The notes under the pieces are model-generated. The model ran no database searches. It was not told the origin of the DNA and saw nothing but the letters and a program-made list of their open reading frames with translations. Shown here one piece after another: positions 1 through 64,000 of a stretch of DNA of 64,000 nucleotides; positions within the stretch are counted from its first letter, which is position 1, and each line of letters starts with the position of its first letter. The position numbers and the translations under genes are program-made. Origin of the DNA: Sulfobacillus thermosulfidooxidans DSM 9293 (lineage in GTDB: Bacteria; Bacillota; Sulfobacillia; Sulfobacillales; Sulfobacillaceae); the NCBI RefSeq assembly GCF_900176145.1, contig NZ_FWWY01000001.1, positions 2,849,444-2,913,443 of the forward strand, read 5' to 3'.

Positions 1-1397
1 AGAACTCGCACTTTATAATCTTTTAATCGCAACCCTTCGATAACAGGATAAATTTGTGTCAGGGCGCGCCTTAAAGCGGCATCAAGAGCGTGAACAGGAC
101 CATCGCCTTCGCCAACTTCAACGAAGTGATCCTCACCCACTACGATGCGAACCGTAGCTTCGGCAATGGTTCGTTGATCGTGGGTGACAGAAGCGTGGAA
201 ACGATCTACGTCAAAATATACGGGCACATGGCCTAAAGACCGTTCCACCAAGAGTTTCATGGAAGATGGAGCATCCTCATATTGATATCCGCGTGCTTCC
301 ATGCGTTTCACTGTTTGCACCAATTCTTTGACGGTTTCCGATGAGGCGTCAAGATTTTGAAAATGATAGAGTAAATTTGAGCGGCCTGCTAATTCGGAAA
401 CCAAAATGCGGCGTGTCTGTCCTACCTGTTCGGGACGAATATGCTCATAGGCTTCGGGATATTTTCGCACGGCACCAACATGCACTCCGGCTTTATGGGT
501 AAAGGCATTATCGCCGACAAAGGGCGCCGAATCGTCCGGAATTAAGTTCGCAATTTCCGCCACCGTACGGGATAAGCGGGTAAGCTCCCGCAACATGGCT
601 TCGTTGCCCGCCGATAATTTCATTTTGTACACTAAATTGGGCCAGATGGTGCAAAGATTCGCATTGCCACACCGTTCTCCATAACCATTGATGGTGCCCT
701 GAACCATGCTGACTCCGGCTTGAACGGCGGCAAGCGAGTTGGCAACAGCTAATCCGCCGTCATTGTGGGCATGAATGCCTAATGGCACGGTCACCACATT
801 GCGCGCTTGTCCTACAAACTCTCGAACTTGATCAGGCAAACTCCCGCCATTTGTATCGCACAGGACGATCCAATCTGCTCCGCCGTTCTCAGCGGCTTTG
901 AGGACATCGAGCGCATAGGATAAATCTTCTTGGCAGCCATCGAAGAAATGCTCGGCATCAAAAATCACTTCGAGACCATGATTGCGCAGGAACTGTACGG
1001 ATTCTTCGACCATAGCCAGATTTTCTTCTAGGCTCAATCCTAAAATTTTCGTGGCTTGAAATACCGATGACTTTCCAAATAGTGTGGCCGCTGGGCATTC
1101 AGCGTCCAAAATAGCACGCAAATTCACATCGGAATCCACGAACACGCCTCGGCGCCTTGTGCTGCCAAAAGCCGTAATTTTTGCATGTTTGACATAACGG
1201 CCGGCACTTTTAAAGAAAGCGGTATCTTTGGGATTCGAAGCCGGCCATCCTCCCTCGATATAATCGAAACCAAATTCATCTAACAGCTTCGTAATTTGCA
1301 ATTTATCTTCAACCGAGAGGGAGATTCCCCGTCTTTGCGTCCCATCACGCAATGTGGTGTCATACAGTTGGATTGGATTTGACATCAATGATCCCAT
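1..1397 (-). CDS. cimA: Citramalate synthase / 2-isopropylmalate synthase family (partial)
   Basis: I translated this from the minus strand; the 3' part runs off the window. The protein opens with LYDTTLRDGTQRRGISLS, the HMGL-like catalytic-domain signature with the Arg-Asp pair, and carries a metal-binding HAHNDGGLAVAN motif, followed by a C-terminal part with GVHVGAV. This belongs to the enzymes that condense acetyl-CoA with a 2-oxoacid; the overall pattern resembles the CimA type ((R)-citramalate for isoleucine) more than LeuA. ATG at 1397 has AAGGA just upstream and is preferred over the in-frame ATG at 1385. Substrate choice between pyruvate and 2-oxoisovalerate is not proved by sequence. 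Confidence 0.85.
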   Translation of the reverse strand, partial: MGSLMSNPIQLYDTTLRDGTQRRGISLSVEDKLQITKLLDEFGFDYIEGGWPASNPKDTAFFKSAGRYVKHAKITAFGSTRRRGVFVDSDVNLRAILDAECPAATLFGKSSVFQATKILGLSLEENLAMVEESVQFLRNHGLEVIFDAEHFFDGCQEDLSYALDVLKAAENGGADWIVLCDTNGGSLPDQVREFVGQARNVVTVPLGIHAHNDGGLAVANSLAAVQAGVSMVQGTINGYGERCGNANLCTIWPNLVYKMKLSAGNEAMLRELTRLSRTVAEIANLIPDDSAPFVGDNAFTHKAGVHVGAVRKYPEAYEHIRPEQVGQTRRILVSELAGRSNLLYHFQNLDASSETVKELVQTVKRMEARGYQYEDAPSSMKLLVERSLGHVPVYFDVDRFHASVTHDQRTIAEATVRIVVGEDHFVEVGEGDGPVHALDAALRRALTQIYPVIEGLRLKDYKVRV

Positions 1398-1679
1398 CAC
1401 TTCCTTAAGACCTTAAGATGTATAAGAAGTCAATAGTTCCTCGGGTATGACCAGCCAAAATATTCGGAGAGCATGATAAATAGGCGACGATGTGAATTTT
1501 GCTGGTTCCGTAAAGTGTAAATCATTTCTGAATCCTGATCAAAACATTTCTGAGTTTCTTGCTATAAGTCCTGTCCTTATATAGCGGTATAGTATACTAA
1601 CCGTATTAACAAATTAGCACTCATTTCGACAATTCAATGATACTGATGATGACATGATGACCATGGGAAGGTCGATAAG

Positions 1680-2657
1680 ATGGTTAATCTTTCGCAAAAA
1701 TCCCGGTTCCCTCACTGGATATTGTGGATAGTGACGGGGGCTGCTGTGCTATTAATTCCGGTGGCCTTTATGGCGGGATGGTTGGCGGATATGGGTCGAG
1801 TTCGCCCCGTGTTGACACAATTAAGCCAAGCTCAACAAGCTACGATGCGTCAAGCAAGTGCTATTCCAAAGGAACCGCCCAGTCAAGCTCCGGCGCATGT
1901 GGTGGCATCGTGGGGACTGTCTCAAGTTGTTCTTAAATGGTCACGGGTTCCAGGCGCCAGTGCTTATGTGGTTTACCGGGCAGTTGGGAATCACAGTGTT
2001 GCAGGGGCTGAAAAAATTGGAGAAGTGACCCAGAGCACCCATGAGGTGGAATTCGTCGATTCGGGTGTTCGTCCCGGCACGCAATATACCTACTGGATCG
2101 CTGCCGTAAATGCTGCCGGGCAAGGTCCTATGACCCAAGCGTTAAGCGGAGAAACCTATTTAACGCCGGCGAATATCGCGCAACAGGTGGAAAAAAGCGC
2201 CATACCAGTCCAAGCAACCGTATGGAGTCAAGGAGGCTTAGGGCTTTTTGCCCCGACCCCAAAAAGCTATCATTCGGTGGCCTTTGCTATTGATGGCGTA
2301 CTCTACACAGCGTTATACCTGCCGCCTAGTGATTCGCACTCGACATGGCTGACGAAGCACTGGGTGAGTTGGACTGTCGGTGGTTTACCGGTGCATGTAT
2401 TAAAGACGACGCACCAGCTCACAGTATTGCAAATGCCACGTCAGGAGAAATCCGTAACATCTTTAGTACAGGGAGCAGTCACCACAACCAATGTTTTAGT
2501 ATGGTATCACCAAGGCATGTGGCAACACCAATTATTTACCGGGACCCTTACCAATTTACCCCTTGGTGCCCTGGTGATGAATGGCTATGGTAACGTCATC
2601 GCACTGACCAACCACCTAGGGCAGTTGATAACGATACCTTCTTCCCATGTCCATTAA
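1680..2657 (+). CDS. Membrane-anchored fibronectin type III domain protein
   Basis: A 325-residue protein with one N-terminal transmembrane segment (about residues 13-34) acting as an uncleaved anchor or signal. A proline/glutamine-rich linker follows, then a fibronectin-III-like domain (about 70-160, with WSRVPGASAYVVYR and GTQYTYWIAAVN strands). The C-terminal 150 residues are beta-rich and not recognised. It is probably extracytoplasmic. GGGAAGG lies at suitable distance before the ATG. It stands alone, convergent with the next gene and separated from it by a terminator. No catalytic motif is visible; a binding or surface role is only inference. Confidence 0.75.
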   Translation: MVNLSQKSRFPHWILWIVTGAAVLLIPVAFMAGWLADMGRVRPVLTQLSQAQQATMRQASAIPKEPPSQAPAHVVASWGLSQVVLKWSRVPGASAYVVYRAVGNHSVAGAEKIGEVTQSTHEVEFVDSGVRPGTQYTYWIAAVNAAGQGPMTQALSGETYLTPANIAQQVEKSAIPVQATVWSQGGLGLFAPTPKSYHSVAFAIDGVLYTALYLPPSDSHSTWLTKHWVSWTVGGLPVHVLKTTHQLTVLQMPRQEKSVTSLVQGAVTTTNVLVWYHQGMWQHQLFTGTLTNLPLGALVMNGYGNVIALTNHLGQLITIPSSHVH

Positions 2658-2670
2658 TTAGGTTTCTGAT

Positions 2671-2716
2671 AAAAGAAAATCACAACCCGCATTGAGCCAG
2701 GTTGTGATTTTTCTTG
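2671..2716. terminator. Bidirectional Rho-independent terminator
   Basis: A 12-13 bp stem (AATCACAACC pairing with GGTTGTGATT) has a 12-base loop, with an A-run before and a T-run after. It lies between two convergent genes and can serve both. Confidence 0.85.
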
Positions 2717-2733
2717 TTATATAGCGGATCTGT

Positions 2734-4065
2734 TTAAATACGGTGAAGATGTTGTAGCCATTCCAGCATTGTGGGACTCGCTGCCGAACTTTGGATTAAC
2801 TGCGGCAAGGTGACCTGGGGATTGACCATAGCCAAGAGGCTGATAACATCTGCGGCTTGCGTGCCGATGGCTTCAGCTCCCTCAATGCGGTCATTGCGAG
2901 TGTAAACGCGGAGTAAGCCCAATTCATGGCCTACCAAAAATGGTTTGTACATCAAGGGATGGTCGACTTTGGCTTCCCATATGTCCAAATGGTCTGGATC
3001 TATAGTTCCGAACCGGGCTAGTTCTGGGATGGTGTAAATGGCTTCGACGAACAGGGGAGGTAGAGAAGCTGCATGACCAAAGGCATGGCGTACCGCTTGG
3101 ACTCCTTGCCACGATGCTTTGTTTGCCAAGAGGGGACGACCCTGAGCGTCGCCGACGGCATAGACATGGGGCACATTGGTTTGTCCTACCCTATCCGTGA
3201 TAAAAAACCCTTGGGGATCAACATCAAATCCGAGACGAATCAATTCATCCGCTGCCCACATGCCTTCACGTCCGGTGGCAAGAAAGATCGTATGATGAAC
3301 ACTTTGTCCCTTTTCGCCGGTTTCGGGGTTATTCCACTCAAGAATAATTCCCTCATCATTACGCGCGAGCGATGCGATACGTCTGTTAAATTGCATTTGT
3401 ATACCCAAATCCTCCAAGTGATTGGTGAAGACTTGGCGTAGAGGAGAGGAAAATTGTGGTAATAATTGGGGAAGAGGAGTATACAGCGTGACATGAGTAC
3501 CGAAGTGGGCAAATAGGGATGCCGCCTCGAGACCTGTGGCTCCTGCGCCAATAATGGCTAAAGAATGGGGAATGCTCTTTAGGGTGTGGAATGCCCGAGG
3601 GAGGAGAACGCTCTGACCGTCCGGCTTAAGGCCTGGGATGAGGCGTTGGCGGGAACCATTAGCAATAATGACGGTTTCACCAACAAAATGCTGCTGGGAA
3701 TCCGTCACAACATGAATCTCACCGTGATGTTTTTCCAAATGCGCACTGGCAAATATGGTTTGGACTTGATTTAATGCCTTTTGAGTCGTTTCGACAATAG
3801 TTTTTATCTGCTTTTCTTGAAGAGCCATGACCTGCGACAGGGTAATCGTATCTGGGTCAGCCCCTAAACGGACAAGATATTGTCTGTGGTGGGCTGCCTC
3901 GATTAACGCTTTGCTGGGAACTAAGCTATGCAAAACGGCATTTCCTCCCACAGGTTCAGCCGATACCATGACGATATCATGGGTATATTTGGTGGCTTCA
4001 AGAGCAGCTGCAATAGCGGAAGGGCCGCCTCCAATAATCACTATGCGATGGCTTTGCACGTTCAC
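2734..4065 (-). CDS. Pyridine nucleotide-disulfide reductase family flavoprotein lacking the redox disulfide
   Basis: The 443-residue protein has the dihydrolipoamide/mercuric reductase fold: an N-terminal FAD motif (IIGGGPSAIAA), an NAD(P) motif (AIIGAGATGLEAA), a second FAD motif (VYAVGDAQG) and the C-terminal dimerisation domain. The site that is CxxxxC in dihydrolipoamide dehydrogenase reads GGNAVLHSLVPSK, so both cysteines are absent. The C-terminal His-Glu pair is also altered (SSAASPTMLE, no His). It should still bind FAD and NAD(P)H but cannot be a normal disulfide reductase; an NAD(P)H:quinone reductase role, like cysteine-deficient relatives, is possible. GTG start with AGGTGA upstream. 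It lies 1 kb from the lipoate-dependent sulfur operon. Confidence 0.85.
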   Translation of the reverse strand: MNVQSHRIVIIGGGPSAIAAALEATKYTHDIVMVSAEPVGGNAVLHSLVPSKALIEAAHHRQYLVRLGADPDTITLSQVMALQEKQIKTIVETTQKALNQVQTIFASAHLEKHHGEIHVVTDSQQHFVGETVIIANGSRQRLIPGLKPDGQSVLLPRAFHTLKSIPHSLAIIGAGATGLEAASLFAHFGTHVTLYTPLPQLLPQFSSPLRQVFTNHLEDLGIQMQFNRRIASLARNDEGIILEWNNPETGEKGQSVHHTIFLATGREGMWAADELIRLGFDVDPQGFFITDRVGQTNVPHVYAVGDAQGRPLLANKASWQGVQAVRHAFGHAASLPPLFVEAIYTIPELARFGTIDPDHLDIWEAKVDHPLMYKPFLVGHELGLLRVYTRNDRIEGAEAIGTQAADVISLLAMVNPQVTLPQLIQSSAASPTMLEWLQHLHRI

Positions 4066-4541
4066 ACAATCACCTCAAAATGGGAAAAATATCAAATTTC
4101 TCGGATATGTGGGTGAGCGTAGCAGAATTAGCTAATAAGAGCAAGCTTCCTTTGAACTAATGAAAGAAATGACTGAACGCATGGTGATTGTAAATTTTCT
4201 GATGTTCAAAGCATCTTGGGTTCCCCGCATATTCGTGAGAACATTCAAACGTCCGTATCGCCATGATAGTGTTCTTTACCTGCTTAAATTCTCTGCGCAA
4301 ATCTTTCACGGTATTTCTAGGTCAACATGACCTATACAGTTCCGGACCGTCCCTCTTCTAGGCGAAATATGGACAAGATTTATCGGTGAGGGTTTTTGGC
4401 ACATCCCGGTAAAGCTGTGATTCGGAAATCAATGGCGTAAAAAGAAATCTAAGGTGTTCGAGAATGCTGAATACGATGGTCACAATGCTCTCACGGGCCG
4501 TACCCGAAGAATGTGTCAAACCTATTTTATGCTGGCTGACT
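4066..4541. other. Intergenic stretch without a supported gene
   Basis: About 480 bases between the flavoprotein and the small unknown gene. An open frame of 77 codons on the plus strand (4454-4687) has no ribosome site and overlaps the opposite gene. I see no tRNA, strong hairpin or coding pattern here; the promoter of the flavoprotein gene presumably lies just above 4065. Confidence 0.5.
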
Positions 4542-4910
4542 CTATTCTTCTAGGTAAGTCTCGGGCCACTTCAATGCTAGGGCTTGCCAAGGAGAATCCG
4601 GACAATAAAAAACTAACAGACCGCGTTCTTCATTATTCCGGGATTTTCCTTGTAAAAGAATATCGGGAAGACCGTGACGGTGAGTGATGCGTATTTGCCA
4701 ATGCCCGACCGCCGGGGGACGGTTATCGCCTTGCGGCGTTAATAGAGCTTCCATAAACCATTCGAAAGATTCAATGGTTTTACTATAAGGTAAAAAGTCC
4801 ATTTTCCCCCGGTTAATATTGCGCAAAGATTGGTTGACTGTGATTAATACTTCGGAAAATCCATGAACCCATTCATCTAGCCGAAAAAGGCTTATTGATA
4901 GCATTTTCAC
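4542..4910 (-). CDS. Hypothetical protein, 122 aa
   Basis: I do not recognise the family. The protein is soluble, with an amphipathic helical N-terminal half and a mixed C-terminal half. The GTG start is preceded by GAGGAGAG at workable distance, which supports translation. It is transcribed divergently from the sulfur-oxidation operon and shares its 200-base promoter region, so a connected role is possible but not shown. Confidence 0.55.
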   Translation of the reverse strand: MKMLSISLFRLDEWVHGFSEVLITVNQSLRNINRGKMDFLPYSKTIESFEWFMEALLTPQGDNRPPAVGHWQIRITHRHGLPDILLQGKSRNNEERGLLVFYCPDSPWQALALKWPETYLEE

Positions 4911-5113
4911 GATGATCTCTCTCCTCGATTTTTAATGGGACAATGTCCAACACCAGTTAAGATGTGAATGACACAGTTTAAATAAAACAAGTTAATGAAT
5001 TCACAAAATCTATATTGAATTGTATTTTGTCTTTAAACACTATATCATTAGATCAGTCTAAAGAACTAGACAATAAGAGATAGCCGATAAGGGTGATAAA
5101 GGAGGGAAATCTC
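4911..5113. promoter_or_regulatory. Divergent promoter region upstream of the sHdr operon
   Basis: AT-rich 200-base region between divergent genes. A TTGAAT box at 5015-5020 is followed 18 bases later by ACTATA, a weak match to a vegetative promoter. A short inverted repeat, GTCTA-N6-TAGAC, lies at 5056-5071 just downstream, where an operator could sit. Both calls are tentative. Confidence 0.3.
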
Positions 5114-5581
5114 GTGGAACAAGACCGTTTAGCCATAATCGTCTCGAAGGGAAGTTTGGATATGGCCTATCCCCCGTTCATATTAGCGACGGCAGCCGCC
5201 GCCATTGATATGGAATGTATGCTGTTTTTCACATTTTGGGGCTTAGACGTCATCCATAAAGACAAAATCGATAATCTGTCCGTATCTATTGCTGGCAATC
5301 CAGGAATGCCAGCGTTAGCTAAAGTGGCGGGTGTCGTCCCGTTCGGGACAAAAATGGTGTCTTCTATGATGAAAAATCAGTTTGCTAACTCCCATGTCAT
5401 GTCCATTAGAGAATTTGTGTCTGAAGCCAAGGAATTGGGTGTACACATGGTGGCGTGTCAAATGTCTATGGATGTTCTCGGAATAAAACGCGAGGATTTA
5501 GTTCCCGAGGTGGAGGATGTAGTGGGAGCCGCGACCTTTTTGGATTTTGCCCGCGATGCTAAGATCTCTCTATTTGTCTAA
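5114..5581 (+). CDS. dsrE2: DsrE2-type sulfur carrier protein
   Basis: A DsrE/DsrF-fold protein of 155 residues. It contains the ACQMSMDVLGI segment typical of DsrE2-type sulfur carriers, in which the cysteine is the likely persulfide-carrying residue. GTG at 5114 is the start because the perfect AAAGGAGGG site lies just before it and inside a longer upstream reading of the frame. It is first in the sHdr operon, 26 bases before shdrC1. DsrE proteins work with TusA to hand sulfane sulfur to the sHdr system; the exact partner here is inference. Confidence 0.88.
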   Translation: MEQDRLAIIVSKGSLDMAYPPFILATAAAAIDMECMLFFTFWGLDVIHKDKIDNLSVSIAGNPGMPALAKVAGVVPFGTKMVSSMMKNQFANSHVMSIREFVSEAKELGVHMVACQMSMDVLGIKREDLVPEVEDVVGAATFLDFARDAKISLFV

Positions 5582-5607
5582 GGTATAGAGACTAAGGAGG
5601 TAGGATA

Positions 5608-6294
5608 ATGCCCTCTGATCGTTATACTGAGGTCGCGTTAGAAGAAAAGAAACGGTTATTCGACGAGGTAAAAGCGGATCCACGTTATAAAACGTATTTG
5701 TATGGCTGTTATGAATGTGGCATTTGTGTGGCAGCTTGTCCCTCGGCGCGCTTCTATGATTTTTCTCCCCGTAAGATTGCGCAAACATTAGCTCGTGAAG
5801 ATGTTGAACTTTTTTATGAGCAGTTAAATGACGATGTTTGGAATTGTTCCCAATGTTTCTCCTGCAACCGGTGCCCGCGCCAAAATAGTCCCGGTGGTCT
5901 CATCACGATTATGCGTGAAGTAGCGGTCAAAAATGGCTTGCGAACAACCAAGGAAGCGTTGGCGGGATATACCCGCATTATTTACAAAATCATGACCACG
6001 GGAACTCAAGTGTCGCCCGATATGCTACAAGAAGATGCCTTTCCCGATTGGGGTCCTCAAGTCAAAGCGGTTTCGCAGAATTTAGATGTGTGGCGCCGTG
6101 CTTTGCCTCCGGAAACGTTACACACAACGGGTCTTTCGTGGCAAGTGGAAGAACGGACGATGCATGAACTGTATGCAATTTGGAAAATGACGGGAACACT
6201 TGACATGATTGGAGAACTGGACGAGGGCCTTCATGACATCATGGAGGAAATTATGGACGATGCCTTAGAAGAGAGCGGATTACCGACAGAATGA
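5608..6294 (+). CDS. shdrC1: sHdrC1, ferredoxin-type subunit of the sulfur-oxidising Hdr-like complex
   Basis: A 228-residue iron-sulfur protein with two cluster motifs near the N-terminus: C34-x2-C37-x2-C40-x3-C44 followed by Pro, and C80-x2-C83-x2-C86-x2-C89 followed by Pro. The second motif has two rather than three residues before the last cysteine. The rest is helical and acidic at the C-terminus. HdrC subunits wire electrons between the non-cubane clusters of HdrB and the flavin of HdrA in the cytoplasm. AAGGAGG lies before the ATG. Its stop overlaps an upstream reading of shdrB1, consistent with tight operon packing. Confidence 0.9.
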   Translation: MPSDRYTEVALEEKKRLFDEVKADPRYKTYLYGCYECGICVAACPSARFYDFSPRKIAQTLAREDVELFYEQLNDDVWNCSQCFSCNRCPRQNSPGGLITIMREVAVKNGLRTTKEALAGYTRIIYKIMTTGTQVSPDMLQEDAFPDWGPQVKAVSQNLDVWRRALPPETLHTTGLSWQVEERTMHELYAIWKMTGTLDMIGELDEGLHDIMEEIMDDALEESGLPTE

Positions 6295-6338
6295 TTCAAA
6301 AGAGTGCGACGATTAGGTTGACAAAGGAGGAAAATGTG

Positions 6339-7538
6339 ATGGAACCCATAGATATTCCCGTGTCTGGTACGAAAGTGCAGACATCACGTGTTTTTGAACG
6401 GGATCCCGAGACGGTTCGTGATGAGGATTTGCGCGAAGCCATTTGGGAACTAGGACGGGAAGGCGAATGGATCGTGCAACCGGTGCCGGAACCGTATTAT
6501 CTTGCTCCGACAAAATTTGGCCGACAAAAGAAAATCCCTTTGGAACACACCTGGCATCATAAAAGTTGTGGGCAATGTGGGCATATTCCCGGATATTCTA
6601 CGTCCATATTTTGGCTAAACCGCTTGTTGGGATTTGATTATTTCGATCCTCGGGATCAAACATCGTGCACGGCATGGAATTATTACGCGTCTGCAACCTC
6701 CAATCAGGCGGCCCAGGCGGCCGTGGCGATGCGAAATTTCTCTGCTGCCTATGAAACGGGTTATTATCCCCTCATCCATTGCGGAACTAGTTTCGGTCAT
6801 TACAAAGAGGTGCGTCATGAATTGGTGCATGATGCGAAGTTGCGCAGGCAAGTTCGGGCCATCATTGAAAAATTGGGACGCCCTTTTGTGATGCCAGAAG
6901 AAATTGTTCATTACAGTGAGTGGATGTATGCGGTGCGCAAGCAATTAGCAGAGCGAGTGCAATTTGATCTGTCTAAGATTACCGCCACGGTGCACCCTGC
7001 TTGCCATTATTACAAATTACAAAGCGGTGACGCTATTTATGATCCCGAAATTTACGGCGGTCAGCGCACGGCGGCAGTCACGGCCGTTGTCCAAGAACTT
7101 GGCGCTCAGGTGGCTGATTATTCAACATGGTATGACTGTTGTGGTTTTGGATTTCGTCACATTTTGGTACAACGAGACTTTACCCGTAGCTTTGCCACGT
7201 TGAGAAAGATTGAAGTGATGAAACAAGAAGCCAATCCCGACGTTGTTCTCACGCATGACACGGGCTGTGTCACCTCTCTCGATAAAAGTCAATTTGCGGC
7301 GCAGGCTCATGGGCGTAACGTTGGTGTTCCGGTGATGTCTGAATCACAATTTGCCGCGTTGGCGGTGGGAGCCCATCCTTTCCGGGTGTGCCAGCTCCAT
7401 TGGCATGCCGTAGACTATCGGCCTTTATTACACAAGATGGGGATTGACGTAGAAAGGGCATGGGCCGAGTTTGAAGCAGATGTCGAAAAAATTAAGCATG
7501 GTGAGATGGAATACTTGACGTGGGAGCATGTTCTCTAA
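6339..7538 (+). CDS. shdrB1: sHdrB1, CCG-domain subunit of the sulfur-oxidising Hdr-like complex
   Basis: A 399-residue HdrB-like protein with two degenerate cysteine-rich (CCG) repeats. The first has C80, C110 and C148; the second has C222, C267-C268 and C310. The closing CxxC of each repeat is CxxS, and the first repeat has SC in place of CC, so at most the second repeat looks able to hold a non-cubane [4Fe-4S] cluster. In the sHdr system HdrB subunits are thought to be the sites of sulfur-substrate chemistry. ATG at 6339 is chosen because AGGAGG ends eight bases before it; an ATG at 6291 overlapping shdrC1 has no ribosome site. Confidence 0.9.
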   Translation: MEPIDIPVSGTKVQTSRVFERDPETVRDEDLREAIWELGREGEWIVQPVPEPYYLAPTKFGRQKKIPLEHTWHHKSCGQCGHIPGYSTSIFWLNRLLGFDYFDPRDQTSCTAWNYYASATSNQAAQAAVAMRNFSAAYETGYYPLIHCGTSFGHYKEVRHELVHDAKLRRQVRAIIEKLGRPFVMPEEIVHYSEWMYAVRKQLAERVQFDLSKITATVHPACHYYKLQSGDAIYDPEIYGGQRTAAVTAVVQELGAQVADYSTWYDCCGFGFRHILVQRDFTRSFATLRKIEVMKQEANPDVVLTHDTGCVTSLDKSQFAAQAHGRNVGVPVMSESQFAALAVGAHPFRVCQLHWHAVDYRPLLHKMGIDVERAWAEFEADVEKIKHGEMEYLTWEHVL

Positions 7539-7581
7539 ATTGAAACGTTGGTCGGAAAAGGAAAGGTAGGAGATACAATCC

Positions 7582-8643
7582 ATGGGAAAAGCGGATACGG
7601 TCATGATCGTGGGTGCTGGCCCAGCAGGACTTGAAGCGGCGCGTACCGTTGCGGATCTCGGAAAACGTGCCATGTTAATTGAAACGAAGGATCAATTAGG
7701 AGGTACTCCCTATGCGTCCTATGCGAGCTTAACGCCGGATTTGCAAGAAACAGAACACGCCATGGAACACATGTTGGATGCTGTGCGTAATAATCCTGCG
7801 GTAGATGTGCGCCTTAATACCCGTGTCGTGAAAAGTGAAGGCAACCTGGGAGCATTTCATGTCACGTTAGAAAGCGCTGATGGGGTGCAGTCGGTTGAAG
7901 AAGTGGGTGCCATCGTCGTGGCGACCGGTTTCCAACATTTCGATCCGGGCCGAGAAACCCAAATGTATGGGTATTACGAATATGACGATGTCATTACGTT
8001 GGTCGATGCAGAAAAAATGTTCAAGGAAGGAAAAATTGTTCGCCCATCGACCGGTTTACCTCCTGAGCGGGTAGCGTTTATCCAGTGCGTGGGATCTAGA
8101 GATCGGCAGATTGGGAATAAATACTGCTCCAAGGTGTGTTGTGGAATTGCCTCTAAACAATCTATCGAAATTAAGCGGATGCTTCCCAATGCCAAAGTGT
8201 TCATTTTCTATATCGATATGAGGATGTATGGCTTTTGGGAAGATCAGATTTATTGGAAGGCGCAGGAGGAGTATAAGGTCAACTATATTCGTGGCATTGT
8301 TACCGAAATCATTCGTAAAGGCGATAAATTGTTGATTAAAGGTGAGGACACGACGATGGGACGTCCCATGGAAGTGTTGATGGATTTGGTTATTTTGTCA
8401 GTGGGAATGGAACCTTCTAAAGGGACCGTAGAAATGTCCCGGATTTTTCAAATTCCTCGAGAGGATCACGGATTTCTTCAGGTCGTTGGGGGACCCCTAG
8501 ATACCGTATCCACGCCTGTTCCGGGGATTTTTGTCGCCGGTGCTGCAGCAGGTCCTAAAGACATTGAGGATTCTGTGTCAATGGGCGCGGCAGCAGCGGC
8601 TAAAGCCGTCGGAATTCTGAATCGATTAACCCTCGAAGTATAA
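7582..8643 (+). CDS. shdrA: sHdrA, FAD/iron-sulfur subunit of the sulfur-oxidising Hdr-like complex
   Basis: A 353-residue flavoprotein of the short HdrA type. It has an N-terminal Rossmann FAD motif (VMIVGAGPAGLEAA), an ATGF segment, an iron-sulfur region with CVGSRD and YCSKVCC (about residues 172-195), and a C-terminal FAD-contacting part (PGIFVAGAAAGPKDIEDS). It lacks the ferredoxin extensions of methanogen HdrA, as expected for sulfur oxidisers. It is the electron-bifurcation-type subunit in methanogens; in sHdr it is proposed to move electrons from sulfur oxidation. AAAGGTAGGAG lies before the ATG, and its TAA overlaps the next ATG. Confidence 0.92.
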   Translation: MGKADTVMIVGAGPAGLEAARTVADLGKRAMLIETKDQLGGTPYASYASLTPDLQETEHAMEHMLDAVRNNPAVDVRLNTRVVKSEGNLGAFHVTLESADGVQSVEEVGAIVVATGFQHFDPGRETQMYGYYEYDDVITLVDAEKMFKEGKIVRPSTGLPPERVAFIQCVGSRDRQIGNKYCSKVCCGIASKQSIEIKRMLPNAKVFIFYIDMRMYGFWEDQIYWKAQEEYKVNYIRGIVTEIIRKGDKLLIKGEDTTMGRPMEVLMDLVILSVGMEPSKGTVEMSRIFQIPREDHGFLQVVGGPLDTVSTPVPGIFVAGAAAGPKDIEDSVSMGAAAAAKAVGILNRLTLEV

Positions 8644-9350
8644 TGAACGCGCTCGTCGTTGACGCCGAAGCCATGGCGGAATTTTTGGATAAAGCAGAAT
8701 CGTTGATCTCCGAAGCCGACTTCCGGCACTGGAACGAAGTTCTCATTACTCGCTCCCAATCCGTCATGACAGCCCTATATGATGATGTTTACTGTTGGCA
8801 TGTCGTACCTGCTACTGCTCGCATTAAAGCCGAGCAACACGAGCCATGGATTGAGAGAGAACAGCAAATGCGAAAGGCTGTAGAACACAATCCAAATCAG
8901 GTTGTAGAACTCTTGGTCCAAAGTCAGGCTCCCGCATGGCTATGGGAATGGGCAACATTTTGGCTAGCCAATACCTATCCTCACGATTACGTGTGGTGGT
9001 CCCGGTGGATGTACCGTGCTGATAGTCAAACTGGTGCAGTGGCTTTGATTGTGAGCGATCCGAGTTGTCTAAAGACCGATTTTCGCAACCTCTATTCGTC
9101 TATTAATCAGGCGGGACAGTTTACGGAACAGATACTAGACGGCTGGCACCGGTTATCGTTGATCGACACTCCTTATCGACATCTTGTGGCATTGGCCATG
9201 GTTTATGCCGTCTACCTTTTTACCATGACATCATGGCGTTTAACAGACGAATTTACCCAGGTTTTACCGCCTTTTTCTAAAGTGGTGGCAAGCCTTTTAG
9301 GGATTCCAAGATGGGAGGGTTATGTCGTTGCAAAAAGCAAAAGCCATTGA
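8643..9350 (+). CDS. sHdr-associated hypothetical protein
   Basis: A 235-residue protein of no known biochemical function that occupies the position of the conserved 'hyp' gene following shdrA in sHdr clusters. It is rich in Trp and helical segments, with few cysteines and no metal motif. The ATG overlaps the shdrA stop by one base (TAATG), and its own end overlaps the next gene by 29 bases, so all three are translationally coupled. A structural or assembly role in the complex is inference from position. Confidence 0.8.
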   Translation: MNALVVDAEAMAEFLDKAESLISEADFRHWNEVLITRSQSVMTALYDDVYCWHVVPATARIKAEQHEPWIEREQQMRKAVEHNPNQVVELLVQSQAPAWLWEWATFWLANTYPHDYVWWSRWMYRADSQTGAVALIVSDPSCLKTDFRNLYSSINQAGQFTEQILDGWHRLSLIDTPYRHLVALAMVYAVYLFTMTSWRLTDEFTQVLPPFSKVVASLLGIPRWEGYVVAKSKSH

Positions 9351-10611
9351 ATTAGACGTTGCGGTTGTCGACGGGGTCGAATTGTCTGGCTCATGGAACC
9401 GGATGTTTGTTCCGCGCGCGATATCCGAATACGATTTGTCCGTATTAGACGAAATCACCAGTATACCGGGGGCGGAGTCTCTAGGATATTGTTATCAATG
9501 CGGCAAATGCACGGCAGTTTGTCCGGTGGATACTGTAGGAGACTACTCACCTCGAAAGATATTTCGTCGCACGCAACTGGGGGCGTCATTAATCGATTCT
9601 CCTGATTTGTGGTTGTGTACGACCTGCCGGAACTGCTTACGCGTATGTCCGAAAGAAGTCAACATGATCAAGATTATGCCTGCGGTGAGAGAACAAGCCG
9701 TCTTACAAGGCAAAGCTCCAGAAGAGTTGTTAACGGCATTCGAAAATACGGCGCGCTATGGTAATCCCATCGGCGAATCTCCCCGCAAACGAGCGGAGTG
9801 GACCAAATCGGCGGGTGTTCCCGTGCCCATTATGTCGCAAAAAAAAGCTCCGGTTGACGTGTTGTGGTTTGTCGAATGTTACCCCGCCTATCATCCTCGT
9901 GGAAAAGAAGCATCCATTGCTCTGGCTAGAATTTTTGACGCCCTTCATGTCGATTTCGGCATTTTAGGGACCGAGGAGAAATGCGCGGGAGATTCCCAAC
10001 GGATGGCGGGCGAACGGGGCTTATTTGAGATGTTGGCAGAACACAACATTAAGATGTTGTCAAAATACACGTTTAACCAGATTGTTGTGACGGATCCGCA
10101 TGCTTATAATGCGTTTCTCCACGAATATCCCAAAATGGGCGGAGAATGGCCCGTACAGCACTATACACAATATCTGTCACAACGCCTATCTGATTTAGCC
10201 TTTGTCCGGGATATTCCCAAACGAATCACCTTCCACGATCCCTGTTATTTAGGACGCCACAACGGTGAATACGAGGCACCCAGACGGTTATTAAATGCCT
10301 TGCCAGGGGCCGAACTGGTTGAAATGGGTCATTGCCGTGAAACATCTTATTGCTGTGGCGGAGGCGGTGGCGGCATGTGGCTTGACAGTTTTACCCGCGA
10401 TTACTCCAGTCAAAGACTGTCGGAAAAACGCGTGCGGGAAGCCGTAGAATATGGCGCCGACATTTTAGCTGTGACATGTCCCTATGAAGTGCCTCGATTT
10501 GAAGATGCAGTGAAATCAACCGGTAATGCCGGAAAACTTGCGGTTATGGATATCGCTGAACTTGTGGCCTACAGCATGGGCTTAATTGACGAACTTGTGA
10601 TGGCTCATTAA
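9322..10611 (+). CDS. Fused HdrC-HdrB (HdrD-like) iron-sulfur subunit of the sHdr system
   Basis: The 429-residue protein joins an HdrC-like part and an HdrB-like part. Two complete [4Fe-4S] motifs are C57/C60/C63/C67 and C99/C102/C105/C109. The C-terminal half has a good CCG repeat (HDPCYLGRHN, YCCGGGGGG, VTCPYE) and a poorer first one (VECYPAY, EEKCAGDSQR). From memory, sHdr clusters that carry etf genes use a single fused protein (called sHdrB3) where others have separate C2 and B2; this gene fits that place, directly before etfBA. It probably passes electrons between sHdrA and the flavoprotein. GGGAGG lies before the ATG. Confidence 0.85.
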   Translation: MSLQKAKAIELDVAVVDGVELSGSWNRMFVPRAISEYDLSVLDEITSIPGAESLGYCYQCGKCTAVCPVDTVGDYSPRKIFRRTQLGASLIDSPDLWLCTTCRNCLRVCPKEVNMIKIMPAVREQAVLQGKAPEELLTAFENTARYGNPIGESPRKRAEWTKSAGVPVPIMSQKKAPVDVLWFVECYPAYHPRGKEASIALARIFDALHVDFGILGTEEKCAGDSQRMAGERGLFEMLAEHNIKMLSKYTFNQIVVTDPHAYNAFLHEYPKMGGEWPVQHYTQYLSQRLSDLAFVRDIPKRITFHDPCYLGRHNGEYEAPRRLLNALPGAELVEMGHCRETSYCCGGGGGGMWLDSFTRDYSSQRLSEKRVREAVEYGADILAVTCPYEVPRFEDAVKSTGNAGKLAVMDIAELVAYSMGLIDELVMAH

Positions 10612-10636
10612 CCCGACAAGGAGGACGAATGAGGAT

Positions 10637-11404
10637 ATGAAGATAGCAGTTCTCTTCAAAGCCGTTCCAGACTTAGTGGAAGATATTGCGCTTGACGAGG
10701 AATCAGGGGAAATTCTCTATGACGATATGAGTTATGTACCCAGTGAATGGGATGATCAAGCCTTGGAAGAGGCGTTGTTGATTAAAGAAGAATCCGGAGG
10801 GGAAGTCACGGCGATCACCGTCGATACCGGTGACAGCGATAACATGCTCTATACGGCGTTGGCTAAAGGCGCTGATCATGCTGTGAAATTGGTTGGTGAT
10901 TTTGATCCCTCCCTATCTAACCGCAGCCGAGCGCAAATTTTGAGTGAGTATATTCGTCAACAGGATTTTGATTTGGTCTTATCTGGAGTGCAAGCCATTG
11001 ACGACATCGACGGTCAAATACCCGGACTCGTGGCAGGCATTTTAGGATGGCCACACGCTTCCGTTGTCACCGAAGTGCATGTCACCGGGAACACCGTCAT
11101 CTTGCGCCAGGAATATGCTGGGGGTGTCGTGGCGGAAATTCAAACACCGACACCGGTCGTGATGGGAATTCAAGCCGCCCGCAAGCCTCCTCGCTATGCT
11201 TCCATTGCAAAGGTTCGTCAGGTGGCTAAATCAGCACAAATTGAAGAGGTTGAGATGGCTATGCCAACAGTGCCTCAATTGGAAATTCGCCGCTTTTATA
11301 AACCCGTAGCAGCTGGTCATGCCGAAATGATCGATGGGGATGTTGACGAAGTGGCTGCTCGCATAATCGAAATTCTGCAAGAACGGAACTTAGTGAGGAG
11401 GTAA
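10637..11404 (+). CDS. etfB: Electron transfer flavoprotein beta subunit
   Basis: EtfB family, 255 residues. It begins KIAVLFKAVPD, has the typical nucleotide-binding pattern DTGDSDNMLYTALAKGADH and the SGVQAIDDIDGQIPGLVAGILGWP segment, and ends with the helix that binds EtfA. With EtfA it forms a soluble one- or two-electron carrier. Within this operon it is likely to accept electrons from the sHdr complex rather than from acyl-CoA dehydrogenases. ACAAGGAGG lies before the gene, with an ATG at 10637; etfA follows after five bases. Confidence 0.93.
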   Translation: MKIAVLFKAVPDLVEDIALDEESGEILYDDMSYVPSEWDDQALEEALLIKEESGGEVTAITVDTGDSDNMLYTALAKGADHAVKLVGDFDPSLSNRSRAQILSEYIRQQDFDLVLSGVQAIDDIDGQIPGLVAGILGWPHASVVTEVHVTGNTVILRQEYAGGVVAEIQTPTPVVMGIQAARKPPRYASIAKVRQVAKSAQIEEVEMAMPTVPQLEIRRFYKPVAAGHAEMIDGDVDEVAARIIEILQERNLVRR

Positions 11405-11409
11405 ATGTT

Positions 11410-12360
11410 ATGGGTCCGATACTGGTGATGATGGAAAATGGTGAAACAGGATTTACCGAGTCTAGCAGAGAACTAATCAGCAAGGCGCGGGAATTGGCCA
11501 CTCAATTGGGTGTTGCTTCGGTGGCCGTGGGATTTGGACCGAGTGCAGAGGACCATCTGCGACATCTTGGGGTGGACCGGGTTATAGCGGTAGCCGATCC
11601 CGCGTTAAGTCAATACAATCCGTTGGCTTATGAAACCGTTTTGAGCCGCATCATTGAGCAAGTCCAACCGTATATCACCTTGATGTCTAATACGACGTTA
11701 GGGCTCGATTTAGGGGCCGGCGTGGCCGCCCAAGAAAACCTCCCTTTGATTGCCTATTGTAGTGATCTCGCCATCAACGGCGATGAACTCGTGGCCACCT
11801 GTCAAGTCTTTGCTGGCAAACTGATGGCCGAGATTCGTGTTCCGGATCAAGGGGCCGTGATCACTGTGATGCCTGGGGCCTGGGCTGCGTATAACGAACC
11901 CGGTGATCCGGAACGGGAAGTCCTATCCGTTGATGTGCCCCAAACTATGAATGTCTTGCAAACCATTGAACCCGAAAAAGGTGATGTGGATATTACCAAA
12001 GCGGACATTTTGGTTAGTGTGGGGCGAGGTATTGAAAGTCCGGATAACTTGCCTCTGGCCGAAGAATTGGCCGAAGCCATTGGTGGAGTGGTGAGTTGTT
12101 CGCGTCCTGTGGTGGATGCCGGGTGGCTTCCTAAAGCACGCCAAGTAGGAAAGTCAGGGCAAACCGTCAAGCCTAAACTGTATCTCGCATTGGGTATTTC
12201 CGGCGCCCCCGAACATCTTCAAGGAATGCGTGATGCCGATTTGATAATTGCAGTCAACACGGATGAAAATGCATCCATTATGGATGTCGCGCATTACGGT
12301 ACGACCGTGGATATGTTGGAATTAATGCCGGTATTAGCGGAACGCCTAAGGGGGGAGTAG
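11410..12360 (+). CDS. etfA: Electron transfer flavoprotein alpha subunit
   Basis: EtfA family, 316 residues. The N-terminal half is the EtfB-like domain; the C-terminal half (about 195-316) is the FAD domain with SVGRGIESPDNLPLAEELA, a SRPVVDAGWLP stretch, GISGAPEHLQGM and IIAVNTDENASIMDVAHYG, all diagnostic. GTGAGGAGG lies before the ATG. It is followed after one base by the membrane oxidoreductase gene, so the three etf-linked genes are co-translated. Paired with EtfB it should carry electrons to the membrane protein. Confidence 0.94.
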   Translation: MGPILVMMENGETGFTESSRELISKARELATQLGVASVAVGFGPSAEDHLRHLGVDRVIAVADPALSQYNPLAYETVLSRIIEQVQPYITLMSNTTLGLDLGAGVAAQENLPLIAYCSDLAINGDELVATCQVFAGKLMAEIRVPDQGAVITVMPGAWAAYNEPGDPEREVLSVDVPQTMNVLQTIEPEKGDVDITKADILVSVGRGIESPDNLPLAEELAEAIGGVVSCSRPVVDAGWLPKARQVGKSGQTVKPKLYLALGISGAPEHLQGMRDADLIIAVNTDENASIMDVAHYGTTVDMLELMPVLAERLRGE

Positions 12361-12361
12361 T

Positions 12362-14359
12362 GTGAGTGGCCAAGACATCTTAATGGTCTTAACCATCTTG
12401 ATGTTTGTCGCGGCAACCGTTTATTTCATTATTCGCATGCTCCCCATTTTTCGAGTGATGCAAAAGGCTCGCTCGACTAACCGTTTGGACAACTGGCCCA
12501 GTCGTCTCAGCTTTATGCTGGGCCAGGTCTTTGGTCATAAAAGATTATTGCGGCTGCGGTTATCTGGCGTTCTTCATTTCTTTATTTTTAGTGGATTCGT
12601 CGTGTTGTTTATTGATATCGTCGACGCCATTGGCCAAGTTTTTGTTCCCGGATTCCACTTGGATGCCCCTTTAGACTTTGTCGTTGACCTTTGGGTGGTA
12701 TTGGTCTTAGTGGGTTTGGTGCTGGCTGTCTATCAAAGAGCCGTGATAAAACCGGAACGTTATCACGGATCAGATGAGAAAGATGGTTACATCATCTTAG
12801 GGATGATTGGAATCATCATGATTGGCATTATTCTTCATGAATCCTTCTATCCCTTTGCGGCGCCGTATTTATATCATGTGCATGCGCAGTTGGATCCTTG
12901 GGGCTTTTTGGGATACGCGCTAGGTCATGTGTGGATGAGTACGGGGCTCGCTTATCATCCAGCGATTGCCGAAACGGGTTACATTTTGGGTTATCTTTTG
13001 GATATTGGCATGGTCTTAGCATTTTTGGCATATTTGCCGACCTCAAAACATCTTCATATATTTCTGGCTGTTCCCAGTATTTTCTTGCATAAGACGCGTC
13101 CCCATGGTGAACTGGTGCCACCGATGAAAGAGGACGAAGGGATGGCCATTCGAACATTTGAGGACATGAACTGGAAAGATGTATTGGACTTGTTCACATG
13201 CACGGAGTGTGGACGATGCCAAGCCGTTTGCCCCGCTCATGCTGCGGGCCAACCGTTGTCGCCCAAAATGGTGATCTTGGAACTGCGCGATGCCTTGCGC
13301 CGGGAATTATCCGGTAAAGACCCTGAGCCATTAGCGGGTGGGGTCGTGAGTGCGGCAGAATTATGGTCTTGCACAACCTGTGGAGCCTGTCAGGAAGCTT
13401 GCCCCGTATTTATTGAACACGTTCCCAAGATTGCGGGCTTGCGGGCGGCTCTCCTCGAAGATGGTGATGTGGATAAGAACAGTCAAAAGGTGCTGGTGGG
13501 GTGGGACCGCCAGGGAAACTCTTTTGGTCAGCCGCAGCGTAAACGGCCGGCATGGACGAAAGGTCTCGACGTAGCTATCAAAGATGCCCGCAAGGAACCG
13601 GTGGATTGGCTATGGTTCGTTGGAGACTTTGCCTCATATGATCCGCGGCTGCAAGAGCTCTCGAGATTGGTTGCACAACTGTTGCAACGTGCCGGCATCG
13701 ATTTCGGTATTCTCTATGAGGGGGAATCCAATGCGGGCAATGAGGCTTTGCGTATGGGCGAATACGGATTATTTGAAACCTTGGCCCATAAGAATCTGAA
13801 ATGGTTGGAAGAGGCCCAATACAACCAGATTTTCACGACTGATCCTCACTCATTTAACGCGCTGCGAAACGAATATCGCAAATTTGGATTTGAGAAACCG
13901 GTAAGACACTATACCCAAGCATTTCTCGATTTGATTGAACAAGGACGATTATCCCCAGCTCCTTTGGATATTCGAGTCACCTATCATGACCCGTGCTACT
14001 TAGGGCGTTGGAACCGGGTTTTTGACGCGCCCAGGCAACTGTTGGAAAAAATGGGCGTGGAATTGGTCGAGATGCCGAGGCATGGCCCTAACAGTTTTTG
14101 CTGTGGTGCTGGCGGCGGCAGAATTTGGATGGAAGAGGTCGGTGTAAAAGAACGTCCAGCCGACAATCGCATTCGCGAAGCCGTTGCATTACCGGATGTG
14201 AACTATTTTGTGGTGGCCTGTCCTAAAGATATGTCGATGTTTTCAGCGGCCGTGCAAAGTACGGGAAATGAAGACCGCATCAAGGTGGTTGATGTCGCAG
14301 AATTGCTGGCTCAGGCCGTGGGACTGATAGTCCCTGAAACAGCTGTCGCTATGAAATGA
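12362..14359 (+). CDS. Membrane Fe-S / cytochrome-b-like ETF:menaquinone oxidoreductase (HdrDE-type)
   Basis: A 665-residue protein. About five transmembrane segments lie in residues 5-27, 69-92, 108-125, 143-160 and 205-225, with His in or near membrane helices (GVLHFF, KHLHIFLAVP) suiting haem b. Then come two [4Fe-4S] motifs (C280/C283/C286/C290 and C337/C340/C343/C347) and an HdrD-type CCG domain (HDPCYLGRWN, FCCGAGGG, VACPKDM). This order is that of the membrane ETF:menaquinone oxidoreductase (EMO/FadF) family. Its place right after etfBA suggests that electrons from sulfur oxidation enter the quinone pool here. The GTG start has AAGGGGGGAG upstream. Haem content is inferred. Confidence 0.87.
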   Translation: MSGQDILMVLTILMFVAATVYFIIRMLPIFRVMQKARSTNRLDNWPSRLSFMLGQVFGHKRLLRLRLSGVLHFFIFSGFVVLFIDIVDAIGQVFVPGFHLDAPLDFVVDLWVVLVLVGLVLAVYQRAVIKPERYHGSDEKDGYIILGMIGIIMIGIILHESFYPFAAPYLYHVHAQLDPWGFLGYALGHVWMSTGLAYHPAIAETGYILGYLLDIGMVLAFLAYLPTSKHLHIFLAVPSIFLHKTRPHGELVPPMKEDEGMAIRTFEDMNWKDVLDLFTCTECGRCQAVCPAHAAGQPLSPKMVILELRDALRRELSGKDPEPLAGGVVSAAELWSCTTCGACQEACPVFIEHVPKIAGLRAALLEDGDVDKNSQKVLVGWDRQGNSFGQPQRKRPAWTKGLDVAIKDARKEPVDWLWFVGDFASYDPRLQELSRLVAQLLQRAGIDFGILYEGESNAGNEALRMGEYGLFETLAHKNLKWLEEAQYNQIFTTDPHSFNALRNEYRKFGFEKPVRHYTQAFLDLIEQGRLSPAPLDIRVTYHDPCYLGRWNRVFDAPRQLLEKMGVELVEMPRHGPNSFCCGAGGGRIWMEEVGVKERPADNRIREAVALPDVNYFVVACPKDMSMFSAAVQSTGNEDRIKVVDVAELLAQAVGLIVPETAVAMK

Positions 14360-14378
14360 AATCAAGGAGGAGACCGTC

Positions 14379-14816
14379 ATGGCTGAGGTGCACGGGTGTA
14401 ACATACCGGAAGATCGTTATTATTGGATCGAAAAACACGTATGGGCTAAACCGGAAGGGGATGTCGTCCTGGTCGGACTGACCGATGTGGCCCAGAGTTT
14501 GGCTGGCAAGATCATTGTCGTTAACCTAAAATCAGCGGGCAAAACATTGGCTCGTGGCAAGAGTGGCGGAACATTGGAGAGCGGAAAATGGGTGGGATCC
14601 ATTCCCACCCCGGTGGCAGGGGAGGTGATAGAGGTCAATGGAGCCGTTAAAGCCAATCCCGGGTTGGTCAATGAAGATCCTTACGGAGAAGGATGGCTAT
14701 TAAAAGTCAAACCCTCTAATTGGGATGAGGATGCCAAAGCCTTAGTAACGGGAGAAACAGGCGTGGCTTCATACCGTGAAAAATTAGAACAAGACGGGAT
14801 TCATTGTCAAAAATAG
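14379..14816 (+). CDS. lbpA: Lipoate-binding protein LbpA (GcvH-like), copy 1
   Basis: A 145-residue GcvH-like lipoyl-domain protein. The lipoyl lysine is K70 in TLESGKWVGSIPTPV, corresponding to the ESxK site of GcvH. It ends with DGIHCQK, so a cysteine sits near the C-terminus. No glycine cleavage genes are nearby; instead it lies inside the sHdr operon, as do the dedicated lipoate-binding proteins required for sulfur oxidation, where the lipoyl arm is thought to carry the sulfur substrate. AAGGAGG lies before the ATG. It is paired with a second copy, sharing the spacing around the lysine. Confidence 0.92.
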   Translation: MAEVHGCNIPEDRYYWIEKHVWAKPEGDVVLVGLTDVAQSLAGKIIVVNLKSAGKTLARGKSGGTLESGKWVGSIPTPVAGEVIEVNGAVKANPGLVNEDPYGEGWLLKVKPSNWDEDAKALVTGETGVASYREKLEQDGIHCQK

Positions 14817-14827
14817 GGGGGAGAGGC

Positions 14828-15307
14828 GTGTCACAAGTATTTGCATGTGAATTCCCCGATCATTTGTGGTTTGATGTGGAACGTGATGTGTGGATTGAGT
14901 GTTTACCTTCAGGAACCTTGCGTATTGGCATGACCGACCCTGCTCAAACGCGCGCAGGGAAAATCCTTCATGTGAGAGGACGGCCTGGGAAAGCAGTAAA
15001 AGCCGGAAAAAATGTGGCAACTATCGAATCAGCAAAGTGGGTGGGCCCATTTCCCGCACCGGTGGATGGCACGGTTGTGCGTGTGAATGAGATCGTTTTG
15101 AGAGACCCCAACATGATCAATCGCGATCCCTATGGAGAAGGATGGGTAGCGGAACTGCAACCAGGGGGTGAATGGCTGAGTCCACATCTGATAAAAGGTG
15201 CGGACGTGGCGGCCATTTACCGGGAAAAGCTTCAAGAAGAAGGGATTACCTGTATGCGGTGCGCTCCGATTGAAGAGACCATGAGTGACTCCGATGATGC
15301 TTTATGA
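14828..15307 (+). CDS. lbpA: Lipoate-binding protein LbpA (GcvH-like), copy 2
   Basis: A second lipoyl-domain protein of 159 residues with lipoyl lysine K70 in TIESAKWVGPFPAPV. It has three or more extra cysteines compared with copy 1, including a CMRC pair near the C-terminus and a C-terminal acidic tail. GTG at 14828 is the start because AGGGGGGAG lies directly before it; a TTG further up would overlap copy 1. It shares roughly half its residues with copy 1, so the pair arose by duplication but has diverged, which hints at separate partners. Confidence 0.9.
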   Translation: MSQVFACEFPDHLWFDVERDVWIECLPSGTLRIGMTDPAQTRAGKILHVRGRPGKAVKAGKNVATIESAKWVGPFPAPVDGTVVRVNEIVLRDPNMINRDPYGEGWVAELQPGGEWLSPHLIKGADVAAIYREKLQEEGITCMRCAPIEETMSDSDDAL

Positions 15308-15322
15308 AATGGAGGAAACACG

Positions 15323-16399
15323 GTGCGGTATCTCGATTTAGGAACAGTCAAGCGGGAAATATCTCAAGCGGTCTATCATGCCTTAGCTGAGCGAATGAGA
15401 CCACATGACGAAATCACACTGGTGACTGTTAGTCCTGATCGTCCCTATGTTTGTGTCGGTTATCATCAACTGGCCAGCCGAGAAATCGATCGGGCATTTT
15501 GTGAGGCCCATCAAATATTAGTGGGACGACGATTTGTAGGAGGTGGTGCCGTTTATCTCGATCACGGTCAAGTTTTTTGGCATCTGTTATTGCCGACACC
15601 TCGGGGACCGGTTGAGGACTTGTACCGAGAAATTCTCAAGGCTCCCATTGAAACGTACCAGCAAATGGGGATTAACGCGCAATTTCGCCCCGTCAATGAC
15701 ATTGTAGTTGGGCCACGGAAAATCGGGGGAACTGGCGCATCGACGATGGGAACGACCACCGTCATTGTGGGAAGTCTGTTATTTGACTTTAATATCGAAT
15801 TAATGGCGCGTGTCTTAAAAGTCCCGTCCGAAAAATTTCGCGATAAAATGATTTCGAGTCTCAGCGAGTATATGACCACAATTAACCAGGAACTTGGCCA
15901 ACCGCCTGAACGCCAGATGGTTGTTGCCAAACTCGTAGACAATTTTTCCCGGCTACTAAACGAACCTGTGCATCATGATCAGTTAACAGCCGAAGAAGAG
16001 GCGGATATTGAGCAGTATGCGTTGAAATTATTTGATCCCGAGTTTGTATACCGGGGTGAGAGAGGATTATTTCATTCCGGAATCAAGATTCGCTCGGGCG
16101 TGTTTCTGCATGAAGGAGTTTTTAAAGCCCCTGGGGGACTACTTCGACTAATATATCGTGTGAACGACGGAGTGTTTGACGATGTCAACTTTAGTGGTGA
16201 TTTCTTCATGGAACCATGGGATAGTTCAGCGGTGGAAGATTTTCAAGGATATCTTCAGGGACGGTTAGTGAACGAACAAAATGTGGAGGAAGCGGCTCGC
16301 CAGTTATTTGAAAAGGTGTCGATACCCGGGGTTGTCGCCTCGGATATCGTGGAATGTTTTCGGCGTGCCGAAAGCACCGAACAATCTTCTGTGCGGTAA
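15323..16399 (+). CDS. slpl: Lipoate-protein ligase for the sulfur-oxidation lipoyl proteins (sLpl(AB)-type)
   Basis: A 358-residue LplA-like ligase with an N-terminal catalytic domain containing RRFVGGGAVYLD (residues 69-80) and the lysine motif PRKIGGTGAS (K133). A C-terminal domain resembling LplB/accessory domains follows, so the two halves usually encoded apart are fused. Its place straight after two lipoate-binding proteins marks it as the dedicated ligase that lipoylates them, as known for sHdr gene clusters. GGAGG lies before the GTG start. The substrate (free lipoate or octanoate) cannot be told from the sequence. Confidence 0.88.
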   Translation: MRYLDLGTVKREISQAVYHALAERMRPHDEITLVTVSPDRPYVCVGYHQLASREIDRAFCEAHQILVGRRFVGGGAVYLDHGQVFWHLLLPTPRGPVEDLYREILKAPIETYQQMGINAQFRPVNDIVVGPRKIGGTGASTMGTTTVIVGSLLFDFNIELMARVLKVPSEKFRDKMISSLSEYMTTINQELGQPPERQMVVAKLVDNFSRLLNEPVHHDQLTAEEEADIEQYALKLFDPEFVYRGERGLFHSGIKIRSGVFLHEGVFKAPGGLLRLIYRVNDGVFDDVNFSGDFFMEPWDSSAVEDFQGYLQGRLVNEQNVEEAARQLFEKVSIPGVVASDIVECFRRAESTEQSSVR

Positions 16400-16433
16400 A
16401 GATTTTGATAAGCCATGAAAGGATGTGGAACGC

Positions 16434-16676
16434 ATGAGTACTCCTGTTGAAGCCGATTTAAAAGTTGATGCATCCGGACTCAAGTGCCCGATGCCTGTTA
16501 TTCGAGCGAAAAAAGGTATCACCAGCGTAGAAGTGGGTCAGGTGGTGGAAATTCTGAGTACCGATCCCGGATCGATGGCAGATTTCAAAGCTTGGGCACG
16601 GTCAACGGGCCATGAACTGCTTCTGGCAGAACAACAAGGTGAAGTCTTTCGGTTTTTAATCCGCCGCACGAAATAG
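16434..16676 (+). CDS. tusA: TusA sulfur carrier protein
   Basis: An 80-residue TusA/SirA-fold protein with the diagnostic DASGLKCPMPV segment; C18 is the sulfur-carrying residue. ATG at 16434 is chosen since GAAAGGA lies ten bases before it; an in-frame GTG at 16425 is too close to that site. In sulfur oxidisers TusA ferries protein-bound sulfane sulfur between rhodanese/DsrE proteins and the sHdr machinery. It is in line with the lipoate ligase gene upstream and a DsrE gene downstream. Confidence 0.94.
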   Translation: MSTPVEADLKVDASGLKCPMPVIRAKKGITSVEVGQVVEILSTDPGSMADFKAWARSTGHELLLAEQQGEVFRFLIRRTK

Positions 16677-16703
16677 TCAGGGAGAAGAAGAAAGGAGTCT
16701 ATT

Positions 16704-17084
16704 ATGTCCACAGACGTGAAGAAATATCTCTACATCCTAACTACGGGACCCGAAGTAGCTTACCGTGCCGCTTCCCCGTTCTTTTTAGCAACGACTGCCG
16801 CTTTGATGGATCATGATGTGTCTATGGTCTTTACCATTCGAGCGACGGCTCTTTTAAAGCGTGGTGTCGCGGAAGAGTTAACGGTTAAAGAAGGTGGTGA
16901 TGGGGCGCGGCTACAGTTTTTTATTGATCAGGCCCGTGATGCCGGGGTGAAATTTTATGTGTGTGCTCCGAGTTTGGACTTAAATGATTGTACATTGGAG
17001 GATCTGATTGAAACAGAAGGTGTGGTTGGAGGCAGTGCTGTGAATGAAATGGCGCTCGAATCCGATGTGGTGATTACCTTTTAA
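16704..17084 (+). CDS. dsrE: DsrE-family sulfur relay protein
   Basis: A 126-residue DsrE/TusD-fold protein. It starts with KYLYILTTGPEVAYRAASPF and has a cysteine in KFYVCAPSLDLNDC at the position used for sulfur transfer in this fold; a second cysteine follows eight residues later. It differs from the DsrE2-type protein at the operon start. AAAGGAG lies before the ATG. Directly after tusA, it most likely exchanges sulfur with TusA. It is the last sulfur-relay gene before a hairpin and the GAF protein. Confidence 0.9.
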   Translation: MSTDVKKYLYILTTGPEVAYRAASPFFLATTAALMDHDVSMVFTIRATALLKRGVAEELTVKEGGDGARLQFFIDQARDAGVKFYVCAPSLDLNDCTLEDLIETEGVVGGSAVNEMALESDVVITF

Positions 17085-17096
17085 AGGAGTTAAAGG

Positions 17097-17123
17097 AGGA
17101 GGCTCCGTAATCGTGAGCCTCCT
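17097..17123 (+). other. Perfect 9-bp hairpin between dsrE and the GAF gene
   Basis: AGGAGGCTC pairs with GAGCCTCCT around a nine-base loop. No T-run follows, so it is not a standard terminator; it could be an mRNA stabiliser or a stem that hides the ribosome-site-like AAAGGAGG in its 5' arm. Only the structure itself is certain. Confidence 0.55.
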
Positions 17124-17150
17124 GAAAGTTAGACGAATGAGGATGAGTCG

Positions 17151-17603
17151 ATGGCGGAACTTGCTGATTTTCAGAAGGCAGTTGAGCGGATTACCCAGTG
17201 GAAGAATCAGGGACCTGATGATGTTGCCGTAATGGCGAATGTTGTAGCTCAAATACGTCAGTTGTGGCCTTCGTGGTGCTGGGTCGGATTTTACCGTGTC
17301 TTTCATTTAGGACACGACTTAATCCTGGGCCCGTTTTATGGGCCTCCAGCACCCTCTCTCATTTCGTGGGGGCAAGGGGTTGTGGGGTCTTGCGCTGCTG
17401 AACGTGCGGTGCAAATTGTCGGGTCCATTAAAAAATTTCCCGGTTACATTGCTGCGATCGCGGACACTCAATGCGAAGTGGGACTTCCTCTCATTCGGAA
17501 TAACCACCTATATGCGGTGTTGGACTGTCAATCGCCTGAGGTGGACGGAATCGATTTAGTGGCCGTAGAATGGCTAGGTCAAATTGTCTCGATATTAAGT
17601 TAG
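17151..17603 (+). CDS. GAF domain protein related to free-methionine-R-sulfoxide reductase
   Basis: A 150-residue GAF protein whose overall pattern (SWCWVGFYR, LILGPFYG, GQGVVGSCAAE, KKFPGYIAAIADTQCEVGLPL, AVLDCQS) follows the fRMsr/YebR family. The family's active-site GVCG and HIACD cysteines are V and A here, while cysteines occur at GSC and TQC instead, so the known chemistry cannot be assumed. It is the last gene of the sHdr operon, 66 bases after dsrE, with a terminator 15 bases after its stop. Redox sensing is one guess. Confidence 0.75.
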   Translation: MAELADFQKAVERITQWKNQGPDDVAVMANVVAQIRQLWPSWCWVGFYRVFHLGHDLILGPFYGPPAPSLISWGQGVVGSCAAERAVQIVGSIKKFPGYIAAIADTQCEVGLPLIRNNHLYAVLDCQSPEVDGIDLVAVEWLGQIVSILS

Positions 17604-17618
17604 CCTCTTTAGAGCCCC

Positions 17619-17657
17619 GAGCCGAATGATCACTGTTATCATTCGGCTCGTTTTTAT
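17619..17657 (+). terminator. Rho-independent terminator closing the sHdr operon
   Basis: A 12-bp perfect stem (GAGCCGAATGAT with ATCATTCGGCTC), a seven-base loop and a following GTTTTTAT. It follows the GAF gene. Confidence 0.92.
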
Positions 17658-17766
17658 CTGGGTGCACAACTTTACGTTTTGTCACTCACTCGCTTGGCTT
17701 GGCAAAAGATTATTGAGTGGCAGCTGAATGATGAATGAAGGAACAGCAAAGGGAAGGAGTATTAAC

Positions 17767-18111
17767 ATGGATGAAGCCTCTTTACGTCTCGATTACTGGA
17801 TCGATACACGCTCGGATCCGAAGTTTCCATTATGGGTTATTTTTAAAGAAATTGGGCATAGCCAAACAAAGTGTGACCAGTTGCCCTATGCCAGACGGTC
17901 TTTAAAGTCTATACCGGAATTGCTAAAACAACTGGAATCTTTGGCGCCGCTTAACGCTATTGCTAAGGAGCTCAATGTTCCAGAGCAAGAAGTTCGAGCC
18001 GCTTTATGGTATGCGGCATGGATTCTTGAACATTTAAAGCCTGAAGAGTCATGGGAAGAATGGAACAATCGGGTAGACCAGGCTTGGCACGATGGCATAT
18101 TACATGATTAG
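17767..18111 (+). CDS. Hypothetical protein, 114 aa
   Basis: I do not recognise it with certainty. The protein is soluble and helical; the middle (LAPLNAIAKELNVPEQEVRAAL) reads like a helix-turn-helix, with a Trp-rich acidic C-terminus. ATG at 17767 follows GGGAAGGAG at good distance; an upstream ATG at 17728 has no such site. It lies alone between the sHdr terminator and the PrsW gene, and could be a small DNA-binding protein. Confidence 0.6.
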   Translation: MDEASLRLDYWIDTRSDPKFPLWVIFKEIGHSQTKCDQLPYARRSLKSIPELLKQLESLAPLNAIAKELNVPEQEVRAALWYAAWILEHLKPEESWEEWNNRVDQAWHDGILHD

Positions 18112-18293
18112 GCACAAAGACAGATGTTGTGTATGATGTGTTTATAATCATGATGTCTTTTGAGGGATAGACGTTTCAAATTTTACAGTCAACCATTGAC
18201 CGTGTTTGGCAGAAAATGATTATCACGACAAAGGAACACAGGAACAAAGATCAAGATGCTTGCTGTTACTAATCATGAAAGGCGGATTTTGGG

Positions 18294-19244
18294 ATGAATC
18301 TCCCTCCACATCGCCATCAATGTGAAAATTGCGGTGCGCCAATTGATGAACTGTTATGTGATGCATGCCGTAATCGCCAGGCCGGATTGTTTGCCGTGGC
18401 ATACCGTCCGTTGCCCAACAACTTTCTTTTATATATTTTCACGATTCTCAAATCGCGGTTATTTTTAGGATTGTTTGTGTTTGCTACAGCTCCGATTCTG
18501 CTTGGTGATTTACATCTCAATATTGTTGACGGAATGATGGTCTATTTTTCTTTATTCTGGTTTTTTATTTTTCAGCCATTAATGGCAGCACAATTACGTA
18601 TCCGATCCTTGCTGTTAGACATTACGGCTTATGTGTTCACGGGCACGCTTGGCGTATTTTTTGCCTTGACCGTGGAGTCTTTTTGGATTAATCATGGGGC
18701 TAATTTACTGTTGAACTCGCACGTATTGTTTATTTCGGCTCCCGCTTACGTTTTATTCATTGGCTTGACTGAAGAGTTTGCTAAACAAATGATTGTACTC
18801 CTGATCTTCTTTTTTAATCGGGCTAAAAAGAAGGCTTGGAGTCCTTTAGCCTATATGATGGTGGGAATCAGTTCGGGTTTGGGATTTTCCGCTGTCGAGA
18901 ATATTTCCTATGTGCAACATGGTATCTTATTCGATGTGCTGCACCATAGTGTGGGTCTTGGCACGATTACGGCATTAACGCGCGCATTATATACGCCCTT
19001 TTTGCATGCCATTTGGGCAGGCATTGTCGCTTATGCCTTAGGTATTGTGGCGCAAAGGGGATATCGCGATTGGCATCTTGCGGTTGGAGCGTATTTGATT
19101 GCCGCAATTTTTCACGGATTCTATGATGCATCTTTAGGATATGGTGATTTATCGATTTTGGACGTTGCCCTTTCTTATCTGGTCTTTTTAAGCTTGTTAC
19201 TCAATAATCGCCGACGTCAATATTTAGGTGTTTCGAAAGGATAA
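18294..19244 (+). CDS. PrsW-family intramembrane metalloprotease with N-terminal zinc ribbon
   Basis: A 316-residue membrane protein. The N-terminus has a zinc ribbon (CENCGAPIDELLCDACRN). About eight membrane helices follow, with the PrsW signature residues: the glutamate pair in GLTEEFAKQ, the Glu-Asn in AVENISY, His in FLHAIWAG and His in IFHGFYDASL. PrsW proteases cleave membrane proteins such as anti-sigma factors; in Firmicutes they also act on spore or peptide targets. No anti-sigma gene is adjacent, so the substrate is unknown. GAAAGGCGG lies about ten bases before the ATG. Confidence 0.85.
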   Translation: MNLPPHRHQCENCGAPIDELLCDACRNRQAGLFAVAYRPLPNNFLLYIFTILKSRLFLGLFVFATAPILLGDLHLNIVDGMMVYFSLFWFFIFQPLMAAQLRIRSLLLDITAYVFTGTLGVFFALTVESFWINHGANLLLNSHVLFISAPAYVLFIGLTEEFAKQMIVLLIFFFNRAKKKAWSPLAYMMVGISSGLGFSAVENISYVQHGILFDVLHHSVGLGTITALTRALYTPFLHAIWAGIVAYALGIVAQRGYRDWHLAVGAYLIAAIFHGFYDASLGYGDLSILDVALSYLVFLSLLLNNRRRQYLGVSKG

Positions 19245-19377
19245 GGGGGAGGATGGCAACGCCCCTTGCATTTTTCGTATTTTAATTTTTCCCCATTAAG
19301 GTAGAGAAGCATGAAGGAGGGCTCTGTTTACGGTACCAGCAGCTTTATTTCGTCTCACGCGCCATATTACCTATTGG

Positions 19378-19728
19378 TTGCGGTGGTTTATTGAAGTGGT
19401 TATTTTAGTGACGTTGGCAGTGGGCATTGTGGCGTTCTTTGCTCATTGGGGAGGACTCATCTATCATCCGGAGCAAATTCTGATGAATTTGCGCGGAATA
19501 TTGGATGACATTTTTACCTTGGCGTTGCTTGTAGAAATGCGGGATTTGTTTCGTCACTTATCACCAACCAGGCTCTTAGATATTGTTGCGACAGTTTTGG
19601 CCAGACAGTTGGCGTTAGCACATAGCGTGGAAGGCGTTTTGCCCGTTGCTATTGCGATATCATTGATTGTTTTGGTCAGAGGTATTTGGACCCGCTTCTT
19701 TGAAAAAGCGGAAATAGAAGAAGGTTAG
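19378..19728 (+). CDS. PsiE-like small membrane protein
   Basis: A 116-residue protein in this reading with about four hydrophobic helices; the pattern (EVVILVTLAVGIVAFF, ILDDIFTLALLVEMRDLFRHL) resembles the PsiE family. TTG at 19378 is the first usual start codon, but no ribosome site precedes it. A perfect GAAGGAGGG lies at 19313-19321 and the frame stays open back to it, with ACG at the proper distance (19330), so the true protein may be 16 residues longer with a non-standard start. It precedes the ABC exporter genes. Confidence 0.6.
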   Translation: MRWFIEVVILVTLAVGIVAFFAHWGGLIYHPEQILMNLRGILDDIFTLALLVEMRDLFRHLSPTRLLDIVATVLARQLALAHSVEGVLPVAIAISLIVLVRGIWTRFFEKAEIEEG

Positions 19729-19798
19729 AGGCCACTTAATGGCTAGCCATCAGACTCTTTTGAGTGAATAGGGTATGTAAGAAAGGCAGGAATGATCG

Positions 19799-20644
19799 GT
19801 GTTATCGTGGTCGGCAGTGACCATGGGATTTGATCGAGAACATCCTATTTTTACCCAATTAAATCTCACGATTTATCCGAGTATGTCGGTCATTGGACCA
19901 TCGGGATCGGGGAAATCGACCTTGTTAAGCTCTTTGCTAGGTTATGTATCACTTTTTGAGGGTGAAATTCTGATTGACGGTGTACCAGCGGACCGTACTG
20001 TCGTGGGACAATTGATTAGTTATATGCCCCAAGAAAACATTTTGCCTGGGGATTTGACCCTGCGAGAATACCTGAGCGAATTAGCCGAATTAGATGGACA
20101 AAAAAGCATTCAGGTAAAGGAAACGGTTTATGAGATGGCGTCACTTGTGCATTTAGAATCGGTATTAGATCGTCGGCTTGGACACATGTCTGGGGGAATG
20201 AAACGCCGCGCCCTGTTGGCTGCCGTTCTTCTTTATCCTGCGCCCTGGGTGATAATTGATGAACCGACGTCAGGTCTCGATCCAGAAGAGCAATTAACAG
20301 TACTCGGCTTATTGTCAGAGCTTTCTCAGAAACGACACGTGGTCATTGCGACATCGCGGCTAGAAGAAGTTGCGGCATTACAAGGGGACATTGTCTTGGT
20401 ATTGCCGCAAGGTCAGGTCGAGATTATGAGCCGGGAACGACTTCAAGCCATGGCTCGTGGACATGTCTTTGTGCTGCCTGATCACGAGGTCGACTTAGGC
20501 CGAACGCGTTTGTGGCAACCAATGCCTGATGGGCAGGTAAAAATTTTTAGTGATAAACCTCTACCCCATGCTGTCAGTATCGAACCCACCTTAGAAGATG
20601 GGTATTATTGGTATTTATCACAGCGTGAGTTGATGGTGTCATGA
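19799..20644 (+). CDS. ABC transporter ATP-binding protein
   Basis: A 281-residue ABC ATPase with Walker A GPSGSGKST, signature MSGGMKRR, and Walker B WVIIDEPTSGLDP. The C-terminal 80 residues are an extra domain of unknown role. Its stop overlaps the start of a second ATPase gene by four bases (ATGA), so the two likely form a heterodimer. It works with the two permeases that follow. The start is GTG; GAAAGGCAGGA lies upstream. Confidence 0.9.
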   Translation: MLSWSAVTMGFDREHPIFTQLNLTIYPSMSVIGPSGSGKSTLLSSLLGYVSLFEGEILIDGVPADRTVVGQLISYMPQENILPGDLTLREYLSELAELDGQKSIQVKETVYEMASLVHLESVLDRRLGHMSGGMKRRALLAAVLLYPAPWVIIDEPTSGLDPEEQLTVLGLLSELSQKRHVVIATSRLEEVAALQGDIVLVLPQGQVEIMSRERLQAMARGHVFVLPDHEVDLGRTRLWQPMPDGQVKIFSDKPLPHAVSIEPTLEDGYYWYLSQRELMVS

Positions 20645-21507
20645 CAGCGTCTTCATCCTATCTGCTTGCGGCGGATCAAATAGGCCTGTCTATCCGTAAT
20701 GAATGGCTTTTAAAAAATGTTTCATTCCGTTTACATCGGGGGATTACCGCGCTCATCGGACCTAATGGGGCTGGCAAAACCACGCTCTTTCGTATCCTGG
20801 CGGGCATCTATGAACCTTCCGAGGGGCGTTTGATGGTGAATTTGCCTGTCGTTTCTTCGCGTTCTCGAGCGGCATATGTTCCTCAGTTTCCCGGAGCCTA
20901 TCCGCACCTTACGCCTTTTGACTATTTGGTGTGGATTGGTGGGTTTAGTGGATTGACGTATGATGAGGCCAGAGATCATGCACGGGAGATTTTGTTGAGG
21001 ATGGATTTGTCTGCTGTGGCTTTTCGTCCCTCGAACCAACTTGATGGGGGTCAGAAGAGGCGAGTAGCCTTGGCCGCAGCATGGATACAAAGGCAGCCTA
21101 TTGTTTTATTGGATGAACCTACCGCAGGGCTTGACCCAGCTGGCCGATTGGCCTTCTGGCGGGATTTAACGCTTTGGAATCGCGAATTGCAGATTGACGG
21201 CAGTTATCTGATTACAACGCATTTGTTAACCGAAGTGGAACAATATTGCCAGCATGTCATTATTTTAGATAGAGGTACGACACGATTTGCGGGTTCAACG
21301 AATGACTTGCGTCAAAGAGCCAAACCTTATAGTTTCTGGGCCAAAGACCCCGTTGTCTCTCACGATCACACGATTGTGGCAGGGCTGAGATCTCCTCAAG
21401 GAATTCCCATATTAAGTGCGAAACCTGAAAAGCTGTGGGCCGAGCGTGAACCCACGGTATTGGACGGGTATTTATCCGTCATTCAAAATATCGGAAAGGA
21501 GGTTTAA
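20641..21507 (+). CDS. ABC transporter ATP-binding protein
   Basis: A second ABC ATPase, 288 residues, with Walker A GPNGAGKTTL, signature LDGGQKRR (a variant of LSGGQ) and Walker B IVLLDEPTAGLDP. The LDGGQ in place of LSGGQ differs from the sister ATPase and may make one of the two ATP sites less active. The start overlaps the preceding gene by four bases. Its 3' end carries the ribosome site for the permease gene. Confidence 0.9.
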   Translation: MTASSSYLLAADQIGLSIRNEWLLKNVSFRLHRGITALIGPNGAGKTTLFRILAGIYEPSEGRLMVNLPVVSSRSRAAYVPQFPGAYPHLTPFDYLVWIGGFSGLTYDEARDHAREILLRMDLSAVAFRPSNQLDGGQKRRVALAAAWIQRQPIVLLDEPTAGLDPAGRLAFWRDLTLWNRELQIDGSYLITTHLLTEVEQYCQHVIILDRGTTRFAGSTNDLRQRAKPYSFWAKDPVVSHDHTIVAGLRSPQGIPILSAKPEKLWAEREPTVLDGYLSVIQNIGKEV

Positions 21508-21526
21508 CCCCATTACGCGAAAGGTC

Positions 21527-23557
21527 ATGCAATCACCAGTGATGACATCATTAAATACCATGGGTGCTGCACGGCCATTGAGAACCATCATCGCCGTGAT
21601 CATCAAAGATACCATTCGTTTAAGTTGGCGTGATCCATTAACCCGATTAGAAATCGCGTTACTGGCGATCTTAACCTTTTTATCCGCGATTGCCACCATT
21701 GGGTCACCCAATGCGGGTGATGGCGCGATTCAAATGCTGGCAATCTCGTACCAAGTGACACCATTTAGTTTAGTCTTGATTATTGGTCAATTGGGACGTC
21801 ACCGGCCTCATGAGCTCTTGTGGCATACCCGGCGCTTACCTCGCTTTGCCTATTTAAGTGGCCGGTTTTTGGGACTACTCATTGTGGGATTCATCATTCT
21901 GGGCCTTATGGGGATTGAAGGCTCCTTACTCATGGCGATTATTGGGACGTTTCCGATTATGCCCAGCATTGCTGACAACTTTTTCTTTTTGTTGACTATT
22001 GCTGCTCCGAGCCTTGTTGTGGTCACTGGCGCGTTTCTGTGGCTTAGTGAATGGCAGGGCGATGAAGGTCATTATTTTGTTCTCGCGATTGTCCTGTCTT
22101 TAATCATTGCCTTTAGCGAGTACAAGATTCCGGCCTTAGAGGCGTGGAATCCTCACTTGTTGTTTTACAATCCCTTTCCGGGTTTTTTGATGTTGGGATT
22201 GGCATTACCGCCTGCTTTATATGGCCCAGTTGGGATTCCTTCGTGGCTAGTTATCAACCGTGTAATCTGGATGGCTGTGGGTTTGGGATTTTTTCTTTTA
22301 GCGTTAATGAGTTCACGAAGTGTTACGCATCTTTATCCGTTAAAAAGTGCCGGTAAATTTCGCTTGGGAGCTGGGGTTCTCATAGCCGGATTTTTTCTGG
22401 GACTCGTCACGCTGCATCATTTAGCCACTGAACTTTCGCCATATCCCTTAGTCATGACCATAGACGAACAAGTGCAAAGCCGCAATGAAGTGGTGACATT
22501 GCATGTTAATCCATCGACGGGCTTTATTTCGGGTCAGGCTATGATGTCTTTTTCCCATGCCCAAGTGGGAACGCTGAATATAGCACTGAACCGCGGATTG
22601 ATGTTGCATGGGAATTTTCCCATTTTACGTATGAATCACGGGGATGTATTTGCTATGTCGGCGGCGGCTCAATGGAGGGTGCGCTTAAGCCATCCCGTGA
22701 AGACGTTAACTTTATCATTCTCGGGCCATCTATTACCGCAACCCACCCCATTAGTTTATCCGCCATTTTTCCCGGGCAACGTTTATGAACATTTATATGT
22801 TGGGCACTCGCGTGTATTCCTCCAAAGCGGAGGATTTTGGTACCCACGTCTTATACAATTTCATCAACAACAAGCTGTGGTTGTTTCCGGACTTTCGCAA
22901 TTGACGTTATCAGAACCGGCCAATGAGCGTTTACCAGTTCCTGTTACCGATATGGATATTGAAGGCTCTAAAACCTGGAACTATGAACCCGACCAAGGCC
23001 CGCTATTTTTCTTTCAAGCACCATACCGCATAGTTCGCCATCAAGGCTTTGATGTGCTTGGACCTGAACCGTTGTCCAAGTCAGCTACTCGCTCATTCCA
23101 CAGTTTTAGGCAGGCGTGGCAACGTCTAGGACCATGGCTAATCGGCACTCAGAAGCCTTTTATCGTGGTTTATAGTCCTATCACTATTCATCCCTTATTG
23201 TGGCAAAGGGTACTGATTGTTTCGGCAGTTCATCCTTTTACGTTGCCGGGAGATCCCGTCACAGGCTCCACTGAGATTCCTTCGCCGTTTGAAGCCGCGG
23301 TGACATTGGACCAATTATGGTGGGAGCCCACTCCTCATTCGTCCGTTTTACAGTACGAAACCCTTTTGGAAGCGTATCGGGGCACTCCTAGAATTCGCTC
23401 CTTGTTGGCCGAGGTTCAAAAGGGACAAATACCGGGATTACCGAAACTTACGTCACAAGAGGCGGCAACCATATTGAACGAGTGGCCTCATCTTTCCACT
23501 CTTTCGGCACAGCAATGGCTCAGCTATGCCGGATTATCGCCAGACGGAGGACTGTAA
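21527..23557 (+). CDS. Large ABC-2-type permease with M1-peptidase-like ectodomain
   Basis: About 676 residues. The first third has roughly six membrane helices typical of ABC-2 permeases. The middle and end (from TLHVNPSTGFISGQ) resemble the N-terminal beta domain of M1 aminopeptidases fused to such permeases in other bacteria, but I see no HExxH zinc motif, so it is not an active peptidase. AAAGGAGG lies at 21495-21502; ATT at 21512 is at proper distance while the first ATG (21527) is 24 bases away, so a non-standard start is possible. Confidence 0.75.
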   Translation: MQSPVMTSLNTMGAARPLRTIIAVIIKDTIRLSWRDPLTRLEIALLAILTFLSAIATIGSPNAGDGAIQMLAISYQVTPFSLVLIIGQLGRHRPHELLWHTRRLPRFAYLSGRFLGLLIVGFIILGLMGIEGSLLMAIIGTFPIMPSIADNFFFLLTIAAPSLVVVTGAFLWLSEWQGDEGHYFVLAIVLSLIIAFSEYKIPALEAWNPHLLFYNPFPGFLMLGLALPPALYGPVGIPSWLVINRVIWMAVGLGFFLLALMSSRSVTHLYPLKSAGKFRLGAGVLIAGFFLGLVTLHHLATELSPYPLVMTIDEQVQSRNEVVTLHVNPSTGFISGQAMMSFSHAQVGTLNIALNRGLMLHGNFPILRMNHGDVFAMSAAAQWRVRLSHPVKTLTLSFSGHLLPQPTPLVYPPFFPGNVYEHLYVGHSRVFLQSGGFWYPRLIQFHQQQAVVVSGLSQLTLSEPANERLPVPVTDMDIEGSKTWNYEPDQGPLFFFQAPYRIVRHQGFDVLGPEPLSKSATRSFHSFRQAWQRLGPWLIGTQKPFIVVYSPITIHPLLWQRVLIVSAVHPFTLPGDPVTGSTEIPSPFEAAVTLDQLWWEPTPHSSVLQYETLLEAYRGTPRIRSLLAEVQKGQIPGLPKLTSQEAATILNEWPHLSTLSAQQWLSYAGLSPDGGL

Positions 23558-23559
23558 TC

Positions 23560-24234
23560 ATGCGATCTTTTTGGCACATCATCCGGGTGAACGTCAAGAT
23601 CAGCGGGTGGATGCCGGCTATTCTTGCGGGAATTTCTGTAACCTTGTTGGCATTGACCCATGGCCCTCTCGAATTGGCTCGGTTATGGCAACATCATTTC
23701 ATTGAAAACTGTGAAGCTTTTTTTCCCCTGACTTATGCCTTTATTACCGCTCCTTTGATGGTCATAGACCATGAATTTGGGATGATTGAACTGACATCAT
23801 CATTGCCCCGACAGCACATTTTGCTCGTGCGGTGGATTATTACTTGGGGAATGGCGACACTGGTCAATATCGTGTTTGTGAGCATTATGATAAGCCTATG
23901 GGGACCAGTACGATTGGGAGCTGGAATCTTAGCGGCTCTTGGTCCTTTGTTTTTGGAATCCGGTTTGGCATTATGGGCTAGTGCTCTTACCAAACGTGTG
24001 GCTGTGGGCTATTTAGTGGCGATAGCCCTGCCAGTGTCCGATTTGATTGTTCGGGTTCTTGGAGGGTTTCAGGCTTTTCCACTCCTGCAATTTGTCAATT
24101 TATTTGCGTTTCGCTGGCCCATTACCAGCGTGAATTGGCAGATCGTAGCGGTAACCCAATTTGTAACAGGCTTTTTGTTAATGACCATGGCGATTATTTT
24201 CGCCCGTTGGTTGTATCAACGCATGCTCTCTTAA
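23560..24234 (+). CDS. ABC-2-type permease subunit
   Basis: A 224-residue membrane protein with about six helices and the general pattern of ABC-2 permeases (ITAPLMVIDHEFGMIELTSSLPR). The ATG at 23560 follows GGAGG at good distance and two bases after the previous stop. With the larger permease and the two ATPases it should complete an exporter. The substrate cannot be told; small peptides or lipids are possible. Confidence 0.8.
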   Translation: MRSFWHIIRVNVKISGWMPAILAGISVTLLALTHGPLELARLWQHHFIENCEAFFPLTYAFITAPLMVIDHEFGMIELTSSLPRQHILLVRWIITWGMATLVNIVFVSIMISLWGPVRLGAGILAALGPLFLESGLALWASALTKRVAVGYLVAIALPVSDLIVRVLGGFQAFPLLQFVNLFAFRWPITSVNWQIVAVTQFVTGFLLMTMAIIFARWLYQRMLS

Positions 24235-24359
24235 ACGCATATCGTTGTTTTTAAGAGGTTGTGGGGATCAACGGATCCTTTAGTCCGTTATCAGCTTAAG
24301 GATCATCACGGTGCGATCTGATTAATCATCTGGGTTTCACTCCGAGGACAAGAGGGGAG

Positions 24360-24551
24360 ATGGTTTTTGTTCGAAACCTCATAGGTGTGGCACTTCTGAT
24401 TTTTGCCCTTCTCGCTATGGCCGCATGGTCAGGGTTTCGTAATGGCTCGCGTATTCGGAACCATGATGGACCATTGTGGCCGTGGGTCATCCGTCTTCTA
24501 TTGACGGGAATTGTGCTGAGCTCTATGGGTTGGAGCGCACTGCACCGGTGA
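24360..24551 (+). CDS. Small two-helix membrane protein, 63 aa
   Basis: The protein has two hydrophobic helices separated by a short charged loop (GFRNGSRIRNHDGP). AGAGGGG lies almost directly before the ATG, closer than usual, so translation is likely but not certain. It lies 125 bases after the ABC permease and may be in the same transcript. Function unknown. Confidence 0.45.
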   Translation: MVFVRNLIGVALLIFALLAMAAWSGFRNGSRIRNHDGPLWPWVIRLLLTGIVLSSMGWSALHR

Positions 24552-24633
24552 TGCGTACTCTTCAGTGGCGGCAAAAATGAGATCACGGGATTTTTTGATT
24601 ATTGATATCAAGCTCTCCGCAATACTCTTTGGA

Positions 24634-24663
24634 TTGACAAAGACGTAATCGTATTATTAATAT
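24634..24663 (+). promoter_or_regulatory. Probable vegetative promoter of proBA
   Basis: Perfect -35 TTGACA with TAATAT 18 bases later, upstream of the T-box leader. A second TTGACA at 24709 has no clear -10. Confidence 0.55.
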
Positions 24664-24739
24664 TAGTTTCAACAAATGAGTGGTTTGGCATGTTATGGTT
24701 TCTTATGGTTGACACTCACATATGGGAATCAAATGAATT

Positions 24740-24955
24740 ACACTTTTTCGTGCAATGAAGAAGCCATAGATTTTCTCTTCATGACAGAGAGCCAGAGCCT
24801 GTGAAAACTGGTATGAAGGAGAAATCTTACCCACTTCGGAGCATTCTTGTGATGAACAAGACGGTGCCGCCGTTATCCGGTATCGAGGGGCCTTTTAGGC
24901 AATCGAGGTGGTACCGCGGAGCTAATCCGTCCTCATGGAGGACGGATTTTTGTTG
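24740..24955 (+). promoter_or_regulatory. T-box riboswitch, proline-specific, controlling proBA
   Basis: The leader ends with the T-box core GAGGTGGTACCGCGG (24905-24919) and a terminator (CCGTCC...GGACGG plus a T-run, 24927-24951). Upstream is the conserved GCCGTTATCCGG region (24868-24879) and stem I. The likely specifier is CCC at 24830-24832, in TTAC-CC-ACTTCGGAG, which reads proline. Uncharged tRNA-Pro would stabilise the antiterminator and switch on proB and proA, in keeping with the downstream genes. Confidence 0.93.
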
Positions 24956-24975
24956 TTGAATGGGGGATATCACAG

Positions 24976-25743
24976 TTGCGGATTGTGGTGAAGATTGGGA
25001 CATCCAGTTTGTGCGGGGATGACGGACGGCTAATGGACGCACGGGTCGAGAATTTGGCCCGTCAAATTGCATGGACCCGCAAACAACACCATGAACTCAT
25101 TGTCGTCTCGTCCGGAGCGGTTGGAGCAGGCATTGGTCATACGGGTAAACGTCCCACCAATGTTATTGAAAAGCAGGCCCTAGCCGCGATTGGGCAAACT
25201 TATTTGATGCAGGCCTATCAGCGACACTTACCAGACATTTCCCTAGCACAAATTCTCTTGACGCGACAAGATCTTGAGCATCCAGCACGGCGTGCCAATT
25301 CAGCTAACACGATTCAACGCCTGCTGGAATGGGGAGCGCTTCCCATTGTGAATGAAAATGACACCGTAGCGCATGAAGAAATTCGCATCGGCGATAATGA
25401 TACGCTGGCCGCCCGCGTGGCTGGCTTGATTCAGGCTGATCTTCTTATTTTATTATCGGATGTTGACGGCCTTTATACGGAAGATCCCAGACAAGATCCT
25501 GATGCCCAGCACATTGCAACGGTGCCGTGGGTTTCAGCAGAACTCCTCAACCGACATACAGCGTCCAAAGGTCCATGGGGGACTGGGGGAATGCACACAA
25601 AATTATTAGCCGCGCGTATTGCTCAGGAACATGGAATTCCTACCATCCTTGCCGACAGTTCCACCTACGGGATTTTGCAACATTTGATTCAAGGAGATCC
25701 CATGCGCGCCACCTATTTCTTATCGCAGCCCGAAAATTCATAG
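24976..25743 (+). CDS. proB: Glutamate 5-kinase (short form)
   Basis: A 255-residue amino-acid kinase: RIVVKIGTSSL at the N-terminus, VSSGAVGAGIGHTG, NENDTVAHEEIRIGDNDTLAARVA and a KGPWGTGGMHTKL loop. It lacks the C-terminal PUA domain found in longer ProB proteins. It phosphorylates glutamate, the first step of proline synthesis. The start is TTG with GGGGGA upstream. It lies behind the proline T-box and ahead of proA. Confidence 0.95.
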   Translation: MRIVVKIGTSSLCGDDGRLMDARVENLARQIAWTRKQHHELIVVSSGAVGAGIGHTGKRPTNVIEKQALAAIGQTYLMQAYQRHLPDISLAQILLTRQDLEHPARRANSANTIQRLLEWGALPIVNENDTVAHEEIRIGDNDTLAARVAGLIQADLLILLSDVDGLYTEDPRQDPDAQHIATVPWVSAELLNRHTASKGPWGTGGMHTKLLAARIAQEHGIPTILADSSTYGILQHLIQGDPMRATYFLSQPENS

Positions 25744-25798
25744 AACGAGGCCATTATGCACGGCAATATCATGGGATTTAACAAAAGGAGCAGTAGAT

Positions 25799-27028
25799 AT
25801 GTTGCAACAGATGTTAAAAGCAAGCCGTCAGGCGCAAAAGACTTTGGCTCTAAGCCCTGCGAACAAAAGAAATCAGATTTTAGAGACCATGGCATCGTTA
25901 TTAGCGGAGCGACGCGAGATGATTTTGGCAGCGAACCGCAAGGATATCGAACGGGCCATCGATTTGTCTCCGGCATTGATGAAGCGCCTCGAACTGACAG
26001 AGGCACAATTGATGCGCCTCATTGATGGGATTCATGTTGTGATACGGCAGCCAGATCCGTTAGGTCAAGGCGAGGGACAACGGCGTTTACCTAATGGATT
26101 GACGATTGAAGCAGTTCATGTGCCTTTAGGAGTCATTGGTTTAATATTTGAAAGTCGGCCCGGCGTGGCCATTGAAGCCACTGCCCTGATTATCAAATCA
26201 GGCAATGCCGTCATTTTACGGGGCGGGCATGAGGCGATGGAGTCCATTAGGGTCATCGTCGACTGTTGGCAAGATGCGGTAACCCTGTCGGGCTTCGATA
26301 AGGAGCTGGTGCAAGCTATTTTAGACCCGGATCGGCAATATGTGACCGACTTGATGCATTTAAATGGTCTTGATTTACTCATTCCCCGAGGGGGACCTGG
26401 TCTCATTCAAAAAGTGGTCAAGGAAGCAACCGTACCGGTTATCGAAACCGGTGTCGGAAATTGCCATGTGTATGTGGACAATATGGCGGATGTTGGTATG
26501 GCCGTGGATATTGTCACCAACGCTAAAGTCTCAAATCCCGGTGTCTGCAATGCCGCGGAAACTGTGCTGGTGCACCGCGATATAGCCCCCAAGTTTCTTC
26601 CTGCATTAGAACAGCATCTAAGTTCCTATGGGGTGACATTGCATGCAGATCCCTTGTCTAGACATTATTTATCGTTGGCTGTCCCAGCGACGGAAGAAGA
26701 TTTCGCCACAGAATATTTGAGTCTCGATTTGGCGGTCAAAATTGTGGAGAATATCGATGAGGCCATTGAACATATCGCTCGATATGGAACGAAACATTCT
26801 GAAGCCATCGTCACCAACGATTACACCCGTGGAGAATATTTTTTGAATGCGGTAGACGCCGCGGTGGTCTATTGGAATGCATCCACACGTTTTACAGACG
26901 GGTATGAATTTGGAATGGGTGGTGAAGTGGGAATTTCAACCCAGAAACTTCACGCCCGGGGTCCCATGGGACTCTTGGCATTAACGACATGGAAATGGAT
27001 CGCAAAAGGTCATGGGCAAATTCGCTAA
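25799..27028 (+). CDS. proA: Gamma-glutamyl phosphate reductase
   Basis: A 409-residue aldehyde-dehydrogenase-fold enzyme with ProA hallmarks: PLGVIGLIFESRPGV, KSGNAVILRGG, the catalytic-cysteine segment KVSNPGVCNAAETVL and the C-terminal STRFTDGYEFGMGGEVGIS. It reduces glutamyl-5-phosphate to the semialdehyde in proline synthesis. AAAAGGAG lies before the ATG. It is 55 bases from proB, in the same T-box-controlled operon. Confidence 0.97.
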   Translation: MLQQMLKASRQAQKTLALSPANKRNQILETMASLLAERREMILAANRKDIERAIDLSPALMKRLELTEAQLMRLIDGIHVVIRQPDPLGQGEGQRRLPNGLTIEAVHVPLGVIGLIFESRPGVAIEATALIIKSGNAVILRGGHEAMESIRVIVDCWQDAVTLSGFDKELVQAILDPDRQYVTDLMHLNGLDLLIPRGGPGLIQKVVKEATVPVIETGVGNCHVYVDNMADVGMAVDIVTNAKVSNPGVCNAAETVLVHRDIAPKFLPALEQHLSSYGVTLHADPLSRHYLSLAVPATEEDFATEYLSLDLAVKIVENIDEAIEHIARYGTKHSEAIVTNDYTRGEYFLNAVDAAVVYWNASTRFTDGYEFGMGGEVGISTQKLHARGPMGLLALTTWKWIAKGHGQIR

Positions 27029-27197
27029 TATCGAACCCGGATCTTTCGAAAGCTAGTCGACCGATCACGTTGTTCTCACGGAAACTGAGCATTTTTTGCG
27101 GTTAGGAGAATGGGATAGAGTCACAATGAGTCTTGAACGTATTCTTAGAATGTGTGGCGGACGTTGATTTTGCCATACTGGCATAGAGAAGCCTTAA

Positions 27198-27237
27198 CTT
27201 CCAACCGTAAAACCATAAAACCATAAAACCATAAAAC
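27198..27237. repeat. Tandem octamer repeat AACCATAA, about four to five units
   Basis: The unit AACCATAA is repeated head-to-tail three times with degenerate units at each side (AACCGTAA before, AACTCGAA after). It lies in non-coding DNA, so slippage could change its length without harming a protein. Confidence 0.85.
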
Positions 27238-27292
27238 TCGAAGATGTTTTTAATTATAGCTCGCACAGGATCCCCAAATTCCGATATTCTTA

Positions 27293-27321
27293 TTGGAAGA
27301 TAGCAAACTGCTATGTTTAAT
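27293..27321 (+). promoter_or_regulatory. Probable promoter of the SLC13-type transporter
   Basis: TTGGAA and TTTAAT with a 17-base spacer, 27 bases before the GTG start. Confidence 0.5.
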
Positions 27322-27348
27322 ATCACAATCGGTGAATAGGAGAAGTCG

Positions 27349-29124
27349 GTGCAATCATTTATTGTCTTAGGAATTTTTCTTTTGGCGATGGCATTACTCG
27401 CTTCCAATCGTGTGCGCATCGATTTGATTGGACTCATCGTGTTATTAAGCCTGGGACTTACCGACAGTTTACCGCCTTCCATACTGTTTTCCGGATTTTC
27501 ATCGGAAGCCGTCATATTGATTGCCGGCATGTTGGCACTGGGCGAAGGGCTTGTGGCATCGGGTGTTACTGACTGGCTGGCGCGATTTTTGCAGCGCATC
27601 GGCGGAACAGGAGAAAGACGTCTTTCCACGGTACTCATGATTACAGCAGCATTACCTTCGGCTTTTATCAGCGACGTAGGACTCGTGGGCATGTTCATAC
27701 CGGTTGTTAAAGCATTACATCAGCGTATTGAGGTGCCGGTACAAAAATTGTTAATGCCGCTGGCGGTGGCGGCCACCTTGGGCGGACTCCTGACGATGGT
27801 CGGTAGTGCGGGCAATATTGTTGGCAACCAAGCGTTAAAGACAGCGGGTTATGCGCCTATTAGTATATTTGGTATTACCCCATTAGGTGTTGCTTTCTTG
27901 CTGGTGGGTATTGGTTTTATGGTGAGTTTAGGTCGCTTCTTGATTCCCAATCGGTCTGAGACTCCTTTAATTGATAATGCCGATTCTCTTCGCCAATACA
28001 TGTCAGAAGTCAAGTTGTTAGCGGATTCACCTCTCATTGGCAAAACGTTGGATACGATTAAAGTGTTCACCGAAAAAGGGTTAACGGTCACGCGTATTGT
28101 CAGAAACGGCCGGGTTATGCCAGCTCACAGTCAAAGCCGTTTGCAAGCTGATGATATTTTATTGGTTTTGGGAGATGTTGATCGCCTATTAAATTCTGAC
28201 GATCAAAAATGGGGTATGGTTCTAGCGGCCGATCATCCCACCGAATCGCAGGAACCCAGTGAGGTTGTTGTGGCGGAATTGCTCTTGGGCCACCGCGCTC
28301 CCTGGGTGGGACGCACTGTCATCCAGTTGCATTTGCGACACCGGTATGGAATTACGGTTTTGGGGCTTTATCGCGATGGGGAATTGGTTTATCAACGCTT
28401 GAGTGATATCCGTCTACGGGTGGGGGATATTTTACTTGTCCAAGGAAGTCCGGAAAATCTTGCCGCTTTACAAAATCTTCACGGCATTATTTCGCTCAAC
28501 GAGCCAATTCAACGGGTGCCTACCAGGCGTTATGGTTTGTGGTTAGCGCCAGCGATTCTGTTGGGTTCTTTATTACTTGCGGCCTTAAATATTATTGACA
28601 TTAAGTTGGCTATCGTCCTCGGAATTGTGTTGATGGCCATTACGGGCATCTTGCAAATTTCTGATGCTTACCGCGCCATTGAATGGCGCATTGTCGTTTT
28701 TGTGGCGGGAATGATTCCCTTGGGAACGGCATTGATTCGAACAGGCATCACACAAAAGATGGTATCTGCTTTAACTGTGGTGAATCACATGCTAGGCAAT
28801 CACCCTACCTGGATGATTGCAATGTTGTTTTTGATTGCCGCGATGTTGACACAAGTCTTGTCGAACATTGCCACCGTTTTGGTTTTGGCGCCCGTCGCTG
28901 CGGGATTGGCTCGGCCCTTACATGTGCTTCCAGATCCCCTAGTGATGGCGGTGATGGTAGCGGTTTCAGCTTCGCCATTAACGCCATTGGCTAATAAGGT
29001 GGACCTTTTGATCATGGGACCGGGAGGATTTAAATACGGCGATTTTCTCCGTTTGGGTATTCCCTTAACGGTGCTGTTTGCAGCTGTCGCCACCTGGCTA
29101 ATACCGATCTTCTTTCCTTTTTGA
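27349..29124 (+). CDS. SLC13/DASS-type anion transporter with two TrkA-C domains
   Basis: A 591-residue membrane protein: about five N-terminal helices, two hydrophilic RCK_C/TrkA-C-like domains (about residues 210-280 and 300-375, SRLQADDILLVLGD and IRLRVGDILLVQGS), then six or more C-terminal helices. This is the typical build of SLC13-family permeases with sulfate or dicarboxylate substrates. The helix-loop-helix GSAGNIVGNQAL and ASPLTPLANKVD parts match its substrate sites. The start is GTG with AGGAGA upstream. A sulfate role would suit a sulfur oxidiser but is not shown. Confidence 0.85.
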   Translation: MQSFIVLGIFLLAMALLASNRVRIDLIGLIVLLSLGLTDSLPPSILFSGFSSEAVILIAGMLALGEGLVASGVTDWLARFLQRIGGTGERRLSTVLMITAALPSAFISDVGLVGMFIPVVKALHQRIEVPVQKLLMPLAVAATLGGLLTMVGSAGNIVGNQALKTAGYAPISIFGITPLGVAFLLVGIGFMVSLGRFLIPNRSETPLIDNADSLRQYMSEVKLLADSPLIGKTLDTIKVFTEKGLTVTRIVRNGRVMPAHSQSRLQADDILLVLGDVDRLLNSDDQKWGMVLAADHPTESQEPSEVVVAELLLGHRAPWVGRTVIQLHLRHRYGITVLGLYRDGELVYQRLSDIRLRVGDILLVQGSPENLAALQNLHGIISLNEPIQRVPTRRYGLWLAPAILLGSLLLAALNIIDIKLAIVLGIVLMAITGILQISDAYRAIEWRIVVFVAGMIPLGTALIRTGITQKMVSALTVVNHMLGNHPTWMIAMLFLIAAMLTQVLSNIATVLVLAPVAAGLARPLHVLPDPLVMAVMVAVSASPLTPLANKVDLLIMGPGGFKYGDFLRLGIPLTVLFAAVATWLIPIFFPF

Positions 29125-29180
29125 GCCTTTTTAGACCTTTTTAGATAGGATTTAAGAGGTGAGAGTGGCCGAATCCCGTT

Positions 29181-29393
29181 TTATTTGGGGAATCGGGTAG
29201 GACTTGGCGAGTCAAACTTATCGTACGGGTAATCTTGAAACCACTGGTGAAAGCGCCTTCGCGGTCGAATGATTTTCCAGCCTTTTGGCGTTTTAGGTTC
29301 TTTATCGATTAGAAGCATTTGACGAAGCCACCATCCAGCAAAAATTCCTACCCACACCAATAAACTGACAATTATGGCAATTTCTACGGTCAT
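29181..29393 (-). CDS. Small single-helix membrane protein, 70 aa
   Basis: One N-terminal transmembrane helix (IAIIVSLLVWVGIFAGWWL) followed by a basic, Arg/Lys/Trp-rich cytoplasmic tail. ATG at 29393 follows GAAAGGAG; the ATG 24 bases upstream has no such site. It lies between two plus-strand genes. Family unknown. Confidence 0.65.
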   Translation of the reverse strand: MTVEIAIIVSLLVWVGIFAGWWLRQMLLIDKEPKTPKGWKIIRPRRRFHQWFQDYPYDKFDSPSPTRFPK

Positions 29394-29463
29394 CGCATAC
29401 TCCTTTCCTAAATACATTAAGGACGGGAACTTGACGTTGATGAGAGCATATCAAAATTAGACG

Positions 29464-30180
29464 ATGGCGTCTAGGGATGACAGAAATAGCAAAGCATGGT
29501 TGAATAAATTTATGCAAAGAAATAATATAAGTCAGTTCTTATGGTTAGCGCTCTTTATCGTGTCCATGCTCTTGGCTCCGACTTACGGGGTGCATCTCTT
29601 TAATGAGAGGGTGAGTCATGATTTAGAATGGTGGGGGCATCGCTATCCAGCATTACAATTGATTTGGGTAGTGGGAGGTCTGCCATTAACCACGTTGTTG
29701 GTGATCTACCGAGCCAGCGGGTATTTTGGACGTGAACCCGCAAAGTGGCGCATTTTGGGGATTTTTATTTTGGGCGGCATCACGGAACTCGTGGTCAAAC
29801 ATTTTGTGGCGACACCTTTTCCCCCCAATGTGCCACCGCCAACCGGATATCGCCAACTCATTCTTTGGACCAATATCGAACCCTCGACGGTGTTCGCGTG
29901 GCTCCGTCAGTTAAATCCTTCGACTGCGGGGGTGCACCATCTATCTTCACATCTTTTGCGAGGGTCGTTTCCCAGTGGCCATGTCTTTCGTATCACCTAT
30001 GCCTATGGTTTATTTTTGTCGTCCAAATGGCGGCTGGTGATAGCGGGTGTGGCGGCATTCTGCGTGGTGGCCACGGGAGGTCATTGGATGTGGGACGCCC
30101 TTGGAGGATTTTTGTTAGCGTCATGGGGATTGGAATGGAGAAGCACACAACCCAAAGGCAGGGTCATGGTGAATGGCTGA
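29464..30180 (+). CDS. PAP2-family membrane phosphatase
   Basis: A 238-residue protein with about five membrane helices and PAP2 motifs: SFPSGHVFR and TGGHWMWDALGG (His and Asp of the third motif). The first motif is KHFVATPFP, which has Phe where KxxxxxxRP has Arg, so it is partly altered. The family removes phosphate from lipid phosphates such as undecaprenyl diphosphate or phosphatidate. No clear ribosome site lies before the ATG at 29464. Its end overlaps the next gene by eight bases. Confidence 0.8.
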   Translation: MASRDDRNSKAWLNKFMQRNNISQFLWLALFIVSMLLAPTYGVHLFNERVSHDLEWWGHRYPALQLIWVVGGLPLTTLLVIYRASGYFGREPAKWRILGIFILGGITELVVKHFVATPFPPNVPPPTGYRQLILWTNIEPSTVFAWLRQLNPSTAGVHHLSSHLLRGSFPSGHVFRITYAYGLFLSSKWRLVIAGVAAFCVVATGGHWMWDALGGFLLASWGLEWRSTQPKGRVMVNG

Positions 30181-30793
30181 CGAATGGACCGAGGATGAAG
30201 AATTTCGTCGATTACGCGAAAAAATTTTACAATGCCATCGATGCGACTTGCGAACAGCGGCTCATGGTGTCGTGTTTGGTGAGGGAGACAGCCATCATCC
30301 CCCATTGGTTTTCATTGGTGAAGGACCGGGGGCTGAAGAAGACCGCTTACTGCGCCCTTTTGTAGGGCCAGCAGGACAACTACTGGACAAAATGTTACAG
30401 GCTGGCGGTTTTGACCGGTTCCACGGGGTTTATATTCTTAACGTGGTCAAATGTCGACCTCCTCACAACCGAACGCCAACCCGCGAAGAACGTCTGGCGT
30501 GCTGGCCCAATTTGTCGGCACAATTACGTTATTTGTCGCCCCGTATAGTGGTTTTGTTAGGCTCTACGGCTGTGCAAACATTACTGGGTATTGCCTCCTT
30601 GAGTGCGGCACGGGGACGGTGGTTTGAGCGTGGCGGGGTCTTTTTCCGCGCCACATTTCATCCTGCGGCTTTACTGCGAAATCCTAAATGGAAAGTCTTG
30701 GCTTGGGAAGATATGAAAGTCATCATTGATAAGTATCGGGAATGCATTAATCCAGAGCACTATTCCCCATTTTATCCCCTTCCTGGAGAATAA
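30173..30793 (+). CDS. Uracil-DNA glycosylase, family 4 (Fe-S)
   Basis: A 206-residue family-4 UDG. It has the cluster cysteines CHRC (N-terminal), KCRPP and ACWP; the active-site segment IGEGPGAEED; a GPAGQLLDKML helix; and the C-terminal FHPAALLRN. It removes uracil from DNA. The pattern suits heat- and acid-exposed organisms where cytosine deamination is high, though this is inference. The ATG overlaps the previous gene's end by eight bases. Confidence 0.94.
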   Translation: MADEWTEDEEFRRLREKILQCHRCDLRTAAHGVVFGEGDSHHPPLVFIGEGPGAEEDRLLRPFVGPAGQLLDKMLQAGGFDRFHGVYILNVVKCRPPHNRTPTREERLACWPNLSAQLRYLSPRIVVLLGSTAVQTLLGIASLSAARGRWFERGGVFFRATFHPAALLRNPKWKVLAWEDMKVIIDKYRECINPEHYSPFYPLPGE

Positions 30794-30847
30794 CTGAAGA
30801 TAAGCATGAGCGGATGGGAGAGCGGTTTCTGATTGACAGGACATGCT

Positions 30848-31660
30848 CTAAAAGCCCGAACCCGTTATGAGATAGCCAACAATGGATAGGATCATGAGAG
30901 CGGCCCATAAGGCGGTATAGACAACCTTGTGCCAAAAGGGAATGGCATTATAATCTCGGCCCGGACCATGCTTAATGCGTCCGATAAAATTCCAGATAAT
31001 AAAAGCCAGAATGATCACAGTCAACGGATCAATATGAATCTGCCCGGTAAAGGGACTATAAAAAAGAACCACCACTAAACCTAATAACCCGATGATCCAA
31101 GCTTTCCATCCTAAAAAGGAAACGGTGCGACCCCCGTCTAGCGGAACAATGGGAATTAAGTTGAAAATATGCATGAAAAAACCAAATAATGCAAGCCAAC
31201 GTAAGGCCGGAATCTGGGTCATCTCATAAAGTCCCAAAGTTAACAGGGTGGCGAAAAGCCCAAAAATGGGACCGGCAATGCCAATAAATGCCTCGTCATC
31301 TGCATTGCGGGGCATCTGCCGCAAATTAATCATGGCGCCAAGAAACGGGATAAAGGTTGGCCAGGAGGCATCTAAATGTTTTATGCGATTTGCCAAAACA
31401 TGACCACTTTCGTGAATGGCAATAATGACGGCAAGCCCGATACCAAATGCCCAACCGAAAGTGAGCCCATACAACAGCATGGATACCACAAGACTGCCAA
31501 AAGCTAAAAAGACTTTCGCCTTATAAAGCAGAGCGAAAAATGAAAGAATGGAGTTGGTCCATGACCGCTTGGGTCTAGGCGGTTCGGGAATTATCGGTTC
31601 TTGTTCATGGTCTAGAGAAAAGTTCCAATCCATATGGGGTTCTTTGTCATAGGGTTCCAT
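30848..31660 (-). CDS. Site-2-protease-like M50 metalloprotease
   Basis: A 270-residue membrane protein with the M50 zinc motif IHESGHVLAN and a second-site PIVPLDGGRTV (the DG pair). There are about six helices. The first 35 residues are hydrophilic and proline-rich. AAGGAG lies ten bases before ATG 31660. It follows, by four bases, a sulfurtransferase gene on the same strand. Substrates are unknown; peptidases of this class act on membrane-bound regulators. Confidence 0.88.
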   Translation of the reverse strand: MEPYDKEPHMDWNFSLDHEQEPIIPEPPRPKRSWTNSILSFFALLYKAKVFLAFGSLVVSMLLYGLTFGWAFGIGLAVIIAIHESGHVLANRIKHLDASWPTFIPFLGAMINLRQMPRNADDEAFIGIAGPIFGLFATLLTLGLYEMTQIPALRWLALFGFFMHIFNLIPIVPLDGGRTVSFLGWKAWIIGLLGLVVVLFYSPFTGQIHIDPLTVIILAFIIWNFIGRIKHGPGRDYNAIPFWHKVVYTALWAALMILSIVGYLITGSGF

Positions 31661-31664
31661 ATTG

Positions 31665-32489
31665 CTAATCTCCTTGTTCAATAGGGGAATCCGGATAGGT
31701 GATCCAATCACTAAAACTACCGGCATATAAGAGTGCAGGAATTCCTAAGAGAGATAAGGCAAAAATATTGGAACATGCTGAAACCCCTGAACCACAATAG
31801 ACAATCGGTGGCAACTGCATAGACAGAACTGGAGCAAAATGCTGTTGTAAACTTTCTAATGGGCGATATTCTGCTGGTGAAAGATAGACCGCCTTATAAT
31901 CAAAGTGGTGGGCGCCGGGTATTCGTCCGGCTACTGGGTCAATGGGTTCATAATATCCCATATACCGTTCATAGGACCGCGAATCGATTAAGGGATAGCG
32001 GCCAAGATGTTCTAGCACGAAATCACGGTTAACCACCCACTGTGATCGAGGAGTGAGCGTAGGCCTTGGAGATAGCTGTGGCTGGGGAATATCTGCGGTG
32101 ACCGGTAATCCAGCATTGAGCCAGGCTTGAAATCCTCCTTGAACAATAACAACATCTTTATCGATACCAAAGTACCTAGCCAACCACCAAAAGTGTGCCG
32201 CGCCAGATCCATCGCTATCATAAGCGACGAGAGTTTTGTCAGGTGTCCAGCCTAATTGTGACAATACAGACGCGAATTGATCGGCCGAGGGAAGAGGATG
32301 TCTTCCTCCATGTTGTCCCTTGGGTGAACACAAATCGGATTCCAGATCGAGAAAATGGGCTCCAGGAATGTGCGCGTGTGCATAGTCTAAAGATGCCTGT
32401 TCTGGCTGCATTAAATTGTACCGGCAATCAACAATAATGATCTGATCAGGATGTTGTGTAGCTAACCATTTCGGCGATTTTAATGGCAT
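31665..32489 (-). CDS. sseA: Sulfurtransferase with two rhodanese domains
   Basis: A 274-residue protein of two rhodanese modules. The first (residues 1-125) is inactive; the second has YCGSGVSACS with the catalytic cysteine in the CGSGVSA loop, which suits 3-mercaptopyruvate rather than CR-type thiosulfate sulfurtransferases. It transfers sulfane sulfur to cyanide or protein thiols and so may feed TusA-type carriers. AGAAAGGG lies before the ATG, and its start overlaps a small membrane gene by ten bases. Confidence 0.9.
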   Translation of the reverse strand: MPLKSPKWLATQHPDQIIIVDCRYNLMQPEQASLDYAHAHIPGAHFLDLESDLCSPKGQHGGRHPLPSADQFASVLSQLGWTPDKTLVAYDSDGSGAAHFWWLARYFGIDKDVVIVQGGFQAWLNAGLPVTADIPQPQLSPRPTLTPRSQWVVNRDFVLEHLGRYPLIDSRSYERYMGYYEPIDPVAGRIPGAHHFDYKAVYLSPAEYRPLESLQQHFAPVLSMQLPPIVYCGSGVSACSNIFALSLLGIPALLYAGSFSDWITYPDSPIEQGD

Positions 32490-32704
32490 GATTCACCGAC
32501 CCTTTCTGATGACGTTCCTGATTTTTTCGATGGTCCATATGGGGGCAATCGACAACTTGTTTGAGCCGGCCAGATGTTTCGGTGTAACGCACGGGCCAAA
32601 AGACTCGCGGCTAAGGGATAAATAGCAATGATGATGAACCAAGGGTTCACGAAACTCGCCATAACCCCGAGCATTAATAAGCTTTTAGACCAGGGAGTAC
32701 ACAT
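32480..32704 (-). CDS. Small hypothetical protein with one hydrophobic stretch, 74 aa
   Basis: An N-terminal half with a hydrophobic stretch (SFVNPWFIIIAIYPLAASLL) and a Pro/Ser-rich tail. GAGGAGGG lies at good distance before the ATG, so it is likely translated as first gene of the sulfurtransferase-protease operon. No known domain. Confidence 0.55.
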   Translation of the reverse strand: MCTPWSKSLLMLGVMASFVNPWFIIIAIYPLAASLLARALHRNIWPAQTSCRLPPYGPSKKSGTSSERVGESCH

Positions 32705-32887
32705 TCCGAAATCCCTCCTCTTTATCTACAAATTATGCGCTGTCTTAAGAGGATTGTCTAACAGGTGAAAAAATCTCCGATCAATATAAAGGAAATGCTG
32801 GCAAGGCAAGAGAATATAGAGATTCAAAGATCAGAAATATCCCGCATGTTGGAGAATTAAAATTTATGATAAGGAGTGGATTTTATA

Positions 32888-33661
32888 ATGCGTCCCAAGT
32901 CTTGGGCTATGAGTATATTGACCATGTCTTTTGCCTTAATTTCCCCGTCATTATCATGGGCTTCCCCTTCCCAGGTCCTTGTCCATGCCCCACGTTTGAA
33001 GTTGGCTCCTCCTTCCCACCGTACCAGTAACTATGGTTGGGCATCCAGTAACTGGTCAGGCTACGCGATTACCAATGGACCATATTCGTCGATTACGGGA
33101 CAGTGGGTTGTTCCCACGGTGTCTCCCAGTCATGGATCCACCTATTCATCGGCTTGGATTGGTATCGATGGGTTTAATAACAGTGATTTGATTCAAACCG
33201 GTACGGAGCAGGATTATGCCCAGGGAAGAGCGCAATATTCTGCCTGGTGGGAAATTTTACCGGCTGCCGAAACCGTGATCAATGAACCCGTCTCCCCGGG
33301 GGACGATATGTCCGCATCGATTGTTAATGATGGTGGGGGCATTTGGACGATTACCTTAAAAGATTTAACGAAGGGATGGACTTTTTCGACGAATCAGGCC
33401 TACTCGGGTCCCGCTTCCTCAGCGGAATGGATTTTAGAGGCCCCGACCATTGGTGGCCATATCGCCACGTTGGCCAATTACGGGCAAACCACGTTTAATC
33501 CGGGAACGGTCAATGGGCAAAATCCCGGTTTGGTTAGCCAAGACGGTGGGGTCATGATCCAAAAAAACAAGCAGGTTTCGACCCCATCACTGCCAGATAG
33601 CGATACCGACGGATTTAATGTTGCGTATGGTTCAGTAGCACCATCTCCGCCCAATTCATAA
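32888..33661 (+). CDS. Secreted G1-family (eqolisin) acid peptidase
   Basis: A 257-residue protein with a signal peptide (MRPKSWAMSILTMSF, then SLSWASPS). The mature part matches eqolisin glutamic peptidases: NWSGYAI, GQWVVPTV, YSSAWIGIDG, then the catalytic Gln in TGTEQDYAQG and catalytic Glu in SSAEWILEAP. These enzymes work at pH 1-4, in line with an acidophile. ATG at 32888 is preferred over an in-frame GTG at 32876 because AAGGAG lies 11 bases before the ATG. It stands alone on its strand. Confidence 0.93.
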   Translation: MRPKSWAMSILTMSFALISPSLSWASPSQVLVHAPRLKLAPPSHRTSNYGWASSNWSGYAITNGPYSSITGQWVVPTVSPSHGSTYSSAWIGIDGFNNSDLIQTGTEQDYAQGRAQYSAWWEILPAAETVINEPVSPGDDMSASIVNDGGGIWTITLKDLTKGWTFSTNQAYSGPASSAEWILEAPTIGGHIATLANYGQTTFNPGTVNGQNPGLVSQDGGVMIQKNKQVSTPSLPDSDTDGFNVAYGSVAPSPPNS

Positions 33662-33763
33662 AGAAAGGCTCGGCCTTTAAGGGAATATGCTTGATAGAGA
33701 TCATGGAACTTGATACAGTCCTTGGTATACAATGCGCTCAAGTAGGATTCCAGGGAGGTTACC

Positions 33764-34138
33764 ATGGTCTCAATATTTTTGGTTCTTGGCTCCGTTATGG
33801 CCCTTTTATCGGTCGCTCTTGGGGCTTTTGGCGCTCATGCCCTCAAAAATCGATTGGATAGTACGCGCTTGGCCAATTACCAAACGGGTGTACAGTATCA
33901 AATGTATCACGCGGGAGGACTCATCGTTACGGGGCTTCTCAGTCATATTATTGCCCAGAGCACTTTGCTCACCTGGGCTGGATGGCTTTTTCTTGCGGGG
34001 ATTGTCTTGTTTTCCGGTAGTTTATATATATTATCTATTTCGGGTCAGAAACGATGGGGAATGGTAACCCCTTTTGGCGGACTGGCGTTTATTATAGCGT
34101 GGGCCTTTTTAGCAGTGGTGGCTAGCCACATTGTGTAA
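33764..34138 (+). CDS. DUF423 family membrane protein
   Basis: A 124-residue protein with four membrane helices, starting with LGSVMALLSVALGAFGAHALK, the typical DUF423 (YwdK/YgdD) N-terminus. It has a central YQTGVQYQMYHAGGL segment, also conserved in the family. Function is unknown. GGGAGG lies before the ATG. Confidence 0.93.
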   Translation: MVSIFLVLGSVMALLSVALGAFGAHALKNRLDSTRLANYQTGVQYQMYHAGGLIVTGLLSHIIAQSTLLTWAGWLFLAGIVLFSGSLYILSISGQKRWGMVTPFGGLAFIIAWAFLAVVASHIV

Positions 34139-34227
34139 AATTTGGCGAACTGGCAGAGAATGACCCGTATAAAGACATCATGCGCTGCGAATACTGTAGT
34201 GATTGAACACCAGTGGGAGGTGCGGAG

Positions 34228-34404
34228 ATGAACCTTGTAGAAAAGGTTATGCTCGCAGGCCAGCCCTTAAATGCCGATCAATTACGTGTGCTATTGGCAG
34301 GTTGTGATGTCTATGTTACGCCGTCGGAAGCCCAATGGCTCTATTCTCGCTATGCTCATCTGAAAGTTCAGCACAAGATCGATCGGGCTCTATCCCGATC
34401 GTAA
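34228..34404 (+). CDS. Small hypothetical protein, 58 aa
   Basis: A short soluble protein of mixed helix with an N-terminal half reading like a degenerate DNA-binding or dimerisation helix pair. ATG at 34228 follows GGGAGG by seven bases, so translation is likely. It lies just before the phosphoesterase gene. Family unknown. Confidence 0.5.
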   Translation: MNLVEKVMLAGQPLNADQLRVLLAGCDVYVTPSEAQWLYSRYAHLKVQHKIDRALSRS

Positions 34405-34430
34405 ATCTTATGAGTGAGGATGAATCGATA

Positions 34431-35540
34431 ATGGCTTTGCGGTGGGTTGGACGACTCATAGTGGGATTGATTGGACTCGCCATCTTATTTGTTCTCGTGC
34501 TTAAAGTCATTCTGGGACCACAATTTCAAAAGCCGGTTGTTCAACTTGCGCGTCCTCGTCTTCCGTACTTTTCGCATGTGGTTGTCATCATGATGGAAAA
34601 TCATGGCGATAAAATTTTGTACAATAATCCTCAAGCCAAATATATTAATCAATTGATGAACACGTGGGGATTCGATACGAATTATTTTGGGGTAACGCAT
34701 GTCAGTTTACCGAATTACGTCGCCTTGTTATCAGGCTCTACAGGAGGAACGCACAGCGATAGTCCTCTTCAACGGTTCCATCAAATGAGTTTGCCTCAAG
34801 AGTTAAATCAGGCCAAGATTAGCTGGCAAGCCGTTATGGAAAGTATTCCGTCTCCCGGCTTTAATGGGAACTGGTATCCGGATCATTTACCCAAAAATAC
34901 CGCGCCGATTGTTCCACCTCCCGATGCATTATATGCCAAAAAGCATAATCCGTTTGCCTTATTCCCAGCATTAAACAAAAGCCGGCCAGATCATACCATT
35001 AATTTAACTCAGTTTCGTCATGAACTGTCGTCTGGCCATATTGCTCAATTTACATGGATTACACCGAATTTATGCCATGACATGCACGGCCAAGCATCGG
35101 GTCCGGGAGCTAGTTGTCCCACGAGCAACCCCACGTTGTTAATCGAAAATGGCAATCACTTTCTACAACAGCTGATTCCTGAGATTATTCATTCACCAGG
35201 TTGGAATAGTCACTCGGTAATTTTTCTGACGTGGGATGAGACCAATGATCCCACCAACTTTCTATCGCCAACCGATCTCCGCGCGTATTTGGCTCCTGGT
35301 CCTGAGGCCCCGGTGATTCCTGTTGCTGATATTGCTATTGGCGGCGGTAAAGTTCCCTTGTTAGTCCTGTATGGTCGTCATCCTCATCCTTTGCGGGTTA
35401 ACTTATGGGCTGATCATTACAGCGTGCTCAAGACCATTGAAGATAGCTGGGATCTGCCATATCTCGGGCATGCGCAGGATGCCGATGTGCCAGTATTAAC
35501 GCCATTTTTCTCTGAAAAGAAAACATCCTCGACACGCTAA
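34431..35540 (+). CDS. Membrane-anchored phosphoesterase (acid phosphatase/phospholipase-C-like)
   Basis: About 369 residues: an N-terminal signal anchor (IVGLIGLAILFVLVLKVILG) followed by an alkaline-phosphatase-superfamily domain of the phosphoesterase type, with VVVIMMENHGDKI, VTHVSLPNYVALLSGS and the metal site in SVIFLTWDETNDP and WADHYSVLKTIEDSW. It probably hydrolyses phosphate esters outside the membrane. ATG at 34431 follows GTGAGG by 11 bases; upstream in-frame starts have no ribosome site. Substrate unknown. Confidence 0.82.
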   Translation: MALRWVGRLIVGLIGLAILFVLVLKVILGPQFQKPVVQLARPRLPYFSHVVVIMMENHGDKILYNNPQAKYINQLMNTWGFDTNYFGVTHVSLPNYVALLSGSTGGTHSDSPLQRFHQMSLPQELNQAKISWQAVMESIPSPGFNGNWYPDHLPKNTAPIVPPPDALYAKKHNPFALFPALNKSRPDHTINLTQFRHELSSGHIAQFTWITPNLCHDMHGQASGPGASCPTSNPTLLIENGNHFLQQLIPEIIHSPGWNSHSVIFLTWDETNDPTNFLSPTDLRAYLAPGPEAPVIPVADIAIGGGKVPLLVLYGRHPHPLRVNLWADHYSVLKTIEDSWDLPYLGHAQDADVPVLTPFFSEKKTSSTR

Positions 35541-35578
35541 ATATGGCGTGGGAGGATGGCAGGCGCGGCAATGATAAA

Positions 35579-35686
35579 TTATTCCTTATTGTAATCACGG
35601 TATAACATAGGCGCCAACACCGCAATTGCACCGATAAATGCGATTCCGACCACTGCGATAACCAGAAGGTCACCCGCTGTAATCAT
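35579..35686 (-). CDS. Very small single-helix membrane protein, 35 aa
   Basis: I found this by reading the minus strand: MITAGDLLVIAVVGIAFI continues as one hydrophobic helix and ends LYRDYNKE. GTGAAGGAGGG lies seven bases before the ATG, a near perfect ribosome site. It is divergent from the amino-acid permease. Such mini-proteins often accompany transporters or oxidases, but no partner is proved. Confidence 0.65.
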   Translation of the reverse strand: MITAGDLLVIAVVGIAFIGAIAVLAPMLYRDYNKE

Positions 35687-35773
35687 CGCAATCCCTCCTT
35701 CACACCCTGAATTGAGTGCACTTCAGGTTTCAAAATCTAGTTATATTGTATCACGAAATCCGCACACATTACT

Positions 35774-37291
35774 ATGGATTCAATGGATTATACGCCAAAT
35801 TGCCCGAACATCGGTGGAATAAGGATATACCGGACGGGACAAAATACTAACACTATGGACAAAACGAAAACATCTAGCAGGATAAAACAACCAACGCAGT
35901 CGCGGCTTGTTAGTAATAAATATGGGTCAGGAAAGCGTGTGAAAGTTCCCCGGGACATTAATGCGACCCGTCTTACCTTGATGACGGTAGGGGGAATCAT
36001 GGGCTCAGGTTTGTTTTTAGCGATAGGACAAGCTATTCGTTTGGCTGGTCCGGCCATCGCGATTTCATTGTTAATTGGGGTGACGATTATGGCCTTGGAA
36101 GTGGCAGCCCTTGCTGAAATGGCTGCGGCTGACAGGGAACGTGGCTCTTTTTTGGCCTTTGCCCACCATGCGTTGGGACCGGGATCCGCCTTTGTGGGAG
36201 GATGGATTTTTTGGTTTTCTAGCATCCTCAACATTTCTGCTGAAGCCACTGCGGGTGCCATTTTCACACGTCTTTGGTTTCCCCAAATTCCCGTTTATGT
36301 TTTTAGCGTGGGTTATGCTTTGATCGTTGTAGGGATAAACTTTTTAACGGTTCGTGGATTTAGCACCGTGGAATCATGGATGTCCGGTACGAAAATCACG
36401 GCGACGGTTGTGTTTATTTTGATTGGCATCTTAGCCATTGCAGGGATTTTGCCCGTTAAACATCCCGTGGGTATCCGGGGCTGGTATGCCATGCCGAGCT
36501 TTTTCCCACACGGCATTAAAGGGGTATTAGCAGCTATGGTACTGGTGCTCTTTTCGATGTCGGGCACGGGCGTGCTAGGACTCGCTGCACCCAATGTTAA
36601 AAATGCTGAAACCACCATTGCCAAAAGCATTCGCAATACCATTATCGCCATTTATATCTTATATGTAGGGGCCGCTTTGGCCTTAACCTCAATTTTGATT
36701 TGGTATACGGTTCCCACAGCGCAAAGTCCTTTTACGGCAGCCTTGCGCACTCTCCCCTGGGGATGGCTGGTTAATGTTTTTAACTTGGTGATTCTTTTAG
36801 CGGTGTTGAGTGCGATGAATGCGGGGCTATTTGCAACAGACCGCGTCCTCGCCACGCTTGGCCGTATTCATGCTGCTCCTAAAGTGGTTGCCAAGGAATC
36901 ACACGGCATTCCCCGGATGGCGAATCTCGTGACAGGGATTTTATTCGTGGTGATTAGTGGTTTGGCTTATTTTTTGCCTAAAACGGCTTATTTATATCTA
37001 GTCACCGCGACCGGATTTCAAGCCTTATTTATTTGGGGTTTGATCATTGTGACGCAAATCGTTTACCGCAAGATTTTGTTAAAAGAAGGAAAGGATCTTG
37101 AGTTTCGATTAAAAGGATATCCCTATTCTTCGATTCTAGCGGTGATTCTGATTGTCGGCGTAATTGCGACCGCCCCATTAGCGCCACATGAAATGATTTC
37201 TTTGGAAATTAGTATTGGGGCATCGGTGATATTTTTTATTGCGTATTTGCCGGTTCGGGCAAAACGGTTAAAGCAGCAGCACGAAAAATGA
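35774..37291 (+). CDS. APC-superfamily amino-acid permease
   Basis: A 505-residue protein with about 12 membrane helices and the APC hallmark GGIMGSGLFLAIGQAIRLAGP in its first helix. The N-terminal 55 residues are hydrophilic with no clear ribosome site at their ATG. A GTG at 35939, preceded by CAGGAAAG, is a possible true start, close to the first helix. It is adjacent to alanine dehydrogenase, so alanine uptake is a guess. Start uncertain. Confidence 0.85.
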   Translation: MDSMDYTPNCPNIGGIRIYRTGQNTNTMDKTKTSSRIKQPTQSRLVSNKYGSGKRVKVPRDINATRLTLMTVGGIMGSGLFLAIGQAIRLAGPAIAISLLIGVTIMALEVAALAEMAAADRERGSFLAFAHHALGPGSAFVGGWIFWFSSILNISAEATAGAIFTRLWFPQIPVYVFSVGYALIVVGINFLTVRGFSTVESWMSGTKITATVVFILIGILAIAGILPVKHPVGIRGWYAMPSFFPHGIKGVLAAMVLVLFSMSGTGVLGLAAPNVKNAETTIAKSIRNTIIAIYILYVGAALALTSILIWYTVPTAQSPFTAALRTLPWGWLVNVFNLVILLAVLSAMNAGLFATDRVLATLGRIHAAPKVVAKESHGIPRMANLVTGILFVVISGLAYFLPKTAYLYLVTATGFQALFIWGLIIVTQIVYRKILLKEGKDLEFRLKGYPYSSILAVILIVGVIATAPLAPHEMISLEISIGASVIFFIAYLPVRAKRLKQQHEK

Positions 37292-37399
37292 CGGACCCTC
37301 TGTGTCGTCGAATTTTGGTGTGTTAGAATGAATGCTGATCCTGCGCGAGATAACCGGAGGATTTGAGGTGCGTATAATTGGGGAAGAAGGGACTATGTC

Positions 37400-38518
37400 G
37401 TGAAAATAGGTTTGCCTACAGAAATTAAACCCGATGAAAATCGCGTGGCCTTAACGCCCGCCGGCGTCATGGCGTTAACCCGAGACGGCCACCAAGTGCT
37501 TATTCAACAAGGTGCGGGACTTGGAAGCGGCTTTTCCGATGACCAGTACCGTAACGCGGGCGGAACGCTCGTGCCGACGGCAGAAGACGTTTGGACCGGG
37601 GCCGAAATGGTCATTAAAGTCAAAGAGCCTTTGCCTGAGGAGTATCGATATTTTCGAAAGGATTTAGTGCTCTTTACATACTTGCACTTGGCTCCCGAGC
37701 CAGAACTTACGCAGGCTCTGGTGGATTCGGGGATAACGGCCATTGCTTATGAAACGGTGCAAGCAGCCGATGGGTCACTGCCTTTGCTCACGCCGATGAG
37801 TGAAGTGGCTGGACGGATGGCTACGCAGATTGGCGCTCATTTCCTTGAAAAACCTCAAGGGGGCCGGGGCATTCTGTTAGGAGGAGTACCGGGAGTTCTG
37901 CCGGGTTCCGTTTTGGTTATCGGGGGCGGAATTGTCGGAACAAATGCTGCGCGGATTGCATTAGGACTCGGCGCGGATGTCACGATTGTCGATATCAATG
38001 CGGATCGTCTTCGGCAATTAGATGACATGTTCCATGGACATGTCCGGACACTGATGTCAAACGAATACAATATTGCGGAGGCCGTCAAAACCTGTGACTT
38101 ACTCGTGGGGGCTGTTCTGATTCCTGGTGCCCGCGCTCCGCATTTAGTGAGTGAAGCGATGGTCGCCACGATGCAGCCTGGCTCGGTGATTGTGGATGTA
38201 GCCATTGACCAGGGAGGATCAATCGAAACCATTGATCATGTGACGACCCATAGTCATCCGACCTACGTCAAGCATGGGGTGGTCCATTACGCCGTGGCGA
38301 ATATGCCCGGAGCGGTAGCCCGGACCTCCACGTTGGCACTCACCAACGTGACGCTGCGTTATGCCAGATTATTGGCTCAATATGGTGCTGTGGAAGCTAT
38401 GCGGCGTGATCCGGCCTTAGCCAAAGGGCTCAATGTTTATCAGGGAGCGATTACGTTCAAAGCGGTGGCAGAAGCTCACCAAAAGCCGTATGTTGCTCCT
38501 CAAGAAATCTGGTCGTAG
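37400..38518 (+). CDS. ald: Alanine dehydrogenase
   Basis: A 372-residue NAD-linked enzyme with full Ald pattern: [18 protein letters not shown] at the N-terminus, [14 protein letters not shown], the NAD motif [12 protein letters not shown], and [13 protein letters not shown]. It interconverts alanine and pyruvate plus ammonia. The start is GTG with GAAGAAGGG upstream. A terminator lies 33 bases after its stop. It follows the amino-acid permease by 108 bases. Confidence 0.97.
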
Positions 38519-38550
38519 ATTATCCATTCTACACCGTGTTGACACATGGG

Positions 38551-38585
38551 CTGACCCTCAAGAGGTGATGAGGGTCAGTTTTTTG
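38551..38585 (+). terminator. Rho-independent terminator after ald
   Basis: CTGACCCTC pairs with GAGGGTCAG around a ten-base loop, followed by six T. Confidence 0.93.
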
Positions 38586-38638
38586 TGTCTAAAATCTGTT
38601 GCCGATTTTTTGTGCCATTAGGAAGTTCTCAGCAGGAA

Positions 38639-38667
38639 TTGTTCTAATATCGTCGAATGGTTAACAT
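38639..38667 (+). promoter_or_regulatory. Possible promoter of xerD
   Basis: TTGTTC and TAACAT with a 17-base spacer, about 20 bases before the ATG. Confidence 0.4.
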
Positions 38668-38687
38668 AATTATTTCATTTCCTGATA

Positions 38688-39578
38688 ATGAGGCGAAAAG
38701 ATGTGAATCAGCGGATCCATGAGTTTTTAGATTATTTACGGTATGAACGAAACCTATCGTCCAATACGATTGAGTCCTATCAAAGAGATTTAATTGATTA
38801 TATGGATTTTGTAGATACCCATGGGCGCCAAGAGGATGAACAAAATGTGATTCATTATTTGCAGTTCTTACAACAGGAACACCGTGCTCCCGCGACGCAA
38901 GCCAGGCGACTGGCTGCGATTAAAGCCTATTATTGTTTTGTGGTGAATGACCAGGGTTTGAGTAGTGACCCCACAGAACTATTATCTGCTCCCAAACTGA
39001 ATAGGCGCCTTCCTCATGTTTTAAGTATTGAAGAGGTTACGCGACTCATTGAAGCGCCCGATTTGAGTACCATGACCGGTATCCGGGACCGGGCGATGTT
39101 AGAATTGTTGTATGCCACCGGAGTGCGTGTCAGTGAATTATGTCATTTAACCATGAATGATTGGTGGTTAGATCCGCCGAAAATCCGGTGCCTCGGCAAA
39201 GGCTCCAAGGAGCGCTATATTCCTCTAGGAAAACTTGCGGCACAATGGTTGATGCGTTATGTCGATGTAGCCCGACCCCAGTTCATCAAAGATATACAGG
39301 AACCCACATTATTTCTTAACCGGCAGGGGAAAGCCTTAACTCGCCAAGGATTTTGGAAACTGCTTAAAAAATACGCTATCAAGGCAGGCATCACCCAACC
39401 GATTACGCCTCATATGATTCGCCATTCCTTTGCCACCCATCTTTTAGAAAACGGGGCCGATTTGCGTGCTGTGCAAGAAATGTTAGGCCATCAAGATATT
39501 TCGACCACGCAAATTTATACCCATGTCAGCCAAAAACGTCTTCGTCCCGTTTATGACCAGACTCACCCGCGGGCCTAA
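38688..39578 (+). CDS. xerD: Tyrosine recombinase XerD
   Basis: A 296-residue integrase-family recombinase with all catalytic residues: R147 (ATGVRVSEL), K171/K174 (GKGSKER), H242-R245 (PHMIRHSF), H268 (LGHQDIS) and Y277 (TQIYTHVS). The N-terminal SAM-like domain starts IHEFLDYLRYERNLS. It fits chromosome-dimer resolution enzymes rather than phage integrases; no attachment site or mobile element surrounds it. Its place before dacF and the spoIIA operon matches other Firmicutes. No clear ribosome site lies before the ATG; GTG at 38703 is an alternative. Confidence 0.92.
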   Translation: MRRKDVNQRIHEFLDYLRYERNLSSNTIESYQRDLIDYMDFVDTHGRQEDEQNVIHYLQFLQQEHRAPATQARRLAAIKAYYCFVVNDQGLSSDPTELLSAPKLNRRLPHVLSIEEVTRLIEAPDLSTMTGIRDRAMLELLYATGVRVSELCHLTMNDWWLDPPKIRCLGKGSKERYIPLGKLAAQWLMRYVDVARPQFIKDIQEPTLFLNRQGKALTRQGFWKLLKKYAIKAGITQPITPHMIRHSFATHLLENGADLRAVQEMLGHQDISTTQIYTHVSQKRLRPVYDQTHPRA

Positions 39579-39677
39579 GGACACGATCATAGGCTTCAAC
39601 AGGAGGACCATGTTGCATGAATTCCCACTCTTTTGCCCCATACTATCAGCCAGACAATCTTGTGGGGAGGGTGAAAG

Positions 39678-40850
39678 ATGGGGCTTCGAGGAGGCCTAAA
39701 ACGTCTTCGTTGGATTATTAGCACGGTTTTTGTATGGAACATATTTTCGACACCATTAATCTTTGCACAAACAATTACCGAACCTCCACCTGTGCAGGCG
39801 AAGGCCGCGGAATTAATTGATGCCAATTCGGGTCAGGTTCTTTATGCGAAAAATCCCAATCAAGAACTTCCGATGGCGAGTGTGACAAAGTTAATGACTT
39901 TGTATTTGGCTGTCAAAGCGATTGACCAGCATCAAATTAGCTTAAAGGATTTGGTGCCGGCTGATGAGACAGCCTACCGTATCGGCGGATCACAAATTTG
40001 GCTGGAACCAGGAGAACGCCTGAGCGTTGATCAAATGTTAAAAGCCGTGGCGATAGGTTCTGCGAATGATGCCTCTTATGCTCTCGGAGCCTTTATCGGA
40101 GGTTCCGAGTCGGCATTTGTTCAAAAAATGAATCAAACGGCGCATCAATTGGGGATGTTGCATACGCATTTTGTTAATCCTCATGGGTTGCCCGCGCAAG
40201 GACATTATACCACGGCGCATGATTTAGCCCTATTAGGTCAGCAAGCCGTGAAAATGCCGTTGCTGCTCCACTACACGTCTATGTGGGAAGATCGGAGTAT
40301 CCGTAATGGTAAAGGGGGAACGTTGTGGCTTGTGAACCACAACCGATTACTTCGCACATATCCAGGCTGTGACGGCTTAAAAACCGGATTTACCCATGAG
40401 GCTGGCTATTGCATGGTGGCTACTGCCAAAAGAGATAACACGCGCATGATTGTGGCCATCTTAGGAGCGCCAACGGGTAAGGCGCGGGCCCAAGACGCCG
40501 CGGCCCTGATGTCGTGGGGATTTCAAAACTTTCGCACCACATCCGTTGTAAAGGCGCATGAAATTTTGGGCCGGGTACGGGTCATTCGCGGTACTAAGCC
40601 CTATGTCGACGCGGTGGTTGATCATGCTGTGGCGATCACCCAGCCTAGTACGGCCGGACGCCTTCAATCTTCTAAGGAATTGCCGGCAGACATTGCAGCT
40701 CCTGTCCAAAAAGGCCAAATTTTAGGCTACTTAACGGTGACGAGTCAGAAAAAGGTTGTCCGACGCATTCCCATCCGTGCTAGCCAGTCCGTTGACAAAA
40801 TTACGATTGGACAACTGACATGGCGGTATTTATGGAAGCTCTTTAGTTAA
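39678..40850 (+). CDS. dacF: D-alanyl-D-alanine carboxypeptidase (DacF type)
   Basis: A 390-residue low-molecular-weight penicillin-binding protein with signal peptide (residues 1-30), S68-x-x-K71 in MASVTKLM, S128-A-N130 and K235-T-G237 in GLKTGFTHEAG. A C-terminal beta domain follows. It trims peptidoglycan stem peptides. Placement just before spoIIA is the same as dacF in Bacillus, where it is part of forespore development. GGGAGG lies before the ATG. Confidence 0.94.
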   Translation: MGLRGGLKRLRWIISTVFVWNIFSTPLIFAQTITEPPPVQAKAAELIDANSGQVLYAKNPNQELPMASVTKLMTLYLAVKAIDQHQISLKDLVPADETAYRIGGSQIWLEPGERLSVDQMLKAVAIGSANDASYALGAFIGGSESAFVQKMNQTAHQLGMLHTHFVNPHGLPAQGHYTTAHDLALLGQQAVKMPLLLHYTSMWEDRSIRNGKGGTLWLVNHNRLLRTYPGCDGLKTGFTHEAGYCMVATAKRDNTRMIVAILGAPTGKARAQDAAALMSWGFQNFRTTSVVKAHEILGRVRVIRGTKPYVDAVVDHAVAITQPSTAGRLQSSKELPADIAAPVQKGQILGYLTVTSQKKVVRRIPIRASQSVDKITIGQLTWRYLWKLFS

Positions 40851-40876
40851 AGGTCTGGCAGGATAGGAGGACAGGT

Positions 40877-41530
40877 ATGGATTTATACGCGGTTAAAAAT
40901 CAGTTAGAAGATATGGTGTCAGATTTGCGCCAACAACTCGCGGTGAAAGAGACCGATTCGGTGCACGCATTGAGTGCCTATGACAATCATCCCGCCGATT
41001 TAGGTACTGATACCTTTGAGCGGGAATTGGATGTAGGTTTAGAACGGGGCTTGGCTCATCACCTTGCCGAGGTTGAACGAGCTCTCGAAAAGATTGACGA
41101 GGATAGTTATGGCATCTGTGATCGCTGTCATCATCCTATTGATGCACAGCGTCTTCAAGCGCGCCCCGAGTCTGTCTATTGTTTGCCGTGTCAACAAGAA
41201 CAAGAACAAGGATATGTGCCTGTTTCGCACCATGTGATTCCTATGCCCTTTGGCGACCGACCCGATATTCACCATGGGGATGTCGAAACCGATGGCGAAG
41301 ACATCTGGCAAAGTGTCGCACAATGGGGGACCTCAAATAGTCCTCAAGATACTCCGCCAGCGGTGGATTACCATGAAACGTATGTCGGATTTGATGAACC
41401 GGTCAGTTTTGTCGAACAAGTCGAATCCGTTGTCGATGAACAAGGTGAACCACTTCTGGATGCTGCCCGAGAGAAAATGAAGCGTCAAGCCCGAAGTACC
41501 GACAAGGAAAGTGATGAATATCCTTTTTAA
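40877..41530 (+). CDS. TraR/DksA-type zinc finger protein (YteA family)
   Basis: A 217-residue protein with an N-terminal coiled coil, an acidic patch (HPADLGTDTFERELDVGL) and a C4 zinc finger (CDRCHHP, then YCLPCQQ). A long acidic C-terminal tail follows. It belongs to YteA-like DksA relatives often seen in spore formers, but its target is unknown. GGAGGA lies before the ATG, and a terminator follows. Confidence 0.88.
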   Translation: MDLYAVKNQLEDMVSDLRQQLAVKETDSVHALSAYDNHPADLGTDTFERELDVGLERGLAHHLAEVERALEKIDEDSYGICDRCHHPIDAQRLQARPESVYCLPCQQEQEQGYVPVSHHVIPMPFGDRPDIHHGDVETDGEDIWQSVAQWGTSNSPQDTPPAVDYHETYVGFDEPVSFVEQVESVVDEQGEPLLDAAREKMKRQARSTDKESDEYPF

Positions 41531-41555
41531 GGCGGCCAAAAGCCGCCTTTTTTCG
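41529..41555 (+). terminator. Rho-independent terminator after the zinc finger gene
   Basis: GGCGGC pairs with GCCGCC around CAAAA and is followed by six T. It separates this gene from spoIIAA. Confidence 0.9.
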
Positions 41556-41614
41556 CAGCCTGAAGCGTGTATGATAGTGGTCAGGAAAATATTGGATTTG
41601 CGGGAGGATTGTTC

Positions 41615-41950
41615 ATGACCATTGTTCATACGATTCAGGGGAACCGAATTTTGGTCGCCATTCATGGTGATCTCGATTTAACGACGGCAGCACCCCTGCG
41701 TGAAGCTTTAGATGAATTATTGGACCGCTACCGGGAAAAAGCGCTAGTGTTAGATCTATCGGAAGTTGAGTTTATTGACTCATCTGGTCTTGGTGTCATC
41801 CTCGGACGATACCGCCGGATGGGAAACCGATCGTTATCTCTAGTTGGGGTGAAGCCTAGCGTCAAGGCTGTGCTGGAGCTGGCCGGGATTACTGCGATTA
41901 TATCAGTCACTGATGCTTTTAAACCAGCTGTGAAGGATCAACATGTGTAG
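41615..41950 (+). CDS. spoIIAA: Anti-sigma F factor antagonist SpoIIAA
   Basis: A 111-residue STAS-domain protein with the phosphorylation-site motif EFIDSSGLGVILGRYR. It releases sigma F from SpoIIAB in the forespore when dephosphorylated. ATG at 41615 follows GGGAGGA by seven bases; an earlier in-frame start at 41567 lies in the promoter region. It is followed, after an unusual 153-base gap, by spoIIAB. Confidence 0.95.
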   Translation: MTIVHTIQGNRILVAIHGDLDLTTAAPLREALDELLDRYREKALVLDLSEVEFIDSSGLGVILGRYRRMGNRSLSLVGVKPSVKAVLELAGITAIISVTDAFKPAVKDQHV

Positions 41951-42103
41951 TCGCCCTTGGCAGGCTTTAAACCTTATTTTGGGTCTATTTATTTTATCCC
42001 TTGTCTCGTAGAGATTATTCCGGAACGGTTTTGGTTCACGGGGATGCCACTCTCTAAGAGAACCACGGCATCATACAAAAAACTAAGCTAGGAGGAACTT
42101 TGA

Positions 42104-42547
42104 GTGAAAAATACGATGCAAATGCGATTTTTATCTGTGCCTGACAATGTGGGACTAGCCCGGGTCGCCATCGCAGCATTAGCGGGTCAGGCACCCTTTT
42201 CCCTATCGGATATTGACGAAATTAAGGTGGCCGTTTCCGAAGCAGTTTCCAATGCTATTATTCATGGCTATAAAGGCAAACCTGACGGTTGGGTCGAGTT
42301 AACGGGAACGCTTGACAAACTGGGATTAACCATTGTCGTTGAAGATTTTGGCGTTGGTATTGCAGATATTGAACAGGCACGGCAACCGTCGTTTTCTAGT
42401 GACCCCGAACGAATGGGACTCGGATTTGTATTTATGGAGTCTTTTATGCATGGACTTCATGTGGAATCGACGGTGGGAAAGGGCACCCGCGTCGAAATGC
42501 AGCGATTTGCAACGATTCAAGGAGAACTATCACGCGATGCCCAATGA
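42104..42547 (+). CDS. spoIIAB: Anti-sigma F factor / serine kinase SpoIIAB
   Basis: A 147-residue GHKL ATPase with N-box KVAVSEAVSNAIIHGY, G1 VEDFGVGI and G2 GLGFVFMESFM. It binds sigma F and phosphorylates SpoIIAA. The GTG start at 42104 follows AGGAGG. The gene overlaps sigF by 11 bases. Confidence 0.96.
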   Translation: MKNTMQMRFLSVPDNVGLARVAIAALAGQAPFSLSDIDEIKVAVSEAVSNAIIHGYKGKPDGWVELTGTLDKLGLTIVVEDFGVGIADIEQARQPSFSSDPERMGLGFVFMESFMHGLHVESTVGKGTRVEMQRFATIQGELSRDAQ

Positions 42548-43313
42548 AGGCCAAACCCATTGGCACTCACCCCGCGACGAAGCCCAGTTATATCGCTTAG
42601 CCCAAGCAGGGGATCTGACGGCACGGGAAGAGTTGGTGGAGCGACATTGGAACTTAATTTGGCATATTGTCCACCGGTTTCAAGGCCGGGGATATGATCC
42701 CGAAGATTTGTTTCAAGTAGGAGCTATTGGCTTACTCAAAGCGATTGATCGTTTTGATGTCGACCGGGGATTAAAATTTTCTACTTATGCTGTGCCCTTA
42801 ATAATGGGCGAAATCCGGCGCCATATGCGCGATGATCAGCCCATTCGGGTGGCCCGATCCCTACGGGAATTAGGAATGCGGGTCGAACAGGTCCGTTCGA
42901 TGTTGTCGCAGCAATTGGGACGGGATCCGACGCCACAAGAAGTGGCTGAAAAAATGGGCGTGGATCCTAGTGATATTGCGGAAGCCATGGAAGCAATTCG
43001 AGCACCAGCTTCTCTTAACCAACCCATCGAATCTCCCAATGGCTCGGAAACGCATTTAGGGGATACCGTACGAGATGATGTGGGAGAATCCGACTGGTTG
43101 GAACAAATGGCACTCACTCAAGCATTTGGAGCCTTGGACGAACGAGAGCGATTTATTTTGCGTGCACGCTTCGTTGAAGGACGAACACAAACCGAAGTCG
43201 CGCGGCGATTGAATGTCTCGCAAGTGCAAATCTCACGATTAGAACGCCGCGCCTTGGATCGTTTGAAATTGGCCTTAAACGATGATCCACCGCCAAATCC
43301 TCATGAGGGATAA
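42537..43313 (+). CDS. sigF: Forespore sigma factor sigma F
   Basis: A 258-residue sigma-70-family protein of the sporulation type. Region 2 is GYDPEDLFQVGAIGLLKAID and FSTYAVPLIMGEIRRHMRDD; region 3 and 4 follow, with the helix-turn-helix EVARRLNVSQVQISRLERRA. It is the first forespore-specific sigma factor. ATG at 42537 overlaps spoIIAB and has AAGGAG about 12 bases upstream. It is followed by a terminator and the spoVA operon. Confidence 0.95.
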   Translation: MPNEGQTHWHSPRDEAQLYRLAQAGDLTAREELVERHWNLIWHIVHRFQGRGYDPEDLFQVGAIGLLKAIDRFDVDRGLKFSTYAVPLIMGEIRRHMRDDQPIRVARSLRELGMRVEQVRSMLSQQLGRDPTPQEVAEKMGVDPSDIAEAMEAIRAPASLNQPIESPNGSETHLGDTVRDDVGESDWLEQMALTQAFGALDERERFILRARFVEGRTQTEVARRLNVSQVQISRLERRALDRLKLALNDDPPPNPHEG

Positions 43314-43336
43314 AAAAATCTGTGTTTGGAACATAC

Positions 43337-43376
43337 TACTCCTGAACCCGTGGGTTCAAGGAGTTTTTCTTTGCCA
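43337..43376 (+). terminator. Terminator between sigF and spoVAC
   Basis: A stem of ACTCC-TGAACCC with GGGTTCA-AGGAGT (one mismatch region) is followed by TTTTTCTTT. Confidence 0.8.
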
Positions 43377-43413
43377 GTTGTTCTGCCATTCACTGGATGT
43401 AGGAGGGAAATCC

Positions 43414-43881
43414 ATGGCCAACCAAGCCAGACAGTTAAGTCAGGAAATGCAAGATTATCAGAACATGGCCAGTCAGATCCGTCCTAAAAAACCCATGCTT
43501 AAAAATGCAATTACGGCATTTTTTGTTGGCGGTCTGATTTGCGAAGTCGGTCAGGGAATTCAATGGTTTTTTATGCAACAAGGTATGAGCGCCAAAGAAG
43601 CCACATCTCCCACGACGGTTGTGATGATCGGGCTCGGCGCCTTATTGACCGGATTAGGATGGTATGACCGGATCGTGAAGCGTGGGGGCATGGGGGGATC
43701 ATTACCGATTACCGGTTTTGCCAATGCGATGGTCGCTCCAGCGATGGAATACCGTACCGAAGGCTTAGTGTTGGGCGTCGGTGCCAAACTGTTTACCGTA
43801 GCAGGACCGGTCTTAACGTATGGATTAGCTGCAGCCTTTGTGGTCGGATTGATTCGATATTTATTGACGGGGGTGGCCTAG
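43414..43881 (+). CDS. spoVAC: Stage V sporulation protein AC
   Basis: A 155-residue membrane protein with the SpoVAC pattern LKNAITAFFVGGLICEVGQ and GFANAMVAPAMEYRTEGLV. It is part of the channel that moves dipicolinic acid into the forespore and out at germination. ATG at 43414 follows GGAGGG by eight bases; the frame is open further upstream through the terminator but not coding there. spoVAD follows without a gap. Confidence 0.94.
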   Translation: MANQARQLSQEMQDYQNMASQIRPKKPMLKNAITAFFVGGLICEVGQGIQWFFMQQGMSAKEATSPTTVVMIGLGALLTGLGWYDRIVKRGGMGGSLPITGFANAMVAPAMEYRTEGLVLGVGAKLFTVAGPVLTYGLAAAFVVGLIRYLLTGVA

Positions 43882-44907
43882 GTGGGTGTGCATCGCCGGT
43901 CAGCATCGAGCTATGCATTTGATGGTGTGGTGATTCGCTCTGCGGCGGCTGTGGTGGGGCCAAAAGAGGGGGAAGGCCCCTTGGGCTCGTACTTTGACCG
44001 GATTTGGCCATCTGAACTGAATAATCATTCGAGTTTTGAAGTCGCGGAACGAGCCTTATTGGTTGAAGCGCAAAATCTGACGTTGCAGAAAGGCGAGCAG
44101 GATTGGTTTAACGTGGACGTTGTCATGGGCGGCGATCTCTTAGACCAATTAATCTCGACCAATTTTGCTGCCCGCGAACATCAAAGACCTTTACTGGGAC
44201 TCTTTTCCGCTTGTGCCGTGTTTACTGAAGGCTTGGGCCTAGGGGCGCTAGCCATTGCCGGCCAGGGGCCTAAAACGGTTTTGGTTGGAGCAAGCAGCCA
44301 TCACATGGCCGCGGAACGGCAATTTCGCTATCCCATTGAACTGGGATATCAACGAACGCCGACGGCAGGATGGACGGCAACTGCAGCCGGATCCTGTCTA
44401 TTGTCTGGGAGCTCATCTGTGGATTCCGGAGATATTGTCATAGAAGCCGCAACCTTTGGCCGGGTTGTAGATTGGGGATCAAAAAATCCCAATGACATGG
44501 GTACCGCGATGGCCCCAGCAGCATTTGACACAATTAAACGACATCTTGAGGATTTTAACCGGGATATTTCGGATTATGACCAAATCTATACGGGCGATTT
44601 GGGCGTATTGGGTGTGAAGTTGCTTGATGCCTTGGCGAGTAAAGAAGGATTCGATTGGTCTCATCGACTCAATGACTGTGGGCGGTCCTTATATGATATT
44701 GAAAGACAAGATGTTCACAATGGGGGATCTGGTGCCGGATGCTCGGCCAGTGTCTTTTCAGGATTTCTTTATCACCAACTTCAACATGGACAGTTTCACC
44801 GCATTTTACTTGTCTCTACAGGGGCTTTATTTTCTCCCACAAGCTATCAACAAGGTGAAAGCATTCCTTCCATCGCCCATGCTGTCGCCATCTCCCGAGC
44901 TGATTAA
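43882..44907 (+). CDS. spoVAD: Stage V sporulation protein AD
   Basis: A 341-residue soluble protein with a thiolase-like fold: FGVRVSF is not seen, but the family pattern FFAREHQR-type NFAAREHQRPLLGLFSACA, PKNPNDMGTAMAPA and NGGSGAGCSA is clear. SpoVAD binds dipicolinic acid. The GTG start directly follows the spoVAC stop. It is followed by spoVAE after 59 bases. Confidence 0.93.
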   Translation: MGVHRRSASSYAFDGVVIRSAAAVVGPKEGEGPLGSYFDRIWPSELNNHSSFEVAERALLVEAQNLTLQKGEQDWFNVDVVMGGDLLDQLISTNFAAREHQRPLLGLFSACAVFTEGLGLGALAIAGQGPKTVLVGASSHHMAAERQFRYPIELGYQRTPTAGWTATAAGSCLLSGSSSVDSGDIVIEAATFGRVVDWGSKNPNDMGTAMAPAAFDTIKRHLEDFNRDISDYDQIYTGDLGVLGVKLLDALASKEGFDWSHRLNDCGRSLYDIERQDVHNGGSGAGCSASVFSGFLYHQLQHGQFHRILLVSTGALFSPTSYQQGESIPSIAHAVAISRAD

Positions 44908-44966
44908 CGTAAAGAAGTCGGGAAAATGACAGCCCGGTGGGTTGATTATTAATAGGGGGTAACAGC

Positions 44967-45317
44967 ATGACATTTTTATGGGCCTTCGTCATAGGTGGTC
45001 TTTTATGTGTCTTGGCACAGCTGGTCTTAGATTTGTTTCCAGTAACACCGGCTCACGTTTTAGTGTTGTTTGTCGTTTTAGGAGCCATATTCGGCGGAGT
45101 AGGGCTTTATGGCAAGTTAGTCAGTTTTGCCGGGGCTGGAGCGACAGTTCCCCTGCCGGGGTTTGGATACACATTGGTAACGGGAATTGGGGAAGCCGTG
45201 AAGACCAAAGGGGTCTTAGGCTTACTCACTGGAGGACTCACGGCTGCTGCGGGCGGCATTAAAGCAGCCGTGTTGTTTGGACTAACAGCGGCTTTGGTGT
45301 TTAAGCCGAAGACTTAA
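44967..45317 (+). CDS. spoVAE: Stage V sporulation protein AE (AEb)
   Basis: A 116-residue membrane protein with GGLLCVLAQLVLDL and GAGATVPLPGFGYTL, typical of SpoVAEb. It is part of the dipicolinic-acid channel. TAGGGGG lies before the ATG. The pattern resembles SpoVAC, its distant paralogue. Confidence 0.93.
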   Translation: MTFLWAFVIGGLLCVLAQLVLDLFPVTPAHVLVLFVVLGAIFGGVGLYGKLVSFAGAGATVPLPGFGYTLVTGIGEAVKTKGVLGLLTGGLTAAAGGIKAAVLFGLTAALVFKPKT

Positions 45318-45334
45318 TCATAAGGGGGATCATT

Positions 45335-45904
45335 ATGCGTGCTAAACCCGTCATTATTGTCACAGATGGTGACAACACGGCTTATGAAGCCTTAAAAGCC
45401 GCGAGTGAATCGTTAAATCTCTATGTATTAGAAGAATCAAAAGGGAATCCCACTCCCCTTAGTGGCCAGGAGTTAGTCAAAGCTATTACTCGCGTACCTG
45501 AGGAACCCGTCGTAGTCATGGTCGATGACCGGGGCGAGGCCGGAACGGGAGCCGGAGAAAAGGCACTGGAAGTTCTCATGAACGCTCCAGAATTGAATGT
45601 GTTGGGCGTTATTGCGGTGGCCGCCAATACCCATCCGGTGGACGGGGTCCCTATTGATTCCTCGGTGACAGATCATGGGCGTATTATTTCCCATGCTGTG
45701 GATAAAGAGGGACACCAAGTGACCTCGTCGCGCCTTTACGGCGATACAGTAGATGTCCTCGAAGATGATGCGGGTCACGTACCCATAATTGGGCTAGGCG
45801 ATCCGGGCAAAATGCATGGGAACGACAGTGTTGAACATGGTGTTCCCGCGACTAAAAGGGCTTTGGAAGAGATTTTGCAAAGGAGTGGGTATGATGCCAG
45901 TTGA
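45335..45904 (+). CDS. spoVAEa: SpoVAEa-like soluble protein
   Basis: A 189-residue soluble protein with VVVMVDDRGEAGTGAGEKAL and GVPIDSSVTDHGRI, matching SpoVAEa. Its biochemical role is not established. AAGGGGGA lies before the ATG. Its end overlaps spoVAF by 14 bases. Confidence 0.9.
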   Translation: MRAKPVIIVTDGDNTAYEALKAASESLNLYVLEESKGNPTPLSGQELVKAITRVPEEPVVVMVDDRGEAGTGAGEKALEVLMNAPELNVLGVIAVAANTHPVDGVPIDSSVTDHGRIISHAVDKEGHQVTSSRLYGDTVDVLEDDAGHVPIIGLGDPGKMHGNDSVEHGVPATKRALEEILQRSGYDAS

Positions 45905-47420
45905 CTATTTGTTGCACGGTAAAGCCATGGTCCACTCCCATGAGATTTCGCGCGACCTCAAGGCAAATGTGCAGTGGTTAAAGGAATATTTAGGATATAA
46001 AGAAACGTTTGATCTGATTGTAAGGGAATTTAAGATTGGATCCCGACAAGTCGCTTTAGTATATCTTGATTCTTTCGTCAGTCAGACAGACTTGACCTTA
46101 ATTATGCAGGAATTATTTAAAACGCCTGATGATCAATTAAACCATCCCAGTTTGGCGATTTTGCTCAACCGCAAAATTCCGTTTATCGAAATCACTCCGG
46201 AAACCGCGTTGGATAAGACAGCAGACCAAATTTTAGCAGGGCCCGCTGCCTTATTAGTAGACGGCATTACCCACGCTATCATTATGGATGTCCGAAAATA
46301 TCCGGATCGCAATCCCAGCGAGCCATCATTAGAGCGTGTTTTACGGGGGCCGAAGGACGGATTTGTGGAAACCCTTATTTTTAACACGATTCTTATTCGA
46401 AGACGACTTCGCGATCCCAATTTACGGATTGAAATTCATGAAGTGGGACGACGTTCGCGAGCGGATGTGGCATTGATTTATATTAAGGATATTGCGGACG
46501 ATTATTTTGTTCGACAGATTCGCAAACGGATTAAGGATATCAACGTGGATGCGCTGACAATGTCGGAAAAAGCTCTTCAGGAATGGATTATGCATAAGCC
46601 GTGGTGGAATCCCTTTCCCAATAGCCGATTTACAGAGCGACCGGATGTGGCGGCGGAACACCTGACCGAGGGCCATGTTTTGGTGATGATTGATACATCG
46701 CCCAACGCGATGATTTTACCGGTATCCTTTTTCTCATTCTTGCAATCGGTTGAGGAATATCATGAAGATGTGATGGTTGGAACCTATTTAAAATGGGTCC
46801 GTTTTTTGGGGGTGGCATTGTCATGGTTTCTTCCGCCGTTATGGTACGCTATGCTCGTCAGTCACACCCACTTACCAGATGGATGGCAGACCCTCATTCA
46901 TCCTACAGTGACGGAAATTCCCATCATCTGGCAGCTCATTGGTGCCGAGATTGGCGTGGATCTCCTGCGTTTGGCTCTGACATTTAGTCCTGATCCCCTG
47001 ACCCAATCGATGGGATTTTTTGGTGCCATCCTGTTAGGCGATATTGCTGTGAAAGCGAAACTGATTGATGCCCAAGTGATGGTTTTTGTGGCTATTGCCG
47101 CGGTGGGCACCTTTTCCGCTCCGGATATCGACTTTGGTATGGCCGTGCGTCTCTTGCGAATTTTCCTGCTCATTATGACCGGGCTCGGAGAGTTAGTAGG
47201 TGTACCGTGGGACGGATTTTTCTTAGGTATTCTCATCCCCATCATTATCCTCGTGAGGACCAATTCATTTGGTATGCGGTATTCATGGCCTGTGTATCCG
47301 TTAGATGGGAGTGCATTAGGCTCGGAATTTATCCGCAAACCCTTGAACCGTAAATTCTTAAGGCCATCGATTACGCTGCCTATTGATAAAACGCACCGCC
47401 GCCCCAAACCCAAAGTTTAG
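45891..47420 (+). CDS. spoVAF: SpoVAF / GerA-like spore germination protein
   Basis: A 509-residue membrane protein of the GerAA/SpoVAF family, with IEIHEVGRRSRADVALIYI, VLVMIDTSPNAMILPVSF and a C-terminal membrane half (about four helices). It acts with the SpoVA channel in germination. AAGGAG lies before the ATG (ATGATG). It is the last gene before a strong terminator. Confidence 0.92.
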   Translation: MMPVDYLLHGKAMVHSHEISRDLKANVQWLKEYLGYKETFDLIVREFKIGSRQVALVYLDSFVSQTDLTLIMQELFKTPDDQLNHPSLAILLNRKIPFIEITPETALDKTADQILAGPAALLVDGITHAIIMDVRKYPDRNPSEPSLERVLRGPKDGFVETLIFNTILIRRRLRDPNLRIEIHEVGRRSRADVALIYIKDIADDYFVRQIRKRIKDINVDALTMSEKALQEWIMHKPWWNPFPNSRFTERPDVAAEHLTEGHVLVMIDTSPNAMILPVSFFSFLQSVEEYHEDVMVGTYLKWVRFLGVALSWFLPPLWYAMLVSHTHLPDGWQTLIHPTVTEIPIIWQLIGAEIGVDLLRLALTFSPDPLTQSMGFFGAILLGDIAVKAKLIDAQVMVFVAIAAVGTFSAPDIDFGMAVRLLRIFLLIMTGLGELVGVPWDGFFLGILIPIIILVRTNSFGMRYSWPVYPLDGSALGSEFIRKPLNRKFLRPSITLPIDKTHRRPKPKV

Positions 47421-47454
47421 TGGAGTTGAGGGCAAAATTTAAAGCGCTTGACCC

Positions 47455-47500
47455 AAGACGAGTCATCACCGTGTGAAACTCCGATGACTCGTCTTGTTAT
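47455..47500 (+). terminator. Strong terminator after the spoVA operon
   Basis: A 13-bp perfect stem (AAGACGAGTCATC with GATGACTCGTCTT) with a 15-base loop and a short T-rich tail (GTTATT). Confidence 0.85.
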
Positions 47501-47544
47501 TCATATATCAAGGAATTCGCCCATGAATAAGTGGTGTCAGATCG

Positions 47545-47573
47545 TTGACCCTCTTGCGATCGAATGATAGGCT
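47545..47573 (+). promoter_or_regulatory. Probable promoter of lysA
   Basis: TTGACC and TAGGCT with a 17-base spacer and an extended TGA just before the -10 box, about 50 bases ahead of the gene. Confidence 0.5.
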
Positions 47574-47624
47574 AAAACCAATGATCAGGACAACGGGTCA
47601 ATTGTAGGCCATGAGGGGGATTTG

Positions 47625-48947
47625 ATGTTTCCGGATACGTATCAGAGGGATGAGCACAACCGAATCTCCATAGGGGGCGTGCCGATTCGCCAGTTGGCTG
47701 AAGCTTACGGCACACCCTTATATGTATTGGATTATGCGACAATGTTACACCGTATTCATGCTTTTCAAGAGGCATTAAATGAAATGACTCCACCGGGCCG
47801 CGCCTTCTATGCTGGGAAAGCCTTTTTGACTACGGCGATGGCGGGATTCTTAAATGCTCACGGCATGGGTCTCGATGTTGTGTCGGGCGGCGAGTTATAT
47901 ACCGCTATCGCGGCCGGATTTGATATGCAAAACATTGTGTTTCATGGCAATGTGAAAACCGCTGAAGAAATCCAATTGGCGCTGGAGCATAACGTGGGAT
48001 ATGTGGTGGTTGATTCACTTGATGAGTTACATCTTATCGATGAGATTGCTGCTCGCATGTCAATCAAAGCTCCAGTCCTTTTACGACTTACTCCGGGGAT
48101 TGAGGCGCATACCCACGCATTTATCCAAACGGGACAATTTGATTCGAAATTCGGATTTAGCATGAAGGATGGCATTCACGAGGAAGCCGTCAGTGTGGCA
48201 CTAGCGTCTTCACATATCGATTTAAAGGGCTTTCATGCGCACATTGGATCTCAGATCTTCGATGAAGATCCTTTTGTGCATAATGCCATGCGGCTTATGG
48301 AATTTATCCAATCTTTATGGGAACAGCGCCGATTTTGGCCGGAGGTCTTGGATATCGGAGGAGGATTCGGTGTGCAATATACCCACAAGGATGATCCTCC
48401 GGAAGTGCCGAGCATTTTGGCCCGGGTCAATCAAGCCGTTCAAGCCCTGACGCCTAGGGAATGCGAACCACCGGTAATATTTATTGAACCGGGCCGGGCT
48501 ATAGTCGCCGAAGCCGGCGTGACCGTTTATCAGGTTAATGCCACCAAAACGGTTCCCGGTGGTAAAAACTATATCGCTGTAGATGGGGGAATGGGGGACA
48601 ATATTCGTCCCGCCCTTTATCAAGCCGAATATATGGCGCAGGTTGATGGGAAGCCCATAGACGGGGTTGCCCTTTATACCCTTGCTGGACGATATTGCGA
48701 AAGCGGAGACATCTTAATCCGCGACGTCGTCTTGCCTCCTGTAGAAGTGGGAGATTACGTGGTGGTGTTCGGTACCGGTGCGTACAATTATGCCATGTCG
48801 TCCAATTATAATCGTGTCCCTAAACCAGCAGTAGTTTTGGTCGCGGATGGACACAGCCAGTTATGGGTGAAACGTGAAACCTATCAAGATTTGGTTGCGC
48901 AAGATCTGCCTTGGCGAGATCCTGCCGACTTGCGTGATTTCCTATAG
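47625..48947 (+). CDS. lysA: Diaminopimelate decarboxylase
   Basis: A 440-residue PLP enzyme: pyridoxal-lysine in FYAGKAFLT (K65), HGNVKTAEEI, HAHIGSQI, DIGGGFGV, the PLP-phosphate motif EPGRAIVAEAG and the substrate-side CESGD. It makes lysine from meso-diaminopimelate. ATG at 47625 is likely, as GAGGGGGA lies just before; a TTG directly upstream is also in frame. It is followed by trpS. Confidence 0.96.
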   Translation: MFPDTYQRDEHNRISIGGVPIRQLAEAYGTPLYVLDYATMLHRIHAFQEALNEMTPPGRAFYAGKAFLTTAMAGFLNAHGMGLDVVSGGELYTAIAAGFDMQNIVFHGNVKTAEEIQLALEHNVGYVVVDSLDELHLIDEIAARMSIKAPVLLRLTPGIEAHTHAFIQTGQFDSKFGFSMKDGIHEEAVSVALASSHIDLKGFHAHIGSQIFDEDPFVHNAMRLMEFIQSLWEQRRFWPEVLDIGGGFGVQYTHKDDPPEVPSILARVNQAVQALTPRECEPPVIFIEPGRAIVAEAGVTVYQVNATKTVPGGKNYIAVDGGMGDNIRPALYQAEYMAQVDGKPIDGVALYTLAGRYCESGDILIRDVVLPPVEVGDYVVVFGTGAYNYAMSSNYNRVPKPAVVLVADGHSQLWVKRETYQDLVAQDLPWRDPADLRDFL

Positions 48948-48962
48948 AAAAGAGGACGGACA

Positions 48963-49973
48963 GTGAGTGTGGCCACAACGATGAAGGATCGTGTCTTATC
49001 AGGAATGCAACCTTCTGGAGCACTTCATATTGGGAATTGGATGGGTGCATTAGATAACTGGGTGAAAATGCAAGACATCTACGACTCGTATTTTATGGTT
49101 GCAGATTTCCATTCCCTTACGACAGGCTATCATGACACCCGTCAGCTTCCTTCTATGGTCTTTAATATGGTCGTAGATTGGCTAGCTGCGGGACTGGATC
49201 CGCAACGATCCATTATTTTTCGCCAATCCATGGTACCTCAACATGCGGAGTTACATCTTTTACTCAGCATGATTACACCTCTGGGATGGTTAGAGCGGGT
49301 TCCCAGTTACAAGGAAAAATTGAAGGAATTAGCTCAGCGTGATATTCATACCTATGGATTTTTAGGCTATCCGGTTTTAATGTCATCGGATATCATTCTT
49401 TATCGTGCAAACAAGGTCCCTGTGGGTCAAGATCAGGTTCCTCATGTTGAGTTGACCAGGGAAATTGTTCGCCGGTTTAACACGTTGTATGGCGATGTCT
49501 TGGTCGAACCGGAAGCGGTCTTAACTGAGGCGCGTGTGCTTCCGGGATTAGACGGTAAAAAGATGAGTAAGAGTTATGGGAACACGTTAGCCCTAGGAGA
49601 ACCAGCCGACAGCATCACAAAGAAAATCCGCGTCATGGTGACCGATCCCGCACGGGTAAAGCGTTCTGATCCTGGTCACCCTGAAGTGTGTCCGGTATTT
49701 AGTTTGCATAAAGTGTTTAGTGAGCAGCAAACCGTTGAGGAAATTGATCAGGCTTGTCGGAACGCTACGATTGGCTGTGTAGATTGCAAAGCGCTTTTGG
49801 CCGGGTCAATCAATACCCGCTTAGATCCGATTCGGGAACGGCGCACTCAATGGGAAGCCCATCCAGAACAAGTGGAAGAAATTCTTCAAGAGGGTGCGAA
49901 ATCTGCCCAAAAATTAGCCCAAGCGACCATGGACGAGGTTAAAGATGCCATGCATCTGAACGCCCTGCAATGA
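48963..49973 (+). CDS. trpS: Tryptophanyl-tRNA synthetase
   Basis: A 336-residue class I synthetase: GMQPSGALHIGNWMGAL with HIGN at 22-25 and KMSKS at about 198-202. It has full TrpRS pattern (PVGQDQVPHVELTREI). It charges tRNA-Trp. The start is GTG with AAAGAGGA upstream. Its stop overlaps the next gene by four bases (ATGA). Confidence 0.96.
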   Translation: MSVATTMKDRVLSGMQPSGALHIGNWMGALDNWVKMQDIYDSYFMVADFHSLTTGYHDTRQLPSMVFNMVVDWLAAGLDPQRSIIFRQSMVPQHAELHLLLSMITPLGWLERVPSYKEKLKELAQRDIHTYGFLGYPVLMSSDIILYRANKVPVGQDQVPHVELTREIVRRFNTLYGDVLVEPEAVLTEARVLPGLDGKKMSKSYGNTLALGEPADSITKKIRVMVTDPARVKRSDPGHPEVCPVFSLHKVFSEQQTVEEIDQACRNATIGCVDCKALLAGSINTRLDPIRERRTQWEAHPEQVEEILQEGAKSAQKLAQATMDEVKDAMHLNALQ

Positions 49974-50662
49974 TATCCAGTGAGCAGCAAGACCTAGATC
50001 CCGGATGGGAAGAAAATGTGCAGGCACTGGCTCTTAAAGTGAGACGCCGGCCCCTTTTTGCCCGAGAATTACGGTTGTTGCAATTGGTTCGCTTTTTGTC
50101 AGAACGTTGGCGTACGGTCAGCGACTTGCAAACAGTGAGTGAAGAGGCTCCCGTTACAGCCTGGATTATCCGGCGGAAGTCGGACGTGGTATTACCCCAG
50201 GTGGAACCGGAAAATGAACCTGAAGTCTTGGAGCCGGTGGAAGAGCATGATGAGGCATGGATTGAACCGGCAACAATGGCTTTGCAACAACTTTGGCATA
50301 GCGCTCAAGCCTTTTATTCGCGCCCGGTATCGTTGCAAAGTGCACATCCTTATCGGCCCATTAAGGGGGCGACAGTGTGGAAGTTGGCGTGGTCTTGGCC
50401 CCGCTTGCATGTCCCCAAATCGTCTATTCCCGAACGGGTGGTGACGGCTGAGAATGATCCGTTGGAGGTCCGCATGGATCAATTTATGCGTCGCCTCCGT
50501 TCTTACGAGCGTCCTGTGCCCTTCGAGCTGATGGTCAATGCCCATCAGCCCTCGGAGGTTGTCACCACATTTTTAGCTATGGTGCATTTATGGCATCGTC
50601 AAGAAGTTCAGGTGGAACAGCCTGGCGCCTTCGATCCGATTTGGATTTCGCTTGGAGGATAA
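49970..50662 (+). CDS. scpA: Divergent segregation and condensation protein A (ScpA-like)
   Basis: The protein (230 residues) is recognised mainly by position and by its C-terminal end (VTTFLAMVHLWHRQEVQVEQPGAF), which matches the ScpA winged helix that binds SMC. The N-terminal half lacks the usual FxGPLDLLL motif and is hard to align. It sits between trpS and scpB, coupled to both (ATGA at the start, six bases at the end). It is a kleisin in the SMC-ScpAB complex by inference. Confidence 0.75.
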   Translation: MISSEQQDLDPGWEENVQALALKVRRRPLFARELRLLQLVRFLSERWRTVSDLQTVSEEAPVTAWIIRRKSDVVLPQVEPENEPEVLEPVEEHDEAWIEPATMALQQLWHSAQAFYSRPVSLQSAHPYRPIKGATVWKLAWSWPRLHVPKSSIPERVVTAENDPLEVRMDQFMRRLRSYERPVPFELMVNAHQPSEVVTTFLAMVHLWHRQEVQVEQPGAFDPIWISLGG

Positions 50663-50668
50663 TGAATA

Positions 50669-51214
50669 ATGAGCTTGCAATATGATTTGATGATAATGCG
50701 AAAAGTTGAAGCCCTATTATTTACGCAAAAGGATCCAGTCTCCAGTGACCAACTGGCTCTATGGTTAGACATGGACCCCCGGCATATTCCCGATCTTCTG
50801 GAATCCTTTGGTCAATATTTACAATCACGGCAATCCGGATTATGTGTGCGTCAGATCGCTGGAGGATATCTATTGGCCACGGCACCTGATTTATCCTCCT
50901 TTCTAGACGAGCGATTGGGCAGACAGGCGCCTGAACCGTTGTCAGCTGCAGCTTGGGAAGTCTTGGCGATTATTGCGTATAAACAGCCCATCACCCGTTT
51001 AGAAATTGAGGCTTTACGCCAAACGAATTCGGAACGGGCTCTTGATACCCTTGTAAATCGCGAACTCATTGAACAAGTCGGCCGCAAAGAAGCTCCTGGC
51101 CGCCCCATTCTTTATGGCACGACAGTACAGTTTCTCAAAGAGTTTGGCCTGGATTCTTTAGAGCAACTCCCTCCTTTACCGCTCCTACCGCAAGACTCTT
51201 CCACATCCGGATAA
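50669..51214 (+). CDS. scpB: Segregation and condensation protein B
   Basis: A 181-residue protein with tandem winged helices: KVEALLFTQKDPVSSDQLA, WEVLAIIAYKQPITRLEIE and VGRKEAPGRPILYGTT, the ScpB hallmarks. It dimerises on ScpA in the SMC complex that helps chromosome segregation. GGAGG lies upstream, in the end of scpA. Confidence 0.95.
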   Translation: MSLQYDLMIMRKVEALLFTQKDPVSSDQLALWLDMDPRHIPDLLESFGQYLQSRQSGLCVRQIAGGYLLATAPDLSSFLDERLGRQAPEPLSAAAWEVLAIIAYKQPITRLEIEALRQTNSERALDTLVNRELIEQVGRKEAPGRPILYGTTVQFLKEFGLDSLEQLPPLPLLPQDSSTSG

Positions 51215-51281
51215 TATTAGCAGCACGCGTATAATTTTCTGAGGGTTGTGACACCCTATACATGTCAATTTCGTGTAGTGG

Positions 51282-51860
51282 GTGATCGCAATCGCAGTCT
51301 TCCTGGCTACCAGTTTTGGGGTTGTGGTTGTCGGAGTCTTGTTGGTACCGGTCACAACCACGATCAAGGTGTTTGGTCAAGGAACTCAATGGACGATGGG
51401 CTTTAACGCCACAATTCTCGGTTGGCACAGTAACCATGCCTGGCGTGTTCCCATGACTCCGGCACAAAAGGTTAAGCCGACTACAGGGTTTGACCCCAAA
51501 AGGGTGTCGCAAGGATTCACGGGTCTTAAAATCTATAGCCATTTTGTGAAAACGCTATGGGATAGAACGTCCGTAACCAACTTTTCTTGTGTGTTGTATT
51601 TAGGGCTAGCGGAAGCCGCCAGCACGGCCCTAATTATTGGCCTGTTGAATAATTTGCTGGGGCCTTGGGTAAGCTTGCGCATAGCACCGAGAAGTTCCCG
51701 CCGCCCGGTTTATGGGATTTATCCCGTATGGGATCGCGTGCAATTCCAAGGAGAATTTAACGCGACGATACGATTTCGGATCATCAATCTGGTCGAAGCA
51801 TCCCTCGCGGCGTTGATTCGAGCCATTTTCCTCTTGATCCATGGGCGTTACCACAAATAG
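51282..51860 (+). CDS. DUF2953 family protein
   Basis: A 192-residue protein with an N-terminal membrane helix and a C-terminal half with RFRIINLVEASLAALIRAIFLL, as in DUF2953 proteins encoded near ytfJ in spore formers. Its role is unknown. The GTG start has no clear ribosome site. It lies between scpB and ytfJ, an arrangement common in Firmicutes. Confidence 0.75.
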   Translation: MIAIAVFLATSFGVVVVGVLLVPVTTTIKVFGQGTQWTMGFNATILGWHSNHAWRVPMTPAQKVKPTTGFDPKRVSQGFTGLKIYSHFVKTLWDRTSVTNFSCVLYLGLAEAASTALIIGLLNNLLGPWVSLRIAPRSSRRPVYGIYPVWDRVQFQGEFNATIRFRIINLVEASLAALIRAIFLLIHGRYHK

Positions 51861-51926
51861 GTGTGTAGGAACATTTTACGACGACAAGCGGCAGCCAGAC
51901 AAAACTTTGAGGTAGGAGTGAACGTT

Positions 51927-52394
51927 GTGGAACATATCACCAACACGGACTCGCATGCATATAAAGAGGGACATCCTATTGAAAGTCTCATGAAAACCGC
52001 CATGGAATCGATTAAAGGCATGATTGATGTGAATACGGTGGTGGGTCAACCAGTTCAGACGCCTGATGGCGGCACAATTATTCCGGTGTCACGTGTTTCC
52101 TTTGGATTTGCCGCGGGGGGTGGTGAATATTGGAAACGCGAAAGTGACGGGCCTGGGCATCCTTTTGGCGGTGGGAGTGGAGCCGGAGTGACGGTTCATC
52201 CCGTGGGATTTCTGGTGGCTCATGGAGACAATGTCCGGTTACTCTCTGTCGATCGCGGAGATGTGCTCGAATCGATTGTGAATAATGTGCCTCAACTTAT
52301 CGACCAAATCCAGCATCTCATCAGCGGCAACAGTAAACCGAAGGCCCAAGACCACACCACAACGCTGGTCGATCCCCAAGACTTGTCTCAATAG
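51927..52394 (+). CDS. ytfJ: GerW-family sporulation protein YtfJ
   Basis: A 155-residue protein with the YtfJ pattern HPIESLMKTAMESIKGMIDV, VGQPVQTPDGGTIIPVSRV and glycine-rich FGGGSGAGVTVHPVGFLV. It acts in spore formation or germination. GTG at 51927 is preferred since GGAG lies nine bases upstream; the frame is open a further 22 codons. It ends 10 bases before Ku. Confidence 0.9.
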   Translation: MEHITNTDSHAYKEGHPIESLMKTAMESIKGMIDVNTVVGQPVQTPDGGTIIPVSRVSFGFAAGGGEYWKRESDGPGHPFGGGSGAGVTVHPVGFLVAHGDNVRLLSVDRGDVLESIVNNVPQLIDQIQHLISGNSKPKAQDHTTTLVDPQDLSQ

Positions 52395-52404
52395 GGGGAC
52401 GCTC

Positions 52405-53172
52405 GTGAGAAGCCTGTATAAAGGGGTTATTGGTTTTGGTCTGGTCTCTATCCCCATCCAGGTGTATAAAGCGATGGATGATGAGAAAGTGGAGATTCAT
52501 TGGCTTCACAAGGTGTGTGGATCCAGGATTCAATATCGCAAATATTGTCCCATCTGCCATGTTGAAGTCGAACCCGGTGAAATTGTGCGAGGGGCTCCTG
52601 TACCGGATGGACGTTATGTGGTGCTCGAGGATCAGGACATCATCCAACCGTCGAAAGACCATAACGTGACCATCATGAGTTTTCATCTGTTAGATGCCAT
52701 TGATCCGGTTTATTTCCGGCAAGCCTACTGGCTAAAACCTCTGCCAGGTGGGCACAAGGCTTACCGGTTATTAGCGGAGACAATGCAGGATACGCATTTA
52801 GTCGCGTTGGCGGAGCTGACGCTTCGCTCTAAGCCGTCCTTAGCCGTGGTCCGGACCTTTCACTCGTCGACCTTGATGATGCACACCCTGTATTTTCCGG
52901 AAAGTTTGCGTGAAGAAGGAAAAAACTTTGGTGATGTATCCGTGCAAATATCTGACAAAGAACGGGATATGGCCATAATGTTAGTGAAACAAATGCAGGA
53001 GCCATTTGTCCCCGAACGCTATCCCAATGAAGCCAAGCGAGAGCTGTTAGAACGGATACAAGCATTAATGCCCTCAGCAATAACCCCGGAGGAAACCCAT
53101 ACAACCCGGGAGGTGATGTCCTTGATGGAACAATTACGGGCATCAGTGTCGCAGACAGCCCAAAGGGTATGA
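52405..53172 (+). CDS. ku: Ku protein (NHEJ)
   Basis: A 255-residue bacterial Ku homodimer protein: YKGVIGFGLVSIPIQVYKA at the N-terminus, and a zinc-type CX2C pair in YCPICHVEV. It binds DNA ends for non-homologous end joining. GTG at 52405 follows GGGGGAC; a longer upstream reading overlaps ytfJ in another frame. Its end overlaps the ligase gene by four bases. Confidence 0.95.
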   Translation: MRSLYKGVIGFGLVSIPIQVYKAMDDEKVEIHWLHKVCGSRIQYRKYCPICHVEVEPGEIVRGAPVPDGRYVVLEDQDIIQPSKDHNVTIMSFHLLDAIDPVYFRQAYWLKPLPGGHKAYRLLAETMQDTHLVALAELTLRSKPSLAVVRTFHSSTLMMHTLYFPESLREEGKNFGDVSVQISDKERDMAIMLVKQMQEPFVPERYPNEAKRELLERIQALMPSAITPEETHTTREVMSLMEQLRASVSQTAQRV

Positions 53173-54002
53173 GAGATCCTCACACCTTCATTGCTCCCAT
53201 GTTGGCGGTTACCGTACCTCATCCCTTTGATGATGTCCAGTGGCGGTATGAAATTAAATGGGATGGTTACCGCTGTCAAATCCATTGGACCGACCATCTC
53301 CAAATCTTTTCGCGTAAGGGAGAAAGCTTACTCAGGCAATTTCCGGATTTATCGGATGTTGCTAAGGTGCTCGATCGGCCTGTCATTTTAGATGGGGAGT
53401 TGATTGCGTGGGAGAATGGCAAACCGTCTTTTTCGGCTCTTCAACGACGTCATGTGGGGGAGCACCGAGTGATTGTGTTTGACTGTTTATATGCCGAGGG
53501 TGAATGGCTTTTGACCAAACCGCTGAAAACACGCCTTGAATATTTGAATAATGTGGTGTCAACGCAGGGAAAAATTGTCGTGGCGGATGGTGTGGTCGAA
53601 CAGGGCATGGCGTTGTGGAAGGCGGCCAGGGAACATGGTCTTGAAGGGGTCATGGCGAAGCACTTAAACAGTCCCTATTTGCCAGGCAAACGCGTGAGGA
53701 CATGGCAAAAATTTTTGGTGATGAACCGTCAGTGGGCCGTAGTCCCTATCATTTCAGAAGCCGAGGACGGTCAGTGGATGTGGTGGGTGAGTGGGGACAA
53801 TGCCGGTGGACATGTGATGACGAAATTATTAGCCCCTAAAAACTGGAATGTAGACGTTTCATCATTGGTCAGGGAAAAAAGAGGGACGGATATCGTCTGG
53901 CGCTTACCCTGTCCCATTGACGTGGAAGTCGAATACCGAGAACTCACAGCAGAAGGAAAGATGCGGCATGGTCGAATTCGTCAATGGCGAACATCGAATT
54001 AG
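53169..54002 (+). CDS. ligD: ATP-dependent DNA ligase (LigD ligase domain, stand-alone)
   Basis: A 277-residue ligase with nucleotidyltransferase motif YEIKWDGYR (Lys adenylation), FSRKGESL, LDGELI, FDCLYAEG and EGVMAKHLNSPY, then a small OB-fold part. In many bacteria this domain is fused with polymerase and phosphoesterase as LigD; here it stands alone. It seals breaks in Ku-dependent end joining. The polymerase gene starts 35 bases before its end. Confidence 0.93.
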   Translation: MRDPHTFIAPMLAVTVPHPFDDVQWRYEIKWDGYRCQIHWTDHLQIFSRKGESLLRQFPDLSDVAKVLDRPVILDGELIAWENGKPSFSALQRRHVGEHRVIVFDCLYAEGEWLLTKPLKTRLEYLNNVVSTQGKIVVADGVVEQGMALWKAAREHGLEGVMAKHLNSPYLPGKRVRTWQKFLVMNRQWAVVPIISEAEDGQWMWWVSGDNAGGHVMTKLLAPKNWNVDVSSLVREKRGTDIVWRLPCPIDVEVEYRELTAEGKMRHGRIRQWRTSN

Positions 54003-54861
54003 CCTTCATGTTTCGCACCCTGAGCGGGTGTTATTCCCAGAAATCGGGGTGACCCGGCTCGATTTATTGGACTATTATGCTGCCGTGAGCTCGGTGATTT
54101 TGCCGCACTATTCGCATCGTGCTTTGACGGTGAAACGGTGGCCCCATGGAATTCACGGGCCGATGTTTTATCAAAAACATGAGCGGGTTCGGACCAATGC
54201 CTCGCAGATGATTCAAATTTATTCATGGAAAGAATTGTTACAATGGGTGGCACTGGGGGTTATTGAATGGCATGTTCCGCTCGGTTTAATTGAGGAACCG
54301 GACCAGCATGATTGGGCAGTTTTCGATTTGGATCCCCATGAGGTAGGGTGGGAGAAAGTCGCAGAGGCAACAAAAATCATGGCCAAACTTTTGGAATTAC
54401 TCCGTATTCCTTATCTTCTAAAAACCTCGGGTCATAAAGGGATGCATATTTATATTCGAATTGAGCCTGAACCCTCTGAAACCGTAACCATGGCGTGTCA
54501 TCTTATTGCCGAGATCGCTGTCAAGAGCTACCCTCATTTATTCACCACAGAACGTCTAAAAGTTAAGCGAGGACAACGGGTCTATATCGATTTCTTGCAA
54601 AACGGATATCACCGGACTATGGCGGGAGTCTACAGCGTGCGCGCGGTTGAGACGGCATCTGTTTCCTGTCCTGTCATGCTTGACGAAGTGGATATTTTGC
54701 CCACGTGGTGGACAATGCCGCGTGTTATAGAACGAATTGGGCGCTATGGTGATCTTTTCGGCGTTTTTACACCTGTCATTTCTTTACGCCAGCATCTTAA
54801 AGATCAAGGAATCATGGTTCCTCCCACCTTAAATCACTCGTTGGAGGGTGGGGGCCAATGA
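53968..54861 (+). CDS. ligD: LigD-type DNA polymerase/primase, stand-alone
   Basis: A 297-residue archaeo-eukaryotic primase-superfamily polymerase: HPERVLFPEIGVTRLDLLDYY, the metal motif FDLDPH, the SGHKGMHIYI triphosphate site and VYIDFLQN with YSVRA. It fills ends with ribo- or deoxyribonucleotides during NHEJ. ATG 53968 lies within the ligase 3' end, with GAAGGAAAG upstream. No phosphoesterase module is seen. It ends overlapping the helicase gene by four bases. Confidence 0.92.
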   Translation: MVEFVNGEHRISLHVSHPERVLFPEIGVTRLDLLDYYAAVSSVILPHYSHRALTVKRWPHGIHGPMFYQKHERVRTNASQMIQIYSWKELLQWVALGVIEWHVPLGLIEEPDQHDWAVFDLDPHEVGWEKVAEATKIMAKLLELLRIPYLLKTSGHKGMHIYIRIEPEPSETVTMACHLIAEIAVKSYPHLFTTERLKVKRGQRVYIDFLQNGYHRTMAGVYSVRAVETASVSCPVMLDEVDILPTWWTMPRVIERIGRYGDLFGVFTPVISLRQHLKDQGIMVPPTLNHSLEGGGQ

Positions 54862-56486
54862 CCAGAAAATCGCGACAAACGCCGTCTCTTGAGCACTTAA
54901 TGGGCCATCTTCATTGTTGGCCGACGATCGCTCCTTTTGTCGACAAGGGGCTGTCTTTGCACAGTTATCAAATCGACAGTGTGTTAACGGTGGTCAATCA
55001 TCTTCAAGGTCGAGCCATTTTAGCTGATGAAGTGGGACTTGGCAAAACCATTGAGGCGGGATTAATTATCGCAGAATTGAAGGCTCAAGGTCTTGTCGAT
55101 CGGGTCTTGATCTTAGTGCCAGCGGGGTTGATTACCCAATGGATTCAAGAACTAAAAAATAAGTTTGGCTGGCAAGCGTTACACAATGCGCATGATCAAG
55201 GATGGTTGTGGGTATTATCCATTGATACGGCTAAACGACCTCCCCTTTATCAACAATTACAATATGTGCCTTGGGACTTAGTCATTGTCGATGAGGCGCA
55301 TCACCTGAAGAATACGAAGACCTTAAATTACCAGTTGGTGGAAGGCCTTCAGTCGCGGTATTTAGTCTTACTAACGGCCACACCGATGGAAAATGAATTG
55401 ACAGAATTATATACCCTGGTCAACTTGGTGAAACCCGGATTATTTGGCAATTATTTACGTTTTTATCGCCAATTTATCTTGGACAAACGGACGCCTAAAA
55501 ATGCACGGGCATTAAAAAAGTTATTGTCTCAAGTGATGGTTCGCAATCAACGACAGGACGTGGGATTATCGTTGCCTCCCCGTGAAGTCACATTATGGCC
55601 CATTGTACTCAGTGAGGCAGAACGCCGCCTGTATGACACGATGACCCACGCTTTGAAGGTGGAATACCGCCAGCGCCTTCAAGGCAATCAGACGGTGCTG
55701 CCTTTAATTACGTTGCAACGAGAATTATGTTCGTCACCGCAGGCCCTAATTCCGACGTTGGAATCCTCCACCTGGTTAGGATCCCTCCAAGAAGAACTGT
55801 TAGAGCTGGCCCGGTCCATCCCGGTGACCGCCAAAATTCGAGCGATTAGTGATTTGATTCGAGTGATTGGAGGTAAAGTGCTCATTTTTACGGAATACCG
55901 GGCCAGTCAGCAAATGATTGTCGACTTCTTAAGGGATCAAGGCATTTTGGCTGAAGCTTTTCATGGAGGATTAACCCGCACTGAGCGTGACCGCTTGATT
56001 GCCTGGTTTGCCGACGGGGACCATGTCTTAGTATCCACAGAGGCTGGTGGACAGGGATTAAACCTGCAATTTTGTCACCAGTTAATTAACTTTGACTTAC
56101 CCTGGAATCCCATGCGTATTGAGCAGCGTATCGGTCGGGTTCACCGCATGGGCCAAGAACATCCGGTGGAAATTTACAACTTGTTCACGGTTGACACCAT
56201 TGAAGAAAATATATTACATCTACTGCATGAGAAAATTGATTTGTTTCGCCATGTGATTGGGGAACTTGATGTGATTCTCAGACATTTAGAACGCCGAGGA
56301 AGCCTGGAAAAACGGTTGCTGGATATCTTTTTCTGGGAAGATGATCGCAAAGCTATTGAAATGCGTTTAGAGGCTTTGGGCCAAGAGTTTTTAGCGGCGC
56401 GCCGGCGTCTGAGTTGGCCACATCTGGACAAATCCTCCACGTCGCCTGAGTCAACGGGGCAAAATCCGAAAGAATCTGTTAACTGA
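54858..56486 (+). CDS. SNF2-family DNA-dependent ATPase in the NHEJ operon
   Basis: A 542-residue SF2 translocase with Walker A ADEVGLGKTIEAG, DEAH box VDEAHHLKN, motif III LLTATPMENE, motif IV-V (FTEYRASQQ, STEAGGQGLNLQF) and motif VI RIGRVHRMGQ. This is the RapA/HepA-type catalytic core without extra domains apart from a helical C-terminus. It is translationally coupled to the LigD polymerase (ATGA), so it probably remodels DNA ends or clears proteins during end joining; that role is inference. Confidence 0.87.
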   Translation: MTRKSRQTPSLEHLMGHLHCWPTIAPFVDKGLSLHSYQIDSVLTVVNHLQGRAILADEVGLGKTIEAGLIIAELKAQGLVDRVLILVPAGLITQWIQELKNKFGWQALHNAHDQGWLWVLSIDTAKRPPLYQQLQYVPWDLVIVDEAHHLKNTKTLNYQLVEGLQSRYLVLLTATPMENELTELYTLVNLVKPGLFGNYLRFYRQFILDKRTPKNARALKKLLSQVMVRNQRQDVGLSLPPREVTLWPIVLSEAERRLYDTMTHALKVEYRQRLQGNQTVLPLITLQRELCSSPQALIPTLESSTWLGSLQEELLELARSIPVTAKIRAISDLIRVIGGKVLIFTEYRASQQMIVDFLRDQGILAEAFHGGLTRTERDRLIAWFADGDHVLVSTEAGGQGLNLQFCHQLINFDLPWNPMRIEQRIGRVHRMGQEHPVEIYNLFTVDTIEENILHLLHEKIDLFRHVIGELDVILRHLERRGSLEKRLLDIFFWEDDRKAIEMRLEALGQEFLAARRRLSWPHLDKSSTSPESTGQNPKESVN

Positions 56487-56505
56487 ATTTTGGCAGGGAG
56501 AGCAG

Positions 56506-56511
56506 TATAAT
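56506..56511 (+). promoter_or_regulatory. Possible -10 box before the candidate selenoprotein gene
   Basis: A perfect TATAAT, 17 bases after a weak CTGAAT, lies 150 bases upstream of the gene. Only the -10 is convincing. Confidence 0.3.
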
Positions 56512-56659
56512 GTCTGGTACAACGTACCAAAGATTCGGGGTGACCCATTGACCCTCGGTGTCATAAAGTATCAGCAACGAGGGAACTCAGTGATGTTCTC
56601 AACAAGTTTTCATGGCATTGTGGAGTGTGTGATCTGATTATTGGCAGCGAGGGACAACT

Positions 56660-57328
56660 ATGGGATTTTTAAATGAACGGGATCGGCAAACCTTGGCAGA
56701 AATGTTTCGGGACCTCAAATTTCCTGTGCATGTCGATTTGTTTTTGGATCCCGACCAAGAGTGGAGTCAGCATACGCACGGGATTCTCAGTGAAGTGGTC
56801 AGTTTAATGCCGGACCTTTTACATCTTGAAGTCTACGACTTTCACAAAAATCAATTATTAGCCGCCCTCTATGGTGTCGATCACGTTCCGACATTAATTT
56901 TGCGCGACAAAAACGAGGATGATACGGGCATTCGTATTTTAGGGATACCATCAGGTTATGAATTCGCTGTACTCATTGAAGATATTCTCGATGTTTCGGT
57001 TGGCCGCTCTCGGTTGAGTGAGAAGACCATGAATTATATTCGCAATTTGGAACATGATGTGCTGTTGCAAGTTTTTGTAACGCCCACGTGACCGCATTGT
57101 CCCCGGGCGGTTCGCCTGGTCCATCAGATGGCTTTGGCCAATCCGGCAAGAATCCGTGGAGAATCCATCGAGGCTAACGAGTTTGCGGAATGGTCGGAGG
57201 AAGAAGGCGTTTACGCAGTTCCCAAAACGGTTATGACGGTGAAGGATTTAAGTGTGAAACACAGTTTTGAAGGTGCCTTAAGTGAAGATCACTTTATTCG
57301 TCAACTTAAGGGATTACTAGAGCCATGA
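56660..57328 (+). CDS. Thioredoxin/glutaredoxin-like protein disulfide oxidoreductase, candidate selenoprotein (in-frame UGA)
   Basis: The frame opens at 56660, meets TGA at codon 144 (57089-57091), and stays open in the same frame to 57328, giving 222 residues if read through. The protein has two thioredoxin units. The first has GVDHVPTLIL (cis-Pro) and GIPSGYEF but no active-site cysteines (EWSQH). The second reads FVTPT-UGA-PHCPRAV with a later YAVPKTV cis-Pro, so UGA is in the place of the first Cys of the C-P-H-C site. A SECIS-like hairpin follows at proper distance. I read it as U144-x-x-C147; a nonsense-mutated pseudogene is the alternative. Nothing suggests that the second half has its own start. 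Confidence 0.7.
57089..57119 (+). promoter_or_regulatory. Candidate bacterial SECIS element following the UGA codon
   Basis: After the TGA at 57089-57091, bases 57103-57109 (CCGGGCG) pair with 57113-57119 (CGCCTGG) as a 7-bp stem including one G-U pair. The loop is GTT (57110-57112), with the loop apex 19-21 bases from the UGA. Bacterial SECIS elements have a G-containing small loop on a short stem about this far from the UGA, inside the coding region. The hairpin alone does not prove SelB binding. Confidence 0.6.
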
Positions 57329-57341
57329 GAGGAGCCTTTCG

Positions 57342-58196
57342 GTGTCACGGATCACGTGTTTAGAAACCTTGGACGCGATGAAGCGCTTTCGCGATAGTGT
57401 CCCGTCCCATCAAAAAGTGGCGTTAGTGCCGACAATGGGCGCGTTACATGCCGGTCATTTGGCGTTGGTGGAACAGGCCAAGACGTTGGCGCCTGTTGTC
57501 ATTGTTAGCATTTTCGTCAATCCCATGCAATTTGGACCGCATGAAGATTTCGAGAAGTACCCGCGTAATTTAGAGAACGATTTATCGATTTTAGAGCCTT
57601 ATCATCCGCTTACGGTATTTGCTCCTTCGGTTATGGAAATGTATCCGCATGGACCCAGTCGCACGATCATTACAGTACCTTCGATGACCACGGTCATGTG
57701 TGGATTAGGCCGGCCAGGCCATTTTGATGGGGTCGCGACGGTTGTCGCCAAGCTATTTAATATTACGCGGCCCCATATGGCTTTGTTTGGACAAAAAGAT
57801 GCTCAACAGCTTGCCATTATCAAACAGCTCGTCGAGGATTTAAATTTTCCCATCAAGATTATTGGCGTACCGACCGTGAGAGAGACATCGGGTCTGGCCA
57901 TGTCCTCACGCAATCAATATTTAACGCCGTCACAAAAAGAACAGGCCGCGTTTCTTTATCAGGGTCTATATGCGGCGCAGGTACTGTTTGAGAACGGGGA
58001 ACGTAGAGCAAATCAGCTGATACACAAAGTTCAACAGGTCCTACAAAGTCAGAACATCGATCCCGAATATATTGCTCTTGTCGACCAACGAACACTCGAA
58101 CCCATTGAGGTGATTACAGATTCTCCTGCCTTGATAGCTCTTGCTGCGCGCATCGGACAAGCCCGTTTAATTGATAATGTTGTATTGGTGCCCTAG
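57342..58196 (+). CDS. panC: Pantothenate synthetase (pantoate-beta-alanine ligase)
   Basis: A 284-residue enzyme: VALVPTMGALHAGHLALV with the HxGH motif, SIFVNPMQFGPHEDF, GQKDAQQLAIIKQ and SSRNQYLTP. It joins pantoate with beta-alanine. The start is GTG with GAGGAG upstream; it follows the redox protein by 13 bases and may be co-transcribed. No panB or panD lies in the window. Confidence 0.96.
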   Translation: MSRITCLETLDAMKRFRDSVPSHQKVALVPTMGALHAGHLALVEQAKTLAPVVIVSIFVNPMQFGPHEDFEKYPRNLENDLSILEPYHPLTVFAPSVMEMYPHGPSRTIITVPSMTTVMCGLGRPGHFDGVATVVAKLFNITRPHMALFGQKDAQQLAIIKQLVEDLNFPIKIIGVPTVRETSGLAMSSRNQYLTPSQKEQAAFLYQGLYAAQVLFENGERRANQLIHKVQQVLQSQNIDPEYIALVDQRTLEPIEVITDSPALIALAARIGQARLIDNVVLVP

Positions 58197-58261
58197 AGCA
58201 GGCGAGTCTTTTACCCGGACGAGCTACATATAATCTTCCCGAGAATATTGGGGGGATTAGC

Positions 58262-58852
58262 ATGGTTAATATTGTCTGGCTGGTGTTAATTGTTGGTGGC
58301 TTGGTAGTGAGTGCCATACATCACTCCATGATGTCGGTGACGCAGGCGATTGTGACAGGGAGTGAAAAGGCTGTCGAAGTGGCTTTCGGGTTCATCGGTA
58401 TTATGGCGCTATGGCTAGGCATGGCTAAAATTGCGGAAGAATCGGGGTTGATGCGAGCGTTTTCTCGTCTGCTCGCGCCATTTGTTTCGCGGTTATTTCC
58501 TGGGATTCCCGAAGATCATCCAGCTATGGGAAATATGTTAATGAATATGGCCGCCAATATCCTGGGGATGGGAGGGGCGGCAACGCCCTTCGGACTAAAA
58601 GCGATGGAGGAGTTGCAAAAACTTAATCCCATCAAAGATACAGCGTCGGCCAATATGATTACCTTTCTAGCGATCAATACGGCCTCGATTAATCTTATCC
58701 CAGCTACCGTCATTGCTTTACGGGTAGCGGCCGGCTCGAAAAACCCTACCGAAATTGTTGGACCGACCATTGTCGCGACAACCGTGGCTTCCGTCGTCGC
58801 CATTACCGCAGAGCGCCTCTTCCGCCATTTTCACCGCAACGATAAACTATAA
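58262..58852 (+). CDS. spmA: Spore maturation protein A
   Basis: A 196-residue membrane protein of the nucleoside-transporter-gate type: VTGSEKAVEVAFGFIGIMAL, GIPEDHPAMGNMLMNMAANI and FLAINTASINLIPAT. It acts in spore core dehydration. ATG at 58262 follows GGGGGGATTAGC. Its usual partner spmB lies 270 bases away on the opposite strand. Confidence 0.94.
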   Translation: MVNIVWLVLIVGGLVVSAIHHSMMSVTQAIVTGSEKAVEVAFGFIGIMALWLGMAKIAEESGLMRAFSRLLAPFVSRLFPGIPEDHPAMGNMLMNMAANILGMGGAATPFGLKAMEELQKLNPIKDTASANMITFLAINTASINLIPATVIALRVAAGSKNPTEIVGPTIVATTVASVVAITAERLFRHFHRNDKL

Positions 58853-58946
58853 TTGGGATTCGAGTTCCCGGAATTCATCTTGAATAGATTGACTGCATCG
58901 TGATCGTCTGCCACCCCGAACAAATTTTAGGAAGGTTGGGGGCATC

Positions 58947-58972
58947 GGGCATGGGGTCTTCATCCCCTGCCC
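58947..58972. other. Hairpin in the spmA-spmB convergent gap
   Basis: GGGCATGGGG pairs with CCCCTGCCC (one bulge) around TCTTCAT. No T-run follows, so a terminator role is doubtful. The rest of the 270-base gap holds nothing I can name. Confidence 0.35.
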
Positions 58973-59122
58973 ATGTGCCTGAGGTTCCGACCACAAGGGC
59001 CTGTGAATTAGGACATTTTTCATTGGTTTTGCCAACAAATCCGTTTTACTCTTTTCTTCTTTTGGTCTAGGCAAAACTTCGAACCATCACGCCCATCGTG
59101 CTTGAGGTCATGACCCAAGGGA

Positions 59123-59656
59123 TTATCCAAAGAGTTGATGACAGATAAATACCGCGGCAATAAATCCGGCCAAATCCCCAATCAACGCGACGGTCAGCGC
59201 ATAGCGAATCTTTTTGATACCGATTGACCCAAAATAGAGGGTGACAACATAAAACGTGGTATCGGTGCTTCCTTGCACGGTCGATGCCAACCGGCCAACA
59301 AAAGAGTCAGGGCCGTAGCGGTGCAATAATCCGGTGGTAATTCCTAATGCCGCACCTCCTGATAAAGGACGCACTAGCAACAAGGGAACCACCGGCGCTG
59401 GAACACCTAAAAAGCGGAGAGGGCCGGAAAGAAAATGTATGACGGCATCAAGAGCTCCAGAAGCTTCGAAAATATTGAGGGCAACCAAAATACCAACTAA
59501 GAAAGGAATCATCCGGACGGCCATACGAAATCCTTCTTCGGCTCCTTCGACAAAGGTTTCATACACTTTGATTCCTTTAAGCCACCCATAAATCGGAATA
59601 AATCCGATGAGAAAGGGAATGGCCCAAACTGATACCGTTTCGATAATCGCGGTCAT
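59123..59656 (-). CDS. spmB: Spore maturation protein B
   Basis: A 177-residue membrane protein with gate-domain pattern VYETFVEGAEEGFRMAVRMI and RLASTVQGSTDTTFYVV, both typical of SpmB. It works with SpmA in spore dehydration. AAGGAG lies before the ATG. It is convergent with spmA rather than following it, which is unlike the usual spmAB operon. Confidence 0.93.
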   Translation of the reverse strand: MTAIIETVSVWAIPFLIGFIPIYGWLKGIKVYETFVEGAEEGFRMAVRMIPFLVGILVALNIFEASGALDAVIHFLSGPLRFLGVPAPVVPLLLVRPLSGGAALGITTGLLHRYGPDSFVGRLASTVQGSTDTTFYVVTLYFGSIGIKKIRYALTVALIGDLAGFIAAVFICHQLFG

Positions 59657-59801
59657 ATGGTCTTTGCTCCTTTAGTGATACACGGTGACGGTCGAAATAG
59701 ATGGGACAACCTGGTATACTGATCCGGAAAATCCCGAGTGGCGACGTCTTGTCTAGGAAAAGATATGATACAGCCGTGACAAGCATGAATGGAGGACAAA
59801 A

Positions 59802-60266
59802 ATGGGATTATTATCTAAACGATTACAAGAACTAGGAATTATCTTACCTGAAGCTCCTAAAGCGGTAGCCGCTTATGTGCCTGCGCGTGTGGCCGGATCG
59901 TTGTGTTTTACATCGGGGCAGTTGCCTTTTCGAGAGGGGAAACTTGTTGCGGAGGGCAAAGTGGGCGATAGTGTGAGTCTCGAAGAGGCGCAACAAGCGG
60001 CTCGTCAAGCTGCTTTAAATGCGATTAGTGTGGCAGCGGCAGCTGTTGGGGATTTAGATCGTTTGGAAGCCGTTATTAAGGTTGTGGGATTTGTACAATC
60101 GGCGCCGGATTTTCATGATCAACCACAAGTCATTAATGGAGCGTCGTGGGTCTTGGAAGAAATCTTCCAAGAACAGGGACGGCATGCCCGTTCAGCTGTG
60201 GGCACCAATGCCTTGCCGCTTAATGCTGCCGTGGAAGTTGAATGTATTTTTTTGATTCGTGAATAG
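59802..60266 (+). CDS. RidA/YjgF-family protein
   Basis: A 154-residue protein of the larger RidA subfamily: VAGSLCFTSGQLPFREGKLV, QAARQAALNAISV and HARSAVGTNALPLNAAVEVE. RidA proteins hydrolyse reactive enamine/imine intermediates; the exact substrate in this subfamily is not known. GGAGGA lies before the ATG. It precedes the pseudouridine synthase by 24 bases. Confidence 0.9.
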   Translation: MGLLSKRLQELGIILPEAPKAVAAYVPARVAGSLCFTSGQLPFREGKLVAEGKVGDSVSLEEAQQAARQAALNAISVAAAAVGDLDRLEAVIKVVGFVQSAPDFHDQPQVINGASWVLEEIFQEQGRHARSAVGTNALPLNAAVEVECIFLIRE

Positions 60267-60290
60267 GTTGTTCATCAAAGGAGGGACGGC

Positions 60291-61178
60291 ATGAATTCCC
60301 GTCTACAAAAAGTTATAGCGCAAGCCGGACTCTGTTCGCGGCGTGAAGCGGAAACATGGATTGATGCAGGAAGGGTCCTCGTCAACGGTCAGAAGGCACA
60401 TTTGGGTCAAGTGGTAGACCCAGAGACCGATCAAATTGTCGTGGACGGCCGTCCCCTTCAACTCAAAACCGAACGAACCTATTTAATCCTCAATAAGCCG
60501 GTAGGTTATACCACTTCGCTGAAAGACCGTCACGCGGAGCATCTAATTTCTGAGCTCGTGCCCGCTCGATTCGGGCGAGTTTTTCCTGTGGGCCGTCTCG
60601 ACAAAGAGACATCGGGTCTCATCATTATGACCAATGATGGGTTGTTGGCGCATCATCTAATGCATCCGTCGTATGCCGTACCTAAAGTTTACGAGGCATG
60701 GGTTCAAGGCGTTCCTCGACGCAATCATCTGTTGCGATTGGAAAAAGGCATTCAACTGGATGACGGATATGCCCATCCCCAAGACATTAAAATTCTTCGG
60801 ACTGAAAACAACAATGCGCTGTTTCGTCTGACGTTGACAGAAGGGCGAAAACGGGAAGTTCGGCGAATCTTTGAGGCCATCGGCCATCCCGTCTTGTCCT
60901 TAAAACGGATCGCCTTTGGACCGTTATCATTGGAAGGCCTTGAAGAGGGGCAATTTCGACCGTTGACACACCGCGAAGTCAAGGCATTATATAGCATGGT
61001 GGAAACTGCACGGCAAAAGAATTCCAGGAATCGAAGGGATGACCAATCGAATGACTTCACCAAATCCAGATTTACAGCACGTGGTATCAAGCGTCCAGGC
61101 CGTTCAACAATACCAGCCGTCCCCTCGCGGCATTCGCTCAGCCACACCCGAGGAAATTCAGGCCGGAATCACCGCTGA
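60291..61178 (+). CDS. rluB: Pseudouridine synthase, RsuA/RluB family
   Basis: A 295-residue protein: an N-terminal S4 RNA-binding domain (RLQKVIAQAGLCSRREAE) and the RsuA/RluB catalytic domain with Asp in GRLDKETSGLIIMTNDG. It probably modifies 23S rRNA. AAAGGAGGG lies before the ATG. Its last 46 codons overlap the next gene by 140 bases and form a basic tail beyond the usual family length. Confidence 0.93.
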   Translation: MNSRLQKVIAQAGLCSRREAETWIDAGRVLVNGQKAHLGQVVDPETDQIVVDGRPLQLKTERTYLILNKPVGYTTSLKDRHAEHLISELVPARFGRVFPVGRLDKETSGLIIMTNDGLLAHHLMHPSYAVPKVYEAWVQGVPRRNHLLRLEKGIQLDDGYAHPQDIKILRTENNNALFRLTLTEGRKREVRRIFEAIGHPVLSLKRIAFGPLSLEGLEEGQFRPLTHREVKALYSMVETARQKNSRNRRDDQSNDFTKSRFTARGIKRPGRSTIPAVPSRHSLSHTRGNSGRNHR

Positions 61179-62124
61179 TGTGTACTTCGTGGGAACCCAG
61201 CAAATTCTTAAGGAATTAGGACTGAACAATAAGATTGTGACCGCTGAAATTTTTGCCAATCGGCCTGGGCTACTTGCAGGCATCGATGAGGCTTTGTCAT
61301 TACTGGAGCCTTTGCCAGTTCAGGTGGAGGCGTTAGACGAGGGCACAACAATCACCGCGAAACAAGTGGTGATGCGGATAACCGGACGTTACGGGGACTT
61401 TGGATTATACGAAACGGCATTGTTGGGGATTTTGGCGTCCTCTTCGGGTTGGGCAAGCGCGACTCGCGAGATTGTGGAAGCTGCCGATCCCGTTCCTGTC
61501 TATTCGTTTGGTGCCCGGCATGTCCATCCTGCGGTGGCTTCGGTGATGGACCGGGCTGCCTTGGTAGGCGGGGCTAAGGGAGCCAGTAGTATTTTGGGAG
61601 CTCGTCAGGCGAATCAAATGCCCTCGGGTACTATGCCTCATGCCTTACTTCTGATGGCCGGAGATACTGTCGAGGCTGCTTTGGCCTATGACCGGATCAT
61701 GCCAGAAGATGCTCCACGAGTGGTTTTGGTCGATACTTTCAAAGACGAGGCCGAGGAAGCAATTCGGGTGGCGGAGGCTCTGAAAGAGCGGCTTAATGCG
61801 ATCCGGCTGGATACGCCAAGAGAACGGGGCGGCGTGACACCGGAGTTAGTCCGAGAAATCCGTATTCGTCTTGCCCAAAAAGGGATTAATCATGTGGGAA
61901 TCTTTGTATCTGGCGGACTCACTCCGGAACGGATTATTGCTTTAAAAGAAGCTGGGGTTACGGGATTTGGTGTGGGCAGTTACATTGCGGCGGCTCCACC
62001 ACTTGATATGACGATGGATCTCAAAGCGATTGATGGTCAGCCCGTGGCGAAACGGGGGAGAATTCCTGGACTGACCCCTTCACCAGATCTTAAGATTCGT
62101 AAGTGGATGCCCAGCGGCGATTGA
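61039..62124 (+). CDS. pncB: Nicotinate phosphoribosyltransferase
   Basis: A 361-residue enzyme of the compact NAPRTase type: GLYETALLGILASSSGWAS, FGARHVHPAV, AALVGGAKGASSILGAR and GIFVSGGLTPERI. It makes NaMN from nicotinate in NAD salvage. The start codon lies 140 bases inside the pseudouridine synthase gene, with GAAGGG upstream; a second ATG at 61051 is possible. It is convergent with, and overlaps by 35 bases, the SWIM protein gene. Confidence 0.92.
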   Translation: MTNRMTSPNPDLQHVVSSVQAVQQYQPSPRGIRSATPEEIQAGITADVYFVGTQQILKELGLNNKIVTAEIFANRPGLLAGIDEALSLLEPLPVQVEALDEGTTITAKQVVMRITGRYGDFGLYETALLGILASSSGWASATREIVEAADPVPVYSFGARHVHPAVASVMDRAALVGGAKGASSILGARQANQMPSGTMPHALLLMAGDTVEAALAYDRIMPEDAPRVVLVDTFKDEAEEAIRVAEALKERLNAIRLDTPRERGGVTPELVREIRIRLAQKGINHVGIFVSGGLTPERIIALKEAGVTGFGVGSYIAAAPPLDMTMDLKAIDGQPVAKRGRIPGLTPSPDLKIRKWMPSGD

Positions 62125-63220
62125 ACAAGTTTGTTAAATCCTCATAGGCTTCGGGCGTGAGATGTTTCTTGAGTTCCTGCAGTTCAGGAAGCGATCCGGT
62201 TTCTAGACAATCGGCAATGAGATACGGCAATTTTTTGGACTCTGGTAGCCAATTAATAAGTGCCTGACGCACCATATGTTGTTCCTTTTCATCTTCGGGC
62301 CAGTGCTGTTCAATATAGTGGATAGCCTGGTCCATTTGGCCTTGGCGAATTAGGGCATGGGTTCTCCCTAAAAACAGCGGATCCATCGCTGCAAATTGAT
62401 CCCATAAAAAAACTATGGGCACGGAAGGTATCACTTCCAAAAGGGATAACAGACGCTGTACACGTTGCCATTGCCGCTCTCTTGGAAAAGGAATCACTCC
62501 CGGATTCCATAACTCAGCAAGAATCACGGGCGTCAATGCCTCGACTTCGCCAGGAAAACTCGAAAAAATATGGTCCAACGGCAAAAAGGGATTATAAGCC
62601 CACAGTTTAACCCAGAACAACAATCCCGGCTTGCGAATCAGCTGTGGGTTCTTCCAGCCCCTTAAAGCATTTAAAATCGCAGGATCATCTAACCAACTCG
62701 GATGGAGATCGACGAGCATTTGAGGCTGATGAATAATGCGCTCTAAATTATCCAGAGCCATTGGTTCGGTCTTAGTATGCGCGATGTTGCGAGGCAGCAT
62801 CCACCATGGCGCGATTTCGGGCACCAAGCGAAGAATATTCTTGCCTGTTGTAGCCTCAAAAAGAACGTTCCATGAATTTTGTAATGCCATGGCAAAGGCG
62901 TACGGTGGAAAAACAAATTGTTCGGGATGCTCGCGAAAACTTAGCAGTAAGGCTCCAATATGAGCACATGGTGCTGGGCGCGAACACGTGCAGCCCCCTT
63001 GCCACAAATCCTTAGAGAGTTCAAAATGTGGAATATAGGAGTCATGGTAACCACGCAGTTCCGCAATGAGGCGGCCAGGCATCCTCATCTTGCGGATACA
63101 GCGGTCTTCATAGATATAATCACGGGCTAAACGTAGTGTTTTCTCTGGAATTCGCCCTATATATTCGTCAACAATTTCTATGGTGATGTCCATCGGGTTT
63201 TGGGACACTATTTGAGACAT
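62090..63220 (-). CDS. SWIM zinc-finger protein
   Basis: A 376-residue protein with one clear motif: SWIM finger WQGGCTCSRPAPCAHIGALLL (CxC, C and H) at about residues 74-93. The remainder is helical and unknown. SWIM domains bind DNA or proteins. AAAAGGGGG lies before the ATG. Its 3' end overlaps pncB on the opposite strand. Confidence 0.8.
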   Translation of the reverse strand: MSQIVSQNPMDITIEIVDEYIGRIPEKTLRLARDYIYEDRCIRKMRMPGRLIAELRGYHDSYIPHFELSKDLWQGGCTCSRPAPCAHIGALLLSFREHPEQFVFPPYAFAMALQNSWNVLFEATTGKNILRLVPEIAPWWMLPRNIAHTKTEPMALDNLERIIHQPQMLVDLHPSWLDDPAILNALRGWKNPQLIRKPGLLFWVKLWAYNPFLPLDHIFSSFPGEVEALTPVILAELWNPGVIPFPRERQWQRVQRLLSLLEVIPSVPIVFLWDQFAAMDPLFLGRTHALIRQGQMDQAIHYIEQHWPEDEKEQHMVRQALINWLPESKKLPYLIADCLETGSLPELQELKKHLTPEAYEDLTNLFNRRWASTYES

Positions 63221-63275
63221 GATGGCCCCCTTTTAAAGGTTTTCTCAGTCACATCATGAGCTAGGAGGGATAAGG

Positions 63276-63431
63276 ATGCAAGTACGTTGCCAAATTTGTG
63301 GTACAGTAAGCGATGTGGCCGCTTGGACTAAAGAATACGAGCTATTAAAGTATAGTCCTGAACATCCTTACATCTGTCGTACCTGTCAGCAAAAGATTCA
63401 ATTGGAGGCTAAGGAAGGCCAGAAATCATAA
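63276..63431 (+). CDS. Small zinc-finger protein (DUF2197/YlaI-like), 51 aa
   Basis: This reading frame is short and I translated it directly: MQVRCQICGTVSDV, then YICRTCQQKIQ and a lysine-rich end. Two CxxC pairs (RCQIC and ICRTC) form a zinc ribbon as in DUF2197/YlaI. AGGAGGG lies before the ATG. Role unknown. Confidence 0.75.
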   Translation: MQVRCQICGTVSDVAAWTKEYELLKYSPEHPYICRTCQQKIQLEAKEGQKS

Positions 63432-63481
63432 AATCACTTGCAAAAATCTCGAAATCATGTTGTGATCAGGCGTAATAGCAT

Positions 63482-63895
63482 GTGGATATCATGGATAGAA
63501 AGGATGTTGACGGATTGATTCGGGGAATACGAGGAGCGACACAGGTCGATCGTGATGAGGCGCATCACATTTTAGAACGCACCCAGGAACTTTTGTTGGA
63601 GATGGCTCGCGCGAACGATATACGCCCAGAAGATATGAGCAGTATTTGTTTTACCATGACTCCTGATCTCCATGCGACCTTTCCAGCGGAAGCGGCACGA
63701 CAAATTGGTTGGCAATATGTGCCAGTTATCTGTATGCGAGAATTGGATGTCCCTCATGGATTGCCCATGACGGTACGCATTTTAATGCAAGCCGAGACGC
63801 AAAAATCGCAAGAAGAAATCCGCCACATCTATCAATATGGTGCTGTGGTATTACGCGAAGATCTCGTAAAGAGTCGTGAGGAGTCACAGGGATAA
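63482..63895 (+). CDS. aroH: Chorismate mutase, AroH type
   Basis: A 137-residue chorismate mutase of the AroH class: [37 protein letters not shown] with a catalytic Arg, and [18 protein letters not shown]. It makes prephenate. The start is GTG at 63482 or ATG at 63491; the upstream site is weak. The stop overlaps the cmk start by one base. Confidence 0.93.
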
Positions 63896-64000
63896 TGAAG
63901 GCTGTGGGACGAGGCCCAGTCGTGACAGTCGACGGGCCTGCCGGTGCAGGCAAAAGCACCGTGGCCCGAAAAATGGCGGAACGATTGGGCTTTTTGTATC
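63895..64000 (+). CDS. cmk: Cytidylate kinase (partial)
   Basis: The first 35 residues are seen: [20 protein letters not shown], the P-loop of CMP kinase. The rest is cut by the window edge. The ATG overlaps the aroH stop (TAATG), and a GTCGTGAGGAG ribosome site lies upstream. The aroH-cmk order fits Firmicute gene order. Confidence 0.9.

Follow-up and report, generated by a model that had tools for sequence, protein, structure and literature searches.

The protein disulfide oxidoreductases (PDOs) of Pyrococcus furiosus (1A8L) and Aquifex (2AYT), which have two domains, are similar to the protein described here in both full-length sequence and fold. The P. furiosus enzyme has two CxxC sites with cysteine in all positions, whereas the present protein has the C-terminal site alone, in which the first Cys is predicted to be replaced by selenocysteine (Sec). 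The N-terminal domain of AhpF (1ZYN, 6IL7) has the same double thioredoxin fold. Unlike AhpF, however, the present protein carries no fused flavin reductase domain and scores far under the AhpF cut-offs; the AhpF model gave 68 bits against a cut-off of 502.9, matched in its N-terminal part only, so the protein was not assigned to that family. A Sec-containing form is known as well. The "homolog of AhpF N-terminal domain (Grx-like domain protein)", TIGR02187 with a UxxC site, is included in selenoprotein lists and was predicted with high confidence in Carboxydothermus hydrogenoformans and Symbiobacterium thermophilum, and the same three papers (PMC1794560, PMC9312934, PMC13188914) do not list Sulfobacillus for this family. 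Within the genus, every Sulfobacillus genome studied at the time was reported to encode Sec formate dehydrogenases (PMC4378227), and the Sec peroxiredoxin PrxU was detected by proteomics in S. thermotolerans (PMC7409299). The protein type, its recoding and the use of Sec in Sulfobacillus are already described, and the name of the NCBI model, PDO_seleno_TRX, itself contains "seleno".

In the 64,000-nt stretch of the Sulfobacillus thermosulfidooxidans DSM 9293 genome analysed here (the window), an in-frame UGA almost certainly gives a thioredoxin-like enzyme of two domains a Sec residue at its active site, as judged from sequence comparison. The gene is intact and adds an unexceptional member to the reviewed selenoprotein family. 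It shares with the Carboxydothermus and Symbiobacterium case the TIGR02187 assignment, the C-terminal UxxC Sec and a downstream bacterial SECIS (bSECIS), but differs from it in the genus, in the presence of four Sec paralogues in one genome and in the loss of the N-terminal CxxC. Besides the latter two features, repeated Sec/Cys switches and an apparent SECIS relic in a Cys orthologue are added to what is known of the family.

Reading frame, fold and redox site

When read through, the frame encodes 222 residues from the ATG at 56660 to the terminal TGA at 57326-57328 (Table 1). Translation bore out the claim of the earlier note that the frame is broken by the TGA at codon 144 alone and is then open to its end. 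The surrounding motif is VFVTPT-U-PHCPRAV, and YAVPKTV with a conserved Pro lies further downstream, in the part of the thioredoxin unit that the same note had described as intact. This Pro188 presumably corresponds to the cis-Pro that lies opposite the redox pair in thioredoxin folds. A third point of that note, the lack of a ribosome site for the downstream part, also held: the only start of the 66-aa downstream ORF (57128-57328) is an internal ATG at 57128, and no purine-rich site was found in GGCGGTTCGCCTGGTCCATCAG, the stretch before it.

The match to TIGR02187 (PDO_seleno_TRX, NCBIfam; cut-off 185 bits) scored 210.8 bits, covered model positions 2-207 of 209 and spanned the TGA, and Pfam Thioredoxin_3 was matched at residues 136-193. 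The closest solved structures are the PDOs of P. furiosus (1a8l, E 9.5e-39) and P. horikoshii (1j08, E about 1e-38), in which the CPYC cysteine aligns with the TGA. The proposed correspondence of the PHC region with the CPxC site of disulfide oxidoreductases thus agrees with both the family match and the 1a8l alignment. A structure model obtained from the locus alignment (pLDDT 95, pTM 0.91) superposed on 1a8l with a TM score of 0.94 and an rmsd of 1.4 Å, and both the model and the superposition support two thioredoxin-type units. The C-terminal C/U-x-x-C site required for TIGR02187 is present as U144-P-H-C147. No CxxC was found in the N-terminal unit of the window PDO, so it has one redox pair and not two; among the members examined, the N-terminal CxxC is kept only in the class-level relatives L044-L047 and L050.

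Table 1. Coordinates of the PDO gene, its functional positions and its neighbours, numbered from the first nucleotide of the window
Feature	Position	Strand	Remarks
SNF2/DEAD-type helicase, upstream syntenic neighbour	54858..56486	+	ORF list, synteny
Predicted PDO selenoprotein gene	56660..57328	+	TIGR02187 member, 222 aa, predicted Sec144; second TGA is the true stop
TGA predicted to be read as Sec144	57089..57091	+	Opens the U-P-H-C redox site of the C-terminal unit; aligns with the first Cys of 1a8l CPYC
Resolving Cys147 (TGT) of the UxxC pair	57098..57100	+	Alignment column at least 90% conserved
Bacterial SECIS, 17-nt hairpin CCGGGCG-GTT-CGCCTGG	57103..57119	+	11 nt past the UGA; conservation and covariation
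Pro188, VP motif	57221..57223	+	Invariant in the family alignment
panC (putative pantothenate synthetase), downstream syntenic neighbour	57342..58196	+	Starts 13 nt past the PDO stop

A recoded genetic code was also considered and rejected, since UGA terminates normal genes as well. Five of the 11 neighbouring genes checked in the window end with TGA, which is therefore an ordinary stop there and argues for context-dependent recoding at codon 144. The downstream neighbour is taken to be panC on the basis of sequence motifs and general knowledge. Within the genus, and likewise in relatives at the family and order level, the order helicase-PDO-panC is maintained, whether the PDO has Sec or Cys. 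Farther upstream (52285-54861), a Ku-like protein precedes individual ORFs of the ATP-dependent ligase-like and LigD polymerase-like kinds, which, named from sequence by eye, correspond to a split bacterial NHEJ operon.

Selenocysteine machinery and SECIS hairpin

The sel genes, proposed earlier as a check of the Sec reading, were all found in the genome of this strain (3.86 Mb, two contigs). These are selA (L021, 556 bits vs cut-off 268), selB (L014, 358 bits vs cut-off 242), selD (L022, 360 bits vs cut-off 125) and selC, a tRNA-Sec with the anticodon TCA (L001). The selD gene has an in-frame TGA of its own near its start, in the motif SKSGUGCK, which we take to be the well-known Sec site of SelD. 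The UGA within selD thus gives independent support for UGA recoding in this Sulfobacillus genome.

Besides an ordinary tRNA-Cys(GCA) (L102:1404-1478, minus strand), the genome contains a second tRNA-Cys (GCA, U73; L002:1501-1593, plus strand) with a tRNA-Sec-like body, a long variable arm and a long acceptor stem, which scores 49.9 bits to RF01852. This selC*-type tRNA-Cys is also present in ten related genomes (L161-L166, L168-L171), with GCA as the anticodon in every relative checked, and no second SelB was seen alongside it. The L002 tRNA is unable to read UGA by normal pairing, and an opal-suppressor tRNA-Cys was rejected as a candidate because of its GCA anticodon. Such tRNAs were described in anaerobic Firmicutes and Proteobacteria (PMC7609411).

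The hairpin downstream of the UGA consists of a 7-bp stem and a 3-nt loop GUU with G in the first position, located 18 nt from the UGA. It agrees with the published bSECIS model, which comprises a loop of 3-9 nt, a G at one of its first two positions and a distance of 16-37 nt from the UGA (PMC13188914). As in the bSECIS of the E. coli fdhF type, the hairpin lies just past the UGA and its small apical loop opens with G, but it has a 7-bp stem, a 3-nt loop and no bulge, and it is fitted to the coding sequence for PRAVRL. At this fixed distance, exactly 11 nt past the codon, all six outer pairs form in 50 of 53 UGA loci (five of six pairs in the remaining three) and in one of 16 Cys loci; the difference gives a Fisher p of 2e-11, which is descriptive because the loci are related and the counts are not independent events. 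When synonymous codons were resampled with the peptides held constant, a complete stem was expected in 7.9% of cases for the UGA loci and 2.8% for the Cys loci, and the stem is therefore not a by-product of the amino acid sequence. Stem variants among the UGA loci include CCGGGC/GCCTGG, CCATGT/ACATGG, TCAGGC/GCCTGA, CAGCGC/GCGTTG and CCAGAT/ATCTGG, with compensating pair changes of C-G/T-A, G-C/T-A/C-G, G-C/A-T and C-G/T-A. The loop starts with G in all 53 UGA loci, but this is no independent evidence since the Val codon GTN partly dictates it, and G is also found in the Cys loci. When folded alone, the window hairpin did not exceed shuffled sequences in stability (z about -0.4), and it is conservation and covariation that show the structure. 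An Rfam search of 56600-57400 gave chance matches only.

We are highly confident that the gene encodes a selenoprotein, namely a two-domain PDO in which UGA 144 is decoded as Sec via the SECIS and Sec144-Cys147 is the sole redox pair. The idea that UGA at the redox Cys position stands for Sec, put forward in the earlier note, is supported by the sel genes, the conserved UGA and a SECIS hairpin limited to UGA genes but for the single Cys locus. We hypothesize that Sec-tRNA-Sec is made by SerRS, SelA and SelD and carried by SelB, which, with the ribosome at codon 144, would bind the hairpin and insert Sec. Elongation would then resume and end at the terminal UGA, where a hairpin is absent. The product would be a cytosolic two-domain thioredoxin-fold enzyme, in which the Sec144 selenolate may attack substrate disulfides and Cys147 may resolve the selenenylsulfide, while Pro188 would shape the site. 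Recycling could be performed by a putative upstream reductase, either thioredoxin reductase or an AhpF-like one. The enzyme probably serves thiol/peroxide homeostasis in the acid, metal-rich habitat.

Conservation of the UGA and alternative readings

Relatives of the locus, including those of Sulfobacillus benefaciens, were located in 48 of 61 genomes searched. The homologous codon is TGA in 53 loci, spread over several genera and families, and TGC/TGT in 16. By the motif search, L078, L087, L092 and L093 were not found, L012 and L051 were placed by hand and L091 was dropped. The same-codon TGA in 53 homologous loci is more than chance. Among the same-genus syntenic orthologues, own genome included, seven of eight have TGA, so close relatives do keep the UGA, and one has TGC (L033, genome G001). 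By comparison with the nearest species, whose protein is 96% identical, dN/dS is 0.04 before the TGA and 0.08 after it, and thus the second half is also selected as protein. No decay of the downstream region was seen in the loci compared.

The TGA lies one base away from TGC/TGT, and Cys orthologues such as L033 exist, so it could be a recent nonsense mutation or a sequencing error in a Cys codon, leaving a pseudogene or a truncated 143-aa protein. This is extremely improbable given the TGA kept in most same-genus orthologues and across families, the purifying selection persisting past it, the hairpin maintained with compensating changes and the complete sel set. The point mutation that the earlier note had offered as the alternative is contradicted by this conservation, by the downstream selection and by the covarying hairpin. 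The case in which close strains would show a Cys codon and a decayed second half did not materialise either, because the lone same-genus TGC orthologue has an intact second half. Point mutation, sequencing error and pseudogene are excluded for practical purposes.

It is also very unlikely that near-cognate decoding, or the tRNA-Sec-like tRNA-Cys, inserts another residue (Trp or Cys) at the UGA. The selC*-type tRNA with its tRNA-Sec-like body is indeed present, and some delta-proteobacteria have selC* tRNAs with a UCA anticodon that may be opal suppressors (PMC7609411). However, the GCA anticodon in all relatives checked pairs with UGC/UGU and not with UGA, a standard tRNA-Sec(UCA) and SelB are available, and other genes terminate with TGA. 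That the locus consists of two short genes, one for an N-terminal domain of 143 aa and one for a C-terminal fragment of 66 aa made by re-initiation, has a vanishingly small probability. Although the downstream ORF exists mechanically, it lacks a ribosome site, its product would have no redox pair, fused Cys versions run straight through, and few stretches of the family are as conserved as PHCPRAVRLVHQ, the region from the TGA to 57128.

Paralogues and the Sec/Cys history

The Sec reading of the window gene extends to its paralogues. Four more PDO genes are present in the same genome, three with UGA (L010, UPYC; L012, UTRC; L013, UPKC) and one with Cys (L011, CRWC), which gives four Sec PDO paralogues with the window gene included. 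In L010 (1501-2082), L012 and L013, a hairpin occurs at the same position as in the window gene. A midpoint-rooted tree, whose rooting gives no order for the origin of Sec and Cys, contains at least six Sec/Cys switches on well-supported branches, and eight by parsimony. The Cys orthologue L033, which forms a sister pair with the S. thermotolerans UGA gene (L035), retains a complete SECIS stem, CCGGGCC-GTG-CGCCTGG. On sequence grounds, the simplest reading of L033 is that Sec was recently replaced by Cys and the SECIS is a relic. That SelB and the hairpin still act at its UGC, with the selC*-type tRNA delivering Cys or Sec, is a highly improbable reading. A minority of orthologues have Cys, and Sec is therefore not strictly required.

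Gene callers for which TGA is always a stop would end the protein at residue 143, and the active site would be lost. The close species provide a syntenic natural series of Sec with SECIS, Cys with the presumed relic SECIS and Cys without SECIS. With this series, the costs and benefits of Sec versus Cys become testable in one disulfide oxidoreductase of an acidophile genus. In the syntenic orthologues L043, L051, L057 and L077, the resolving Cys is lost (CPHS) and a single-thiol site is left.
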